Source: Pseudomonas deceptionensis (GTDB taxonomy: Bacteria > Pseudomonadota > Gammaproteobacteria > Pseudomonadales > Pseudomonadaceae). Taken from it: a DNA stretch of 64,000 bases. Where the stretch lies: positions 4,547,501 through 4,611,500 of the forward strand of contig NZ_FNUD01000002.1 in the NCBI RefSeq assembly GCF_900106095.1, read 5' to 3'. Below the pieces are notes generated by a model. It saw only the letters and a program-made list of their open reading frames with translations. It was not told the DNA's origin and did no database searches. The translations under genes were made by a program, and so were the position numbers. Shown here one piece after another: positions 1-64,000 of this stretch (positions within the stretch are counted from its first letter, which is position 1; every line of letters begins with the position of its first letter).

Positions 1-513
1 ACGTTGCTGCTGGCCAAGGGCGGCGTGGCGCAGTGGTTCGTTCAACACCTGGGGCTGGAGCCGGTATTGCAATTCATCCTGGGCATTCCTGGCGTGGGCG
101 GCAGCACCTTGTCGACCTCGCACCTGGGCCGCTTCATGGTGTTCGTCTACATCTGGCTGCCGTTCATGATTCTGCCGATTCAGGCGTCTCTGGAACGCTT
201 GCCGCCTTCCTTGCTGCAAGCCTCGGCCGACCTTGGCGCCAAGCCGCGCCAGACCTTTATGCAAGTGATCCTGCCACTGTCGATTCCGGGCATTGCCGCC
301 GGTTCGATCTTCACGTTTTCACTGACCCTGGGCGACTTTATCGTGCCGCAACTGGTCGGCCCGCCGGGCTACTTCGTCGGCAGCATGGTGTACGCCCAGC
401 AAGGCGCCATCGGCAACATGCCAATGGCAGCGGCCTTCACGCTAGTGCCGATCGTGCTGATCGCCATTTACCTGTCCATCGTCAAACGTCTGGGGGCCTT
501 CGATGCGCTCTGA
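1..513 (+). CDS. ydcU: Polyamine ABC transporter permease, YdcU/PotB type (5' end outside window)
   Basis: Inner-membrane permease subunit of a spermidine/putrescine-type ABC importer. The reading frame is open from the first base, so the N-terminal part lies upstream of the window and only about 170 C-terminal residues are seen. These hold several hydrophobic segments and the binding-protein-dependent permease loop (around the [13 protein letters not shown] stretch, followed by LPLSIPGI) that docks on the ATPase. The stop overlaps the next permease gene by 11 bp, so the two are translationally coupled. The order permease-permease-patD is that of the E. coli ydcSTUV-patD operon, which suggests that the binding protein and ATPase genes lie just upstream. 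Substrate is inferred from context. Confidence 0.88.
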
Positions 514-1345
514 ATCAAAGAAACCGGCGCCGGAAAAACAAGGCGACCAAGCGTCCCTGGGCCTGAAGATCGCCGCCTGGGGCGGGTTGGTGTTCCTGCA
601 CTTCCCGATCCTGATCATCTTCATGTACGCCTTCAACACCGAAGAAGCGGCCTTCAGCTTTCCGCCCAAGGGGTTCACCCTGCACTGGTTCAGCGTGGCG
701 TTTTCGCGCCCTGACGTGCTTGAAGCGATCAAGCTGTCGGCACAAATTGCAGCGATTGCGACGCTGATTGCAATGGTGCTCGGCACCCTGGCTTCGGCAG
801 CGCTGTACCGCCGGGATTTCTTCGGAAAGCAAGGCATCTCGCTGATGCTGATCCTGCCCATCGCCCTGCCCGGGATCATTACCGGTATCGCGTTGCTGGC
901 CACGTTCAAGTCGTTTGGCATCGAACCGGGGATGTTCACCATCATCGTCGGCCACGCGACCTTCTGCGTGGTGATCGTCTACAACAACGTGATCGCACGC
1001 TTGCGCCGTACCTCCCACAGCCTGATCGAAGCCTCGATGGACCTGGGCGCTGACGGCTGGCAAACCTTCCGCTACATCATGTTGCCGAGCCTGGGTTCGG
1101 CGCTGCTCGCAGGCGGGATGCTGGCGTTTGCCTTGTCGTTCGACGAAATCATCGTCACCACCTTCACCGCCGGCCATGAACGCACCCTGCCGCTGTGGCT
1201 GCTAAACCAGCTCAGCCGCCCACGGGACGTACCCGTCACCAACGTTGTCGCGATGCTGGTGATGATGGTGACCATGCTGCCGATTCTCGGCGCCTATTAC
1301 CTGACCCGTGGCGGCGAAAGCGTTGCGGGCAGCGGCGGCAAATAA
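503..1345 (+). CDS. ydcV: Polyamine ABC transporter permease, YdcV/PotC type
   Basis: Second inner-membrane permease of the same importer, 280 residues. It has about six hydrophobic segments and a well-conserved ATPase-docking loop ([16 protein letters not shown], about residues 175-190). The central and C-terminal sequence, including FNNVIAR-like and [15 protein letters not shown] stretches, closely matches E. coli YdcV as I remember it. The ATG sits inside the end of ydcU (11-bp overlap), a strong sign of co-translation. The next gene, patD, starts about 80 bp downstream after a hairpin, so expression of transporter and dehydrogenase may be uncoupled to some degree. Confidence 0.92.
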
Positions 1346-1359
1346 CGCCATCACTGAAG

Positions 1360-1387
1360 AGTCCGCCCTCCCCTGTGGGGGCGGACT
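1360..1387. repeat. Hairpin between ydcV and patD
   Basis: Inverted repeat with 8-bp arms (AGTCCGCC / GGCGGACT) around a short GC-rich loop. No T-run follows, so it is not a classical intrinsic terminator. It may protect the upstream transcript end or tune read-through into patD. Confidence 0.5.
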
Positions 1388-1424
1388 TGGGCAGAACAAT
1401 AAAAGTTTCGACAAGGACAACGTC

Positions 1425-2849
1425 ATGCAAACCAAACTTCTGATCAACGGCCAACTGATTGACGGCGAAGGCCCCGCCCAACCGGTGCTTAACCCGGCAC
1501 TCGGCAGCGTACTGGTGCACATCAACGAAGCCAGCGAAGCCCAGGTCGATGCCGCCGTACGGGCTGCCGATGCTGCGTTTGACAGCTGGTCGCAAACCCC
1601 GCCAAAAGACCGCTCGCTGCTGTTGCTTAAAATCGCCGATACCATCGAAGCCCACGGCCAGGAGCTGGCCAGGCTGGAGTCGGACAACTGCGGCAAGCCT
1701 TACAGCGCCGCACTGAACGACGAGATCCCCGCGATTGCCGATGTGTTCCGTTTCTTCGCCGGCGCCAGCCGCTGCATGAGCGGTTCGGCCGGGGGTGAAT
1801 ACCTGCCGGGCCACACCTCGATGATCCGGCGCGACCCGGTGGGCGTGATCGCCTCCATCGCGCCCTGGAACTACCCGCTGATGATGGTTGCCTGGAAAAT
1901 CGCCCCGGCCCTGGCGGCCGGTAATACCGTGGTGCTCAAACCTTCGGAGCAGACCCCGCTGACGGCGCTGCGCCTGGCGGAGCTGGTATCGGACATCCTC
2001 CCGGCCGGCGTACTGAACCTGGTGTTCGGCCGCGGCCAGACGGTGGGCAGCCCGCTAACCACGCACCCCAAAGTGCGCATGGTGTCACTGACCGGTTCGA
2101 TTGCCACCGGCTCGAATATCATTTCCGGCACCGCCGACAGCGTCAAACGCATGCACATGGAACTGGGCGGCAAGGCCCCGGTAATCATCTTTGACGACGC
2201 CGACATCGACGCCGCCGTAGAAGGCATCCGCACCTTCGGTTTCTACAACGCCGGACAAGACTGCACCGCCGCCTGCCGCATCTACGCCCAGGAAGGCATC
2301 TACGACACGTTCGTCGAGAAGCTCGGCGCGGCAGTGAGCAGCATCAAGTACGGTTTGCAGGGCGATCCGTTGACCGAACTCGGCCCGCTGATCACCGCCC
2401 GCCACCGCGATCACGTGGCAGGGTTTGTCGAACGCGCCGTGGCGCAGCCGCACATCCGTTTGATCACCGGTGGCAAGGCGGTGCCAGGCGATGGCTTTTT
2501 CTTCGAGCCGACCGTTTTGGCCGACGCTCTGCAGGACGATGAAATCGTGCGCCGCGAAGTATTCGGGCCCGTGGTGTCGGTGACTAAATTCACCGACGAA
2601 ACCCAGGTACTGGGCTGGGCCAACGACTCGGACTACGGCCTGGCGTCGTCGGTCTGGACCTCGGACGTCGGTCGCGCACACCGCCTGTCTGCACGCCTGC
2701 AGTACGGCTGCACCTGGGTGAACACCCACTTTATGTTGGTCAACGAAATGCCACACGGCGGTCAAAAGCTGTCCGGTTATGGCAAGGACATGTCCATGTA
2801 TGGCCTCGAGGACTACACCACCGTGCGCCATGTGATGTTCAAGCACTGA
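1425..2849 (+). CDS. patD: Gamma-aminobutyraldehyde dehydrogenase
   Basis: NAD-dependent aldehyde dehydrogenase of 474 residues, the same length as E. coli PatD/YdcW. It oxidises 4-aminobutanal to GABA in putrescine and spermidine catabolism in the cytoplasm. The catalytic glutamate lies in MELGGKAP (E246) and the nucleophilic cysteine in GQDCTAAC (C280). Long stretches ([44 protein letters not shown]) match PatD rather than generic betaine-aldehyde dehydrogenases. I chose the ATG at 1425 because an AAGGA site lies just upstream and because the product then begins [10 protein letters not shown] like its homologues; the frame stays open further upstream. Its neighbours are the polyamine permeases before it and spermidine dehydrogenase after it. 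Confidence 0.95.
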
Positions 2850-2852
2850 CAA

Positions 2853-2881
2853 CCTCGCGGACCGCAAGCCGGCCCGCGAGG
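2853..2881. repeat. GC-rich hairpin after patD
   Basis: Inverted repeat CCTCGCGG / CCGCGAGG with a 13-base loop, 4 bp after the patD stop and about 90 bp before spdH. No T-tract follows, so it is more likely an mRNA-stabilising or REP-like element than a terminator. Confidence 0.45.
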
Positions 2882-2974
2882 GTCCACCACACCATGCGTG
2901 CATCACCCGACTGTGTGCAGCTGTTGCCGATTGCGGGACCGGGGGGCGCTTATAACAATAAACAAGGACTCACC

Positions 2975-4837
2975 ATGGACATCACCCGTCGCGACTTTCT
3001 CAACGGCGTCGCCATCACCATCGCCGCCGGCATGACCCCGCTGCAAATTCTGCAGGCTGCCCCCGATGGTCGCTATTACCCCCCTGCCCTGACCGGCCTG
3101 CGCGGCAGCCACGTCGGCTCCTTCGAAATCGCACACCAGATGGGCTGGGAGAAAAAGGTCTTCGACACCGATCACCTGCCCGTCAGCGAAGAGTACGACC
3201 TGGTGGTGGTCGGCGGGGGCCTGAGCGGGCTGTCAGCGGCGTGGTTCTACCGTGAAAAACACCCCGACGCGCGCATTCTGATTCTGGAAAACCACGACGA
3301 CTTCGGCGGCCACGCCAAGCGCAACGAATTTTCAGCCGGGGGCCGGATGATCCTCGGCTACGGCGGCAGCGAAGCCTTCCAGTCGCCGAACCACCTGTTC
3401 AGCAACGAAGTGAACGGCTTGCTGAAAAAGCTCGGGGTCAACACCAAGCGCTTCGAAACCGCCTTCGACCGCCAGTTCTACCCTGGCCTGGGCCTGTCCC
3501 GCGCGGTGTTTTTCGACAAGGAAAACTTCGGCGAAGACAAACTGGTCAGCGGCGACCCGACACCGATGGTGGCTGACGACATCGCCCCGGACCAGTTGCA
3601 TGCCCGCCCCATCAGCGACTTCATCAACGATTTCCCCCTGCCGCCTGCGGATCGCAGCGCCTTGATCGCCCTGCACGTCGCGCCCAAGGATTACCTCGCG
3701 GGTAAAACCACCGAGGAAAAAACTGCCTATCTGGAAACCACCAGCTATCGCGACTTCCTGCTCAAGGACGTCGGCCTGTCTCCCGCCGCGGTGAAGTATT
3801 TCCAGAGCCGCACCAATGACTTTATGGCCCTGAGCATCGACGCCGTCGCTTCGTACGACGCCTACAACGTCGGCTTCCCCGGCTTCGGTGCGATGAACCT
3901 GGAACCCATCAGCGAAGAAGCCCAGGCGGAAATGGAAGAGCCGTATATCTACCACTTCCCGGATGGCAACGCGTCGCTGGCGCGCTTGCTGGTGCGCAGC
4001 CTGATCCCGAGCGTGGCACCGGGGCATACCATGGACGACATCGTCCTCGCCCCGTTCGACTACGCCAAACTGGATCAGCCCAAAGCCCCATTACGCCTGC
4101 GCCTCAACAGCACCGCAGTCAGCGTGCGCAACGTCGGCGAAGGCGTGAACATCGGCTACAGCCGAGGCGGCCAGCTCAGCCAGGTGCGCGGCAAACATTG
4201 CATCATGGCCTGCTACAACATGATGATTCCGTTCCTGCTCCGCGACCTGCCGCCAGAGCAGTCCCACGCCCTGAGCCAGAACGTGAAATACCCGCTGGTC
4301 TACACCAAAGTGGTGATCCGCAACTGGGAGTCGTTCCAGAAACTGGGGGTCCACGAAATCTACGCCGCGACCCAGCCCTACAGCCGCATCAAGCTCGACT
4401 ACCCGGTGAGCATGGGTGGCTACGAACACCCGCGCGACCCGAAGCAACCGATCGGCCTGCACATGGTCTACGTGCCCACCAGCCCCAACAGCGGCATGAA
4501 CGGCCGCGACCAGGCCCGCGCCGGACGCGGCCGGCTCTACGGGCAATCTTTCGAAATGCTCGAAGCGCAACTGCGCGACCAGCTGCAACGGATGCTCGGC
4601 CCGGGTGGTTTCAATCACCAGACCGACATCCTGGCCATCACCGTCAATCGCTGGTCACACGGTTACGCAACGTTCTCCAACAGCCTGTTCGACGATGCCG
4701 ATAAAAGCGAAAAACTGATGAACCTCGCGCGCCAACCGCTGGGCCGGGTGAGCATCGCCAATTCGGATGCGGGGTGGAGCGCCTATGCCCATGCAGCGAT
4801 AGATCAAGCACACCGGGCGGTGGAGGAAGTGGCGTAA
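2975..4837 (+). CDS. spdH: Spermidine dehydrogenase (FAD-dependent, Tat-type leader)
   Basis: Flavoprotein of 620 residues, the length I recall for P. aeruginosa SpdH. The family cleaves spermidine oxidatively to 1,3-diaminopropane and 4-aminobutanal, the latter being the substrate of PatD encoded just upstream. The N-terminus MDITRRDFLNG, followed by a hydrophobic stretch, is a twin-arginine leader, so a folded FAD enzyme is probably exported or membrane-associated. The dinucleotide-binding motif VVVGGGLSGLSA (GGGLSG at residues 80-85) and the following LENHDDFGGHAKRNEF are the FAD-binding region. The ATG at 2975 is chosen over upstream in-frame codons because the Tat motif starts there and AAGGA precedes it. 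The identity as SpdH rests on recalled similarity plus operon context; it could otherwise be annotated only as an FAD/NAD(P)-binding protein. Confidence 0.85.
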   Translation: MDITRRDFLNGVAITIAAGMTPLQILQAAPDGRYYPPALTGLRGSHVGSFEIAHQMGWEKKVFDTDHLPVSEEYDLVVVGGGLSGLSAAWFYREKHPDARILILENHDDFGGHAKRNEFSAGGRMILGYGGSEAFQSPNHLFSNEVNGLLKKLGVNTKRFETAFDRQFYPGLGLSRAVFFDKENFGEDKLVSGDPTPMVADDIAPDQLHARPISDFINDFPLPPADRSALIALHVAPKDYLAGKTTEEKTAYLETTSYRDFLLKDVGLSPAAVKYFQSRTNDFMALSIDAVASYDAYNVGFPGFGAMNLEPISEEAQAEMEEPYIYHFPDGNASLARLLVRSLIPSVAPGHTMDDIVLAPFDYAKLDQPKAPLRLRLNSTAVSVRNVGEGVNIGYSRGGQLSQVRGKHCIMACYNMMIPFLLRDLPPEQSHALSQNVKYPLVYTKVVIRNWESFQKLGVHEIYAATQPYSRIKLDYPVSMGGYEHPRDPKQPIGLHMVYVPTSPNSGMNGRDQARAGRGRLYGQSFEMLEAQLRDQLQRMLGPGGFNHQTDILAITVNRWSHGYATFSNSLFDDADKSEKLMNLARQPLGRVSIANSDAGWSAYAHAAIDQAHRAVEEVA

Positions 4838-4861
4838 CCCACCTCCCTGCGGCACCGACAC

Positions 4862-4901
4862 AAAAAAGCCGGCAGGCCCCCAGGGGCTGACCGGCTTTTT
4901 T
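4862..4901. terminator. Bidirectional intrinsic terminator
   Basis: Stem AAAAAAGCCGG / CCGGCTTTTTT with a GC-rich inner part, lying between the convergent ends of spdH (+) and the amidase gene (-). The A-run on one side and T-run on the other let it work on both strands. Confidence 0.85.
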
Positions 4902-4929
4902 GTGTTGCGCCAGGATGTGTACTGGCGGC

Positions 4930-6285
4930 TTAGCTCCGTACAAACAGCTTGGCCATCACCTCTAGCAGACGATCATCCTCCCCGGCGGCACCTATCACCT
5001 GCAGCCCCACCGGCATCCCACTCACCTGCCCCACCGGCAGGCTGATCGCAGGCAACCCGGTCAGGTTCCAGGCGCTGGTATGGCTGAGCACTGCGGCGCG
5101 TACATCGATGTCCTGTTCACCTACCCGAATCTGCCGGGCATCGATCTCTGTGGCGGTAATCGGCACGCAGGGCGAAACCAGAAAGTCATAGTGCTCGAAC
5201 ACATCCGCCATCGCCGCCTTGAGTCGCGCCTGGCCCGCCTGGGCACGGATGTAGTGCCAGCCCCGGACTTCCTGCGACAACTCAAGGCGCTCGCGCACTT
5301 CCTGATCGAACAGCTGCGGTGCCTCATGCATGCGCTCGGCATGAACATCAAAGGCCTCGGCGCGTTGCAGCACCAGCAAGGTGTCTTTCATGTCCGCTGC
5401 CAGCGGTTGCAGTTGCGCAGTATCCTGCAGCGCTTCGCCAAACATCTGCTGTGCCGCCTGGTAGACCTGGCGATCCACTTCGGTGTCGACCGGGCCAAAG
5501 CTGCCGGAGGTGATCCATCCTACCCGCAGGGGCCGAGGATTATGCACCGGTGCACAGGCTCGCCCGACCAACACCTCAAACAGCAGGCGCGCATCCTCAA
5601 CGCAGTTGGCGATGGGGCCCACGTGGTCGAGGCTCGACGACAGCGGGAACACCCCCTCCAGCGGCACAGCGGCAAACGAAGGCTTGAAGCCGACCACGCC
5701 GCACAACGCCGCAGGAATGCGGATCGAACCGCCGGTGTCGGTACCCAGCGCCAGCGGGACCATGCCGCTGGCGACGGCGGCTGCGCTGCCCGCGCTGGAG
5801 CCGCCCGTGATGCAACGGGCATCCCACGGGTTACGGGCCGCGCCCTGAAACGAACGGTCGCCGGTCGGGCCGTAGGCGAACTCGTGGGTCAACGTCTTGC
5901 CGACAATCACGGCCCCGGCCTCGCGCAAGCGCTGCACACAGAGCGCATCGCGCTCCGGCTTGAAGCCGTCGAAATGCGCCGAGCCATAGGTGGTGACGTA
6001 GTCGCAGGTGTCGATATTGTCCTTCACGGCCACCGGTATGCCGTGCAGCGGGCCCAGGTCCACGCCCTGGGCGAGCAACTCATCGGCTTTGCGGGCCTGG
6101 GCCAATGCCACGGGGGCATCGACCTGAACGAAGGCATTCAGGATCGGGTTAAGCCGCTCGATGCTGTCCAGGGCAGCCTGGGTCAGCTCGACGCTCGTCA
6201 GGCTGCCCTCGCGCAGGCGCCCGGCCAGCGCGGTGACCGGTTGGCCAAAAAAATATCCAGCGTGGGCAGGTTTCGCCAGGCTCAT
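4930..6285 (-). CDS. Amidase-signature family hydrolase
   Basis: Cytoplasmic amidase of the GatA/AtzF signature family, 451 residues. The Ser-cisSer-Lys triad is visible: K88 in AVKDNID, S163 in GGSSAGSAAA, and S187 in GTDTGGSIRIP. The start at 6285 (MSLAKP) has GGAG eight bases upstream; an in-frame start 21 bp earlier is less well placed. It follows the MFS gene by only 13 bp on the same strand, so the two are co-transcribed, and both lie opposite a LacI-family regulator. The likely role is hydrolysis of an imported amide, but the sequence does not reveal the substrate. It is not GatA of the tRNA amidotransferase: no gatB or gatC is adjacent and the context is catabolic. Confidence 0.88.
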   Translation of the reverse strand: MSLAKPAHAGYFFGQPVTALAGRLREGSLTSVELTQAALDSIERLNPILNAFVQVDAPVALAQARKADELLAQGVDLGPLHGIPVAVKDNIDTCDYVTTYGSAHFDGFKPERDALCVQRLREAGAVIVGKTLTHEFAYGPTGDRSFQGAARNPWDARCITGGSSAGSAAAVASGMVPLALGTDTGGSIRIPAALCGVVGFKPSFAAVPLEGVFPLSSSLDHVGPIANCVEDARLLFEVLVGRACAPVHNPRPLRVGWITSGSFGPVDTEVDRQVYQAAQQMFGEALQDTAQLQPLAADMKDTLLVLQRAEAFDVHAERMHEAPQLFDQEVRERLELSQEVRGWHYIRAQAGQARLKAAMADVFEHYDFLVSPCVPITATEIDARQIRVGEQDIDVRAAVLSHTSAWNLTGLPAISLPVGQVSGMPVGLQVIGAAGEDDRLLEVMAKLFVRS

Positions 6286-6298
6286 ACAGGCAACTCCA

Positions 6299-7630
6299 TC
6301 AAACAACTGCGGGTATAGGGGAAGGGGCAGCCTGACGACCGCCGGGGCGTACCATCAGCATCGCGCTCATGCCCAGGGCCGTGGCCACCGCTGCGGCCAC
6401 GAACATCGACGAGTAGCCGTAACGAACCGTCAGGTAGCCGGTGAGCATGGGGGCGATGAACGACGCGGTGTTGGCAATAAAGTGGGTCATGCCGCTGTAG
6501 GCGCCCACGCGGTTGGAAGGCGCGGTATCTATCACGACGGCCCAGTAGACCGAATTGGGGAGCGCGTTGAGGGCGTTGGCCAGAGTCATCAGGGCAATTA
6601 CACCCCACACGGTCTGGGCTTGCGAGACCATGATGAAACACAGCGTGGTCAACAACAGGCAGGTCGCGGCCAGCCAGCTGCGGGCCACTTTCAGATTGCC
6701 GGTGCGACGCAGCAGCACGTCGGAGATCTTGCCGCCCAGCAGCACGGTGAAGCAGGCACCGGTCCACGGGATCATGCCCATGTACCACAGCGATGACAGG
6801 TTGTAGTGAAACTCGTCCTGCAGGTATTTGGGGGTCCAGGTCAGCAGCAGGAAGGTCACGTACACGAACGAGAAGTAACCGACGGCGTTGAGCAGCAAGT
6901 CCTTGTTCTTGAAGAAGTGCCAGACCGGCGCAACGCTGGTGGTGGGGGTCGAGGCATTGACGGCTTCGGCCCGCTCCTTGCGCAGGAAATCGAGTTCAGC
7001 CTTGGACACACGCGGGTTTTCATCGGGGGTGTTGGTAAAGCGCGTCATGAAGAAAATCAGCAGCGCCAGGCTGACCACGCCCAGCACCACAAACATGCTG
7101 CGCCAGTCCCCGGTCAGGGTTTGCAGGCCGACCGCAACCGGCGCGGTCAGCAACGCACCCAGCGGTGTGCTGAGCAGGCCGACCGACACCACAAACCCGC
7201 GCTCCTTGGGCGTGGCCCAATTGGCCACGCTCTTGTTAATCACCGAGTAGGCCGGGCCTTCGGCAAAGCCGAACATCACACGGATCGTGGCAAAACCGGC
7301 CATGGCCGAACCACCCAGAAAGGCCAGCCCGAAGTCACCGGCAAACGCGGTGGCGATCTCGAAGATCGACCAGGTGGCACCGGCAATCAGCCAGACACGC
7401 CTGGCGCCAAAACGGTCAGCCAGAATGCCGCCGACCAGTGCCCCGAGGATGTAACCGTAACCGAAGTAACCCAGCACATTGCCCCAGTCGGCCTTGTCGA
7501 AACCGTACTCGGGGAGAATGCTCGCCGAAGCATAGGCAATCGCGCCCCGGTCAATGTAGTTGAGCAGCGCCATCAGCATGATCAGGAAGAAAATCTGGTA
7601 GCGGAAAGACGGAATCACTGGGTGGTTCAT
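6299..7630 (-). CDS. MFS transporter, anion:cation symporter type
   Basis: Major facilitator superfamily permease of 443 residues with about 12 membrane segments. The N-terminal NYIDRGAIAYA stretch and the GALVGGILADRFGARRVW loop (motif A between helices 2 and 3) place it in the ACS/phthalate-permease-like group that imports organic anions. I chose the ATG at 7630; an upstream in-frame TTG at 7648 is a weaker alternative. The promoter region carries two near-identical palindromes of LacI-operator form. Immediate linkage to the amidase suggests that it imports the amidase substrate or a related carboxylate. The true substrate is unknown. Confidence 0.88.
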   Translation of the reverse strand: MNHPVIPSFRYQIFFLIMLMALLNYIDRGAIAYASASILPEYGFDKADWGNVLGYFGYGYILGALVGGILADRFGARRVWLIAGATWSIFEIATAFAGDFGLAFLGGSAMAGFATIRVMFGFAEGPAYSVINKSVANWATPKERGFVVSVGLLSTPLGALLTAPVAVGLQTLTGDWRSMFVVLGVVSLALLIFFMTRFTNTPDENPRVSKAELDFLRKERAEAVNASTPTTSVAPVWHFFKNKDLLLNAVGYFSFVYVTFLLLTWTPKYLQDEFHYNLSSLWYMGMIPWTGACFTVLLGGKISDVLLRRTGNLKVARSWLAATCLLLTTLCFIMVSQAQTVWGVIALMTLANALNALPNSVYWAVVIDTAPSNRVGAYSGMTHFIANTASFIAPMLTGYLTVRYGYSSMFVAAAVATALGMSAMLMVRPGGRQAAPSPIPAVV

Positions 7631-7700
7631 AAGGATCTGACTCTTCAAGTGATGGCAGAAGTCAAAAAGTCGGCCGGTGTCGGCGTATTTTTATTGTTTT

Positions 7701-7716
7701 ACCCAAACGTTTGGGT
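7701..7716. promoter_or_regulatory. LacI-family operator 1 (perfect palindrome)
   Basis: The 16-bp sequence ACCCAAACGTTTGGGT is a perfect palindrome with the central CG expected of a LacI/GalR-family site. It lies 71 bp upstream of the MFS start and 127 bp upstream of the divergent LacI gene. Operator function is inferred. Confidence 0.8.
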
Positions 7717-7745
7717 TGGCGAAATGTAGGGCGAAGAAAAGTTTT

Positions 7746-7761
7746 AGTCAAACGTTTGGGT
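7746..7761. promoter_or_regulatory. LacI-family operator 2 (imperfect copy)
   Basis: AGTCAAACGTTTGGGT matches operator 1 at 14 of 16 positions and keeps the CAAACGTTTG core. Its centre is 45 bp from that of operator 1, so the pair could bind one regulator cooperatively or form a small loop over the shared promoter region. Confidence 0.72.
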
Positions 7762-7842
7762 AAAGATTTATTTCCGGGAAATCGCGTCCTGTTCGGGTAG
7801 AATTCGCGCGCTGAATAACAGACTGCTGGAAACCCCTCACAC

Positions 7843-8871
7843 ATGCCGAATCAATCTCGCCCCGCTACTCTGAAGTCCATGGCGACTGCACTGGGCGTGC
7901 ACGTTTCCACGGTGTCGCGGGTGCTCAATGGCGACCCTGCCGGCGTCGAGCGAGCGGCGTCGGCCGAGGTGGTTGCGCGTATTCGGGCATTGGCAAAAGA
8001 GCTGGACTATCGACCGAACACGCAGGCATCCAACCTGAAGTTGCGTAAAAGCCAGGAAATCTGCGTGCTCATGCCGCGCCTTACCGACCTGGTGATGGCG
8101 ACCATTTACGACAGCATCGACAGCACGGCCGAGCAGGCCGGTTACCTCACGTTCGTGTCCAACACCGACGACCAGCAGCCGCGTCAGATGGCCCGTGCCG
8201 AGCATGCCTTGCGCCGCTCGGTGGCCGGGTTGATCGTGGGTGACTCCCATGTGGGTGAAAACCAGCCCCTGCTTGAGCTGCTGTCGCGCAAAAACATTCC
8301 CTACGTGCTGGTGAGCCGGCAGATTGCCGGGCATGTGGCAGCGTGCAGCGATGATGAGTTGGGCGGCTGGCTGGCGGCCGAACACCTGTACGGGCTGGGC
8401 TTTCGCGATGTGGCGATTCTGGCGGGCGAGCGCTATGCGTCCACCGGGGCTGATCGCACCCGGGGGTTTACCCGTTTTTACCGCGAGCAAGGCATCACCC
8501 TGCGCCCGGAATGGACCCTCAACGGCCCTTTCGACAGCCTCACCGGGCACAAGCAGGGCGAGTACCTGCTGGGGCTCACCCCGCGGCCTCAGGCGTTTTT
8601 TGCCGTCAACGACTTCCTGGCCATCGGCCTGATGGGGGCTGCGCGTGACAAGGGGCTGATGCCGGGCAAGGACATCGCCGTGGTGGGTTTCAACGACATT
8701 GCGCTGGCCAACGAACTGATCGTGCCGCTCACCAGCGTGCGTCTGCCGCTGGCACAGATGGGCCAACATGCCGTGGAGTTATTGCTCAAGCGCATAAACG
8801 GCGAGCCCAGCGAGTCGATCATCCTGACGCCACAATTGCAGGTGCGGGCGAGCTCTTCACTATCCAGCTGA
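7843..8871 (+). CDS. LacI/GalR-family transcriptional regulator
   Basis: Regulator of 342 residues. The N-terminal helix-turn-helix (about residues 8-30, LKSMATALGVHVSTVSRVLNG) and the hinge helix near residues 50-65 are typical of LacI. The rest is a periplasmic-binding-protein-like effector domain with the AVNDFLAIGLM and VVGFNDIALA motifs near the C-terminus. The gene is divergent from the MFS/amidase operon and shares a 212-bp region holding two palindromic operators, so it most likely represses that operon, and perhaps itself, until an inducer appears. The inducer is unknown. Confidence 0.92.
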   Translation: MPNQSRPATLKSMATALGVHVSTVSRVLNGDPAGVERAASAEVVARIRALAKELDYRPNTQASNLKLRKSQEICVLMPRLTDLVMATIYDSIDSTAEQAGYLTFVSNTDDQQPRQMARAEHALRRSVAGLIVGDSHVGENQPLLELLSRKNIPYVLVSRQIAGHVAACSDDELGGWLAAEHLYGLGFRDVAILAGERYASTGADRTRGFTRFYREQGITLRPEWTLNGPFDSLTGHKQGEYLLGLTPRPQAFFAVNDFLAIGLMGAARDKGLMPGKDIAVVGFNDIALANELIVPLTSVRLPLAQMGQHAVELLLKRINGEPSESIILTPQLQVRASSSLSS

Positions 8872-8905
8872 ACCCCTTCAAGAATTTACAAGCCGAGTAA
8901 AAAGC

Positions 8906-9067
8906 ATGAATCGTCGTAAAAAAATCATCCAGTTGTTAAAGGCTCACGCCAAAAAGGCCAACGCCAAACTGGCACCGCAAAAAAAGGACAAATACATCAG
9001 CAAAGCCGACCGCTTGAAGCTGGTGGAAGCCGCCGCGCTCGAGCCTGTCACCCCTCCTGAAAGCTGA
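8906..9067 (+). CDS. Small basic protein, DUF2986-like (53 aa)
   Basis: A 53-codon gene: MNRRKKIIQLLKAHAKKANA at the start, a central KDKYISKADR block, and an end rich in Ala, Glu and Pro. The composition is strongly basic in the first 40 residues, suggesting nucleic-acid or ribosome contact. It resembles the short DUF2986 proteins of gammaproteobacteria as I remember them; function unknown. It follows the LacI gene by 34 bp and could be read from the same transcript. Confidence 0.7.
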   Translation: MNRRKKIIQLLKAHAKKANAKLAPQKKDKYISKADRLKLVEAAALEPVTPPES

Positions 9068-9770
9068 TCTGAAGCTCGACCCTCCCCCTCCTGAGACACA
9101 TAACCCCCCTGTGAGGTTATGTGCCATCGCCTCTTTGAGCTCCCCTCCTCCATTGGCCACAACTGCCTGATAGTTGCGGGCACCTGAAATTCCTTGGGAT
9201 CCGGATACACCCCATGACGGGGTTATGCCGCGCGAACCACAGGCGCAGCTTCGCAGGCTGCCCTTTCCCGGCGTACATCTTGATGGCCATCAGGGCATGC
9301 TTTTTCTGTATACAATTTTTTGTAAATCTGGTTACATAATTTCGCGCCTACGACACCGGTATTCGCCGATGCGTATTGCGACGGTCTAAAACCATGAGAC
9401 ACCCACAGCAGCTCGAACCCATCGCGCGTCATCTGCGAATGGCGTTCAAAGCTCACCACGATGCTTGCTTGTGCTACCGCATGGGCGACGAGCTCGTCTC
9501 TTTCCCGCTCCCTCCGCCGTCCCACCTGGAACCTGCTCTCGCCCTTGGTCGAAGCCCGAATTGGCGCAGGCCTGTTGGTGGCCCAAGGCTTGCAAGTGAA
9601 GAGGATCAGGTGCCAACACCCTTGGACATGCACCCTGTGTGGGCACTGGCTGATCCAGTCAGCCACAAATTGCACCCACACAGTGCCTGGTTGCACTGGC
9701 TTGGCAGGCAGAAACCTGTGCCTACGACAGAGCCAGGTTGGAACCAAACTAAAATCAAGGATGAATACAC
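9068..9770. other. 703-bp non-coding region upstream of the purine module
   Basis: No convincing gene on either strand; open frames here have no ribosome site or family motif. It holds a perfect 9-bp-arm hairpin (9097-9123), an 8-bp palindrome TGTATACA (9307-9314) followed by an AT-rich stretch, and between about 9600 and 9740 repeated CACTGG/CCAGTG-type words. The AT-rich part near 9300-9350 is a reasonable place for a promoter and operator of the downstream deaminase gene, but this is inference. Confidence 0.5.
9097..9123. repeat. Hairpin after the DUF2986-like gene
   Basis: Perfect arms CACATAACC / GGTTATGTG around a nine-base loop, starting 29 bp after the small gene's stop. There is no strong T-run, so it may be a weak terminator or an RNA 3'-end stabiliser. 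Confidence 0.5.
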
Positions 9771-11129
9771 ATGCCAAAGACTTTACTGATCAAGAATGCA
9801 GAGCTTTTGGTAACAATGGATGGTGATCGCCGGGAGATCAGGCAAGGCGGACTGTTCATCGAGGGCAACCTGATCAAGCAGGTCGGCCCGACCGATACGC
9901 TGCCCCAACAGGCCGATGTGATTCTGGACATGACCGGGAAAGTGGTCATTCCAGGCCTGGTCAACACCCACCACCACATGTACCAGAGCCTCACCCGCGT
10001 AGTGCCGGCGGCACAGGACGGCGAGCTGTTCAATTGGCTGACCAACCTGTACCCCATCTGGGCGCGACTGACGCCTGAAATGATCGCGGTATCGACCCAG
10101 ACGGCGATGGCTGAGCTGATGCTCTCTGGCTGCACCACCTCCAGTGACCACCTCTATATCTATCCCAACGGCTGCAAGCTCGACGACAGCATCCATGCCG
10201 CCGCAGAAATCGGCATGCGCTTCCACGCTGCACGGGGAAGCATGAGCGTAGGCCGTAGCCAGGGCGGACTGCCGCCCGACTCAGTGGTGGAGAAAGAGAG
10301 CTATATCCTCAAGGAGTCCCAGCGCCTGATCGAGGACTACCACGACGCCAGCCATGGCTCGATGCTGCGCATGGTCGTGGCGCCCTGCTCACCTTTTTCG
10401 GTGAGCCGCGACCTGATGCGTGAATCAGCCGTTCTTGCGCGCCACTACGGTGTGTCGCTGCACACGCACCTTGCGGAGAACGTCAGCGACATCGCCTACA
10501 GCCGCGAAAAGTTCGGCATGACGCCGGCCGAGTACGCCGAAGACCTGGGCTGGGTCGGCCCCGATGTCTGGCACGCCCATTGTGTGCAACTGGACCAGCA
10601 CGGCATTGAACTGTTCGCGCGCACCGGCACCGGGGTCGCCCACTGCCCGTGCTCGAACATGCGCCTGGGCTCGGGGATCGCGCCGATCCGCAAGATGCGC
10701 GACCACGGTGTTCCGGTGGGCCTGGGTGTCGACGGTTCGGCCTCCAACGATGGCGCCAGCATGATCGGCGAGGTGCGCCAGGCCCTGCTGTTGCAGCGTG
10801 TCGGTTTTGGCCCCGATGCGATGTCCGCTCGCGAGGCTCTGGAAATTGCCACGCTGGGCGGCGCCAAGGTGCTCAACCGTAATGATATTGGCGCCCTGGC
10901 ACCCGGCATGGTGGCGGACTTCGTCGCCTTCGACCTTGGCCATATGGCCTATGCCGGCGCCCATCACGATCCGCTGGCAGCGCTTGTGTTCTGCACCCCT
11001 ACCCATGTCGACACCAGCGTGATCAATGGCCGTGTAGTGGTCCGGGACGGCCGCCTCACCACCGTCGACTTGCCCTTGGTACTGGAACGCCACAACCGGT
11101 TGGCCCGCCAGCTGGTCAGCGGCGAGTGA
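9771..11129 (+). CDS. 8-oxoguanine deaminase
   Basis: Amidohydrolase of 452 residues. This family deaminates 8-oxoguanine to urate in the cytoplasm, using one metal ion. Visible ligand motifs are HHH at 67-69 (in GLVNTHHHMYQ), LHTHLAE (H231, H233), WHAH (H268, H270) and the late aspartate in GVDGSASND (D321). The sequence closely resembles the characterised P. aeruginosa enzyme as I recall it; related hydrolases such as atrazine chlorohydrolase or guanine deaminase are less likely. AAGGA nine bases before the ATG supports the start. An NCS2 nucleobase permease gene follows on the same strand 120 bp downstream, giving an uptake-plus-deamination pair for (oxidised) purines. Confidence 0.87.
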   Translation: MPKTLLIKNAELLVTMDGDRREIRQGGLFIEGNLIKQVGPTDTLPQQADVILDMTGKVVIPGLVNTHHHMYQSLTRVVPAAQDGELFNWLTNLYPIWARLTPEMIAVSTQTAMAELMLSGCTTSSDHLYIYPNGCKLDDSIHAAAEIGMRFHAARGSMSVGRSQGGLPPDSVVEKESYILKESQRLIEDYHDASHGSMLRMVVAPCSPFSVSRDLMRESAVLARHYGVSLHTHLAENVSDIAYSREKFGMTPAEYAEDLGWVGPDVWHAHCVQLDQHGIELFARTGTGVAHCPCSNMRLGSGIAPIRKMRDHGVPVGLGVDGSASNDGASMIGEVRQALLLQRVGFGPDAMSAREALEIATLGGAKVLNRNDIGALAPGMVADFVAFDLGHMAYAGAHHDPLAALVFCTPTHVDTSVINGRVVVRDGRLTTVDLPLVLERHNRLARQLVSGE

Positions 11130-11249
11130 CCCGCACAGGCCGTTGCGTGCAACGGCCCGTGCAGCTACTTCGCCCCCAAAGAACTCATCGAATGCGACTG
11201 AGAACGTGCTGTTAGATACCTCTAAAATAACAAAAGAGAGCTACTCACC

Positions 11250-12764
11250 ATGACTTCTTCCGCTTCAACCCGTCCAGAAGACGTGAACCTCGGTACTGGC
11301 GCCAACCTGGCCTACGGTCTTCAGCATGTGCTGACCATGTACGGGGGCATCATCGCTGTCCCCCTGATCATCGGTCAGGCTGCCGGGCTTACGTCTGCCG
11401 ACGTGGGCCTGCTGATCGCCGCATCGCTGTTCGCCGGAGGCCTGGCCACCTTGCTGCAGACACTTGGGATTCCCTTCTTTGGCTGTCGCCTGCCTCTGGT
11501 GCAGGGGGTGTCCTTCGCCGGCGTCGCCACCATGGTCGCCATTATCGGCAGCGACGGCACTGGCGGGCTACCGGTGGTATTTGGCGCGGTGATCGTGGCG
11601 TCGTTGATCGGCCTGCTGATTACGCCGCTGTTCTCGAGCATCACCAAGTACTTCCCGCCGCTGGTGACGGGCATCGTCATCACCACCATTGGCCTGACCC
11701 TGATGCCGGTCACGGCACGCTGGGCCATGGGCGGCAACAGCCAGGCAGCCGACTTTGGCAGCATGGCCAACATTGGCCTGGCGGCCATCACGCTGCTCTT
11801 TGTGTTGCTGCTCAGCAAGCTGGGCAGCGCCAGCATCTCGCGCCTGTCGATCCTGCTGGCGATCGTTATCGGCACACTGGTGGCGACAGCCGCTGGTATG
11901 GCCGACTTCTCCCGGGTGCTCGAAGGTCCTCTGGTCGCACTGCCCGAAGTGCTGCACTACGGCATGCCGGAGTTCCGTCTCGCCGCCATCCTGTCGATGC
12001 TGATCGTGATCATCGTGACCATGGTCGAGACCTCTGCAGACATTATCGCCGTCGGGGAAATCATCGAAACCAAGGTCGACGCAAAACGCCTTGGCGACGG
12101 CCTGCGCGCAGACATGATTTCCAGCGCCCTGGCGCCCCTGTTTGGCTCCTTCACCCAGAGTGCCTTTGCACAGAACGTTGGGCTGGTCGCCGTGACCGGC
12201 ATCAAGAGCCGCTACGTGGTTGCCACTGCGGGCCTGATCCTGGTGACCCTGGGGCTGCTGCCGGTGATGGGGCGACTGGTCGCCGCCGTGCCCACCGCCG
12301 TCCTCGGGGGTGCCGGCCTGGTACTGTTCGGCACCGTAGCGGCGAGCGGCATCCGCACCCTGGCGCAGGTGGACTACCGAAACAACATGAACCTGATCAT
12401 CGTGGCCACATCGATCGGCTTCGGTATGGTCCCGATTGCAGCGCCGAACTTCTACCACAACTTCCCGAGCTGGTTCGAGACCATCTTCCACTCCGGCATC
12501 AGCTCGGCCGCGATCATGGCCATCCTGCTCAACCTGCTGTTCAACCATCTGCGGGCCGGCAACTCCGACCAGCAATCGGTATTCGTTGCTGCCAGCGATC
12601 GCATCCTGTTCCACCGGGACATCTGCGGGCTCAACGATGGTGATGTATTCCGCGATGGCAAACTGTTCGACTGCGATGGCAAGGAAGTGCCGATTGTGGA
12701 GAGCGACGAAACGCCTGAGCATGCCCCTGTACTTCGCAAAAAGAGCCTTGAGCAAGAGCACTGA
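11250..12764 (+). CDS. NCS2-family nucleobase:cation symporter (uracil/xanthine permease family)
   Basis: Inner-membrane permease of 504 residues with 12-14 membrane segments. The QH pair of helix 1 (Q25-H26), the helix-8 glutamate in VETSADIIAVGE (E260), and the NAT signature QNVGLVAVTG (starting at Q308) identify the NCS2 family. The C-terminal 50-60 residues are hydrophilic and cytoplasmic. With the 8-oxoguanine deaminase gene just upstream, a purine or urate/xanthine-type substrate is more likely than uracil, but the motifs alone do not decide. An AGAGAG element precedes the ATG. A hairpin terminator follows 80 bp after the stop. Confidence 0.88.
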   Translation: MTSSASTRPEDVNLGTGANLAYGLQHVLTMYGGIIAVPLIIGQAAGLTSADVGLLIAASLFAGGLATLLQTLGIPFFGCRLPLVQGVSFAGVATMVAIIGSDGTGGLPVVFGAVIVASLIGLLITPLFSSITKYFPPLVTGIVITTIGLTLMPVTARWAMGGNSQAADFGSMANIGLAAITLLFVLLLSKLGSASISRLSILLAIVIGTLVATAAGMADFSRVLEGPLVALPEVLHYGMPEFRLAAILSMLIVIIVTMVETSADIIAVGEIIETKVDAKRLGDGLRADMISSALAPLFGSFTQSAFAQNVGLVAVTGIKSRYVVATAGLILVTLGLLPVMGRLVAAVPTAVLGGAGLVLFGTVAASGIRTLAQVDYRNNMNLIIVATSIGFGMVPIAAPNFYHNFPSWFETIFHSGISSAAIMAILLNLLFNHLRAGNSDQQSVFVAASDRILFHRDICGLNDGDVFRDGKLFDCDGKEVPIVESDETPEHAPVLRKKSLEQEH

Positions 12765-12843
12765 TCAACGATGAGCCAGAGAAAGCGGCGTGCAGACGTC
12801 GCTTTCCCTGCACTACTGAGCAGAGCAGCCAAATCACAGGCAC

Positions 12844-12884
12844 AAAAAAGCCGGTTAATCCTGAGGATTAGACCGGCTGTTTTG
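12844..12884. terminator. Intrinsic terminator between NCS2 permease and tRNA-Lys
   Basis: Stem AGCCGGT-TAATCC / GGATTA-GACCGGCT with one bulge, an A-run before and TGTTTT after. It is placed to end the permease transcript (+) and possibly read-through from the tRNA side (-). Confidence 0.75.
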
Positions 12885-12894
12885 GTGTTGCATA

Positions 12895-12970
12895 TGGTGG
12901 GTCGTGTGGGATTCGAACCTACGACCAATTGGTTAAAAGCCAACTGCTCTACCAACTGAGCTAACGACCC
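12895..12970 (-). tRNA. tRNA-Lys (anticodon UUU), CCA encoded
   Basis: Reading the minus strand, the acceptor stem GGGTCGT pairs with ACGACCC, followed by discriminator A and an encoded CCA. The D-arm (TAGCTCAGTTGGTAGAGC), the anticodon loop CTTTTAA with UUU, and the T-arm GGTTCGAATCC are all intact. The length is 76 nt. It lies just downstream of queC, as I recall for P. aeruginosa. Confidence 0.98.
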
Positions 12971-13044
12971 GCTTCGTTGTGGGACGTATAATACTGATTT
13001 CTAACGAGAATTCAACACCTTGTTCGAATTAAATTCGAAATAAT

Positions 13045-13737
13045 TCAAAAATAACGGGTTGGGTCAGTAATTCCAGCGGCTGCGAAGCCTTCTGCACGCA
13101 GACGGCAGCTGTCGCACTTGCCGCACGCACGGCCCTGGCTGTCAGCCTGGTAGCAAGAAACAGTCAGCGAGTAGTCCACACCAAGCTTTATACCGGCTTG
13201 TACGATTTGCGCCTTGCTCAGGTTCTGCAGTGGTGCCTTGATGCGAAACCCCTGCCCCTCGACCCCAGCCTTGGTCGCCAGGTTAGCCATGATCTCGAAA
13301 GCCTGAACAAACTCAGGGCGGCAATCCGGGTAGCCCGAGTAATCCACCGCATTGACGCCAATGAAGATATCTCGCGCTTGCAGCACTTCCGCCCAACCCA
13401 ACGCCAAAGACAGGAATACAGTGTTACGCGCAGGTACGTAGGTAACCGGGATTCCCTCGCCAAGTGTCTCAGGCACGTCGATAGAGCTGTCGGTCAACGC
13501 CGAGCCGCCAATGCCGTCCAGGTTCAGGCCTATGACTTTGTGTTCGATCGCACCCAGATCACGCGCTACACGCGCAGCAGCGTCGAGTTCAGAGCGGTGG
13601 CGCTGGCCGTAATCAAAGCTCATGGTGTAGCAGCTGTAGCCTTCAGCGCGGGCCATGGCCACAACAGTCGCCGAGTCGAGACCACCAGACAGCAGGATTA
13701 CGGCTCTTTTTTCGGTGACAACAGTTTGTTCAGTCAT
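13045..13737 (-). CDS. queC: 7-cyano-7-deazaguanine synthase
   Basis: ATP-dependent enzyme of queuosine biosynthesis that converts CDG to preQ0; 230 residues, standard for QueC. The PP-loop SGGLDSAT lies near residues 17-24, and the C-terminal zinc site is C..., CGKCDSCR, with the upstream cysteine in TVSCYQ. The start at 13737 (MTEQTVV) places the PP-loop at the usual distance; the frame is open 165 bp further upstream inside queE, but that extension reads as shadow sequence. The ATG lies 1 bp after the queE stop, so the two enzymes of consecutive pathway steps are co-translated. Confidence 0.95.
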
Positions 13738-13738
13738 T

Positions 13739-14386
13739 TCAGCGCCCCGGCTCGTCGTTCCACAGATATTTGTGCAGCTGCATTTGCAAGCGTACTGGCA
13801 GGTTGTCCGCCACGATCCAGTCCGCGAGATCACGGGCCGGCAAGTCATGGTGGCTCGGCGAAAACAGCACTTCGCCTGCACGCCGCTCCAAACCATACTC
13901 AATCAACTTGGACACCGCCCAGTCGTAATCTTCCCGTGAACAGATCACAAACTTGACCTGATCATTGGGCGTCAACAAGGCAATGTTTTCGTAAAGGTTG
14001 CGGTGAGACTCTTTGGAACCCGGGGTTTTCAAGTCCAGAACGCGACTGACGCGCGGGTCGACTGCCGAGATATCCAGTGCGCCACTGGTCTCAATCGAGA
14101 CTTCGTAGCCCGCATCACAGAGTTGCTTGAGCAGGGGAATTGCATTGGGCTGGGCCAGGGGCTCACCCCCCGTCACGCACACGTAGCGCGGGCGAAAGCT
14201 GGCAACTTGCTCAAGAATGTCGTCGAGGGGGCGCACAGTCCCGCCGCTGAAGGCGTAAGCGCTGTCACAGTACCCGCAGCGCAAAGGGCAGCCGGTCAAG
14301 CGTACAAAAACGGTGGGCAGGCCAGCCGTTCGCGTTTCACCCTGTAACGAGTAAAAAACTTCGGTAATTCTCAATGTGTCTTGCAT
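13739..14386 (-). CDS. queE: 7-carboxy-7-deazaguanine synthase (radical SAM)
   Basis: Radical-SAM enzyme making CDG for queuosine; 215 residues. The cluster-binding motif CPLRCGYCD (CxxxCxxC) is present near residues 32-40, preceded by FYSLQGE, a QueE hallmark, and followed by the GGEP motif (VTGGEPL). I place the start at the ATG at 14386; a GTG nine bases earlier is an alternative. The gene lies downstream of the tol-pal block on the same strand but after a terminator, so it is probably a separate transcript with queC. Confidence 0.95.
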
Positions 14387-14501
14387 ATCCGCCACGGGCG
14401 TAACAGCTAAACAGGCTGTCCGCCTCCGTCAGGCACTCCAAGGAATCTGCTTACGCATGACTCAGAAGAGCGTATTTCATAAAAGGGCGTGAATTCTAAC
14501 G

Positions 14502-14527
14502 AAAAAACCCGCGACAGGCGCGGGTTT
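14502..14527 (-). terminator. Terminator of the tol-pal-cpoB operon
   Basis: Arms AAACCCGCG / CGCGGGTTT followed on the minus strand by a T-run, 23 bp after the cpoB stop. Confidence 0.82.
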
Positions 14528-14549
14528 CTCGATGAATGCATCGTATGCG

Positions 14550-15368
14550 CTACATGCGCTGCAGATCGCGTTGCGCCAGCTGTGCAGCCGACGTTCCCGG
14601 ATACTGCGCGACCACTTGCTGCAAGATGCCTTTTACCTTGTCGGTATGACCCAGGCGGCGCTCTACATCAGCAAGCTTATAGAGTGAGTCCGGCACCTTG
14701 GCATGCTTTGGATACAACTGGCTCACCTTGGCAAAGGCCTGGCCGGCGGCTTGCAGATCGCCTTTGGCCAGATTCACTTCACCCAACCAGTATTGGGCAT
14801 TGCCCGCATACTGGCTGTTTGGGTATTTGCGCAGAAAGGCAGTAAACGCCTGGCTGGCCTTGTCGAAATCCTTGGCTTTGATTAGGTCGAAAGCAGCATC
14901 GTAATAGAGCTTTTCTTTCGCTGGATCACCAGGTTCGGAACTCGCAGCAACCTGAGGTGCAGGCGCTGCTGTATTACCGGCGGCATTAGCACCACCAGCA
15001 GAAGAATTATCAGGTGTGGCGGCCGGAGCAACGCCAGAACCAATACGCCGATCAAGTTCCTGGTATCGCTCCAGGCTTTCTTGTTTCATGCGCGAAATAT
15101 CATTTTGCAGAACTTCGATAACGCCCTGTTGGCGCGCAATCTGTTCCTGCATTTGTTGCAGCTGGTTGAACAGCTCGCCCTGTGCCGAGACAGGGGCCGA
15201 AACCCCTCCCCCGGCATAGGCGCCGCTCGCACCATAACCCGGTGATGGATAACTCCCCCCGCTATTGTTATAGCCAGAGTTGTCATCGACCACAGGAACC
15301 GCAGCCCATGCCGCAAGCGGCATGAGGCTGAGAGTCAGAATAGTTACAGCACGGCGGCACGTTCGCAT
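14550..15368 (-). CDS. cpoB: Cell division coordinator CpoB (YbgF), periplasmic TPR protein
   Basis: Periplasmic protein of 272 residues that links Tol-Pal action to peptidoglycan synthesis at the septum. It has a signal peptide (cleavage expected after AWA, residue 22-23), a Gly/Ser/Tyr-rich linker, a trimerising coiled coil (about 62-100, rich in Gln and Glu) and a C-terminal TPR domain (about 150-270, with the YWLGEVN and Y..SLYKLADVE helices). It starts 6 bp after the pal stop and is the last gene of the Tol-Pal transcript. Confidence 0.95.
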   Translation of the reverse strand: MRTCRRAVTILTLSLMPLAAWAAVPVVDDNSGYNNSGGSYPSPGYGASGAYAGGGVSAPVSAQGELFNQLQQMQEQIARQQGVIEVLQNDISRMKQESLERYQELDRRIGSGVAPAATPDNSSAGGANAAGNTAAPAPQVAASSEPGDPAKEKLYYDAAFDLIKAKDFDKASQAFTAFLRKYPNSQYAGNAQYWLGEVNLAKGDLQAAGQAFAKVSQLYPKHAKVPDSLYKLADVERRLGHTDKVKGILQQVVAQYPGTSAAQLAQRDLQRM

Positions 15369-15374
15369 GACGAA

Positions 15375-15875
15375 TTACTTACGCAGTTCGACGCGACGGT
15401 TTTGAGCCCACGACTGCTCGTCGTTGCCAGTAGCGATTGGACGCTCTTTACCGTAGGACACCAGCTCCAGCTGTGCTGGAGAAACACCTTGCAGTACCAG
15501 GTAGCGTTGAACGGCTTTCGCACGACGCTCGCCCAGTGCCATGTTGTACTCACGAGTACCACGGGCGTCAGTGTTACCTTCCAGAACAACGCGAGCGCCG
15601 TTAGCTTTCAGGTCTTTAGCGTGAACGTCCAGAGCGCGCATTGCTTCTGGTTTCAGGTCCGAAGAATCGTATTCGAAGTAGAAAACAGTGATAGCGCGCA
15701 GAGCAGCTTCTTCGCTCAGGGAGCCATCAACAGCGCCAGTGTTTGCGCCGTAACCAGCGTTTGGATCAACAGCAGCGCCTTCACCGGCATTGTCGCCGCC
15801 TTTGGACGAGCAACCTACAGCTACAGCCATGGCCAGTGCCAGCGCAGCAAATTTACCAAACTTCAGCATTTCCAT
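15375..15875 (-). CDS. pal: Peptidoglycan-associated lipoprotein Pal
   Basis: Outer-membrane lipoprotein of 166 residues that ties the outer membrane to peptidoglycan. The lipobox ends at C22 (AVAVGC), with Ser-Ser-Lys next. A flexible acidic linker leads to the OmpA-like domain (about 60-166), with the peptidoglycan-binding [12 protein letters not shown] and LGERRAKAV motifs. The start at 15875 has AGGAG eight bases upstream; an in-frame codon 24 bp earlier lacks such a site. It lies 55 bp downstream of tolB. Confidence 0.97.
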
Positions 15876-15930
15876 CGTAAAACTCCTAATGAACCCCAAG
15901 TGTTATATGCAACGTACAGCTATCACCACG

Positions 15931-17232
15931 TCAGTTCAGGTAAGGGGACCAGGAAGGTTCTCTGACTTCGCCTTGAGCGGTAGGAAGAGGGAGCCTTACG
16001 CGTCCATTAATAGACACGAGCATCAAGACTCCCCGGCCCTGCTGGCGGGTGGCGTAGATTACCATGGTGCCGTTGGGTGCGACAGTAGCAGACTCATCAA
16101 GGTTGGTATCTGTGAGGATTTTCACGGTTCCGCGCTGAATATCTTGCGCCGCAACACGGAAATTGGTGAAACCGTCCTGACGATGGATCATTACCAGGGT
16201 CTTTTCGTCAGCCGAAAGCTTAGGGCTGGCGTTGTAGTTCCCGATAAACGTCACGCGTTCTGCGTTACCGCTGCCTACATTGGTTTTGTAAATCTGCGGT
16301 TTGCCGCCACGGTCAGAGGTGAAATAGATGGTAGAACCATCTTTACCCCAGAACGGTTCGGTATCAATTGCCGGGTTGTTGGTTACGCGAGTCAGCCCAC
16401 GGGAAGCCAGATCCATCACGTAGATCTCGGCATTGCCGTCTTTAGACAATACGAACGCCAGTTTGGAGCCATCCGGCGACCAGGCTGGTGCACCGTTCAG
16501 ACCTTCAAAGTTGGTGATCTGCTCACGGCGACCGGTATCAATGTTCTGCATGAAGATGCGCGGACGCTTCTGCTCGAACGATACATAAGCGATGCGCTTG
16601 CCATCGGGTGCAAAGCGCGGCGACAGGATCGGCTCACGGGATTGCAGCAGGGTAACGGCGCGAGCACCGTCGTAGTCAGAGCGCTGCAGGGTGTAACGGG
16701 TGTTGGTCGCACTGGCGCGCTCGGCCGTCACGTAAAGCAGACGGGTAGAGAATGCACCTTTAATACCGGTCAGCTTTTCAAACGACTGATCGGAGATGTA
16801 ATGCGCCATGTCCCGCAACTGCTCAGCCGTGCCCGACACACTGCCGGTCAGGACAGGTTGCTCGGTTGCAACGTTGAACAAGGCATATTGCACCTGCAGG
16901 CGACCGCCTGCCGGCACGATATTACCGACCATTACGTATTGGGCGCCCAAAGCTTTCCAGTCGCGGAAAATGACTTCGCTGGCCTGCGTCGGCAAGCCAA
17001 TCATGTTCTGCTTTGGAATCGGCGCGTAGTAACCCGAGTTGCGCAGGTCATTACCGATGATTTCAGCCATGTCGTCCGGCAACACGGTGCCGCCCTGCCA
17101 ACCAAAAGGTACTACGGCAATGGGCGTCGCCCGGTCACTGCCACTGGTGACCAGAATGTTCTTTTCATCTGCTACAGCCATCCCTGCCAGGCAGCAGACG
17201 ACGACCAGCAGTCCTCGAAAAAGTTTAATCAC
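15931..17232 (-). CDS. tolB: Tol-Pal system beta-propeller protein TolB
   Basis: Periplasmic protein of 433 residues with a signal peptide (about 1-21), an N-terminal alpha/beta domain and a six-bladed propeller made of repeated SPRFAPDG / [12 protein letters not shown] motifs. It binds Pal and passes force from TolA. The start codon is GTG at 17232, overlapping the tolA stop by 4 bp (GTGA), so translation is coupled. Confidence 0.97.
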
Positions 17233-18323
17233 AAGGCTAGATCCTCAGGTGTGAATGTCATCTTGAATGATCGATAAGGATTAAAATCGCTGGGCTTCAT
17301 ACCCTGCATTTCCGTTAAACGGCCAATATTCTTGACCGCTGCCACAGCCGAGCTATCAAACGGCCCGTCACCACTGGATTTGGCAACCGTCACAGACGTC
17401 ACCGTGCCATCTGGCAACATGCCAATTTGCAGCACCACTGTCATGTTCTTGCGCGCTGACGGCGGACGAGCCCACCCTTCTGCGGCGCGAGCACGAATCA
17501 GGTCATCGAAACTGCCGGCGACCTCATCACCCTGCTCATCTGCCAAGGCTTGCTGGCGTTGCGGCGTATCGGAAAGCAAATCGGCCAGGGCTTGCGCCTT
17601 TTTCTCTTCGGTCGATTTACGTGCTGCTTCTACGGCCTTTTTCTTGGCTGCATCAGCAGCCGCCTTTTTCTTCGCATCTTCGGCGGTTTTCTTCTTCGCC
17701 TCGTCTGCTACAGCCTTTTTCTTGGCGTCTTCGGCAGCTTTCTTCTTCGCATCTTCAGCAGCTTTTTTCTTGGCGTCTTCAGCGGCCTGCTTCTTGGCCT
17801 CTTCTTCCGCGGCCTTCTTGGCCTCTTCCTCAGATTTCTTCTTGGCTATGTCAGCCAGCTTTTTCTCTTCGGCTTTTTTGGCGTCTGTAGCCTTTTTGGC
17901 ATCGTCGGCTTTCTTGGCTTCATCAGCCTTCTTCACCTCGTCTGCTTTCTTGGCCTCGCTCGCCTTGGCTTCGTCAGCCTTCTTGGCGTCCGCAGCCTTT
18001 TCGGCAGCCTCTTCCTTCTTTTGTTCCGCGGCTTTTACAGCTTCCTGCTCAACCTTCTTCTGTTCCATCTGCTCGACTTCGGTCTGACGCGCAGCAGATT
18101 TTTTCGCCTCACCCGCAATCTTTTGATTGGTCTGGGTGGTCGCCTGACTTTTTGACTTCAGCTGGTACAAGGTTGCCTGAACAATCGGCTTGGAAGGCGG
18201 CAGTTCCGGAGTCATGACAAAGCTGGCGAACAGCATGCCAAAAATCAGAACGTGCAGCCCTACCGCCCAGACTGTAGGCCAAAAAAAGTTTTCAGAGGCG
18301 GACGGCTCCCGCTGTTCGCGCAT
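17229..18323 (-). CDS. tolA: Cell envelope integrity protein TolA
   Basis: Inner-membrane energy-transducing rod of 364 residues. One N-terminal membrane helix (about 12-35) is followed by a very long Ala/Lys/Glu helix (about 60-245) containing tandem [12 protein letters not shown] units, then a globular C-terminal domain that binds TolB and Pal. Phase-related repeats in the helix make length variation between strains likely. The ATG shares one base with the tolR stop (TGATG). Confidence 0.96.
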
Positions 18324-18784
18324 CAGGGAGCCTCGGTTATCAAGCCAACGTTACCGACTCCGGCCTTCTGCAGGCCACCCATGGCACCCATTACCGCTCC
18401 GTAATCCACAGTCTTGTCACCGCGAATAAAGACCTGGGTGTGCTTGCCGCCTTCATTGCCTGCGCGAATGATTTTGGTCACCGCGTCAGTCATCTGGGGC
18501 AAGGTCATAGCCTTGTCCATCTGCTTGTCGGTATCGACTTCACTGCCAAGGTTCCAGAAATAGGTCTTGTCAGCCTTGATCGAAATGGTCAGGACCTGGG
18601 TGTTGTTGTCTTGCGGCAAAGCCTCGCTGGAGACCTTGGGCAAATCAACCTTCACACCCTGATTGAGCATCGGAGCGGTCACCATGAAGATGACCAGCAG
18701 CACCAGCATCACGTCGATGTAAGGCACTACGTTCATCTCGGCGACCGGCTTGCGCTTTTTGCGAGCTCGAGCGATTAAAGCCAT
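18323..18784 (-). CDS. tolR: Biopolymer transport protein TolR (ExbD family)
   Basis: Inner-membrane proton-channel subunit of 153 residues with one membrane helix (about 20-40). The functional aspartate lies in VVPYIDVMLVLL (D24). The periplasmic domain follows. It works with TolQ to energise TolA. It starts 14 bp after tolQ and overlaps tolA by one base. Confidence 0.96.
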   Translation of the reverse strand: MALIARARKKRKPVAEMNVVPYIDVMLVLLVIFMVTAPMLNQGVKVDLPKVSSEALPQDNNTQVLTISIKADKTYFWNLGSEVDTDKQMDKAMTLPQMTDAVTKIIRAGNEGGKHTQVFIRGDKTVDYGAVMGAMGGLQKAGVGNVGLITEAP

Positions 18785-18798
18785 TGGAAATTACCTGC

Positions 18799-19494
18799 TT
18801 ATTCTTCGCTGGTGTGCACTTTGCGGTGCAGGATCGCCTGGAATTCGTCGGCGAAGGTGTAGTAGCGGCTGATCAGCGTTTCGCTACGCGCAGCAAAACG
18901 GTTGTAAGCAATAACTGCCGGGATGGCAGCGAACAGGCCAATGGCCGTTGCGATCAGTGCTTCGGCAATACCCGGCGCCACGGTTGCAAGCGTTGCTTGC
19001 TGTGCAGTTGCCAGGCCACGGAAGGAGTTCATGATCCCCCACACCGTACCAAACAAACCGATATACGGGCTGACGGAACCCACGGTGGCCAGGAACGGCA
19101 AGCTTTGTTCAAGCTTTTCTTCTTCGCGGGAAATCGCTACACGCATGGCACGCGCCACGCCTTCCATCACCGCTTCAGGATCGACACCCGGCTGCTGACG
19201 CAGACGGGAAAACTCTTTGAAACCGGCACGGAAGATTTGTTCAACCCCGGAGTCCGGGTCCGGATTGCTACCTGCCTGACGATACAGCTTCGACAAGTCG
19301 ATACCCGACCAGAAACGCTCTTCAAAGCTTTCCAGGGCACGTCGACCGGCGCGCAGCATGGTGCTGCGCTGAAAAATCATGACCCACGAGGTAACCGATG
19401 CGGCCAGCAGGGTCAACATTACCAACTGCACAACAATGCTGGCATTGCTGACCAAGCTCCACATGGAGGAATGGTCGACGACGTTAGCTTCCAC
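18799..19494 (-). CDS. tolQ: Tol-Pal proton channel subunit TolQ (ExbB family)
   Basis: Inner-membrane protein of 231 residues with three membrane helices; the second and third carry the [17 protein letters not shown] and [19 protein letters not shown] stretches that line the proton path. The GTG at 19494 gives the product form [14 protein letters not shown], matching pseudomonad TolQ, and overlaps the ybgC stop by 11 bp. Confidence 0.96.
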
Positions 19495-19951
19495 GCTTTA
19501 TCTCCTGCTCTAAATGTTTACCCGCGCCGCTCACGTCGGCAAAGGCCGTACGTAAAGCTTCGGGAATGGCCCGGGGTTTGAAACTATCGGCGCGCACACA
19601 GGCCACCAAAAACTGCCCTTCACAGAGCAGCGTTGCATCTGCAGCCCGCCAGACCTGCTGTTTGAATCGCAGGCTGGCACGGTTGAGTTCTGTTACTTGC
19701 GCACTTACCAACAGTTCGTCGTCCAGTCGCGCCGGCGCGTGGTAGCGCGCCTCGCTGGAATGCACGACAAATAACAGATTCTCGCCTGCCAACTCGGATT
19801 GGGCAAAGCCCAGCTCCCGCAGCCTTTCGGTTCGAGCCCGCTCCATAAACTTTAGATAATTTACGTAATACACGACGCCACCCGCATCGGTGTCCTCGTA
19901 ATAAACGCGACAGCGATGTGCGAACGGCTCAAGCCTGTTTTGCGCGCGCAT
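19484..19951 (-). CDS. ybgC: Tol-Pal-associated acyl-CoA thioesterase YbgC
   Basis: Hot-dog-fold thioesterase of 155 residues, first gene of the tol-pal operon. The 4-hydroxybenzoyl-CoA-thioesterase-type motif [19 protein letters not shown] includes the catalytic aspartate (about D21). A GAGGAG stands 13 bases before the ATG. Its cytoplasmic role is thought to touch phospholipid or acyl-CoA metabolism; a direct part in Tol action is not established. Confidence 0.94.
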
Positions 19952-20088
19952 ACTCTAGTGCTTACTCCTCAGGTTGCCAATCCGCCAAACCACTGTTTTT
20001 CACGCTTCTTGAGCTTTATGAGCCAAGATTTTCAGCGCCAGCACTTGAGACAGCAAAAACCTTGAAAAAATCGGTCATGAACCGCTTA

Positions 20089-21150
20089 TTAATCGTCCAA
20101 AGCATTCAGGAATTCGTCTACCACAGGCATATCACCCAAGCGCGAAGGAATATTCAAGCCAAAGTGCAAATACGCATGCCGGGTCACTACACGCCCTCGC
20201 GGGGTCCGCATGATGTAGCCCTGCTGAATCAGATACGGCTCCAGCACATCCTCAATCGTATGCCGCTCTTCACTGATCGCGGCAGCCAGACTGTCAATGC
20301 CCACAGGCCCACCATCGAACTTCTCGATCATGGTCAGTAGCAAACGCCGGTCTTGATGATCAAAACCATGCTCATCAACATCCAGCAGGTTCAACGCCAG
20401 GTCAGCCACGGGTTTGGTGATATGCCCCTTGGCCCGCACTTCGGCAAAATCTCGTACACGACGCAACAGACGATTGGCGATCCGGGGTGTACCGCGAGCC
20501 CGGCGGGCAATTTCGTAAGCCCCTTCCGGGTCGAGCGGCAGACCGAAGATATCGGCCGAACGACTGACAATCGTTGCCAGGTCATCAGTACTGTAGAACT
20601 CCAGTCGCTGAACAATCCCGAAACGATCGCGCAACGGGTTTGTCAGCATCCCGGCCCGCGTCGTCGCCCCCACCAGAGTGAAAGGCGGCAAGTCGAGCTT
20701 GATCGAGCGTGCAGCCGGACCCTCGCCAATCATGATGTCGAGCTGAAAGTCTTCCATTGCCGGGTACAACACTTCTTCGACAATGGGTGACAGGCGATGG
20801 ATCTCATCAATGAACAACACATCATGGGGCTCAAGATTGGTCAGCAAGGCCGCCAGATCACCCGGGCGCTCCAACACGGGGCCTGAGGTGCTTTTGATAG
20901 ACACCCCCATTTCCTGGGCAATGATGTTGGCCAGCGTGGTCTTGCCCAACCCCGGCGGACCAAAAATCAGCGTATGGTCCAGCGATTCCGAGCGCCCGCG
21001 CGCGGCCTGGATGAACAGCTCCATCTGCTCACGCACTGTTGGTTGACCAATATAGTCGGCCAGGCTCAAAGGGCGAATTGCCCGATCCTGAACTTCTTCC
21101 CGGTCCCGCCCGCTTGGGGCAGCGGTTATCAAACGATCAGCGTCAATCAC
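20089..21150 (-). CDS. ruvB: Holliday junction branch migration ATPase RuvB
   Basis: AAA+ motor of 353 residues. Walker A GPPGLGKT lies at 64-71, Walker B LFIDEIH about 45 residues later, sensor 1 GATTRAGML next, and a winged-helix DNA-binding end ([17 protein letters not shown]). The GTG at 21150 directly abuts the ruvA stop, so the pair is coupled. Confidence 0.98.
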
Positions 21151-21759
21151 TTAAATCATCCCCTTAAGGGCGCGGCGGATCATGTCTTCACTGCTCAACG
21201 TTTTATCCTTGATCGCGGAAACCGCCTTGCTGGCTTCCTGAGGTTTATAGCCCAAAGAAATCAAGGCGCTGACCGCATCACTCTCGGCACTGGCCACTTG
21301 CACCGGCGCATCCGGCTGATTGGGAACCAGGGCAAACATGCTCGGTACCTGCTCCCACGCCTTGAAGCGATCTTTCAACTCGACCAGCAGGCGCTCGGCA
21401 GTCTTCTTGCCGACACCCGGAACCTTGGTCAAGGCCGAGGTATCCTGGGCCTGAACGCAACGAACAAGCTCATCAACCTCCAGGCTAGACATCAATGCCA
21501 ACGCCAGTTTGGGGCCGACGCCGTTGAGCCGGATCAGCTCACGGAAGAAGTCGCGCTCACGCTTGCCAATGAAACCATAGAGCAACTGGGCGTCTTCGCG
21601 AACAACCAGATGGGTATGCAGGGTCAAAGGCTCGCCGATGGACGGCAACCGATAGAGCGTGGTCATTGGCACTTCCAGCTCGTAGCCCAGGCCATTTACA
21701 TCCAGAATCAGGTGCGGCGGCTGTTTTTCAGCCAGAGTGCCGCGCAAGCGTCCAATCAC
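21151..21759 (-). CDS. ruvA: Holliday junction-binding protein RuvA
   Basis: Tetrameric junction-binding subunit of 202 residues. It has an N-terminal OB-fold beginning MIGRLRGTL, two helix-hairpin-helix motifs ([12 protein letters not shown] and [12 protein letters not shown]) and a C-terminal RuvB-binding domain (about 155-202). It lies 111 bp downstream of ruvC. Confidence 0.98.
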
Positions 21760-21870
21760 GTTTCAGATCCTTTTCTCTGGCCAGATCAATGGCTGACAAC
21801 TAGAACGACAGAGCCGCATCATTACAGATGGCGCCCTGCCAGCAAGCTTAATAACGTTAAAAATCGCGCC

Positions 21871-22395
21871 CTAGAGCCGCAAACGCCCACCACGGCTACG
21901 CGCCGCGCCCAGGCCATGGGGCAACAGGCTTGAGCGCGTGTGCGCATGGCACAAGGCTATCGCCAGCGCATCCGACGCATCGATTTGCGGTTTGCTGGTC
22001 AGCTTGAGCAGATGCATGACCATCATCATTACCTGTTCCTTGTTGGCACCACCGGTGCCTGCCACGGCCTGCTTGACTTGGGTTGCCGAGTACTCGGCGA
22101 TCTCCAGGCTTTCTTCGGCCCCGGCGACAATGGCCGCACCCCTGGCCTGACCCAGCTTGAGTGCCGAATCGGCATTGCGCGCCATAAACACCTTTTCGAT
22201 GCCCATGGTGACAGGGCCGTACGTCTGAATAACCTCACGCACCCCGCGATAGACGATCTGCAACCGCTCATGCAGTTCGCCGCTCCCCGTGCGAATACAC
22301 CCCGAAGCCACATACACACAGCCACGCCCGGTGTCTCGCACCACGCCATAACCGGTGATTCGCGAACCAGGATCAATACCAAGAATAAGAGTCAT
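21871..22395 (-). CDS. ruvC: Holliday junction resolvase RuvC
   Basis: RNase H-fold resolvase of 174 residues. Catalytic acids are visible: D7 in ILGIDPGSR, a glutamate in GIEKVF (about E68), and the D..DA pair in the C-terminal [15 protein letters not shown]. It cleaves junctions held by RuvAB. Confidence 0.98.
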
Positions 22396-22456
22396 AACGC
22401 CTACAGCTTATGAAGTGACGCCCACCGGCACATACCCGGACAGCTTAAAGGCAGAA

Positions 22457-22503
22457 GCCGGAGGTGCACAGCGCCGCGATCATCGCGACGGTACACCTCC
22501 GGC
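22457..22503 (-). terminator. Hairpin after yebC
   Basis: Perfect 10-bp arms GCCGGAGGTG / CACCTCCGGC with an internal GCGCCGCGATCATCGCG fold. It lies 25 bp after the yebC stop and may separate yebC from ruvCAB. The T-tract is poor, so termination may be partial. Confidence 0.55.
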
Positions 22504-22527
22504 CTCTTGATTGACGCAACCCAGGTA

Positions 22528-23274
22528 TCAGCCAAGCTGTTCCAGGACGGCGTCAGGAATTTCAGCGTTGGAATATACGTTTTGTACGTCATCCAGGTCC
22601 TCAAGCATGTCGATCAGCTTGAGCACCTTCTCAGCCCCTTCCAGATCCAGTTCGGCGCTGGTGGTTGGCAACATAACGATCTCGGCATCAGTCGGAGCAA
22701 AGCCCGCTGCTTCCAGGGCGTTGCGAACCGCATAAAAGCTTGAGAACGAAGTGAATACGTCAATGGAACCGTCTTCGTTGGTCACCACGTCGTCGGCATC
22801 TGCCTCCATTGCAGCGTCCATCAAGGCCTCTTCATCAACGCCAGGCGCATAGGTAATCTGGCCCTTGCGCTCAAACAGATACGCGACCGAACCGTCAGTA
22901 CCAAGGTTGCCGCCGCATTTGCTGAACGCATGACGTACAGCCGCTGCGGTGCGGTTACGATTATCGGTCATGCACTCAACCATCACGGCAACGCCGCCGG
23001 GACCGTAACCTTCGTAGCTCAGCTCGACCATATCGTCGGTATCAGCCGCACCAGCACCGCGGGCGACTGCGCGATCGATAATGTCGCGACTCATGTTTGC
23101 ACCAAGGGCCTTGTCCAGCGCCAGACGCAGACGCGGGTTGGAGCCCGGCTCAGCACCACCCTGGCGGGCAGCTACGGTCAGCTCACGTATCCACTTGGTG
23201 AAAATCTTGCCTTTTTTGGCATCCTGACGCTCTTTGCGGTGCTTGATGTTCGCCCACTTAGAATGACCTGCCAT
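22528..23274 (-). CDS. yebC: YebC/PmpR-family regulator and translation factor
   Basis: Cytoplasmic protein of 248 residues beginning [14 protein letters not shown], the family signature. The P. aeruginosa orthologue PmpR has been reported as a regulator of the PQS quorum-sensing gene pqsR; other family members act on ribosomes at difficult peptide motifs. The three-domain length is normal. It lies between aspS and ruvC in the same order as in P. aeruginosa. Confidence 0.96.
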
Positions 23275-23357
23275 AACGCACTCCGAATCCCTTTAAAAAC
23301 CTTGCCCGGTTTCACCTCTGGCTTGACCCGGCAATAAAAATTCTCGACCCAAATGAC

Positions 23358-23383
23358 AAAGGCGCATCCGGAGATGCGCCTTT
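23358..23383 (-). terminator. Intrinsic terminator after aspS
   Basis: Perfect 11-bp arms AAAGGCGCATC / GATGCGCCTTT with a four-base loop, 11 bp past the aspS stop on the minus strand. Confidence 0.82.
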
Positions 23384-23394
23384 GAGGGCCAGCT

Positions 23395-25170
23395 TTACTC
23401 AGCCTTAGGCTGTTCGCGCAAACGAATGTGCAACTCGCTCAGCGCTTTGTTATCAACCACACCCGGAGCCTGAGTCATGACGCAGGCAGCACTCTGGGTT
23501 TTCGGGAAGGCAATCACTTCACGAATCGACTGGGCACCGGTCATCAGCATCACCAGACGGTCCAGACCGAACGCCAAACCACCGTGGGGTGGTGCGCCGT
23601 ATTTCAGTGCGTCCAGCAGGAAGCCAAATTTCTCTTCCTGTTCAGCTTCATTGATACCCAACAGGCGGAAGACCGCTTGTTGCATTTCCTTGCGGTGGAT
23701 ACGGATCGAACCGCCACCCAACTCAGTACCGTTGAGCACCATGTCGTAGGCACGGGACAGCGCGGTAGCCGGGTTGGCCTCGAGCTCTTGCGGCGAACAC
23801 TTTGGTGCAGTGAACGGGTGATGCAAGGCGCTGAAGCTGCCATCAGCGTTTTCTTCGAACATCGGGAAGTCCACAACCCACATCGGTGCCCACTCGCACG
23901 TCAGCAGGTTCAGATCGTTACCAACCTTGATACGCAGGGCGCCCAGGGCTTCGCTGACGATCTTGGCCTTGTCGGCACCGAAGAACACGATGTCGCCATC
24001 AACCGCACCAACGCGATCCAGGATCACATTGAGGTTGGCTTCAGGGATGTTCTTGACGATCGGCGATTGCAGACCCTCAACACCTTTGGCGCGCTCGTTG
24101 ACCTTGATGTACGCCAGACCGCGGGCACCATAGATGCCGACAAACTTGGTGTAATCGTCGATCTGCTTGCGCGGCATGCTCGCGCCGCCGGGAACGCGCA
24201 GGGCAGCGATACGGCATTTAGGGTCGTTGGCCGGGCCGCTGAACACCTTGAATTCCACATCCTTGAGCTGATCGGCAACATCAACCAGTTCCAGCGGGTT
24301 ACGCAGGTCAGGCTTGTCGGAACCGAAACGGCGCATGGCCTCTTCCCAGGTCATGTGCGGGAACTCACCGAATTCCAGACCCAGCACTTCCTTGAACAGG
24401 TTGCGGATCATCTCTTCAGTCAGGCCCATGATCTCGGCTTCGTTCATGAAGCTGGTTTCGATGTCGATCTGAGTGAACTCAGGCTGACGGTCGGCACGCA
24501 GGTCTTCGTCACGGAAGCACTTGGCGATCTGGTAGTAGCGGTCAAAACCGGCAACCATCAACAGCTGCTTGAACAGCTGTGGCGATTGCGGCAAGGCAAA
24601 GAAAGAACCGGCGTGGGTACGGCTTGGCACCAGATAGTCACGTGCGCCTTCTGGCGTGGCACGGGTCAGGATTGGTGTTTCAACGTCCAGGAAGCCGTTT
24701 TCGTCCAGGAAGCGACGGATGCTGGTGGTCATGCGCGAACGCAGACGCAGCTTCTCGAGCATTTCCGGGCGACGCAGGTCGATAAAGCGATAGCGCAGGC
24801 GGGTTTCTTCGCCAACATCGGAGAACTCGTTGAGCGGGAACGGCGGGGTTTCCGCTTCGTTCAATACTTCCAGCTCGTAACCCAGCACTTCGATCATGCC
24901 CGACGCCATGTTGGCGTTGCCAGCACCGGCCGGACGCAGACGCACCTTACCGGTGATCTTTACCACGTACTCACTGCGCACACGGTCAGCGGCAGCAAAC
25001 GTCTCGGCGCGATCCGGGTCAAACACCACCTGGGCCAGACCATCACGATCACGGATATCGAGGAAAATCACCCCACCGTGGTCACGGCGACGATGGACCC
25101 ATCCGCAAAGGGTAATTTCCTGGCCTTCCAGGCTTTCGTTCAGTTGGCCGCAATAATGGCTGCGCATCAT
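23395..25170 (-). CDS. aspS: Aspartate--tRNA(Asp/Asn) ligase
   Basis: Class II synthetase of 591 residues. It has the N-terminal anticodon-binding OB-fold, motif 2 ([16 protein letters not shown]) and motif 3 ([11 protein letters not shown] near the C-terminus), with the bacterial GAD insertion between. In P. aeruginosa this enzyme is non-discriminating and also makes Asp-tRNA(Asn) for GatCAB; the same is likely here but cannot be proven from this window. The start is the ATG at 25170 (MMRSHYCGQ); the frame is open upstream, but that extension has no family match. Confidence 0.97.
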
Positions 25171-25279
25171 GGTAGTGGTTTCACTTCTCGTAATTCGAAA
25201 TTCGGTGGAGGTCTTGCGCACCGACGGTGCTGGTAACAATGCAAGAGACCGCTTGTGTTCTGACTGCGTTCCTTCAACC

Positions 25280-25501
25280 TCAGTCGGATTTGTCGCCGCC
25301 TGCCAGATTCTTTTTCGAGCCTGTCTTGAAGTCTGTTTCGTACCAGCCTGTACCGCTGAGGCGAAAGCCTGGCATGGACAGCATTTTCTTCAGTTCAGGT
25401 GCCTGACAGGCAGGACAATCAACCAGCGGTGGAGCGCTGATCTTTTGAATGGCTTCCAGTTGATGACCACAGGAAGCACATTGGTAATCGTACATGGGCA
25501 T
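25280..25501 (-). CDS. FmdB-family zinc-ribbon protein
   Basis: Small protein of 73 residues with [10 protein letters not shown] and, 20-odd residues later, CPAC, a Cys4 zinc ribbon of the FmdB/regulatory type, followed by a flexible Gly/Lys/Asp tail. The start at 25501 gives the usual family N-terminus; a longer frame upstream is not supported. It is commonly found just upstream of aspS, as here (109 bp). Function unresolved, possibly DNA or protein binding. Confidence 0.85.
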
Positions 25502-25682
25502 TGGCGCGTCTCGACAATCCGTTAGCGGCAACCCTTAAAGAGGGCCACGCAGCAAAGGGCGAGATTATATATGGTAAATCGAGCCATTGCAGCCGCATGA
25601 GCAGCCAGAACGCCTCAAATGCATCATAAATATTGTGCGATTACAAGCCATCGAACGCCCTCCTGCAGCCAGCCACACCCCC

Positions 25683-26045
25683 TCATCCTACAAACACCTG
25701 TTCTTGCCCCACCCCCCGAGAATTCCGTGCCGCCTTCAATAAATGCATGACGCAGACAACCCGAATGAGCCCGCTGAAATTTTTCACCCCCCCATGCCGC
25801 AAGTGCACTTCACGGTCAATGTAAGACAGCAGTGTATTAATTGAACAATCATTAATACGCGAAATATCGGACAGAACTTCCCAATACACCTCTTCGAGCC
25901 TTAAACAGGTGGCAAAACCATTCAACCTGACTGAGCGTGAAAGTGGCCGGGCCAGGGTCATGCCAAAATCAAGCACTACGGGATCAACCCCAACTCTCTG
26001 CAGTAACCTACCGCCTGCGTTTTCTTGCCGAATCAATCGTCCCAT
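25683..26045 (-). CDS. Ribbon-helix-helix domain protein (RHH_4-like)
   Basis: Protein of 120 residues. The central part, SRSVRLNGFATCLRLEEVYWEVLSD..., gives a beta strand followed by two helices, as in the ribbon-helix-helix family that in pseudomonads is annotated as an uncharacterised RHH_4 protein; it ends with a ..NFSGLIRVVCVMHL helix. AAAGGAG ten bases before the ATG at 26045 fixes the start. A shorter paralogue lies at 61871-62176. Function unknown; a DNA-binding or protein-pairing role is plausible. The C-terminal tail is Gly/Arg/Gln-rich and not conserved between the two. Confidence 0.75.
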   Translation of the reverse strand: MGRLIRQENAGGRLLQRVGVDPVVLDFGMTLARPLSRSVRLNGFATCLRLEEVYWEVLSDISRINDCSINTLLSYIDREVHLRHGGVKNFSGLIRVVCVMHLLKAARNSRGVGQEQVFVG

Positions 26046-26878
26046 TGTTAAAGCACTCCTTTGCACACTATTAAAATCGATCAGTATTTTTTTGAAGAAC
26101 TGACCTCATAAAACAATATGTAAAAATTCATATCCAGCGGACCAGACCCTCATACCTGTAGGAGGGCTCTCGTCGCCCCCGGAGAATATGGGCGAACCCG
26201 GATGCCTCGCGAACGGCCTGACCACAAGGCTGCGGGGCATGGGCAGCCAAATAGTAAAAGGGAATGACACCCCCCTCTTCAACAACCACTTCCAGACGAC
26301 TCTAAATACGCCGACGGGCAAACACGAAGACGAATACTGAATACAACTTGAAAGTGCACACCTTTACGCACTCACTTATACCGCCCCGCGCAAACTTCCA
26401 TACACCAACCCCCGGACAGACTATTACGCGCCTGCGCAAAGTACCGACTCACACACCAACACGCTCCCCGGATAGCACAACCACCCTCCCCCATAACCGC
26501 CACACCAAAAAAATAAAAGCTCACGACCAACGGTTGTCATCACGTCGACTCTAGCCGCATTTACACTTAGTAACTGCCAGACAGCATCACACGCGCAGCC
26601 CGCAAACAATGGACTACATGTGTCTAGGACACGGCTTTCATGAAATTAAGAATTTAGTAGGCACTCACCCTGCAGGAGCGCCTACAGATGTCTCAATACG
26701 CTTAATTTGAGTAGGCCCGAGCTTTGCTGTTAAATAGGCAGCGTGTCGCCCTTTCCAAGCCTATGGCGAGGACGCATAGGCTGATGACCGCACGTGTCCA
26801 GCGCCTCCATTTTTTTCTGAAGCGAACCGTGCGCCATCAGCTCTTCCTTGCGATCCATCTTAATGTGAGTCAATTGAA
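26046..26878. other. 833-bp non-coding region before the membrane/cold-shock gene
   Basis: I see no convincing gene; open frames here lack ribosome sites and have atypical composition (many His, Thr and Pro from CAC/ACC runs). It holds a GTAGGC...GCCTAC repeat-like hairpin around 26658-26690 and an 8-bp-arm hairpin (AGCCTATG / CATAGGCT, 26758-26782) about 100 bp before the next start. A long structured 5' leader would fit a cold-shock-domain gene, but this is inference. Confidence 0.5.
26758..26782 (+). promoter_or_regulatory. Hairpin in the probable 5' leader of the cold-shock-domain gene
   Basis: Arms AGCCTATG / CATAGGCT around a nine-base loop, about 97 bp before the start codon. It could be a thermo-sensitive or stability element of the mRNA leader; no such role has been shown. 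Confidence 0.35.
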
Positions 26879-27481
26879 ATGTTGAAAATCGTCCACCTGC
26901 TAACGGGTGCAGCGGCTTTGCTGCTGTCCTTTATTCCCAGCCTGCAATCTGAAGCACTACCTTACCTCCAACACCCTGATGCTCTTTATCTGGCTTTTTT
27001 TGGCCTGTTGAACCTGACACTGGCTCCAGTCATTCCGTTCTGGAATAAAGGCCCGCGTCACCAACTGCAAAACCTGGTCAGCGCCCTTCTGGTGCTTTCC
27101 GTTGTACTGCAAACCCTTACCCTGTTCGGCCTGCTGTTGCCGATCGGTGACCAGCCCGCTGTTCTGCTGGGCCTTACTCCGGCAGTGATCGCGGTATTGC
27201 TTCATCTGGCTGTCAGCTTCTACAAATCGTCACCTTCGACGTCTTCGCAAAGTTATGACATGACCAACCGCGATACAGGGACTGTAAAGTGGTTCAACAC
27301 CTCGAAGGGCTTCGGGTTTATCTCCCGAGATTCCGGCGATGATATCTTCGTTCACTTTCGCGCCATTCGCGGCGAAGGCCACCGGGTTCTGGTGGAAGGG
27401 CAACGCGTCGAGTTCTCCGTTATGAACCGCGACAAAGGCCTACAAGCTGAAGACGTGATCGCAGCGCTGCCGCGCCGCTGA
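26879..27481 (+). CDS. Membrane-anchored cold-shock-domain protein
   Basis: A 200-residue fusion. The first 115 residues form about four hydrophobic helices (about 5-22, 35-53, 65-87, 94-114); after a Ser-rich linker the last 70 residues are a complete cold-shock domain with GTVKWFN, RNP1 KGFGFI (143-148) and RNP2 DIFVHF (155-160). It would place an RNA- or ssDNA-binding domain on the cytoplasmic face of the inner membrane. M128 (base 27260) opens the CSD in frame and would give a 73-residue protein of CspA size. It sits where P. aeruginosa has its probable cold-shock gene PA0961. Role not known. Confidence 0.85.
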
Positions 27482-27490
27482 TTTCAGCCC

Positions 27491-27531
27491 AAAAAAAACC
27501 GCGACCAGCCAAGCCGGTCGCGGTTTTTTTT
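27491..27531. terminator. Bidirectional intrinsic terminator
   Basis: Stem AAAACCGCGACC / GGTCGCGGTTTT with eight A and eight T at the ends, between the convergent cold-shock-domain gene (+) and slyX (-). Confidence 0.92.
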
Positions 27532-27546
27532 GCCTGCGCAAAAGAC

Positions 27547-27753
27547 TTAATAGTGCGGAGGCGGCGCTTCTTCCTCAAATGACTCGAACTGCCCGCCCAT
27601 TTCTTCCTGGCGTTTGAGCAGCGCGGCCATCTGCATCTGCAAACGATCTACTGCGTTCTGCTGCATCACCAGCACATCATTCAATGCCTGAATGGTGTCA
27701 TCCTGAAAAGCCAAACGACTTTCAAGATCCATTACTCGCGCTTCAAGCGTCAC
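27547..27753 (-). CDS. slyX: SlyX family protein
   Basis: Small coiled-coil protein of 68 residues with heptad-like [19 protein letters not shown] and a C-terminal EEEAPPPHY, the SlyX hallmark tail. It starts with GTG at 27753, 2 bp after the HIT gene stop, with GGAGGG upstream. Function unknown in all bacteria. Confidence 0.92.
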
Positions 27754-27755
27754 AA

Positions 27756-28208
27756 TCAGCCCTCCGAAAAAGTGAAACCAGCGTCAAAAGCCGACGCGAG
27801 CCTGTCCCGGACAGCGCATACATCTACCTGCGTATACGGTTGTGCAGGATGTTTGCCCCAAACCGGCCCGGGCCAGGCCACGTCAGCCTGATAACGAACA
27901 ATCACATGCATGTGCAGCTGGCTGACAACATTACCCAATGTGGCGACATTCATTTTATCGGCACCGAACACGTCTTTCAGCACTCGCGCCAAGGCAGTCG
28001 TCTCACCCCACATCAGCTGCTGGTCATGGTCATCCAATTGAAATAATTCGGTTATACCCTCACGACGAGGCACCAGAATGAACCAGGGGTAATTCGAATC
28101 ATTGGAAAGCAGCAAGCGGCACAAGGGGAAGTCCCCTATCAGCCAGGTATCCTCTTGAAGGCGTGTATCCAAAGCGAACACTGGGGGCTCTCCTGTTTGA
28201 CCGTTCAT
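27756..28208 (-). CDS. HIT-family nucleotide-binding protein
   Basis: Cytoplasmic protein of 150 residues with the HIT motif QLHMHVIVR (about residues 97-105). The first histidine of the usual HxHxH pattern is glutamine, while the middle histidines are kept. Family members hydrolyse or transfer nucleotides. It precedes slyX by 2 bp and forms a two-gene operon with it, as in P. aeruginosa. Substrate unknown. Confidence 0.88.
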
Positions 28209-28967
28209 TTCAGTTCAATTCAACGCCCGATGAGACTCATCAGCCACCAAATGACAGAAGTGAAGGATACCCTTGATTGGTACCCATATCACGCCAGCAA
28301 CCACAGACGCACACCCGAAATACCGCGTAGTACGCTCAATCAACACCCTTTAAACACTTGTGCACCAAAACTGCACAACGCGAATGCTTTTAGTGCGCTA
28401 AAACGTCACCGACCACCCCAACAGGTGTTAACCGGTAACGTTTCAAGATCACACCTGCCACGAAAACGCCTCTTTGCAACGAAATGCAACCCGTCGGACG
28501 CCGCCTTATCGCCATTTGACCCAAGCCACATCAGGCCTCAGCGGTCGAAAAAGAGAAAAAGTGTTTATTTTTTCCCGACACTGCAGTTTGAGCATGCTTG
28601 TTGCATAAAGCATTGCATAGTCGCCAGAGCTTGCGCCGGAGTGCAGAAGCCTGACGATAGATAACAATAGCTGGAACGTAGGAATTTGGAGTTTTATTGC
28701 GTCGGAAGCGTGTATCACATCTATACGCCCGACGCGAAAAACAGCACTAAATACATGCTAAAACTAGGCACAACGCTACGCGCTTGCGACATGTAGGGTG
28801 CAATTTGCGACACAGCTGTAAAGAAGCTGAAAGCTTATGAGAGCAAGTATCGCCAATATTGCCGGCGTGATATAAGTTTGCGCCGACACAAAAAGAAAGA
28901 GCCGCCCAGATAATAATTTCAGGTGGGACGGCAGTACTCTTCCTAAAAACCAAAGGAGCAAATCACG
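28209..28967. other. 759-bp non-coding region upstream of the OprD-type porin gene
   Basis: No supported gene on either strand. It should contain the HIT/slyX promoter at its left end and the porin promoter and leader at its right end (AAGGAG ten bases before the porin ATG). A strong hairpin lies at 28699-28735. The size is large for a simple promoter region, so a small RNA is possible. Confidence 0.5.
28699..28735. other. Strong hairpin in the non-coding region before the porin gene
   Basis: Outer arms GCGTCGG / CCGACGC enclose a second pairing region GCGTGTA / TATACGC around a short loop. A terminator-like T-run is absent on both strands. It might be part of a small RNA or of a porin mRNA leader. 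Confidence 0.4.
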
Positions 28968-30251
28968 ATGCGCGTGATGAAGTGGAGCATGATCGCCCTG
29001 GCTGTTTCAGCCGGTACTACCCAGTTCGCAATGGCCTCGTCCCAGGACGATGCCAAAGGTTTCGTTGAAGACAGCAAGCTGACTTCCAAAACCCGCATGC
29101 TGTACATGAACCGTGACTTCCGTAATGGCGCTGGCAACATTGCCAAGCCAGGCGGCGGCTTTAAAAGTGGCTATCGCGAAGATTGGGGCCTGAGCGAACT
29201 GCTTAACTACCAGTCCGGCTTCACCCAGGGCACCATCGGTGTAGGCGTTGATGCTTTCGCCATGGGCACAGTACGTCTGGACGGCGGCGCTGGTCGCCAA
29301 GGCAATGGCCTGTTCGCTAGCCAGAGCGACGGTTCTCCGGAAGATACCCAGTCGAAAATGGGCGGCGCGGTCAAGTTCCGTCTCTCCGACACCGTTCTGA
29401 AGTACGGTAACCAGTTTGTTTCCAGCCCGGTCTTCTCTACCGATGACAGCCGTCTGCTGCCAGAAGTTGCTACCGGCACATTGATCACCAGCAATGAAAT
29501 CAAGGGTCTTGAGCTGTCCGCAGGTCGCTTCACCGCCCTGAGCTCACAGACAGGCATGGCTCGTGACAGCATCAACGGTCCAGGCGCAGCTGGCCTGACC
29601 GCTGCCAACATCGCTGGCGCGACCTACCAGTTCACTGACAACTTTGTCGGTGGCGTGGCAGCATCCGACGTTGAAGACTATTTCAAGAAGCAGTACATCA
29701 ACCTGAACTACACCCTGCCTATCGCAGAGTCTCAGGCCCTGAACTTCGACTTCAACGGCTATAAAACCACCAGCGACGGCAAAGAATTGCTGGGCGACGT
29801 GGACAACAAGATCTGGAGCTTGGCAGCTGCTTACAGCATCGGCGCACACAAGTTCACCGTTGCTCACCAGCGCTCCACCGGTGACAGCGGTTACAACTAC
29901 GGCATCGACGGTGGCGGCAGTATCTTCCTCGCCAACTCCGTGCAGTACTCCGACTTTAACGCCAAGGACGAACGTTCATGGCAGGGTCGCTACGACCTGA
30001 ACATGACGAGCTACGGCGTACCTGGCCTGAGCTTCATGGCTCGCTACGTTAAAGGCGACAACATCTCCACCACCGATGGCGAAGGCAAAGAGCACGAATT
30101 CGACTTCGAAACCAAGTATGTGTTGCAGGAAGGCGCAGCGAAAGACCTGTCTTTCCGTCTGCGTAGCGCGATCTATCGCACTACCAGCAACAACGGCCGG
30201 GACGTAAACGATTTCCGCCTGATTGCTGAATACCCACTGAACATCTTGTAA
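28968..30251 (+). CDS. OprD-family outer-membrane porin
   Basis: Beta-barrel porin precursor of 427 residues. It has a signal peptide (about 1-24, ending AMA), then FVEDSKLTSKTRMLYMNRDFRNG, typical of OprD channels, many alternating hydrophobic strands, and a C-terminal strand. The family imports small basic or carboxylate nutrients; P. aeruginosa OprD takes basic amino acids and carbapenems. Its place next to HIT and slyX equals that of PA0958 oprD, so it may be the true orthologue, but OprD paralogues are many and I leave the symbol empty. It is expected to be highly expressed (good SD, strong terminator). Confidence 0.9.
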   Translation: MRVMKWSMIALAVSAGTTQFAMASSQDDAKGFVEDSKLTSKTRMLYMNRDFRNGAGNIAKPGGGFKSGYREDWGLSELLNYQSGFTQGTIGVGVDAFAMGTVRLDGGAGRQGNGLFASQSDGSPEDTQSKMGGAVKFRLSDTVLKYGNQFVSSPVFSTDDSRLLPEVATGTLITSNEIKGLELSAGRFTALSSQTGMARDSINGPGAAGLTAANIAGATYQFTDNFVGGVAASDVEDYFKKQYINLNYTLPIAESQALNFDFNGYKTTSDGKELLGDVDNKIWSLAAAYSIGAHKFTVAHQRSTGDSGYNYGIDGGGSIFLANSVQYSDFNAKDERSWQGRYDLNMTSYGVPGLSFMARYVKGDNISTTDGEGKEHEFDFETKYVLQEGAAKDLSFRLRSAIYRTTSNNGRDVNDFRLIAEYPLNIL

Positions 30252-30292
30252 TCATGGCCTTCGGGCGATAGTTACAAGTACATTGTTTAGTG

Positions 30293-30327
30293 AAAGCCAC
30301 GCTCCTGTTTCAGGGCGTGGCTTTTTA
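30293..30327 (+). terminator. Intrinsic terminator of the porin gene
   Basis: Arms AAGCCACGCTCCTG / CAGGGCGTGGCTT with a three-base loop and a following TTTTTATTT. Confidence 0.9.
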
Positions 30328-30443
30328 TTTGCCGGTATAAAAATTACATATAGCAAGCTAACTAACAACTCTAAACGCAAGTAGTTATCAGTTATGCAAG
30401 GCGCATCTACGTATGCAACTGCTCTACCCAGGGTACAAAAACA

Positions 30444-30470
30444 ATTAAAGGGGCATTACGCCCCTTTAAT
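30444..30470 (-). terminator. Intrinsic terminator downstream of mscS
   Basis: Perfect 11-bp arms ATTAAAGGGGC / GCCCCTTTAAT with a five-base loop, 43 bp past the mscS stop. Confidence 0.75.
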
Positions 30471-30513
30471 GTTTGCTCACACCTGACTCAATACTCAGGT
30501 GTTGCCTTCGACT

Positions 30514-31356
30514 TTACTGCGCCGCAACTTCCTGAACCACACGCACTACACGCTGTGGAAAAGGAATATCAACACCCTCGGCTTTCAAACGATCACGCGA
30601 ATGCTCGTTGAGCATAAACAGCACATCCCAGTAATCCGGGGTGTTAACCCAGACGCGCAGCGACATCGTGATCGAACTTTCACCCAAGGTCGTGACCACA
30701 ACCACAGGAGCCGGTTCTTTCAGCACGCGAGGGTCATCGGCCAGCGCCAGCAACACTTCACGCACCTTCTGCAGGTCTGCCTCGTAGTCCACACCCACAT
30801 CAAACACCACCTTGCGCGTAGGTTGACGGTTGTAGTTGGTGATGATGCCGTTGGACAGGTTGCCGTTTGGCACGATGACGGTTTTGTTGTCACCTGTACG
30901 CAACACGGTGTGAAAGATCTGGATACTGTCGACAGTACCGCTCACACCTTGCGCTTCGATCCAGTCACCAATCTTGAACGGACGGAACAACAGAATCAGT
31001 ACTCCACCGGCAAAGTTGGCCAGGCTTCCCTGCAACGCCAGACCGATGGCCAGACCCGCAGCACCGATAGCCGCCACAAACGACGTGGTCTGGATGCCTA
31101 TCATTGAAGCTACGCTGACAATCAGCAGTATCTTTAGAATGATATTGGCCAGGCTGCTGATAAAGCCTTGCAGCGCCAGATCGGCCTTTCTCAGTGCCAG
31201 CAGTTGCCCGATCTTGACTGTCAGGCGGTTGATCAACCACCAGCCTACTGCCAGCGTAATCAATGCCAGCAGTACACGACTGCCGTACTCCATGATCATC
31301 GGAACCCAAGACTGTGAGGTCTTGATCAACTGATCGACTTCAGCGTTCAAATCCAT
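30514..31356 (-). CDS. mscS: Small-conductance mechanosensitive channel
   Basis: Inner-membrane osmotic safety valve of 280 residues (E. coli MscS has 286). It has three membrane helices; TM3 is rich in Gly and Ala (AAIGAAGLAIGLALQGSLANFAGG) and forms the pore, followed by the beta-domain motif FRPFKIGDWIE and VPNGNLSNGIITN. AGGAG before the ATG confirms the start. Confidence 0.95.
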   Translation of the reverse strand: MDLNAEVDQLIKTSQSWVPMIMEYGSRVLLALITLAVGWWLINRLTVKIGQLLALRKADLALQGFISSLANIILKILLIVSVASMIGIQTTSFVAAIGAAGLAIGLALQGSLANFAGGVLILLFRPFKIGDWIEAQGVSGTVDSIQIFHTVLRTGDNKTVIVPNGNLSNGIITNYNRQPTRKVVFDVGVDYEADLQKVREVLLALADDPRVLKEPAPVVVVTTLGESSITMSLRVWVNTPDYWDVLFMLNEHSRDRLKAEGVDIPFPQRVVRVVQEVAAQ

Positions 31357-31492
31357 TTACATCTCCTCGCGCCACTACCCGGCAGCGTCATTTATTCAGC
31401 AAGACGATTGAGCAGCTTAGCCGCTCAATCGTTTTTGCAGCGCCCAGGAAAGTCGGACGTCAATGATCGCCAGAGGTTCCCCTAGCTCGCAA

Positions 31493-31978
31493 TCAGTCGC
31501 GGAAGTTATTGAACTGCAGCGGCATGTCGAACGTTTTGGCGCGCAGTGCAGCAATTGCGTCCTGCAAGTCATCACGCTTCTTGCCGGTGATGCGCACTTG
31601 CTCGCCCTGAATGGCGGCCTGAACCTTGAGCTTGGCATCCTTGACGTGAGCAACGATTTTCTTCGCCAGCTCTTTATCAATGCCTTCCTTGAGCACGGCT
31701 TCCTGCTTCATCAGCTTGCCCGAAGCATAAGCGTCCTTGACCTCAAGGCACTGAACGTCGATCTTGCGCTTGACCAGTGCCAGCTTGAGGATCTCGATCA
31801 TGGCCTCCAGCTGAAAGTCGGCCTCAGCGGTCAAGTTCACCGTCAGGTCCTTCTCCTTGAACTCAAAAGTGCCTTTGCCCTTGAGGTCATAACGACGGTC
31901 CAGTTCCTTGACGGCGTTCTCGACGGCGTTGGTGACTTCGTGCTTGTCCAGTTCGGATACCACGTCGAACGACGGCAT
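31493..31978 (-). CDS. yajQ: YajQ-family nucleotide-binding protein
   Basis: Cytoplasmic protein of 161 residues beginning [15 protein letters not shown], the family signature, with two RNP-like domains and the C-terminal [12 protein letters not shown]. In Xanthomonas a homologue binds cyclic di-GMP; in other bacteria RNA or nucleotides. The start at 31978 is chosen because the homologous N-terminus begins there; the frame is open 78 bp upstream. Confidence 0.95.
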
Positions 31979-32061
31979 GTAATTTTCTCCAATAATAAAG
32001 GGCGCGCTCAACACAGATGGAGCACGCCTGACCTGACAGTTAAAATGCGCGGGCATTATAG

Positions 32062-33060
<999 letters not shown>

Positions 33061-33107
33061 GGGCCGCGCTACCCTGCCAGCTTGTCCTTTCTCTATGTGG
33101 CCGCCCC

Positions 33108-35144
33108 ATGCCCTTGCGCCAGCGCCTCGAAAATCTCCCGGTCGGCCAGAAACTGCTGGCCGCCCTCCTCGTGCTGCTGGCTACCGTGTTGCTGGTGGCC
33201 AACCTGACGTTTATCAGCGTGGCCTACTGGATCTCCCACGAGAGCACCGCGCCTCAGGCCTTACAGACACTGGGCCAGTTAACTGCCAACCCCGACCTGA
33301 TTGTTCAGGCGCTGGACTCGCCAGACAAAGCCAAAGCCCTGCTCAATGAAATCGGCACCTATGCCCCGCTGCGCGCCGCTGCGATTTATGACAGTGCCGG
33401 CAACCTGCTGGTGCAGTTGCAACACGGTGAGCACCTGCCGCTTCCGGAGCACTATCGCCAGATTGAAGCCTGGAGCCTGACCGAGCTGCGCAGCCATCAG
33501 GTCACACGCCTGCACCACGGCGACCAGCCGCCCGGGCATTTGCTGCTGGTCGCCAGCAGTGAGCTGCCCATGGCCTTTTACACCGGCACACTGACTGCCA
33601 GCCTGGGGATTCTGGTGTTCAGCGTTTTGCTGTGGTTCGTGGTGGCACGCCAGATCAAGCGCCTGATTACCCAACCCATTCACCGGCTTGAAGAGCTGTC
33701 TCGCCAGGTCACCCGGGAAGAGAACTACGCATTACGTGCAGCGCCAGGCAACAACGACGAGATCGGCAGCCTGGCCAAGGCATTCAATACCATGCTGTCG
33801 CGCATCGAAGTACGCGATCAGGAGCTCCAGCGTGCTCGGGATGAAGCCCAGGCTGCTTACGACCAGGCTCAGGCGCTGGCTGAAGAAACCCGCACTACCA
33901 ATCGCAAACTGGAGCTGGAAGTACAGGTACGCAGCAAAATCGAGAAAAAACTCACCGGTTTTCAGAACTACCTTAACTGCATCATCGACTCCATGCCTTC
34001 GGCCCTGATAGCACTGGACGAACAGCTCTATGTGACGCAATGGAACCAGGAAGCCAGCGCCCTGTCGGGGACAGAGTTGGACGAAGCGCTGAACAAGCCG
34101 ATTTATCTGGCCTTTGAACCCCTCAAGCCCTTTCTGCCCCAGCTCAAGGACACCATAGACCACCATCGGGTCGTAAAAATTGAACGAGTCACCTGGGGCC
34201 AGGGCGAAGACGCTCGCCACTACGCCCTGACCTTCTACCCGCTCATGGGCGGCGGTGGGCGCGGCGTGGTTATCCGGATCGATGACATTACCCAGCGTCT
34301 GTCGCTGGAAGACATGATGGTGCAGTCAGAGAAGATGCTCTCCGTCGGAGGGCTGGCTGCCGGCATGGCCCACGAGATCAACAACCCGCTGGGCGCCATC
34401 CTGCACAATGTGCAGAACATTCGCCGGCGCCTGTCGAACGATCTGCCCAAGAACATCGAACAAGCCGAACAGATCGGCATTGACCTGGATGTCGTCAATC
34501 AATACCTGCAGGCCAGGGAAGTGCCCAAGCTCCTGGACGGCATTCAGCAGGCCGGTGCACGGGCGGCAAAAATCGTGACCCACATGCTTAGCTTCAGCCG
34601 CCGCAGCAACCGGCAAATGAGCCCCTGCGATTTATCGGCACTGATTGACCAGGCTCTGGACATCGCCAGCAATGATTTTGATTTGGCCATTGGCTTTGAC
34701 TTCATGGGGCAAGCCATTGTTCGCCACTTCGACCCGCAACTCGGCCCTGTGCCCGTCATCCCCAATGAACTGGAGCAGGTGTTGCTCAACCTGTTGAAAA
34801 ATGCCGCCCAGGCGATCCATCAACGCACCGACAAGCGTGAGCCGGGACGTATCACCCTGCGCACCCGACTGAACCCGCCATGGGCCGAAATCCAGGTCGA
34901 AGACAACGGTGCCGGAATGCCGGAGCCTGTGCGAAAACGTATTTTCGAACCCTTCTTCACGACTAAGGAAGTGGGCCAGGGCACGGGACTGGGCCTGTCC
35001 GTGTCGTACTTCATCATCACCAATAACCACAAGGGGCAAATGGAAGTGCATTCAACCTTGGGCCAAGGTACTTGCTTCACCCTGCGCCTGCCTTTGGCTG
35101 GCAATCTGATAGCCTGCGACGAATCAACCAAGGTGGAACAGTAA
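33108..35144 (+). CDS. Membrane sensor histidine kinase with HAMP and PAS domains
   Basis: Orphan-type sensor kinase of 678 residues. Membrane helices lie at about 17-42 and 160-180, with a periplasmic sensing part between them (about 43-158). Then come a HAMP domain (about 182-236), a coiled-coil linker, a PAS domain (about 285-395), a HisKA dimerisation domain with the phosphorylated histidine H422 in GMAHEINNPLGA, and an ATPase domain with N-box NLLKNAAQAI, G1 VEDNGAGMP and G2 GQGTGLGLSV. The signal is unknown. No response-regulator gene is adjacent; in P. aeruginosa I recall one nearby (PA4396), apparently absent here. The cobalamin adenosyltransferase gene starts 2 bp after its stop. Confidence 0.9.
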   Translation: MPLRQRLENLPVGQKLLAALLVLLATVLLVANLTFISVAYWISHESTAPQALQTLGQLTANPDLIVQALDSPDKAKALLNEIGTYAPLRAAAIYDSAGNLLVQLQHGEHLPLPEHYRQIEAWSLTELRSHQVTRLHHGDQPPGHLLLVASSELPMAFYTGTLTASLGILVFSVLLWFVVARQIKRLITQPIHRLEELSRQVTREENYALRAAPGNNDEIGSLAKAFNTMLSRIEVRDQELQRARDEAQAAYDQAQALAEETRTTNRKLELEVQVRSKIEKKLTGFQNYLNCIIDSMPSALIALDEQLYVTQWNQEASALSGTELDEALNKPIYLAFEPLKPFLPQLKDTIDHHRVVKIERVTWGQGEDARHYALTFYPLMGGGGRGVVIRIDDITQRLSLEDMMVQSEKMLSVGGLAAGMAHEINNPLGAILHNVQNIRRRLSNDLPKNIEQAEQIGIDLDVVNQYLQAREVPKLLDGIQQAGARAAKIVTHMLSFSRRSNRQMSPCDLSALIDQALDIASNDFDLAIGFDFMGQAIVRHFDPQLGPVPVIPNELEQVLLNLLKNAAQAIHQRTDKREPGRITLRTRLNPPWAEIQVEDNGAGMPEPVRKRIFEPFFTTKEVGQGTGLGLSVSYFIITNNHKGQMEVHSTLGQGTCFTLRLPLAGNLIACDESTKVEQ

Positions 35145-35146
35145 AC

Positions 35147-35728
35147 ATGGGCTTTCGCTTATCGAAAATTTATACCCGCACTGGCGACAAGGGCGAGACA
35201 GGACTTGGCGACGGCCGTCGTGTGCCCAAGGACCACCCCCGGATCGAAGCTATCGGCGAAGTCGATACGCTCAATAGCCAGCTCGGCCTGCTCCTTGCCG
35301 GGCTCACCGAGCACAGCGCCCGCAACCCTGGCCTCAACGAGCTGATTGAAGTGCTTGAGCCCTGCCAGCACCGGTTGTTTGACCTGGGAGGGGAATTGGC
35401 AATGCCGGTGTATCAGGCGCTCGACAACGCGGAAATCGAACGGCTTGAAGCCGCAATTGATCGCTGGAACGAAGAGTTGGGCCCGCTGGAGAATTTCATT
35501 CTGCCCGGTGGTTCCAGCCTGATCGCCCAGGCCCATGTGTGCCGCTGCCTGGCACGCAGCGCCGAACGCCGCTGCCAGCAACTCAATGCGCTAGAGCCGT
35601 TGGCCGGAGTAGGGTTGGCTTATATCAATCGCTTGTCTGATTTGCTGTTTGTCGCAGCGCGCCTGATTGCCAGGCGCCAGGGAATTGCAGAGATCCTGTG
35701 GCAGGCGGCAGCCAAGCCGAAAGCTTAA
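35147..35728 (+). CDS. ATP:cob(I)alamin adenosyltransferase, PduO type
   Basis: Enzyme of 193 residues that makes adenosylcobalamin from reduced cobalamin and ATP. The family's N-terminal ATP-binding signature IYTRTGDKGETGLGDG stands at about residues 8-23, and the C-terminal RLSDLLFVAAR is also characteristic. The start lies 2 bp after the kinase stop, so it is co-translated with the kinase gene; a functional link is not evident. Confidence 0.93.
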   Translation: MGFRLSKIYTRTGDKGETGLGDGRRVPKDHPRIEAIGEVDTLNSQLGLLLAGLTEHSARNPGLNELIEVLEPCQHRLFDLGGELAMPVYQALDNAEIERLEAAIDRWNEELGPLENFILPGGSSLIAQAHVCRCLARSAERRCQQLNALEPLAGVGLAYINRLSDLLFVAARLIARRQGIAEILWQAAAKPKA

Positions 35729-35745
35729 CCGCCAGACAATACACC

Positions 35746-35785
35746 TGTGGGGGCTGACGCCATCGCTGCCAAGTCAGCTCCCACA
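35746..35785. repeat. REP-like palindromic element
   Basis: Arms TGTGGGGGCTGAC / GTCAGCTCCCACA around a short spacer, the common Pseudomonas REP form, between two convergent genes. Confidence 0.75.
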
Positions 35786-35815
35786 AGAGCCTCCTGCACA
35801 CTACCTTGCCAGGCT

Positions 35816-36760
35816 TTAAGCCTCAGGCCAGAACGCCCGAATGCCGGCAACGCCTTGCGCCCCGATATCCCACGCCTGCTGACGATCATCCGGACCCAAA
35901 CCACCCAACAAAAACACCGGCTTGCTGAAGCTGGCGATCAACTGCTGCGCCTGCTCCCAACCCAAAGGCTGTGCATCAGGGTGCGTCAGGGTCGGCAACA
36001 CCGGAGACAAGGTGACAAAGTCCACATCCATCTGCTCGGCCAGCGCCAGTTCTTCAGCGTTATGGCACGAAGCTGCCAGCCAGCGATCTTTCGCAAGAGG
36101 CCTGCCCTTGGGCGCGTACTTGCGCAATTGCGCTGCAGTCAAATGCCAACCGGCGGAAGGGAAATCCCCTAACCACTCCAGCGGCCCCTTGAGCATCAGT
36201 TGCGCTTTGCCTGCACACAAGCCGGTGGCATCCACCGCCAGATCGCGGTACTTGGGGTCATAGCCGTTGGGCGCACGTAGCTGAACCAGTTTGATACCGC
36301 CCGCAACCGCCTTTTGTATTCCGCGCAGAAGCTGCGGTGTTTCCAGCTCGTCCGGGGTGATCAGGTATTGATCGGACAAACGTGCCGCCGCGACAATCGG
36401 CTGGTTGGCTTCAGGGAAGGCGTAATCCGCCAATTCCCGCGGGCTAACCCATGCCAACGGCTGACCTTCTGCACCATGGGGCTCGCCGGAAAAAGCCGAA
36501 ACCTCCCATACATCCAGCAGAACGTGCTTGTCCGGGTAATCGTGCAGAACCTTGATCAAGGGGCGAGCCGCCTCGACCACAATGCCCAGCTCTTCCTTCA
36601 ATTCGCGGCCCAATGCAGCCTCGACCGATTCCCCGGCCTCAACCTTGCCACCGGGAAACTCCCAAAGCCCGCCTTGATGCTGGGTATCAGCGCGACGCGC
36701 GATCAGGATCTTGCCGTTTGTGCCCCGGATAACGGCCGCAGCCACATGAACTCGTTTCAC
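35816..36760 (-). CDS. Nudix hydrolase / ThiE-TenI-like fusion protein
   Basis: Two-domain protein of 314 residues. The N-terminal half (about 1-130) is a MutT-type Nudix domain with the complete box GGKVEAGESVEAALGRELKEEL (positions about 37-58, key residues G, E, R-E-x-x-E-E), expected to remove oxidised dGTP. The C-terminal half (about 140-314) has the TIM-barrel pattern of thiamine-phosphate synthase/TenI, but the usual QLRxK lysine is missing (QLRAPN) and the NDD and TTK motifs are replaced. This fusion is widespread in pseudomonads. I doubt real thiamine-phosphate synthase activity. It overlaps the GST gene by 4 bp. Confidence 0.88.
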   Translation of the reverse strand: MKRVHVAAAVIRGTNGKILIARRADTQHQGGLWEFPGGKVEAGESVEAALGRELKEELGIVVEAARPLIKVLHDYPDKHVLLDVWEVSAFSGEPHGAEGQPLAWVSPRELADYAFPEANQPIVAAARLSDQYLITPDELETPQLLRGIQKAVAGGIKLVQLRAPNGYDPKYRDLAVDATGLCAGKAQLMLKGPLEWLGDFPSAGWHLTAAQLRKYAPKGRPLAKDRWLAASCHNAEELALAEQMDVDFVTLSPVLPTLTHPDAQPLGWEQAQQLIASFSKPVFLLGGLGPDDRQQAWDIGAQGVAGIRAFWPEA

Positions 36761-37389
36761 CCTTGTACTTCCTCTAATCCGGCCTGTTGCCAGGCTTTAA
36801 ACGCAGGCCATTGGTAAATGGCGTCAACATAGGCTTCGTCCGCTGCCGAAAGGGCAACGCGGTAAGTACGAAGACGCACAGCCACTGGCGCGAAAAACGC
36901 ATCTGCCACGCTCAGTCGCCCGAACAGATAGGGCCCGCTCTCGGTTGCCACTGCGCGGCACTCCGCCCACAGGGCGCTCATTCTTTCGATATCGACCCGA
37001 GCCTCGTCCGGCATGGGTACCAGCGCCTGATCATGGCTCAAATCAAATGGCAAATTGCCCCGCAGGCCAAAAAAGCCACTGTGCATCTGTGCGCACGCCG
37101 ATCGGGCTTGAGCCCGCGCAGCGATATCTGCCGGCCACAATTGAGCCGCCGCAAAGCGTTCATTCAGGTATTCGGCAATCGCCAACGAATCGGCGATGGT
37201 GCCGTGCTCAGTCTTCAACAACGGTACTTTGCCCGTTGCCGAGTGTTGCAGGATAAGTGCCCGGGTATCAGGCTGGCCCAGCTTGATCAGTTGCTCAGTA
37301 TAGGAAACACCCGCCAGATCCAGCGCCAACGCGCCACGCAGGGACCACGAAGAGTGCAACTTGTCGCCGATGATCAGGTGGAAGCTCAT
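36757..37389 (-). CDS. Glutathione S-transferase family protein
   Basis: Cytosolic protein of 210 residues. A thioredoxin-like N-terminal domain carries SSWSLRGALAL (probable catalytic Ser near residue 13-15) and the glutathione-binding motif KVPLLKTEHGTIADSLAIAEYL; an all-helical C-terminal domain follows. The substrate is not predictable. It is translationally coupled with the Nudix/ThiE-like gene and lies downstream of argJ. Confidence 0.88.
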   Translation of the reverse strand: MSFHLIIGDKLHSSWSLRGALALDLAGVSYTEQLIKLGQPDTRALILQHSATGKVPLLKTEHGTIADSLAIAEYLNERFAAAQLWPADIAARAQARSACAQMHSGFFGLRGNLPFDLSHDQALVPMPDEARVDIERMSALWAECRAVATESGPYLFGRLSVADAFFAPVAVRLRTYRVALSAADEAYVDAIYQWPAFKAWQQAGLEEVQG

Positions 37390-37475
37390 ATAAAGGCACC
37401 TAGAGAAAAAGTGAGAGCAAAATCACGGACCCACCCGTGCAGAGTCGACTTGCAGGCCCGTGATGTCGAGACGAC

Positions 37476-38693
37476 TTAGGTACGGTATTCGGCGTTGATT
37501 TTCACGTATTCGTGGGACAGGTCAGTGGTCCAGATGGTCTCGCTGCATGCGCCGCGGCCCAACTCGATACGGATAGTGATTTCTTCGCGAGCCATCACCG
37601 CCGAACCCTGCTCTTCGGTGTACGTAGCCGAACGGGCGCCGCCGCTGGCGATGCACACTTCACCGAGGAACACATCAATCTTGCTGACGTCCAGATCCGG
37701 CACGCCAGCACGGCCCACGGCGGCCAGAATGCGGCCCCAGTTCGGGTCAGAGGCAAACAGCGCGGTCTTGATCAACGGCGAGTGGGCCACGGTGTAACCC
37801 ACGTCCAGGCATTCCTGATGGTTGGCCCCGCCATTGACTTCAACGGTGACAAACTTGGTGGCGCCTTCGCCGTCGCGCACGATGGCCTGAGCCACTTCCA
37901 TACAGACTTCGAGCACCGCCTGTTTCAGCGCCGCAAACAGCGGGCCGCTCGCTTCAGTGATTTCTGGCAACGCAGCCTTGCCGGTGGCGATCAGCATGCA
38001 GCAATCATTGGTCGAAGTATCGCCATCGATGGTGATGCGGTTGAACGACTTGTTCGCGCCATCGAACAGCAAGTTTTGCAGCACTTCGCGGGAGACTTTG
38101 GCGTCGGTGGCGATATAGCCCAGCATGGTGGCCATGTTTGGACGAATCATGCCGGCACCCTTGCTGATACCGGTTACGGTGATGGTCACGCCTTCGTGCT
38201 CGAACTGACGGCTGGCACCTTTGGGCAGGGTGTCGGTGGTCATGATGCCAATGGCGGCCTCTGCCCAGTTGTTCTCGGACAAATCATCCAGCGCGGCTTG
38301 CAGTGCGCCTTCGATTTTCTCGACTGGCAGCGGCTCGCCAATCACACCAGTGGAGTACGGCAGCACGGCACTGGCATCAACACCGACCAGCTTGGCCAGT
38401 GCATCACACGTGCGTGTAGCCGCTGCCAGGCCAGGCTCGCCGGTGCCCGCGTTGGCATTGCCGGTATTGGTCAGCAAGTAGCGGACAGGGCCTTTCACAC
38501 GCTGCCTGGCCAAAATGACCGGTGCTGCGCAAAACGCATTCAGGGTAAACACGCCCGCCACGCTGGAACCTTCGGCGCAGCGCATCACTACCACATCCTT
38601 GCGCCCTGGACGCTTGATACCGGCTGAAGCAATACCCAGCTCAAAACCGGCAACCGGGTGCAAAACAGGCAAAGGACCAAGACCAACAGCCAT
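37476..38693 (-). CDS. argJ: Bifunctional glutamate N-acetyltransferase / amino-acid acetyltransferase
   Basis: Arginine biosynthesis enzyme (ornithine acetyltransferase) of 405 residues. The autoprocessing site is in MATMLGY, with T189 as the new N-terminal nucleophile of the beta chain, and the oxyanion-hole region TNTGNANAGTG and PYSTGVIGE are present. It recycles acetyl from acetylornithine to glutamate. AGGAG stands before the ATG. It lies between secA and the GST gene as in P. aeruginosa. Confidence 0.96.
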   Translation of the reverse strand: MAVGLGPLPVLHPVAGFELGIASAGIKRPGRKDVVVMRCAEGSSVAGVFTLNAFCAAPVILARQRVKGPVRYLLTNTGNANAGTGEPGLAAATRTCDALAKLVGVDASAVLPYSTGVIGEPLPVEKIEGALQAALDDLSENNWAEAAIGIMTTDTLPKGASRQFEHEGVTITVTGISKGAGMIRPNMATMLGYIATDAKVSREVLQNLLFDGANKSFNRITIDGDTSTNDCCMLIATGKAALPEITEASGPLFAALKQAVLEVCMEVAQAIVRDGEGATKFVTVEVNGGANHQECLDVGYTVAHSPLIKTALFASDPNWGRILAAVGRAGVPDLDVSKIDVFLGEVCIASGGARSATYTEEQGSAVMAREEITIRIELGRGACSETIWTTDLSHEYVKINAEYRT

Positions 38694-38753
38694 GACGCGC
38701 TCCTAAAAATAAGTTCTGTGCGCCGCCGCAAAGGGACGGGAATTCAATGGTAA

Positions 38754-38784
38754 AACGCCGCGACGGCTAATGCCGGTCGCGGCG
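38754..38784 (-). terminator. Intrinsic terminator after secA
   Basis: Arms CGCCGCGACGGC / GCCGGTCGCGGCG (one bulge) with a four-base loop and TTTTA on the minus strand, 27 bp past the secA stop. Confidence 0.78.
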
Positions 38785-38811
38785 CAGGTGTTTCAGCAAT
38801 TGAAGCGGGCT

Positions 38812-41559
<2,748 letters not shown>

Positions 41560-41866
41560 ATCGGCAGGATCTTCCACACATAGGGATGGAGGGCGGCCCC
41601 GAGAGTCGCCCGAGCAGCCCTGATGGCCGCATGCGAACGAGCATTCTACCCGGAAACGGCGGTGAGGAAAGTGGCGTTATTCCACGATACTGGTACTGCG
41701 TTGTGAAGGGGCCTCCCTAAAATAAGGGCTTTTTGCTGAACTTCAACCCATTAGCGCAAGAAGTTACTCATTGATTTCATAAATAAATTCAGATTTATCT
41801 GAGCCCGGAACAGTGAGAGGCAGGCTTCTGCTAAGATTGCAGCTCGGTTTTATCAGGTGTTTGAAC
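41560..41866. other. 307-bp divergent promoter region of secA and dciA
   Basis: No coding sequence seen. The middle part (about 41750-41800) is AT-rich compared with its surroundings and is the likely place of the two back-to-back promoters. No SecM-like regulator peptide, which controls secA in E. coli, can be recognised. Confidence 0.5.
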
Positions 41867-42325
41867 ATGGCATTTCGCCCACATCCAGCACGGGCACCCT
41901 CCGTCCTGCTCCGCGAGGCCAAGCCCCTAAAAGCCATTTTTGGTCATGCCAAGCGCCTGGGGCACCTGCAACGCTTGCTTGAAAGCCAGCTCCAGCCTGC
42001 CGCACGCGAGCATTGCCACGTGGCTTCATGGCGCGAAGGCAGTTTGTTGCTGATCGTGACCGACGGGCACTGGGCCACGCGCTTGCGCTACCAGCAAAAG
42101 CGTCTGCTGCGCCAATTGCAGGTGTTTGACGAGTTCGCCAGCCTGACCCGAATCCTGTTCAAGGTGCAGCCGCCCACGGTGCTGGCCAAGGTCGCCGGGC
42201 ATACGCTGGATTTGTCCGTCGATGCCGCCCAGACGATCCAGGCGACGGCCGACGGCATTACCGACCCGGCATTGCGCGCCGCCCTTGAGCGCCTGGCCAG
42301 TCACGCCAAGCCAAAGCCCAACTGA
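41867..42325 (+). CDS. dciA: DciA-like replicative helicase loader / DUF721 protein
   Basis: Protein of 152 residues with the DUF721 fold: an N-terminal basic segment, helices around HAKRLGHLQRLLESQL, and the GSLLLIVTDGHWATRLRYQQKRLLRQL strand-helix region (about 58-85), then a basic C-terminal tail. DciA is the DnaB loader or activator in bacteria without DnaC. The ATG at 41867 is preferred; a longer open frame upstream has no ribosome site. Confidence 0.85.
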   Translation: MAFRPHPARAPSVLLREAKPLKAIFGHAKRLGHLQRLLESQLQPAAREHCHVASWREGSLLLIVTDGHWATRLRYQQKRLLRQLQVFDEFASLTRILFKVQPPTVLAKVAGHTLDLSVDAAQTIQATADGITDPALRAALERLASHAKPKPN

Positions 42326-42349
42326 TCTTGTCGCGGCCCCAGGCTGCGA

Positions 42350-42409
42350 AGGGTTGCGCAGCGACCCCGGGGGCTAGCCCTTATCGCCGCCTGCGGCAGC
42401 GGCTACAGG
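42350..42409. repeat. GTAGCCGCTGCCGCAGG-type intergenic repeat
   Basis: Contains AGGCTGCGAAGGGTTGCGCAGCGACC and, at the right end, CCTGCGGCAGCGGCTAC, the same words found in other repeats of this window (53061, 57228, 61731). It lies between the convergent dciA and HerA-like genes. Confidence 0.65.
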
Positions 42410-42413
42410 TTGT

Positions 42414-43904
42414 TTACTTGCGTTTGTTGCCACCCAGCAACGAACCCAGCAGCCCTCGAACCAACTGACGGCCCATCTGACTCGCAGCCTGGCGCGCCAT
42501 GGATTGCAGCGCCTTGCCAGCCGCAGTCCCCAAAAAGTCCCCCGCCTGATCAAGCAACCCCGGCTCGTGCGGCGCGGCCTGGGTGGAACCCTGGGTTGGC
42601 GCATCAGGGGCCAGCCCCTTGCGCGCCATCAGGATTTCGTAGGCCGACTCTCGATCAATGGGCTTGTCATAACGCCCCAGCAAAGGTGAGCCGGCAATCA
42701 ACGCCGCGCGCTCAGCTTCAGTGAGCGGGCCGATGCGCGATTGCGGTGGAGCAATCAGCACCCGCTGGACCATGGCTGGCGTGCCCTTGTCTTCAAGCAT
42801 GCCCACCAGCGCTTCGCCCGTGCCCAGTTCGGTCAGTACCCCCAACGTATTAAACGCCGGGTTCGGACGAAAACCGTCTGCGACCGCCTTGAGGGATTTT
42901 TGCTCTTTTGCCGTGAAGGCCCGCAACCCGTGCTGGATACGCAACCCCAACTGCGCCAGCACCGTGTCGGGCAAATCCGCCGGAGATTGAGTGACGAAGT
43001 ACACACCAACACCCTTGGAACGAATCAGCCGGACCACTTGTTCCAAACGGTCCTGCAACGCCTTGGGTGTTCCGGCAAACAGCAAATGCGCCTCGTCGAA
43101 AAACAGCGCCAGCAAGGGCTTGTCCGCATCGCCACGCTCCGGCAGCTGCTCGAAAAGCTCTGCCAACAACCACAATAGGAAGGTTGCGTACACCTTCGGC
43201 GCCTCATGCACCAGGCGACTTGCATCGAGCAGATGAATCCGCCCGCGGCCATCGCTGGTCGGCTGCAAAATATCTTCCAGTTGCAATGCTGGCTCACCGA
43301 ACAGGGCTTCGGCGCCTTGCTGCTCGAGAGTTGCCAGGCGACGCAGAAGTGCCTGACTGGAGCCGGTGGTCATCAGGGCTGCGTCATCCCCAAGAACTTG
43401 CGGGTTATCACGCAGATGGTTAAGCAGGGCCTTGAGGTCTTTGAGATCGAGCAACAGCAGACCTTCGCGATCTGCCACCTTGAATGCAGCATAGAGTGCC
43501 GACTGCTGGCTGTCGGTCAGCTCCAGCAGGCTGCCTAACAGCAACGGTCCCATATCACTCAAGGTTGTACGTAATGGATGACCGGTCTTGCCCTGTATAT
43601 CCCATAGCGTCACCGGATACGCCTTAGGCTGATAGTTGAGCCACGGCATGCCGGCAATCCGCTCCGCGATTTTCCCCTGGGGGTTACCGGCCGCTCCCAG
43701 ACCGCATAGGTCGCCTTTGATGTCAGCGGCAAAGACCGCAACCCCTGCATCACTGAACTGTTCGGCCAAGCGTTGAAGAGTGACGGTTTTACCCGTCCCC
43801 GTGGCACCCGCGACCAGGCCGTGGCGGTTTGCCAGGCGCAATGATTGAGCGATGGACTGACCCGAGAGGTCGGCACCGAGTACTAGAGCTGAAGAGTCAG
43901 GCAT
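42414..43904 (-). CDS. HerA-like ATPase, DUF853 (YjgR family)
   Basis: P-loop ATPase of 496 residues in the HerA/FtsK superfamily. Walker A GATGTGKT lies at 33-40, Walker B LALFFDEAHLLF at about 260-275, an arginine-finger/sensor region SADLPDTVLAQ later, and the C-terminal tail (about 455-496) is Ala/Gln-rich with a Gly/Leu amphipathic end. The E. coli homologue is YjgR, function unknown. No nuclease or SIR2 partner gene is adjacent, which argues against a HerA-based defence system. AGGTGG precedes the ATG. Confidence 0.88.
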   Translation of the reverse strand: MPDSSALVLGADLSGQSIAQSLRLANRHGLVAGATGTGKTVTLQRLAEQFSDAGVAVFAADIKGDLCGLGAAGNPQGKIAERIAGMPWLNYQPKAYPVTLWDIQGKTGHPLRTTLSDMGPLLLGSLLELTDSQQSALYAAFKVADREGLLLLDLKDLKALLNHLRDNPQVLGDDAALMTTGSSQALLRRLATLEQQGAEALFGEPALQLEDILQPTSDGRGRIHLLDASRLVHEAPKVYATFLLWLLAELFEQLPERGDADKPLLALFFDEAHLLFAGTPKALQDRLEQVVRLIRSKGVGVYFVTQSPADLPDTVLAQLGLRIQHGLRAFTAKEQKSLKAVADGFRPNPAFNTLGVLTELGTGEALVGMLEDKGTPAMVQRVLIAPPQSRIGPLTEAERAALIAGSPLLGRYDKPIDRESAYEILMARKGLAPDAPTQGSTQAAPHEPGLLDQAGDFLGTAAGKALQSMARQAASQMGRQLVRGLLGSLLGGNKRK

Positions 43905-44099
43905 TTTGCCACCTTTGATTAATCTTTCGCGATCGCGGGTCGATATACCCTCAATGCTAGACCAGAAAAAAACGGATTTAGCGTCGTAAAGCGCCTTGAT
44001 AAACAGACCACTTGCCCTCTTGCGGCAGTGAAGTGTGGAGCATGCGCCTTACCAGAGTGTAGGCCTCACACTTTTAGACCTTAGCGGACCCTTCAAGCC

Positions 44100-45989
44100 A
44101 TGAATAAAAACCTGCGTTTCAGCCATAAAATCCTGCTTGCCGCGTCCCTGATCGTAATAGCCGCCTTCTCGCTATTTACGCTGTACAACGACTACTTGCA
44201 GCGCAATGCCATCCGCAACAACCTGGACAACTACCTCCACGAAATGGGCAGTGTCACGGCCAATAACATTCAGACCTGGCTGGGAGGCCGCATATTGCTG
44301 GCTGAAAACCTGGCCGAATCGATTGCCATTACCCCGCAACCTGACCAGGTGGCCAGCCTGCTGGAGCAAAAGGCCCTGAGCAGCACGTTTATGTCGGTTT
44401 ACTTTGGTGACAGCCAAGGCGGTTTCACCATCCGCCCTGACAGCAAGATGCCTGACGGCTACGACCCGCGCACCCGGCCCTGGTACAAACAGGCCCTGAA
44501 CAGCAGCACCTCGAGCCTGACCGAACCCTACATCGATGCCGCCACCGGGCAGATGGTGATTTCCATCGGTACTGCGGTCAAAAAAGCCGGGCAAACCCTG
44601 GGCGTGGTGGGTGCCGACCTGACCCTGCAAGCCATCACCGACAGCATCAACGCCCTGAATTTCAACGGCATGGGCTACGCCTTTCTGATCAGCGCCGACG
44701 GTGACATCCTGGTGCACCCGGACAAAGCCCTGGTGACGAAGAAGCTAAAGGATATTTACCCGCAGGACACCCCGGCGATTAACACCGGGTTCAGCGAGAT
44801 CCAAACCAATGGCAAAACCCGGATTGTGACGTTTACCCCCGTCAAGGGGCTGGGCACGGTCAACTGGTTTGTCGGGCTGTCGATCGATAAAGAACAAGCC
44901 TTCGCTAGCCTCAGTGAATTTCGTACCTCTGCGATTATCGCCACGGTGATTGCCGTGGTCTCGATCATCGCCCTGCTCGGCCTGCTGATCCGCCTGCTGA
45001 TGCAACCGCTGCACGTGATGACCCGCGCCATGCAGAACATCGCCGAAGGCGAAGGCGACTTGACACGCCGGCTGGTGGTTGAATCCCAGGATGAGTTCGG
45101 CACGCTGGGCAGTGCGTTCAACCGATTTGTCGAGCGCATCCACGCCTCCATCAGCGAAGTGGCCTCGGCCACCGAGCAGGTCAACGAAGTCGCCCTGCGG
45201 GTCGTCAGCGCATCCAACTCATCGATGCTCAATTCTGACGAGCAAGCGAGCCGCACCAACAGTGTCGCGGCCGCCATCAATGAGCTGGGGGCCGCCGCCC
45301 AGGAAATCGCCCGCAACGCCGCCCTTGCCTCACATCAGGCCAGCGATGCGCGCAGCCTGGCTGAAGAGGGCCAGCAAGTGGTCGAACGCAGCATCAACTC
45401 GATGCAGCAACTGTCGCAAATGCTCGGCACTTCCAGCGGTCATATCGAGTCGTTGAATGACAAGACCGTGAACATCGGGCAAATCCTTGAAGTGATCACC
45501 AGCATTTCCCAGCAAACCAACTTGCTGGCACTTAACGCCGCCATTGAAGCCGCTCGCGCAGGCGAAGCCGGGCGTGGTTTTGCCGTGGTGGCCGACGAAG
45601 TACGCAACCTGGCGCACCGCACCCAGGAGTCGGCGCAGCAAGTGCAAAAAATGATCGAAGAGTTGCAGGTCAGCGCACGGGGCTCAGTGAGCACCATGGA
45701 AGAAAGTCAGCGTCACAGCCAGGACAGCGTAGAAATCGCCAACCGGGCAGGCGAGCGCCTGATCAGCGTGACCGAGCGGATCGGGGAGATTGACGGCATG
45801 AACCAGTCGGTGGCGACAGCAACCGAAGAGCAAACCTCGGTGGTCGAATCGATCAATATGGACATTACTGAAATCAACACGCTCAACCAGGAAGGCGTCG
45901 AAAACCTTCAATCAACGCTTCGAGCGTGTACCGATCTGGAACAGCAGGCTGCCCGTTTGAAGCAGCTGGTGGGCAGTTTCCGGATTTGA
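44100..45989 (+). CDS. Amino-acid chemoreceptor, PctA/PctB/PctC type
   Basis: Methyl-accepting chemotaxis protein of 629 residues, the same length as P. aeruginosa PctA. Membrane helices are at about 11-31 and 277-300. The periplasmic dCache_1 ligand domain keeps the amino-acid-binding set Y121, R126, W128, Y129 and D173 (in [10 protein letters not shown] and GVVGADLT). A HAMP domain (about 300-352) and the signalling domain with the hairpin tip [16 protein letters not shown] sequence follow. It likely senses L-amino acids and steers the flagellar motor through CheA. Which Pct homologue it is cannot be said. Confidence 0.92.
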
Positions 45990-46172
45990 TTCGGGGCAGG
46001 CAGCTTCAAGCTCAAGGCTTGAAGCTTGCTGCATCGCCTCCCAAAGCCTGGCGGCGTCAGGAAAGTCAGTTCCATCCTCGGGGCTGAGCGCATCCGGGTC
46101 ATAACGACTCAAACACCCCTCCCCCAGCGTGGCAGGCGCGCTGGAGGTGGCTTTGTCGAGTGGATCAGTCAT
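45912..46172 (-). CDS. Hypothetical small acidic protein, tail altered by a palindromic repeat
   Basis: Frame of 86 codons with GGGGAGG five bases before the ATG. The N-terminal 45 residues (..[29 protein letters not shown]) look like real protein: acidic, with a helical end. The last half reads through an inverted repeat (46002-46026) and then the end of the convergent chemoreceptor gene (78-bp overlap). It may be a gene whose native 3' end was replaced when the repeat inserted. No family recognised. Confidence 0.45.
46002..46026. repeat. Inverted repeat after the chemoreceptor gene
   Basis: Perfect 10-bp arms AGCTTCAAGC / GCTTGAAGCT separated by five bases, a known type of Pseudomonas intergenic repeat (GCTTCAAGC family). 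It lies 13 bp past the chemoreceptor stop and may stabilise that transcript. Confidence 0.7.
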
Positions 46173-46199
46173 GACGCCTCCCCTGGAACGACGGCGAAT

Positions 46200-46221
46200 C
46201 TGTGGGAGCCGGCTCCCACAG
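46200..46221. repeat. Perfect 22-bp palindrome (REP-like)
   Basis: CTGTGGGAGCC and its exact reverse complement abut with no spacer, upstream of the small acidic gene and 26 bp past the purU stop. It is a REP half-element of the GTGGGAGC class and may also end the purU transcript. Confidence 0.75.
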
Positions 46222-46247
46222 TGTCAGGGTGTGCAGCGAGCGGTCGC

Positions 46248-47096
46248 TTAAAACACGACCGTTTTGTTGCCGTGCACCAGCACGCGATCTTCAAGGTGAT
46301 AACGCAGGCCACGGGCCAGCACCATCTTCTCGACATCACGACCGAAACGCACCATGTCTTCAATACTGTCGCTGTGGCTGACACGAACAACGTCCTGCTC
46401 AATGATCGGGCCGGCATCCAGCTCTTCCGTCACATAATGGCAAGTTGCGCCGATCAACTTCACGCCACGCAGCGATGCCTGGTGATAAGGCTTGGCGCCA
46501 ACAAACGAAGGCAAGAAGCTGTGGTGAATGTTGATGACCTGGCCCGCGTATTCACGGCACAGATCGGGCGGCAGGATTTGCATGTAACGCGCCAGCACCA
46601 CCACTTCAGCATCGTGATGTTTAACCAGACGCGAGACTTCGGCAAACGCCGGCTCTTTGTTCTTCGGGTCAACCGGCACATGGTAAAACGGGATGCCGTG
46701 CCACTCGACCATGCTGCGCAAGTCGTCATGGTTGGAAATCACGCAAGCGATATCGCAGTCCAGCTCATCACTGTGCCAGCGGTGCAGCAAGTCGGCCAGG
46801 CAGTGAGACTCGCGGCTCGCCATCAACACAACACGTTTTTTCTGCGCTGTATCGGTAATGCGCCACTCCATCGAAAACTCTTCGGCGATTGGCGCAAATG
46901 CCTCACGAAAAGCTTCCAGCCCGAACGGCAAAGAGTCGGCACGAATCTCGTGACGCATAAAGAACCAACCGCTCTGGTCATCCGAGTGATGGCTTGCTTC
47001 AGTGATCCAGCCATTGTGGGAGGCAAGGAAATTGCTGACCTTGGCGACAATGCCGACGCCGTCGGGGCACGCAATCACCAACCGAAAAGTGCGCAT
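46248..47096 (-). CDS. purU: Formyltetrahydrofolate deformylase
   Basis: Enzyme of 282 residues that releases formate from 10-formyl-THF. It has an N-terminal ACT-like regulatory domain (RTFRLVIACPDGVGIVAKVSNFL) and a C-terminal formyltransferase-fold domain with the catalytic asparagine/histidine/aspartate region INIHHSFLPSF and GATCHYVTEELDAGPII. The start at 47096 (MRTFRL) is favoured by GGAG upstream and by homologues. It lies next to mvaT and sbcB as in P. aeruginosa. Confidence 0.96.
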   Translation of the reverse strand: MRTFRLVIACPDGVGIVAKVSNFLASHNGWITEASHHSDDQSGWFFMRHEIRADSLPFGLEAFREAFAPIAEEFSMEWRITDTAQKKRVVLMASRESHCLADLLHRWHSDELDCDIACVISNHDDLRSMVEWHGIPFYHVPVDPKNKEPAFAEVSRLVKHHDAEVVVLARYMQILPPDLCREYAGQVINIHHSFLPSFVGAKPYHQASLRGVKLIGATCHYVTEELDAGPIIEQDVVRVSHSDSIEDMVRFGRDVEKMVLARGLRYHLEDRVLVHGNKTVVF

Positions 47097-47436
47097 GAGG
47101 GGGAAACTCCAAAACTTTACTAAGGCCGCCATTCTAGCGAGTGCGCGGCAAAACTGCAGTATTCGTTACGGCCGGGTGCATGCGCCATGGGGTCGCGCAG
47201 CCCGTGACCACACGCCAGCATCGCCGTGGCCTTCAGTGCACTGAAAAAAGTTATTAAAGGTCATTATTAACCCCCGCATATCCCCCCTAATTAATAGCGC
47301 ACGCATATTGATCCACCGGAAGTTAATGAATAAAAATTTAAATTAATCAGCCCTTACATGTTTACTTGCAGTAACTGTCTGACTACTATTGCGCCACTGT
47401 ATCCCTGCTGACCCTTTTCAACATAAGGTTATCCTC
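47097..47436. other. 340-bp purU-mvaT divergent region with AT-rich leader
   Basis: No gene seen. From about 47255 to 47400 the DNA is markedly AT-rich for this genome (TTAATGAATAAAAATTTAAA and similar runs). H-NS-type proteins prefer such DNA, so MvaT may bind its own promoter here; this is inference. Confidence 0.55.
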
Positions 47437-47814
47437 ATGTCCTTGATCAACGAATACCGCGCAACAGAAGAAGCCATCAAAGAACTGCAAGCCCGCCTGA
47501 AGAACCTGTCGGAAGACGACAAACTTCAAACCGAGCTGGAATTTGAAGGCAAACTGCGCACCCTGATGGGCGAGTACCAGAAATCGCTACGCGATATCAT
47601 CGCGCTTCTGGACCCGGAATCCAAAGTAAGCAAAGCACCACGCGGTGTTGTTAAAACCACCGGCACCAAACGTGCCCGTAAGGTTAAACAATACAAGAAC
47701 CCACACAACGGTGAAGTGATTGAAACCAAAGGTGGCAACCACAAAACTCTGAAAGAGTGGAAAGCCAAGTGGGGCAGCGACGTGGTTGAAGGTTGGGCTA
47801 CTTTGCTTGACTAA
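47437..47814 (+). CDS. mvaT: H-NS-family nucleoid protein MvaT
   Basis: Xenogeneic silencer of Pseudomonas, 125 residues. An N-terminal coiled coil drives oligomerisation (about 1-60), a linker follows (about 61-80), and the C-terminal AT-hook-like domain binds AT-rich minor groove (KQYKNPHNGEVIETKGGNHKT in two short parts, ending EGWATLLD). The ATG at 47437 has AAGG upstream. It represses phase-variable fimbriae, phage and quorum-sensing genes in P. aeruginosa. Confidence 0.97.
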   Translation: MSLINEYRATEEAIKELQARLKNLSEDDKLQTELEFEGKLRTLMGEYQKSLRDIIALLDPESKVSKAPRGVVKTTGTKRARKVKQYKNPHNGEVIETKGGNHKTLKEWKAKWGSDVVEGWATLLD

Positions 47815-47849
47815 GTGACACCGCGCACGCAGACCTTTTGCGATGCCAA

Positions 47850-47880
47850 TAAAAAACGCCAGCTTGCTGGCGTTTTTTTA
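47850..47880. terminator. Bidirectional intrinsic terminator after mvaT
   Basis: Stem AACGCCAGC / GCTGGCGTT with A6 and T7 tails, between convergent mvaT (+) and sbcB (-). Confidence 0.9.
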
Positions 47881-47890
47881 TTGCCTGTTT

Positions 47891-49342
47891 TTAATCCATG
47901 TTATCCGTCGTCTGGCCGAGCCCTACCCGGCGACTCAATGCCTGCGCATATCGCTGCCACTCATCCAGCAACTTCAACTGCGCCGGTGTAGCACTGCGAG
48001 ACAGCTCGTCCGCAGCCCGGGTAAAGCTGTCCAGGGTCATGGGCGCCCCCATGGCAGGGTCCGACAAACGCTGCTGGCAGAATACATGCCAGCGTTCCAG
48101 CTCTTGCGCACTCAAGGTATGGGGGAAGTTTCGGGCACGGTAACGAAATAACAATTCGGGCAAGCGTTCATCATCAAAGGGCCATTCATCTTTGGCCAAT
48201 TGCTCCGGGTCACTGAGCCGCACTTGCTCGCACAGCCGACGGTCCCGTTCACCGAGAAAGCCGCCATACAATTGCTGCTCGGGATCTTCACTGGGGGCAA
48301 AGTCTTCGCGGGCATAAATAGCGGTCAACTTATCCTGCCAAACTTCCTGCGCCTCAGTAAGGCTGCGGGCTCGCGCTTGATAGAGTGGCATATCCAATTG
48401 CAAACGCTGTTGATCCTGAGCGCGCACTACATTCAAGGGCGCCACCACGGGACAACGATTAATCTGTATCAGTTTGAGCGGAACCGGCAATTGCCCTTCG
48501 GGCAAATCTTCACGCCGGGTATAAAGCAGTGTGCGTAAAGTCTCGGCATCCATATCCAGTAATGGCTGAGGATCGAAGTGCAGATCACACACAATGAGCG
48601 CATTGCGATTCTTCGGGTGCCATGCCAGTGGCAGTACCACGCCGACATAATGTCTGGCCGCAGAGAATCGTCCGGAAATATGCACCATCGGCTGCAACAG
48701 ACGAACTTGATCCAGTACCCGCTGTTTAGTCCGTAACTGGAACAACCACTCATATAACTTGGGCTGTTTGTCACGAATCAGCCGGGCCAGGGCAATGGTT
48801 GCACGCACATCGGATAAAGCATCGTGGGCCTGACCGTGATCAATTCCGTTCGCCGCCGTCAAACGCTCCAGCTTGAGCGTCACCCGCCCATCTTCCTCTG
48901 GCCAGACAATCCCTTCAGGCCGCAGGGCGTAGGCCGTACGTACGACATCAATCAAATCCCAGCGGCTGTTCCCCCCCTGCCATTCACGTGCGTAGGGATC
49001 GAAGAAGTTTCGGTACAGACTGTAGCGAGTGACCTCGTCATCAAAGCGCAAGGAGTTGTAGCCCGCGCCACAAGTGCCAGGCACCGCCAGCTGAGCATGA
49101 GTACGGGTCATGAACTCCGCCTCGCCCAGGCCCTTGTCTTCCAGGCGACTGGGGGTGATGCCCGTAATCAGGCAGGCCATCGGATGAGGAAGGATATCGT
49201 CGCTGGGCTGGCAGTAGAGATTGATCGGCTGGTCAATCTCATTGAGCTCCAGGTCGGTGCGGATGCCGGCCACTTGAACGGCCCGGTCGCAACGCGGGTT
49301 GATACCGGTGGTTTCGTAGTCGTACCAAAAAATAGAGGTCAC
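47891..49342 (-). CDS. sbcB: Exodeoxyribonuclease I
   Basis: Single-strand 3'-5' exonuclease of 483 residues. The DnaQ-type active site is visible: D8 and E10 in WYDYETTG, and the later HDALSDVRAT (H and D) motif. SH3-like and C-terminal extended regions follow as in E. coli ExoI. The start is GTG at 49342, with AGGAA eight bases upstream; there is no better ATG. Confidence 0.95.
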   Translation of the reverse strand: MTSIFWYDYETTGINPRCDRAVQVAGIRTDLELNEIDQPINLYCQPSDDILPHPMACLITGITPSRLEDKGLGEAEFMTRTHAQLAVPGTCGAGYNSLRFDDEVTRYSLYRNFFDPYAREWQGGNSRWDLIDVVRTAYALRPEGIVWPEEDGRVTLKLERLTAANGIDHGQAHDALSDVRATIALARLIRDKQPKLYEWLFQLRTKQRVLDQVRLLQPMVHISGRFSAARHYVGVVLPLAWHPKNRNALIVCDLHFDPQPLLDMDAETLRTLLYTRREDLPEGQLPVPLKLIQINRCPVVAPLNVVRAQDQQRLQLDMPLYQARARSLTEAQEVWQDKLTAIYAREDFAPSEDPEQQLYGGFLGERDRRLCEQVRLSDPEQLAKDEWPFDDERLPELLFRYRARNFPHTLSAQELERWHVFCQQRLSDPAMGAPMTLDSFTRAADELSRSATPAQLKLLDEWQRYAQALSRRVGLGQTTDNMD

Positions 49343-49389
49343 GGGGGGTTCCTGAGCAGAAGACCCCGCCAGTCTAGGCGCTCAAACCC

Positions 49390-49749
49390 TCAGGCAGAAG
49401 CCTGCAGAGGTTGAAAACTGAAGTAGCGCTGCAAGGTGCTGATCAGTACGGCGTACTCGGCAGGTGGCTGATACAGGATAAAACCGGAGTCATAGCAATT
49501 GGGCGTGACATCCTCCCGACACCACAGGCATCGCGCCGTCAGGTCAACCAGCTGCAGACTGCCATCGGTGCCAGGCAGCTTGATCCGCAACTCGAAGTTG
49601 GCATCCACCAGCATCGGCAACTGGCTGATCAACATCAACCCGCCATCAGATACATTGCCCAGGTAACCCAAGGGTTTGTCCGTGAACCGATTGAACACGT
49701 TCAAAAAGAACGCCAGTTGATGACGCTCGATAAGCCGTTCTATAACCAT
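49390..49749 (-). CDS. PilZ-domain protein, probable cyclic-di-GMP receptor
   Basis: Protein of 119 residues. The PilZ ligand motif is present: RLIER at residues 5-9 (RxxxR) and NVSDGG at 32-37 (NxSxxG), followed by beta-strands and a W near the middle. It should bind c-di-GMP. The ATG at 49749 keeps the motif; a GTG 12 bp upstream is possible, and neither has a strong ribosome site. Its target is unknown. It lies just upstream of sbcB. Confidence 0.8.
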   Translation of the reverse strand: MVIERLIERHQLAFFLNVFNRFTDKPLGYLGNVSDGGLMLISQLPMLVDANFELRIKLPGTDGSLQLVDLTARCLWCREDVTPNCYDSGFILYQPPAEYAVLISTLQRYFSFQPLQASA

Positions 49750-49991
49750 GTTCAAGATCACTATAAAAGGCCATTAAGCATGGCCGCGCTAGCGCTTTGA
49801 AATGCCCTGCCCGCACAGCTGGGCCAAGAAAACCGCCCACACCTGCCCTGCACGCATTCACCTTAAGCCCTGAGCAACAACCTGCCCCGAGCGACTACAC
49901 CCTTTCGGATCTACAAATAAACAAAAACTATTCAAACGTAATTGATACTAGTTTAAACAAGGCAAAGGGATAGCTTAAATTTCACCCATCA

Positions 49992-50369
49992 TCAAATGGT
50001 TGCCGGCAACGCCTGGGCGCTGGTCCCTGGGCCCGGGATGAATTTCAGAATGCGTAGCGTCTCGATCCGCGCCTTGGCCCGATAGGCATACTCGCTCTTG
50101 GGGAATTCGTTGATGATGTATTGGTAGGTCTGGGCCGCATCCAGGTAGAACTTCGTACGCTCCAGGCACAACCCGCGCAGCATTGCCGTTTGCGGCCAGA
50201 TATACGGGCGGCTGCGGCTGTCGCGGTCAACCTCGGACAACTCAAGCATCACCGCCTCGCAATTGCCCCGGTCGTAAGCACGGTAAGCATTGTTCAAATG
50301 GTGATTCATCGACCAGCGGGTACAGCCGGTCACACTGGCGACCAACAACAAAACGAGCAAAATTCGCAT
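49992..50369 (-). CDS. Small TPR-like lipoprotein
   Basis: Protein of 125 residues with a lipoprotein signal ending at C16 (ASVTGC). The rest is helical with repeats (YRAYDRGNCEAVMLELSEV.. and YLDAAQTYQYIINEFPKSEYAYRAKARIETL), a TPR-like outer- or inner-membrane-attached scaffold. AGGAG six bases before the ATG. Function unknown. Confidence 0.85.
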   Translation of the reverse strand: MRILLVLLLVASVTGCTRWSMNHHLNNAYRAYDRGNCEAVMLELSEVDRDSRSRPYIWPQTAMLRGLCLERTKFYLDAAQTYQYIINEFPKSEYAYRAKARIETLRILKFIPGPGTSAQALPATI

Positions 50370-50530
50370 GGGTATCTCCTGTTCTCAGCAGTGTATCGAC
50401 CCCACGGCCAAATTCTTCAGGCAACAGACGCCATGCACCACAACTTAAGCAGAAAGTAGTGCAGAGGAACAATGACTACAGCCAAAGACCATAGTAGCCT
50501 TTGGCAGCGCTTGAACTCAGGAGTCTCTGC

Positions 50531-51982
50531 ATGTCTGTTCGTCGAACCAAAATTGTTGCCACCCTTGGCCCTGCCAGCAATTCACCGGAAATGCTGGAAC
50601 AGCTGATCCTCGCTGGCCTGGACGTTGCCCGTCTGAACTTTTCCCACGGCACTCCCGATGAGCACAAGGCTCGTGCCAAGCTGGTGCGCGAAATCGCCGC
50701 CAAGCATGGTCGCTTCGTTGCCCTGCTGGGTGACCTGCAAGGCCCGAAAATCCGCATCGCCAAGTTCGCCAACAAAAAGATCGAGCTGAAGATCGGTGAT
50801 CAATTCACCTTCTCCACCAGCCATCCGTTGACCGAAGGCAACCAGCAAGTTGTCGGCATCGACTACCCCGACCTGGTCAAAGACTGCGGCGTAGGCGACG
50901 AGCTGCTGCTCGACGACGGCCGCGTGGTGATGCGTGTAGACACCGCCACCGACGACGCGCTGCACTGCACCGTGCTGATCGGCGGCCCGCTGTCCGACCA
51001 TAAAGGCATCAACCGTCGCGGCGGCGGTCTGACCGCACCAGCCCTGACCGAGAAAGACAAGGCTGACATCAAGCTTGCTGCCGAGATGGAAGTCGACTAC
51101 CTGGCCGTTTCGTTCCCGCGCGATGCCGCGGACATGGAATACGCCCGTCAACTGCGTGACGAAGCTGGCGGCACCGCCTGGCTGGTTGCCAAAATCGAAC
51201 GCGCTGAAGCGGTCGCTGATGACGAAACCCTCGACGGCCTGATCAAGGCCAGTGACGCAGTCATGGTTGCCCGTGGCGACCTGGGCGTTGAAATCGGCGA
51301 TGCCGAACTGGTAGGCATCCAGAAGAAAATCATTCTGCACGCACGCCGCCACAACAAGGCAGTGATCGTGGCGACCCAGATGATGGAGTCGATGATCCAG
51401 AACCCGATGCCAACTCGTGCCGAAGTGTCCGACGTTGCCAACGCCGTTCTCGACTACACCGACGCCGTAATGCTTTCGGCTGAAAGTGCTGCCGGTGCTT
51501 ACCCACTGGAAGCGGTACAGGCCATGGCGCGCATTTGCGTCGGCGCTGAGAAGCACCCGACCAGCAAAACCTCCAGCCACCGCATCGGCAAGACCTTCGA
51601 AAGCTGCGATCAAAGCATCGCGCTGGCGGCCATGTACACCGCCAACCACTTCCCGGGTGTCAAGGCCATCATCGCCCTGACCGAAAGCGGTTACACGCCG
51701 TTGATCATGTCCCGCATCCGTTCTTCGGTGCCGATCTACGCGTTCTCACCGCACCGTGAAACCCAGGCGCGCGCGGCGATGTTCCGTGGCGTTTACACCG
51801 TACCGTTCGACCCGGCATCCCTGCCGCCAGAAAAAGTCAGCCAGGCTGCGATCGACGAACTGCTCAAACTGGGCGTCGTACAGAATGGCGACTGGGTCAT
51901 CCTGACCAAGGGCGACAGCTACCACACTGTAGGCGGCACCAACGGCATGAAGATCCTGCATGTCGGCGACAAAATGGTCTGA
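50531..51982 (+). CDS. pykA: Pyruvate kinase
   Basis: Glycolytic enzyme of 483 residues converting PEP and ADP to pyruvate. The N-terminal RRTKIVATLGPAS, the active-site motif VMVARGDLGVEI, and ATQMMESMIQNP (standard form ATQMLESM) are present, plus the C-terminal allosteric domain. I take the ATG at 50531; the frame is open 30 bp upstream. It matches the PA4329 position in the P. aeruginosa order (followed by a ferredoxin reductase and fumarase). Confidence 0.97.
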   Translation: MSVRRTKIVATLGPASNSPEMLEQLILAGLDVARLNFSHGTPDEHKARAKLVREIAAKHGRFVALLGDLQGPKIRIAKFANKKIELKIGDQFTFSTSHPLTEGNQQVVGIDYPDLVKDCGVGDELLLDDGRVVMRVDTATDDALHCTVLIGGPLSDHKGINRRGGGLTAPALTEKDKADIKLAAEMEVDYLAVSFPRDAADMEYARQLRDEAGGTAWLVAKIERAEAVADDETLDGLIKASDAVMVARGDLGVEIGDAELVGIQKKIILHARRHNKAVIVATQMMESMIQNPMPTRAEVSDVANAVLDYTDAVMLSAESAAGAYPLEAVQAMARICVGAEKHPTSKTSSHRIGKTFESCDQSIALAAMYTANHFPGVKAIIALTESGYTPLIMSRIRSSVPIYAFSPHRETQARAAMFRGVYTVPFDPASLPPEKVSQAAIDELLKLGVVQNGDWVILTKGDSYHTVGGTNGMKILHVGDKMV

Positions 51983-52007
51983 GCCTGAACCGGCCCCAGC
52001 CCAACAC

Positions 52008-52045
52008 AAAAGCCCCGCCTGAGTGATCAAGCGGGGCTTTTTTAT
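52008..52045. terminator. Bidirectional intrinsic terminator after pykA
   Basis: Arms AAAGCCCCGC / GCGGGGCTTT with a 12-base loop and a further T-run, between convergent pykA and the ferredoxin reductase gene. Confidence 0.88.
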
Positions 52046-52984
52046 TTAGCTGCGGGTTAAAAATGCATCGGCCAGCAGTTGATTGCGCGCCAGCCCCGCC
52101 AGAAACAGGCGCTTGGCAAAGGCCTCGACACTGTCGGGGTGGCCACAGACCAGGGCGTGGGTCTGGCGTGAGGCTAGCCGAAGCTGCCCCAGGAATTCCG
52201 GCAGCTGCGCACGCTCAAGCCATTGGGCCTGAAGATTCGGATGATCGAGCGCCAGCGCCTGCACGTCGTCTTTGAGGTAGTGCTCGGTGCTGTCCCGGGC
52301 CACGTGGACCAGCCAGATCGGCCCCTGATGCTCCTGACGCAGGGCCTCGCGCAGCACGCCAAACAGTGGCCCCAGCCCCGTGCCGGACGCCAGCAGCCAA
52401 AGCGGCTGCTCCTGCCAGTCCGAGTCGTAGCGCAGCGCGCCACCGCGCAGTTCGCCCAATCGCACCGTGTCGCCGACTTTAAACTGCCGCGCCGCGTCGA
52501 CGAATTCGCCGGGGTGGGCACAATCGATGTGAAACTCCAGAAAACGGTCTTCTTCGGGCAGGCTGGCCAGCGAGTACGGGCGCGCAACACCGCTGGCTGT
52601 CCACAACACCAGATGCTGGCCGGCGCGATAACGCAGCGGGCGCTGCGGCAGAATACGCAGCCGCAACACACTCGGGCTCAGCCAGTGGAGCTCGCCGACC
52701 TCGGCCGGCAAACCGTCACGGGACGGATCGAAAGTCTCCAGTTCCAGGTCCTCTACCACCTGGCACTGGCATGCCAGGCGCCAGCCTTGCTCACGCTGCC
52801 CCCGGGCCAGCGCCTCGGGTTTGAGGTCGGCCGGTTCGCCGCGCACGCAGCGCACCAGACACGCATGGCAACTGCCTGCCCGGCAACTGTAAGGCACCGC
52901 CACACCGGCCTGATTCAAGGCGTCGAGCAGGTTGGTATCGTGAAGCACTGACCATTGCTGGCCAGCAACGTGTAACTGGGGCAC
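52046..52984 (-). CDS. 2Fe-2S ferredoxin / FAD-NAD(P)H reductase (oxygenase-reductase type)
   Basis: Electron-transfer protein of 312 residues. An N-terminal plant-type 2Fe-2S domain has cysteines in YSCRAGSCHACLVRC (C34, C39, C42) and LACQC (C72/C74). Then comes an FAD domain with the RPYSLAS motif and an NAD(P) domain with LLASGTGLGPL and LVCGHPDSV. The architecture is that of CDP-6-deoxyglucoseen or oxygenase reductases. The partner enzyme is not encoded next to it. It corresponds to PA4331, function undetermined. Confidence 0.9.
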   Translation of the reverse strand: MPQLHVAGQQWSVLHDTNLLDALNQAGVAVPYSCRAGSCHACLVRCVRGEPADLKPEALARGQREQGWRLACQCQVVEDLELETFDPSRDGLPAEVGELHWLSPSVLRLRILPQRPLRYRAGQHLVLWTASGVARPYSLASLPEEDRFLEFHIDCAHPGEFVDAARQFKVGDTVRLGELRGGALRYDSDWQEQPLWLLASGTGLGPLFGVLREALRQEHQGPIWLVHVARDSTEHYLKDDVQALALDHPNLQAQWLERAQLPEFLGQLRLASRQTHALVCGHPDSVEAFAKRLFLAGLARNQLLADAFLTRS

Positions 52985-53060
52985 TTGGCCTCCTGCGGAG
53001 AAAATACAACCTTTGAATAATTTACAATTCTGGATAAACAGCCAAGGCTGTTCGAACCTT

Positions 53061-53086
53061 ATCGCAGCCTTCGGCAGCGGCTACAA
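53061..53086. repeat. Single-unit CGCAGCC..GGCTAC repeat
   Basis: ATCGCAGCCTTCGGCAGCGG followed by CTACAA, one half of the inverted repeat family at 57228 and 61731, upstream of fumarase. Confidence 0.6.
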
Positions 53087-53259
53087 GTTTTGCCTCTACG
53101 GGTGTATCAAAGAGTGTGCCGGGTTATACTGCCGCGCCTTTTTTGTACCGGCCAACCGTACCCGGTATGCCCCGCAAAGATGTTTTCGACAGACCGAAAC
53201 ACCAAGGTCGCAAACACCTTATTGATTGAATGTTCCCGTCTTACAGAGGAGCGCGACCC

Positions 53260-54783
53260 ATGACCGTGATCAAGCAAGACGACCTGATTCAGAGCGTTGC
53301 TGACGCCCTGCAGTTCATTTCCTACTACCATCCCGTGGACTTCATCCAGGCCATGCACGAGGCCTACCTGCGCGAAGAATCGCCAGCTGCCCGTGATTCG
53401 ATGGCGCAAATCCTGATCAACTCGCGCATGTGTGCCACTGGCCACCGCCCGATTTGCCAGGACACCGGCATCGTCACCGTGTTCGTGCGTGTGGGCATGG
53501 ATGTGCGCTGGACTGGCGCCACCATGGGCCTGGACGACATGATCAACGAAGGCGTGCGTCGCGCTTACAACCTGCCGGAAAACGTCCTGCGTGCCTCGAT
53601 CCTCGCCGACCCGGCAGGCGCTCGTCGCAACACCAAGGACAACACGCCTGCGGTCATCCACTACTCCATCGTCCCGGGCAACACCGTGGAAGTGGACGTG
53701 GCGGCCAAAGGCGGCGGCTCCGAAAACAAGTCGAAAATGGCCATGCTCAACCCGTCCGACTCGATCGTTGACTGGGTGCTCAAGACCGTTCCGACCATGG
53801 GTGCGGGCTGGTGCCCACCGGGCATGCTCGGCATCGGCATCGGCGGCACCGCTGAAAAAGCGGCAGTGATGGCCAAGGAAGTGTTGATGGAGTCCATCGA
53901 CATTCACGACCTGATCAAGCGCGGCCCGTCCAGCCGTATCGAAGAGATGCGCATCGAGCTGTTCGAGAAGGTCAACCAGCTGGGCATCGGCGCCCAGGGC
54001 CTGGGTGGTCTGACCACCGTGCTCGACGTAAAAATCATGGACTACCCGACCCACGCAGCCTCCCTGCCGGTGTGCATGATCCCGAACTGCGCGGCCACCC
54101 GTCACGCGCACTTTGTGCTCGACGGTTCCGGCCCTGCTGAACTCGAAGCGCCGCCGCTGGATGCCTACCCGCAGATCGTCTGGGAAGCAGGCCCGTCGGC
54201 CCGCCGTGTCAACCTTGACACCCTGACCCCGGAAGACGTGCAAAGCTGGAAGCCGGGCGAGACTGTCCTGCTGAACGGCAAAATGCTCACCGGTCGTGAC
54301 GCAGCGCACAAGCGCATGGTCGAAATGCTGAACAAGGGTGAAACCTTGCCGGTTGACCTCAAGGGTCGCTTCATCTACTACGTGGGCCCGGTTGATCCGG
54401 TGCGTGACGAAGTGGTTGGCCCTGCCGGCCCGACCACGGCCACGCGGATGGACAAGTTCACCCGTCAGATCCTCGATCAAACCGGCCTGCTGGGCATGAT
54501 CGGCAAATCCGAGCGCGGCCCTACCGCTATCGAAGCGATCAAGGACCACAAAGCCGTGTACCTGATGGCTGTAGGCGGCGCGGCCTACCTGGTGGCTCAG
54601 GCCATCAAGAAGTCGCGCGTCGTAGCCTTTGCCGAACTGGGCATGGAAGCGATCTACGAGTTCGACGTTAAAGACATGCCGGTGACTGTGGCTGTCGACA
54701 GTAAAGGCGAATCGGTGCACATCACCGGCCCGGCTATCTGGCAGAAGAAAATCAGCGACAGCCTGGCAGTTGAAGTGCAGTAA
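53260..54783 (+). CDS. Fumarate hydratase, class I
   Basis: Iron-sulfur fumarase of 507 residues that interconverts fumarate and malate in the TCA cycle. It has ICQDTGIVTVF with a candidate cluster cysteine, SENKSKMAMLNPSDS, and the C-terminal beta-subunit-like GRDAAHKRM and YYVGPVDPV motifs, all typical of FumA/B. The ATG at 53260 has GAGGAG ten bases before it. It matches PA4333; the intervening P. aeruginosa gene sadC (PA4332) is absent here. Confidence 0.95.
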   Translation: MTVIKQDDLIQSVADALQFISYYHPVDFIQAMHEAYLREESPAARDSMAQILINSRMCATGHRPICQDTGIVTVFVRVGMDVRWTGATMGLDDMINEGVRRAYNLPENVLRASILADPAGARRNTKDNTPAVIHYSIVPGNTVEVDVAAKGGGSENKSKMAMLNPSDSIVDWVLKTVPTMGAGWCPPGMLGIGIGGTAEKAAVMAKEVLMESIDIHDLIKRGPSSRIEEMRIELFEKVNQLGIGAQGLGGLTTVLDVKIMDYPTHAASLPVCMIPNCAATRHAHFVLDGSGPAELEAPPLDAYPQIVWEAGPSARRVNLDTLTPEDVQSWKPGETVLLNGKMLTGRDAAHKRMVEMLNKGETLPVDLKGRFIYYVGPVDPVRDEVVGPAGPTTATRMDKFTRQILDQTGLLGMIGKSERGPTAIEAIKDHKAVYLMAVGGAAYLVAQAIKKSRVVAFAELGMEAIYEFDVKDMPVTVAVDSKGESVHITGPAIWQKKISDSLAVEVQ

Positions 54784-54801
54784 GCACTTTTAAGCCAGAC
54801 G

Positions 54802-54838
54802 AAAAAAACGGCCAGGTTAATCACCTGGCCGTTTTTTT
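54802..54838 (+). terminator. Intrinsic terminator of the fumarase gene
   Basis: Stem AACGGCCAGGT / ACCTGGCCGTT with T7 after, 18 bp past the fumarase stop. Confidence 0.92.
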
Positions 54839-54853
54839 ATGCCTGCCCAAAAG

Positions 54854-54899
54854 CCCCTCACCCTGGCCCTCTCCCTCCGGGAGTGGGTTGGGGTGAGGG
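54854..54899. repeat. CCCTCACCC...GGGTGAGGG palindromic repeat
   Basis: A 46-bp inverted repeat of the class CCCTCACCCnnnCCTCTCCC, widespread in intergenic DNA of proteobacteria. It lies between the convergent fumarase and alcohol dehydrogenase genes. Confidence 0.7.
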
Positions 54900-54910
54900 C
54901 AAGCCTTTGC

Positions 54911-56059
54911 TCAAAACGCGTTGCGGAAGATCTCTTCAATCTGCCCCTGATCCGCCTTGCGCGGGTTGGTAAAGCCACAGGCATCTTTCAGCGCATTGGT
55001 CGCCAGAATCGGGATGTCATCCAGCTTGGCGCCCAAGTCCCGCAGACCGGCCGGGATTTCTACATCCCTGGCCAAGGTACGAATCGCCGCGATGGCAGCC
55101 TGCGCGCCCTCTTCCGGGCTCAAGCCCCGCACATCGGCACCCAGCGCGTGTGCCACATCGGTCAAGCGGGCCGCACACACATCGGCGTTAAAGGTTTGCA
55201 CGTGAGGCAGCAACACCGCGTTGCACACACCGTGAGGCAAGTCGTAGAAACCGCCCAACTGGTGCGCCATGGCGTGCACAAACCCAAGCGATGCATTGTT
55301 AAAGGCCATACCCGCCATGAACTGCGCGTAAGCCATGTTCTCGCGCGCCGTCAGATCCTTGCCGTCGTTCACCGCCTGACGCAGGTTCTGGCTGATCAGC
55401 TCCATCGCCTTGATCGCGCATGCATCGGTAATCGGGTTGGCCGCCGTCGACACATAAGCCTCGATGGCATGGGTCAGCGCATCCATACCCGTCGCTGCGG
55501 TCAGGCTCTTGGGCATGGCCACCATCAGCTCAGGGTCATTGACCGACAGCAGCGGCGTCACGTTGCGGTCGACAATGGCCATTTTTACGTGGCGCTCTTC
55601 GTCGGTAATGATGCAAAAACGCGTCATCTCGCTGGCGGTACCGGCCGTGGTGTTGATCGAGACCAGTGGCAATTGCGGCTTGGCCGAACGATCAACGCCT
55701 TCGTAGTCACGGATATGCCCGCCATTGGTAGCGCACAACGCAATACCCTTGGCACAGTCATGGGGCGAGCCACCACCCAGCGACACGATAAAGTCGCAGT
55801 GATGCTGCTTGAGCACCACCAGCCCCGCCTCGACGTTACCAATGCTCGGGTTCGGCTTGGCGCCGTCAAAAATCACCGAATCAATGTCCTGCAACGCAAG
55901 CTTTTCAGCGATCAGCGTCGCAACCCCCGCCTTGGCCAGCCCCGCGTCAGTCACGATCAGTGCCTTGCGAAAACCATAATTGCGAATCGCAGTCATGGCC
56001 TCATCCAGGCATCCGTTGCCCATGATATTTACGGCGGGAATAAAGAAAGTGCTAGTCAT
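54911..56059 (-). CDS. Iron-containing alcohol dehydrogenase (YiaY/AdhB type)
   Basis: Fe-dependent NAD(H) alcohol dehydrogenase of 382 residues. Metal ligands are D193, H197, H262 and H276 (in [21 protein letters not shown] and FYDLPHG). The nucleotide-binding [10 protein letters not shown] lies near residue 95. GAGGG stands before the ATG at 56059. It probably reduces short aldehydes or oxidises ethanol or similar alcohols. It is not obviously in an operon with its neighbours. Confidence 0.94.
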
Positions 56060-56196
56060 GTCGAGCCCTCTTGGCGGGTCATTGGCTAAGTCGGTTTCTA
56101 CAGCTTCACCCAATCACACTTGCGCAATGTTGATCTGGCTCAACACTTGAGCGTGATAAAGTCCGGCACCGCCCATGCCTTGAGACGATATCTGCG

Positions 56197-57222
56197 ATGA
56201 CACCCTTCCAGGAATTTGATGCCGAACTAGAAGACTGGAACGCGTTACGCACCAGCACACCGTGCAGCGGACTGCTGGTCGGTAATGGTGCAAGCATGGC
56301 CGTGTGGCATGATTTTTATTACGAGTCGTTGTTTGATAAAGCCAGAAGCATCGCCGAAAAGCCCCTCAGCCAGACCGAACTTAGTGTGTTCGAAGCCTTG
56401 AGCACCCGCAACTTCGAGCACGTCCTGAGCGCCCTCAAAACCGCCAGCAAGGTCAACAAGGCACTGGCCATCAACTCGGCTTCACCACGCAAGCGCTATT
56501 ACGCGATCAAGGAAGCGCTGATCAACAGCACCCAGGACGTCCACATCCCGTGGCGCCTGATGCCACCCGAAACCCTGGCCTGCTGGAATGAAGAGCTGGC
56601 CCGGTATGCCACGGTGTATTGCTCCAATTACGACCTGCTCACTCCGTGGGCGGTCATGCAATCGCCCAAAGGGTTCAACGACTTGTTCGCCACCCCGGGG
56701 GCCACCTTCGAGCCGGGTGCGGCGCAGGTCAAGAGCAAAGCCACGCGGGTGCTGTACCTGCACGGAGGCCTGCACCTGGTCAAAAACCAGGAAGGCAAAG
56801 CGCGCAAGATCGCGGCCAATGAGCCCACTTTGTTAAGCAACTTCGCGATCAATCACTCGATCAGCGCACTGGATGACGTGCCGTTATTTGTCAGCGAAAG
56901 CACCAGCGAGGACAAACGTAAATCCATTCGCTACAGCGATTACCTGTCCTATTGCCATGAACAGCTGATGACCCATAAGGACGCGCTGTGCATCTTTGGC
57001 CACAGCCTGGGCGAACAAGACCGGCACCTGATCGATGCCCTGCAACAGGCGCCGCTCAAAACCCTGTGCATCTCGATCTACCCGCGCAGCGAAGCGTTTA
57101 TCCGCTTCCAAAAAAACCACTACACGGCACTGTTTGCAGATAAAAAGCTGACATTGCGCTTCTATAACTCGAAAACCCACCCGCTGGGCTACACCCGTCA
57201 CTCGGTGCCGGTCGAAGAGTGA
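56197..57222 (+). CDS. SIR2-like protein of the DUF4917 type
   Basis: Soluble protein of 341 residues. A Rossmann-like start LLVGNGAS (residues 27-33) resembles the nucleotide loop of SIR2-fold enzymes; a central LYLHGGLHL (about H189) and later IFGHSLGEQDRHLIDAL (F267-L282) match the LHG and G-S-x-G-D-x-H positions of SIR2-like proteins. I recall it as DUF4917. Such proteins often act on NAD in anti-phage systems, but this gene has no partner beside it (REP repeat and YegP gene after, alcohol dehydrogenase before). Its function is unknown. Confidence 0.72.
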   Translation: MTPFQEFDAELEDWNALRTSTPCSGLLVGNGASMAVWHDFYYESLFDKARSIAEKPLSQTELSVFEALSTRNFEHVLSALKTASKVNKALAINSASPRKRYYAIKEALINSTQDVHIPWRLMPPETLACWNEELARYATVYCSNYDLLTPWAVMQSPKGFNDLFATPGATFEPGAAQVKSKATRVLYLHGGLHLVKNQEGKARKIAANEPTLLSNFAINHSISALDDVPLFVSESTSEDKRKSIRYSDYLSYCHEQLMTHKDALCIFGHSLGEQDRHLIDALQQAPLKTLCISIYPRSEAFIRFQKNHYTALFADKKLTLRFYNSKTHPLGYTRHSVPVEE

Positions 57223-57227
57223 ACCCT

Positions 57228-57299
57228 GTAGTCGCTGCCGCAGGCTGCGAAAGTTTGCGGAGCGACCCGACTCTTGGCGCTGCCTTAAACAGCGACTAC
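57228..57299. repeat. 72-bp inverted repeat (GTAGTCGCTG/CAGCGACTAC)
   Basis: Arms GTAGTCGCTG and CAGCGACTAC with inner GCCGCAGGCTGCG words, member of the repeat family also at 61731. It lies between the convergent DUF4917 and YegP genes. Confidence 0.75.
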
Positions 57300-57321
57300 A
57301 GATGCAGCAGAAATACCCTCC

Positions 57322-57654
57322 TCACAACTTCTCTTTAACTACCGTCGTCGGCCCATTGTGTTTCACGCTGGCAATCCCTTTTTCCCGGGCTGCCTCGGAG
57401 GAATATTGTTCGCTGGTCCCGATGATCTGGTGATTGGCGGCCTTGAGGTTGAAGTACGGCTTGCCGTCCTTGGCCTCCTTCCTGTCATAGCGTTCATCCA
57501 GCGGGCTGTTGGTCTGCACAGACGCGATCCCGTTTTTGGCAGCCGCCACCGTGGTGTACTGCTCACTCACCAAAATCGTCTCGGCATTCGCCGCCTTCAA
57601 CACAAACCGAAATTGCCCACTGCTGGTTTTGCTCAATTCGTACCAACCAGACAT
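57322..57654 (-). CDS. YegP/DUF1508 family protein (two repeats)
   Basis: Protein of 110 residues built of two copies of a ~48-residue unit (F.FVLKAANAETILVSEQYTT.AAAKNGI.SV and YFNLKAANHQIIGTSEQYSS.AAREKGIASV). This family is small and beta-alpha, function unknown. Confidence 0.9.
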   Translation of the reverse strand: MSGWYELSKTSSGQFRFVLKAANAETILVSEQYTTVAAAKNGIASVQTNSPLDERYDRKEAKDGKPYFNLKAANHQIIGTSEQYSSEAAREKGIASVKHNGPTTVVKEKL

Positions 57655-57773
57655 TGCCTTTCTCCTGAGTGTTTAACGTGTTTACTTCACCCTCAGTAAA
57701 GCGTGCATGGGGCATTTATCCATTTATCCGAAGGAATTAGCCGAAGTCCGTCGTTTAGAGAGAGACAAATAGC

Positions 57774-57792
57774 AATGGTTCTCGATACCATT
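57774..57792. promoter_or_regulatory. Candidate Fur box upstream of the sigma/FecR fusion
   Basis: A 19-bp palindrome with arms AATGGT / ACCATT (AATGGTTCTCGATACCATT), of the size of a Fur site, 38 bp before the start codon. The match to the GATAAT consensus is only partial, so this is tentative; iron-responsive sigma genes normally carry one. Confidence 0.4.
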
Positions 57793-57829
57793 CGCAAATT
57801 ATTGGCTGTGCTGCCCCTCAAGGATTTCC

Positions 57830-59047
57830 ATGTCCCGCCTCAAATCCGACCCATTGGTGGCTGAATCACTGCGCGAGTTCTACACGCAAATTCTGCACTT
57901 CCTGCGTAAACGCACTGACAACGCCAGCGACGCCGCTGACATGACGCAGGATGTGTTCACTCAATGGCTGGGCTACCAGGATCGGGCCAAGGTCGAGCAG
58001 CCACGGGCATTCCTGTTCCAGATGGCACGTAACCTCTTGCGCGACCACTGGCGGCGCCAACAGGTGCGACAGGCCGTTCACAGCGAGCACGTCGAGAGTG
58101 AGCCCGAGCCCTTGAGCGATGAGCGGTATGAACCGATGGCCGCAGCCCAGCGCCTGCAACGTCTGGATCAGCTCAAGGCGGTACTCGCCGAGCTCCCGCC
58201 CAGACGCCGTGAAGCACTGATGCTGCACCGCTTTGAAGGCTTGAGTCAGGCCCAGATTGCCCAGCGCATGGGGATCTCCGTCAGCATGGTCGAAAAGCAC
58301 ATTGCCTTTGCCTTGCTGCACTGCAAGCAACATTCAAATTTTGCGCTACCCACCGCTCTTGCCGTGCTCTGTGCCATGTTTTCACTGAACCTCGGCGCGC
58401 CGGTGTCGCTCCACCAGCAGTACGTCGCCACCCAGCCCCAGGGCACGCAAACAGTCTTGCTGCCCGACGGCAGCACCCTGAGCGTCAATGCCAATACGCG
58501 TCTGCGCATCGACTTCGGCGCGTATCAACGCGATATCTATCTGGACAAGGGCCAGCTCTATATCGAGGTTGCCGCCAACAAAGAACAGCCGCTGGTGGTG
58601 CATGCCGGGGATGCGAGCATCCGGGTGGTCGGCACCGGGTTTGATGTGCGCCGCAGCCAGCACCAACTGGTGGTCAGCGTCGCCCACGGGCAAGTGGCGT
58701 TTATGCCGGATGCCAACACCTCGACGCTGCTCGGCGCCCAACAACGCACCACATATGATTACGCCAGGGCGTCCACTCAAGAGCAAAACCTCAGCCCGGG
58801 CGAGGTCGCTGACTGGCGCAGCGGGCACCTGTCCTTCCGCAATCGCGAACTGGCCAGCCTGGTGGACGAGCTTGATCTGTATCGCCCGGGGATGATTCAA
58901 CTGGCCGAAGGCCCACTGGGCCGCTACAAGGTCTCGGGCAACCTGGATGTCAACGACCCGATGGCGCTGGTCAAAGCCCTCCCCGCGCTGATCCCGGTGA
59001 AAACCGTGCTGCTGGACAACGGAAAAATCCGCATCGAACCGCGCTAA
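57830..59047 (+). CDS. Hybrid ECF sigma factor / FecR-type anti-sigma protein
   Basis: A single 405-residue protein joining two regulators that are usually separate. Residues about 10-165 are an ECF (FecI-like) sigma factor: region 2 with DMTQDVFTQWL, then region 4 with ELPPRRREALMLHRFEGLSQAQIA. A membrane helix follows (about 171-190), then a periplasmic FecR domain (about 205-310, with VVGTGFDV) and a C-terminal STN-like end (about 337-405). The N-terminal anti-sigma domain of normal FecR is missing. P. putida IutY is a described precedent. It lies directly upstream of a TonB-dependent receptor gene. AAGGA precedes the ATG. Confidence 0.92.
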   Translation: MSRLKSDPLVAESLREFYTQILHFLRKRTDNASDAADMTQDVFTQWLGYQDRAKVEQPRAFLFQMARNLLRDHWRRQQVRQAVHSEHVESEPEPLSDERYEPMAAAQRLQRLDQLKAVLAELPPRRREALMLHRFEGLSQAQIAQRMGISVSMVEKHIAFALLHCKQHSNFALPTALAVLCAMFSLNLGAPVSLHQQYVATQPQGTQTVLLPDGSTLSVNANTRLRIDFGAYQRDIYLDKGQLYIEVAANKEQPLVVHAGDASIRVVGTGFDVRRSQHQLVVSVAHGQVAFMPDANTSTLLGAQQRTTYDYARASTQEQNLSPGEVADWRSGHLSFRNRELASLVDELDLYRPGMIQLAEGPLGRYKVSGNLDVNDPMALVKALPALIPVKTVLLDNGKIRIEPR

Positions 59048-59050
59048 AAA

Positions 59051-59081
59051 AACATATGCGAATATTTTGCATTCGCATATG
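59051..59081. terminator. Hairpin between sigma/anti-sigma and receptor genes
   Basis: Perfect 12-bp arms ACATATGCGAAT / ATTCGCATATGT with a seven-base loop, preceded by A7 and followed by GGTTTTTT. It is a good intrinsic terminator on the plus strand, 4 bp after the fusion gene's stop, leaving only about 87 bp for the receptor promoter. Confidence 0.8.
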
Positions 59082-59167
59082 TGGTTTTTTCAGCGCGCCA
59101 CGTCTTCCTTCGGTCTGCGTTGCCAACGCATGTCTTTTTGGCCTTTGTTGCCGCACCGGGGGATTTC

Positions 59168-61714
59168 ATGTTTCGCGCACCACATCACTTCTCGCACTTG
59201 TGCACACGCCCGACACTGCTCGCCGCGTGCCTGGTGCTCAGCCTGCAAGCCCACGCCGAATCGATCCAGTTGCAACTGCCGACGCAATCGCTGGCCAGTT
59301 CGCTCAGTGAGGTGGCGCAACAGGCAAAAATCCAGCTGCTGTTCGATGAAGACCTGTTGCGCAACATCAAGGCCCCTGCGCTCAAGGGCGACTACACACC
59401 GCAACAGGCCATCCAGTTACTGCTCAAGGGCACCGATTTCAGCCTGATCCAGGTCGACCGCACCTACGTTGTACGGCCCCGGGAAGACGGCACCACCACC
59501 AGCAACAGCCTGGAGCTGGGGGCGGTCAGCGTGGTGGGCAACGGCAACGAAGTCGACTCCAGCAACGTCGGCAAGTCGACCATGACCCAAACCCAAATCA
59601 ATCAGTATCAGGCCAACAACATCCCGAGCCTGCTGGCCACCCTGCCGGGCATCAACCTCGGCGGTTCGCTCAAGCCGGGCGGTCAGACCATCAACATTTG
59701 GGGCATGGGCGAAGCCGAAGACGTTCAGATGACCGTGGATGGCGCGACCAAAAGCGGCTTTGAGCGTTACAAGCAGGGCACGATCTTTATCGAACCCGAG
59801 CTGATCAAACGCCTGGAAGTCGAGAAAGGCCCCCACGACATACACACCGGCAATGGCGGTTTTGCCGGCGTGGTGCACATGGAAACCAAAGACGCAGCCG
59901 ATTTGCTCGTAGAGGGCAAGAATACCGGCGCCATGCTCAAGTACGGTTACAGCAGCAATGACCATCAACAGGTATACAGCGGCGCCGTGTATGGCCGCAC
60001 TGACGATGGTCGCGCCGATGCGCTGGTGTACTACACCAAACGCGACGGTGACAATATGAAGCTCGCCGACAACATGCCCGATCCCCGCCATGAGTACCCG
60101 GTAAACCCGCGGCGTCTGCCCAACACGGCCCAGGATCTGGACGGGCAATTGCTCAAGCTCAACCTGCACCTCAATGACGAGCACAGCGTCGGCATGTCCT
60201 ACTCGCGCTCGAACAATTACCTGTGGGTGCCCTTCTCGGCAGTCAGTTATCCGGAGCCAGCCAGCCAGGCCAGCATCGCCAAATATGGCTATGACATTGC
60301 CTCCCGGCGATACCTGTCCAACCGCTCAACCCTCGACACCACCTGGTCGGCCAAATACAAATACGAGCCTCTGGACAACCCGCTGGTAGACCTTGAGGTG
60401 AAGTACTCGCACTCCAACACCGAACAAACCGACAAGCGCGGCGAACAGGCCTACACCCAGCCCACGACCGGCGGGCGCAAGATGGAAACCGGCTACACCG
60501 ACGACATGCTGCAGATCGAAAACATCAGCCTGTTTGCCACTGGCCCGCTGGACCATGCCGTAACCACCGGCGTGCAAATCCGCAAGCATCAGCGTGATGT
60601 GGACATGTGGATGCCGGGCGGGAGTTATGAAACCGAGAAATACAACTACGGCCACTACCAGCCCAACTTCATGCCCAGGGGCAAGGTCGATACCAACAGC
60701 TTCTATATCCAGGACGCCATCACCCTGGGGGATTTCACCCTGACCCCCTCGATGCGCTATGACCATGTGCGCAACCGCGGCCAGGAAAACGACGCCCCGT
60801 ATTACAACCACCCGGAATTGGGCCATGACTACAGCAACAAAACCTACACAGGTTGGTCGCCGCGCCTGTCGGCCTTCTGGACAATAACCCCCAAGACCGC
60901 CCTGTTTGCCAACTACAGCAAAACCTGGCGCGCCCCGGTGATTGACGAGCAGTACGAAGTCCAGGGCGTTGGCAGCCGCACCTCCAGCAGCCTCAACCTC
61001 GACCCGGAACGCATTACCGGCTGGCGGGCGGGCAATATCACCACGTTCGACCAGATCTTTAGTGAGAACGACCACGCGCTGATCCGTACCACACTGTTTC
61101 GCAACAAGATCGACGATGAAATTTTCAAAGCCACGGGCGTTGGCTGCGCCGCACAAACAGTCGATGTCAGCATGAGCACAGCGTGCGGCCCCAATATGCC
61201 CAACTACCGCAATATTGGCAGTGTGACCATCAAGGGCTTTGAGGTTGAAAGTTTCTATGAGTCCACGTACGTCTTCGGCTCACTGTCATACGCATGGATG
61301 ACGGGTAAACACGAAGGCGCCTACACCAACCCATGGGGCCCCAACGTCTGGGCCCGAGATATACCGGCGCCAAAATGGATTGCCGTACTGGGCACCAAAA
61401 TACCGAGCCTGGATGCTCGCGTTGGCTGGAAGGGAGAATGGGTGCGTAAAACAGACCGCAGACCGAGTGACGACTACTACAGCAGCCCGATCAGCGCCCT
61501 GGGTGACCGTTACTGGGATCATTACAATAACGACGGCTACAACGTGCAGGGCTTATTCGCCAACTGGAAGCCGCAACAGTCTTACCTTAAAGGCACTGAA
61601 GTCAACTTCACCGTGGACAACCTGTTCAACAAAAGTTATCGCCCGATGCTCAGCGGAGAGAATGCCTACAGCCAGGGCCGCAATGCGAAGATCAGCGTGA
61701 CGCGGTTCTTCTAA
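59168..61714 (+). CDS. TonB-dependent haem-type receptor with signalling domain
   Basis: Outer-membrane receptor precursor of 848 residues. A signal peptide (about 1-31) is followed by an STN/secretin signalling domain (about 33-110, IQLQLPTQSLASSLSEVAQQA), a plug (EAEDVQMTVDGATKSGFERY and RLEVEKGPHDIHTGNGGFAGVV) and a beta-barrel ending VTRFF. The STN domain marks a cell-surface signalling receptor, which fits the sigma/anti-sigma gene upstream. Sequence style resembles the haem/haemoglobin (HxuA-like) group rather than a siderophore receptor such as IutA; I am moderately sure. The start at 59168 (GGGGGA upstream) is preferred to an in-frame codon 87 bp earlier. Confidence 0.85.
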   Translation: MFRAPHHFSHLCTRPTLLAACLVLSLQAHAESIQLQLPTQSLASSLSEVAQQAKIQLLFDEDLLRNIKAPALKGDYTPQQAIQLLLKGTDFSLIQVDRTYVVRPREDGTTTSNSLELGAVSVVGNGNEVDSSNVGKSTMTQTQINQYQANNIPSLLATLPGINLGGSLKPGGQTINIWGMGEAEDVQMTVDGATKSGFERYKQGTIFIEPELIKRLEVEKGPHDIHTGNGGFAGVVHMETKDAADLLVEGKNTGAMLKYGYSSNDHQQVYSGAVYGRTDDGRADALVYYTKRDGDNMKLADNMPDPRHEYPVNPRRLPNTAQDLDGQLLKLNLHLNDEHSVGMSYSRSNNYLWVPFSAVSYPEPASQASIAKYGYDIASRRYLSNRSTLDTTWSAKYKYEPLDNPLVDLEVKYSHSNTEQTDKRGEQAYTQPTTGGRKMETGYTDDMLQIENISLFATGPLDHAVTTGVQIRKHQRDVDMWMPGGSYETEKYNYGHYQPNFMPRGKVDTNSFYIQDAITLGDFTLTPSMRYDHVRNRGQENDAPYYNHPELGHDYSNKTYTGWSPRLSAFWTITPKTALFANYSKTWRAPVIDEQYEVQGVGSRTSSSLNLDPERITGWRAGNITTFDQIFSENDHALIRTTLFRNKIDDEIFKATGVGCAAQTVDVSMSTACGPNMPNYRNIGSVTIKGFEVESFYESTYVFGSLSYAWMTGKHEGAYTNPWGPNVWARDIPAPKWIAVLGTKIPSLDARVGWKGEWVRKTDRRPSDDYYSSPISALGDRYWDHYNNDGYNVQGLFANWKPQQSYLKGTEVNFTVDNLFNKSYRPMLSGENAYSQGRNAKISVTRFF

Positions 61715-61730
61715 CAGCTGTGCATACCCT

Positions 61731-61860
61731 GTAGCCGCTGCCGCAGGCTGCGTCCGGCGGCGCAGCCGTCGTAAAGTCAGCGGCACAACTTACCTGATGC
61801 ACCTCGCGTTCAGGTTTTACGATCGCTGCCCAATCGGACGCAGCCTTCGGCAGCGGCTAC
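61731..61860. repeat. 130-bp paired repeat (GTAGCCGCTG...CAGCGGCTAC)
   Basis: Two inverted copies of GTAGCCGCTGCCGCAGGCTGCG with a further 80-base spacer that includes a TTAC/GTAA-bearing section. The largest copy of the repeat family of this window. Confidence 0.75.
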
Positions 61861-61870
61861 GGGTATCGAG

Positions 61871-62176
61871 TCAACCTTGCAAACGCGCAACCACACTCAA
61901 CTCCGGCGACTGAACCCGGCGCTGGCTCAAATACCGGGTGCAGCTCACGCGCAGGAACGAGGCAAAGTTGACCACTTCACCCCGGTAATCCATCACCTCT
62001 TCGTACAGCTTGGCCACCAATTGGTTGGTGGTCATGCCATCGTCCTGGGCGATGTCACTGAGGATGTCCCAGAACTGGTTTTCCAGCCGCAAGGTGGTGA
62101 CCACGCCGCAAATACGCAATGACCGCGAGCGCGATTCATACAAAATCGGATCGGCTTTGACATAAAGCTCACACAT
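61871..62176 (-). CDS. Ribbon-helix-helix domain protein (RHH_4-like), second copy
   Basis: Protein of 101 residues with SRSLRICGVVTTLRLENQFWDIL and a later VVNFASFLRVSCTRYL, the same layout as the protein at 25683. GAGGG seven bases before the ATG at 62176. It follows the DJ-1/PfpI gene by 15 bp and is probably co-transcribed with it. Function unknown. Confidence 0.82.
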   Translation of the reverse strand: MCELYVKADPILYESRSRSLRICGVVTTLRLENQFWDILSDIAQDDGMTTNQLVAKLYEEVMDYRGEVVNFASFLRVSCTRYLSQRRVQSPELSVVARLQG

Positions 62177-62191
62177 GGCCACACCCTCTTC

Positions 62192-62773
62192 TTACAAAGT
62201 AATCTTCGTACCGAGCAACCCCAGGAACGCCGCCAGCCACGCTGGGTGCGCAGGCCACGCCGGTGCCGTGGCCAGATTGCCCTGCACATGGGCCCTGGTC
62301 ACGTCGATATCGATGTAAGTGCCGCCCGCCAGGCGAACTTCTGGCGCGCAAGCCGGGTAAGCGCTGCACTCACGACCTTCCAGCGTACCGGCCGCAGCCA
62401 GCAGTTGCGCCCCGTGGCACACGGCGGCAATCGGCTTGCCAGCCTTGTCGAAGTCACGCACCAGCTCCAGCACTTTTTCGTTCAAGCGCAGGTATTCCGG
62501 CGCACGACCACCCGGCACCACCAGCGCGTCGTAGTCACTGGCTTTCACTTTGTCGAAATCAAAATTCAGGGCAAACAGATGGCCCGGCTTTTCGCTGTAG
62601 GTCTGATCGCCTTCAAAGTCGTGGATGGCGGTACGAACGGTCTGGCCCGAGGTTTTACCCGGGCAGACAGCGTGCACCTGATGACCGACCATCGACAGCG
62701 CCTGAAACGGCACCATCACTTCGTAGTCTTCGACGTAATCGCCAACCAGCATAAGAATCTTTTTCGCTGCCAT
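62192..62773 (-). CDS. DJ-1/PfpI-family protein
   Basis: Cytoplasmic protein of 193 residues with the DJ-1 nucleophile elbow AVCHGAQ (C119, H120) and an early glutamate E15 in GDYVEDYE. Members act as glyoxalases, deglycases, chaperones or stress proteases; this one is of the type that starts [18 protein letters not shown], common in pseudomonads. Stress response role inferred. Confidence 0.9.
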
Positions 62774-62866
62774 GGTGCGTGCTCCTTTGAGGTAGACCTT
62801 GGGCCACTAAGAGTAGCCAAGGTACCCCCTGAGCGCCTACACGGGTAATAGCCAGGTACTACAGGC

Positions 62867-64000
62867 TTACTTCAACAAACCATCAGCCTGCAGCAAGGTT
62901 TCAAGGCAGTGTTCCTGAATGTTGTAGAACGCCTTGAGCTCCTGGATTTTCACCAACAGTTGCGCCGGGTCCAGCGGCTCGGCGCGCTTGACCGCGAGGA
63001 TCATCTTGTTTTTGTTGGTGTGTTCCAGGGAGATGAACTCGAACACCTTGGTTTCATAACCGCAGGCTTCAAGGAACAGGGCGCGCAGGCTGTCAGTCAC
63101 CATTTCGGCCTGCTGGCCCAGGTGCAGACCGTATTGCAGCATCGGCTTGAGCAGTGCCGGGCTCTGGATTTGCAGACGGATCTGCTTGTGGCAGCACGGC
63201 GAGCACATGATGATCGCCGCCCCGGAACGAATCCCCATATGGATCGCGTAGTCGGTGGCAATGTCACAGGCATGCAGCGCGATCATCACGTCGATCGGGG
63301 TGGGCGCAAAACTGCGCACATCGCCATGCTGGAATGTCAGGCCCGGATGCTCCAGCCGCTGAGCAGCGTTGTTGCACAGCGTGACCATGTCTTCGCGCAG
63401 CTCAACCCCGGTCACTACGCCTTCGGCTTGCAGGCTGTGGCGCAGGTAATCGTGAATCGCAAAGGTCAGGTAACCCTTGCCCGAACCAAAGTCCACCACC
63501 TTGATCGGCTGATCGAGCTTGAGCGGCGAGTTGCTCAGGGCGTGGGAAAACACTTCGATAAACTTGTTGATCTGCTTCCACTTGCGCGACATCGCCGGGA
63601 TCAGCTCTTGCTGCTTGTTGGTGACCCCCAGGTCCGCGAGAAATGGACGCGTCAGGTCCAGAAAGCGATTTTTTTCACGGTTGTGCTCAGCCGACGGCAC
63701 TTCCCGCTCTTGCTGGCTTTTGCCTTTGAAGAGCGAGCTTTTGCCCTTCTTGCTGTATTCCAGCTGCACTTCGTCGGTCAGCGTCAGCAAATGAGCGTTC
63801 TTGAACGCTTCCGGCAGCAGCGCGGCAATGTTGGCCACGCCCTCTTCCAGCGGGAAATTCTTGGTGATATCGCGGGTTTTGTAGCGGTATACAAACGACA
63901 GACAAGGCTGATCCTTGACCGTGACCTGCTTGATGATGACCCGTTGCAACTCGGCCTCCGGGCCGACGTACTTGGCCAGGACCAGCTTGATAAAGGAATT
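62867..64000 (-). CDS. SAM-dependent methyltransferase (5' end outside window)
   Basis: Class I methyltransferase; 377 residues visible and the frame stays open to the window edge, so the true start lies to the right. The SAM-binding motif VVDFGSGKGYLTFAI is in the middle of the visible part, followed by GVELREDMV and ALHACDIATDYAI; a cysteine pair CSPCCHKQI follows, as in family members that act on RNA or small molecules. The substrate is not known. Confidence 0.85.
   Translation of the reverse strand, partial: NSFIKLVLAKYVGPEAELQRVIIKQVTVKDQPCLSFVYRYKTRDITKNFPLEEGVANIAALLPEAFKNAHLLTLTDEVQLEYSKKGKSSLFKGKSQQEREVPSAEHNREKNRFLDLTRPFLADLGVTNKQQELIPAMSRKWKQINKFIEVFSHALSNSPLKLDQPIKVVDFGSGKGYLTFAIHDYLRHSLQAEGVVTGVELREDMVTLCNNAAQRLEHPGLTFQHGDVRSFAPTPIDVMIALHACDIATDYAIHMGIRSGAAIIMCSPCCHKQIRLQIQSPALLKPMLQYGLHLGQQAEMVTDSLRALFLEACGYETKVFEFISLEHTNKNKMILAVKRAEPLDPAQLLVKIQELKAFYNIQEHCLETLLQADGLLK

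Follow-up and report, generated by a model that had tools for sequence, protein, structure and literature searches.

What becomes of a surface-signalling pathway when its ECF sigma factor and its FecR-type regulator are one protein, and how does such a protein arise? A gene of this kind lies beside a haem-type receptor gene in the 64,000-nucleotide stretch of Pseudomonas deceptionensis DNA analysed here (hereafter the window), with the following features:

57830..59047, + strand: sigma/anti-sigma hybrid gene, one uninterrupted ORF of 405 aa (~45.6 kDa)
57830..58327, + strand: cytosolic ECF sigma domain, with sigma2 at residues 15-78 and sigma4 at residues 113-165
58334..58335, + strand: fusion junction, where the closest split orthologs have 257-269 bp more
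58340..58411, + strand: predicted single transmembrane segment, within residues 171-194
58424..59044, + strand: periplasmic FecR/PupR-like domain, including Gly268-Thr269 and Trp329
59052..59082, + strand: conserved terminator-like hairpin between the hybrid gene and the receptor gene
59168..61714, + strand: TonB-dependent receptor of haem type carrying an STN signalling domain; 848 aa from the likely start at 59168

The initial annotation described a sigma factor fused to FecR that lacks the usual cytoplasmic anti-sigma domain, and both descriptions hold. Within the single 405-residue frame, Sigma70_r2 (residues 15-78), Sigma70_r4_2 (113-165) and FecR (199-289) all matched above their Pfam cut-offs, and a Pfam profile search of the hybrid found no match to DUF4880, the cytosolic anti-sigma N-tail, unlike the split relative P0014, where it is present. 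The proposed membrane tether was recovered as one hydrophobic segment between the two parts, where the 19-residue mean hydropathy reaches 1.6 only at starts 171, 172 and 176 and peaks at 1.83 at the last of these; the helix call combines this hydropathy with a low-confidence stretch of the structure model. The STN-like end was borne out by fold, since the periplasmic part resembles the PupR signalling domain (6ovk_R, Foldseek E 1.4e-17), but not by profile, as the Pfam search found no STN match in the hybrid itself. The layout is that of IutY from Pseudomonas putida (PP2192, assigned to ECF243 in the text available from PMC8999054): an ECF sigma (regions 2 and 4) at the N-terminus, then a single predicted helix and periplasmic FecR in the same chain, no separate cytosolic anti-sigma, and an adjoining TonB receptor with a signalling domain, as outlined in sections of PMC5411451.

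The receptor, previously proposed to be haem-type, exceeds the cut-offs of both TIGR01785 (422 vs 317 bits) and TIGR01786 (368 vs 324), contains STN, Plug and barrel domains according to Pfam, and has PhuR, ShuA and HasR as its nearest solved structures. These families and structures rule out an aerobactin-type identity, that is, an IutA-linked IutY proper. Its longest ORF starts at GTG 59081, at the foot of the conserved hairpin, and the start is more plausibly ATG 59168, at the conserved ATGTTTCGCGC; the receptor leader is conserved. A scan for sigma-70 promoters found none.

Comparison with split relatives revealed how the hybrid was made. Both sigma and FecR parts were found in 108 of the 109 fetched relatives (all but L111), always in different frames. 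The stretch missing from the window relative to the closest split orthologs covers the end of the sigma gene, the ATGA overlap, the entire DUF4880 N-tail and the arginine-rich pre-membrane stretch, and the deletion restores the reading frame across the two parts. Therefore, a haem-type sigma/anti-sigma pair was joined by deletion, and the earlier picture of HxuI and HxuR made one is apt for a haem-type pair. In a search of 398 genomes, 120 matched, counting the genome of the window itself, and among the matches listed the 119 others gave no one-frame match; loci from this and the other locus search may in part belong to the same genomes. Three other candidates are not clean hybrids: L038 has a short span, but its parts lie in different frames and its best piece covers sigma residues 96-167 only; the middle of P0121 (500 aa, from P. 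aeruginosa) translates the N-tail region in a different frame; and P0129 (P. aeruginosa) is without sigma region 4 and without the helix of the related pair.

That the hybrid is an annotation or assembly artefact concealing two real proteins is very hard to credit. A 223-aa protein beginning at residue 183 is listed (P0004), but this call begins inside the membrane segment and would lose most of it, the ORF is continuous, and base-calling errors do not leave a clean gap of more than 250 bp. Among the best 120 of 487 protein matches, drawn from the 7997 candidates with the most shared words, a second database sequence, P0001, differs from the window by one residue and has the same fusion and junction; its cluster holds 53 member sequences, with non-identity to the window read from the representative alone. 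The size of the deletion and the junction shared with P0001 rule out a sequencing error hiding two genes, including the hidden stop and start initially raised as a refutation, and the fusion is not a sequencing slip because P0001 shares it and both halves are constrained about as in split relatives.

This constraint was estimated from a set of 17 loci, 15 of which entered the averages; pairs whose dS was low or undefined were left out. Mean omega between the window and the 15 split loci was 0.060 for sigma, 0.155 for FecR and 0.116 for the receptor, against 0.094, 0.144 and 0.116 among split pairs; these values are rough given the high dS (about 0.4-1.3 among the pairs listed), and those for the receptor cover only 459 codons because three loci hold part of it only. 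All three appear to be under purifying selection at about the level of their split relatives, with no sign of relaxation. The window fusion may be so recent that substitution rates would not yet reveal a loss of function.

A sigma part belonging to a non-CSS ECF group had also been named as grounds for doubt, and it is not what we found: in a tree using 25 of the 108 split loci, the window sigma groups with sigmas of the FecI type that have FecR partners. Of the P. aeruginosa entries, P0121 is the nearest, placed beside the window clade (support 99/96 and 99/98); if P0121 is P. aeruginosa HxuIR, the window pair would be orthologous to HxuI/HxuR. In the P. aeruginosa HxuI/HxuR/HxuA system, too, a dedicated ECF sigma and FecR serve a haem-type receptor, but there the two are separate and the N-tail of HxuR, in the cytosol, is active as a pro-sigma element (according to sections of PMC7593790), whereas the window pair is fused and the N-tail gone. 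Two further proteins, P0002 and P0003 (419 aa each), belong to the same system by protein sequence and are also fused without DUF4880; their identity to the window hybrid is 79 and 76%, respectively, and both are known from contigs shorter than 2 kb. They form a 100% clade despite differing at 72 of 419 residues, so this hybrid has lasted. Their linker is 14 residues longer and keeps the arginines before the helix that the window has lost, and one shared origin for the three hybrids was not rejected (AU p 0.279).

We suggest that this locus, from a Pseudomonas close to the fragi/lundensis group, probably encodes a working haem (or haem-protein) surface-signalling unit with a membrane-tethered sigma freed by proteolysis. 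A small deletion made the sigma and the FecR-type regulator one protein. In the resting state the helix, which comes almost directly after region 4, would anchor the sigma to the inner membrane, and this tether, in place of a binding N-tail, would keep it inactive. Haem on the receptor would act through the STN domain on the periplasmic FecR part, which would be removed by Prc-type and then RseP-type proteolysis, and the freed sigma (~21 kDa) would transcribe the receptor gene. We base the haem-responsive, tethered-sigma reading on the domain plan, the deletion traced against split relatives and purifying selection, with the haem response and proteolytic release argued by analogy to IutY and HxuR. 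That the unit works is suggested by the lasting P0002/P0003 hybrid, the IutY-like periplasmic residues, the RseP-family and Prc-family genes that are both present in the genome, and the IutY precedent. The gene structure, its origin by deletion, the continued constraint, the conserved receptor leader and the two protease families are observed, and haem as the signal, tethering as the inhibition, proteolytic release and activity without the N-tail are inferred.

The accessible portions of PMC5411451, PMC7593790 and PMC9249621 call IutY unique, and it serves as a model for proteolysis of FecR-type regulators; PMC5411451 attributes its activation to Prc and RseP and places activating changes at periplasmic Asp210, Arg231, Phe251/Val253 and Trp301. 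By spacing, the counterparts in the window hybrid are 213, 234, 255/257 and 329, with Leu at 255 where IutY has Phe. IutY is also shorter (374 aa) and serves an aerobactin receptor. The spacing of Phe251 to Trp301 is 50, versus 74 from Leu255 to Trp329, so the two are probably not orthologs; our searches did not retrieve the IutY sequence itself, so the comparison rests on the residue numbers in PMC5411451 and our trees do not include IutY.

A difficulty for a working unit is that the available text of PMC7593790 lists HxuR among regulators whose N-tail, termed pro-sigma, is reported as required for sigma activity, and here that N-tail is deleted. The window could then carry a recent loss-of-function allele, its hybrid dead and its receptor silent or under another sigma. 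Two other receptors above the TIGR01785 cut-off, at 1.61 and 4.76 Mb, lie beside split sigma/FecR pairs and could take over, and P0129 suggests that damaging deletions occur in such pairs. The upstream Fur-like match also scores only 10/19 in the window, a chance level matched or beaten by 853 of 1000 shuffles, against 11-14 in most relatives. Set against this are the exactly kept frame, the absence of relaxation in sigma, FecR and receptor, the 53-member P0001 cluster with its differing representative, and the orthologous hybrid lasting in P0002/P0003, and we consider a dead hybrid unlikely. The rough omega, the possible youth of the fusion, the chance-level Fur-like site and the Leu at 255 still weigh against the working signalling unit.

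Loss of the N-tail might instead leave the sigma loosely restrained, with a constitutively or partly active hybrid and a receptor shifted from haem induction to mainly iron control. IutY truncations are described in PMC5411451, in the part available, as active without signal, those keeping periplasmic residues still needing RseP, and the window junction is without the arginine-rich stretch that P0002/P0003 keep. A constitutive protein would have no need of its periplasmic sensor, but this is under ordinary constraint, and we regard such leaky activity as quite improbable. If the hybrid does answer to haem, the pro-sigma role would be dispensable for an anchored sigma. The IutY-like plan now appears to extend to haem, and the window holds a fusion caught with its split sisters, its before-state surviving in close relatives, in an Hxu-type system whose N-tail is reportedly required (PMC7593790, in part). 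The role of the FecR N-tail thereby becomes testable.

By sequence, IutY is not the sole hybrid, and the rarity implied by citing it as the precedent did not stand, although the shared plan did. Besides the orthologous P0002 and P0003, apparently unrelated hybrids of sigma, helix and FecR without DUF4880 occur in other lineages: G009 (L156), G633 (L176), G615 (L177), P0133 and P0134. Similar hybrids sit beside other receptor types; the receptors next to G009, G633 and G615 are siderophore-type (above the TIGR01783 cut-off), FhuA-like yet under the FhuA cut-off. A single origin was rejected both for the eight hybrids in the tree (AU p 7e-81) and for the window, P0133 and G009 (AU p 5e-53), in tests where P0134, G633 and G615 were without close split relatives. 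There is perhaps an even chance that tethered sigma hybrids are a recurrent end-state, in which three-protein pathways repeatedly shrink to two proteins through loss of the FecR N-tail, the anchored sigma needing the N-tail neither for inhibition nor for its pro-sigma role. The hybrids come from the best 120 of 493 protein matches (again out of the 7997 candidates with the most shared words) and from genome searches that scored the four best candidates per genome, one listing reaching E ~1e-83, so weaker hybrids may be missed. Partial unbroken matches were also present in the hybrid searches, such as G234:C101 (positions 77-382).

We found that the sigma factor and its FecR-type anti-sigma factor share one reading frame in the window, and Pfam recognized two genes upstream of the operon:

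56197-57222, DUF4917 gene, upstream of the operon
57322-57654, DUF1508 gene, upstream of the operon
57830-59047, + strand, sigma/anti-sigma hybrid gene, a single open frame of 405 codons

Pfam placed Sigma70_r2 (residues 15-78), Sigma70_r4_2 (113-165) and FecR (199-289) in the hybrid, all over cut-off, and its sole hydrophobic stretch lies within residues 171-194 (19-residue windows, mean hydropathy of at least 1.6), confirming the initial annotation of a 405-residue protein with ECF regions 2 and 4, one membrane helix and a FecR domain. The usual cytoplasmic anti-sigma domain had also been described as missing, and this held: Pfam found no DUF4880 in the 405-aa hybrid, and this N-terminal tail (N-tail) is deleted relative to split relatives, in which sigma and FecR are separate genes. 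The AlphaFold model (25 sequences; mean pLDDT 84.6; pTM 0.53) has sigma helices and a beta-rich C-terminal half, with the membrane stretch as a short helix (173-185) of low confidence; its Foldseek matches are the FecR-like anti-sigma 4m0h/4m0n and the PupR signalling domain 6ovk_R, with ECF sigma factors as weaker matches.

The closest relatives that we found, in Pseudomonas of the fragi/lundensis group, have two genes. Both parts were found in 108 of 109 loci, and the FecR frame differs from that of sigma in 108/108. At the P. paraversuta locus L016, for example, the sigma gene (179 aa; end at 5540) and the FecR gene (312 aa; start at 5537) share an ATGA overlap, and DUF4880 is present in the database protein P0014, a split relative of 312 aa. 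Aligned to ten split loci, the window has one gap within its coding part, at 58334/58335, and its span is 257, 260 or 269 bp shorter than in the closest relatives; the absent piece comprises the last sigma residues, the overlap, the entire N-tail and an arginine-rich segment preceding the helix. Each of these lengths leaves a remainder of 2 on division by 3, so two frames were brought together. The junction is identical in P0001, a database protein one residue different from the window's, whose cluster is listed with 53 members. Of the earlier description "as if HxuI and HxuR were joined", a split haem-type pair joined by deletion stands, whereas the names HxuI, HxuR and HxuA are ones we infer for this system. 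A 223-aa FecR protein is listed separately (58376-59047), which suggests that one annotation of the record took the FecR end alone and may thereby mask the fusion.

The gene after the hybrid encodes a TonB receptor, in which Pfam recognized STN, Plug and barrel domains. Its scores exceed the cut-offs for two families of haem receptors, and the solved structures closest to it in sequence are PhuR, ShuA-type receptors and HasR, bearing out its initial assignment as haem-type. Its start is likely ATG 59168 rather than GTG 59081; the GTG falls at the base of a conserved hairpin. The hairpin and receptor leader (59045-59167; GAATATTTTGCATTCGC ... CGTCTTCC) are kept even in more distant split relatives, and are perhaps a terminator plus the sigma factor's target promoter. 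The sequence immediately 5' of the operon varies among relatives. A Fur-like match there (57740-57800) scores 10/19, compared with 11-14/19 in 69 of the 75 relatives scored, and iron control of the operon is possibly weakened.

IutY, the characterized FecR-type hybrid according to PMC8999054 and the literature searched, is described in PMC5411451 and PMC9249621 as being cut by Prc and then RseP in response to aerobactin, freeing the sigma factor. By spacing, the IutY residues reported in PMC5411451 to give constitutivity when changed have counterparts in the window's hybrid; one of these is Leu where IutY has Phe. The hybrid also has, at 268-269, the Gly-Thr pair that PMC9249621 describes for cleavage of FoxR and FecR. 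Together with the IutY precedent, these features suggest that the tethered sigma factor would be released on haem. RseP-family and Prc-family genes are present in the window's genome. However, PMC7593790 lists HxuR among the anti-sigma factors needing the N-tail for sigma activity, and this same part is deleted in the hybrid. The tether may substitute for the N-tail, the sigma factor may be altered, or the allele may be dead. Mean omega between the window and 15 split loci was 0.060 (sigma), 0.155 (FecR) and 0.116 (receptor), compared with 0.094, 0.144 and 0.116 among split loci; dN from the window to two outgroups fell inside the split range or under it for sigma, FecR and receptor alike. These values give no sign of decay, although with dS this high they would not yet reveal a loss of function that happened very recently, and such constraint favours a substituting tether or an altered sigma factor over a dead allele. 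P0002 and P0003, two orthologs from the protein database that are likewise fused, have linkers of one length, 14 residues longer than the window's, and group at 100%; they differ at 72/419 positions, so their hybrid outlasted real divergence. The window may or may not share their fusion event: in the best tree it groups with L016 and L099, both split (support 74/82), but holding it together with P0002 and P0003 was not rejected (p 0.279).

A profile of sigma and FecR pairs, which ranked fused proteins first, was used to search for other hybrids. Besides the window and the P0001-P0003 type, the database matches listed included hybrids P0133 and P0134 and two disturbed P. aeruginosa entries. In one of these, P0129 (306 aa), region 4 and the helix are absent and sigma region 2 is fused to the FecR part; in the other, P0121 (500 aa), the N-tail region is read through in another frame; their operon may be prone to rearrangement. 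Among the matches listed, unbroken full-length hybrids occurred only in the window and genome G009 across 398 sampled genus genomes, and in the window, G633 and G615 across 398 sampled phylum genomes. The latter two are:

L176:3773-5032, hybrid of G633, another bacterial family (f24), profile match with a FhuA-like receptor adjoining
L177:5004-6374, hybrid of G615, another bacterial family (f24), profile match with a FhuA-like receptor adjoining

DUF4880 was found in none of the P0133, P0134, G009, G633 and G615 proteins, and the three genomic hybrids adjoin siderophore receptors (TIGR01783) that are FhuA-like but score under the cut-off of the FhuA model. The respective sisters of P0133 and G009 are split pairs of the window's genome (100/100), and the split sister of P0133 has a FecA-like receptor whose score is under the FecA cut-off. 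G633 and G615, 44-46% identical, form one clade and may represent an old line of hybrids. A tree test strongly rejected the hypothesis that all hybrids in the tree share one origin. PMC8999054 stars ECF243 for 'only certain members'; we found no haem-linked hybrid in the openly available literature searched, a scope that did not extend to the tables of the ECF classification.

The window's genome has 15 FecR domains, 14 of them adjoined by sigma region 4, and the window's pair is the only one sharing a frame. Two further haem-type receptors pass the family cut-off; they lie at 1.61 and 4.76 Mb, each beside a split pair. The FecR gene at G000:C2:4435963-4436220 (L009) lacks an adjoining sigma factor, with sigma region 4 found about 10 kb off on the other strand; we take this gene to be, perhaps, an FpvR-type regulator.
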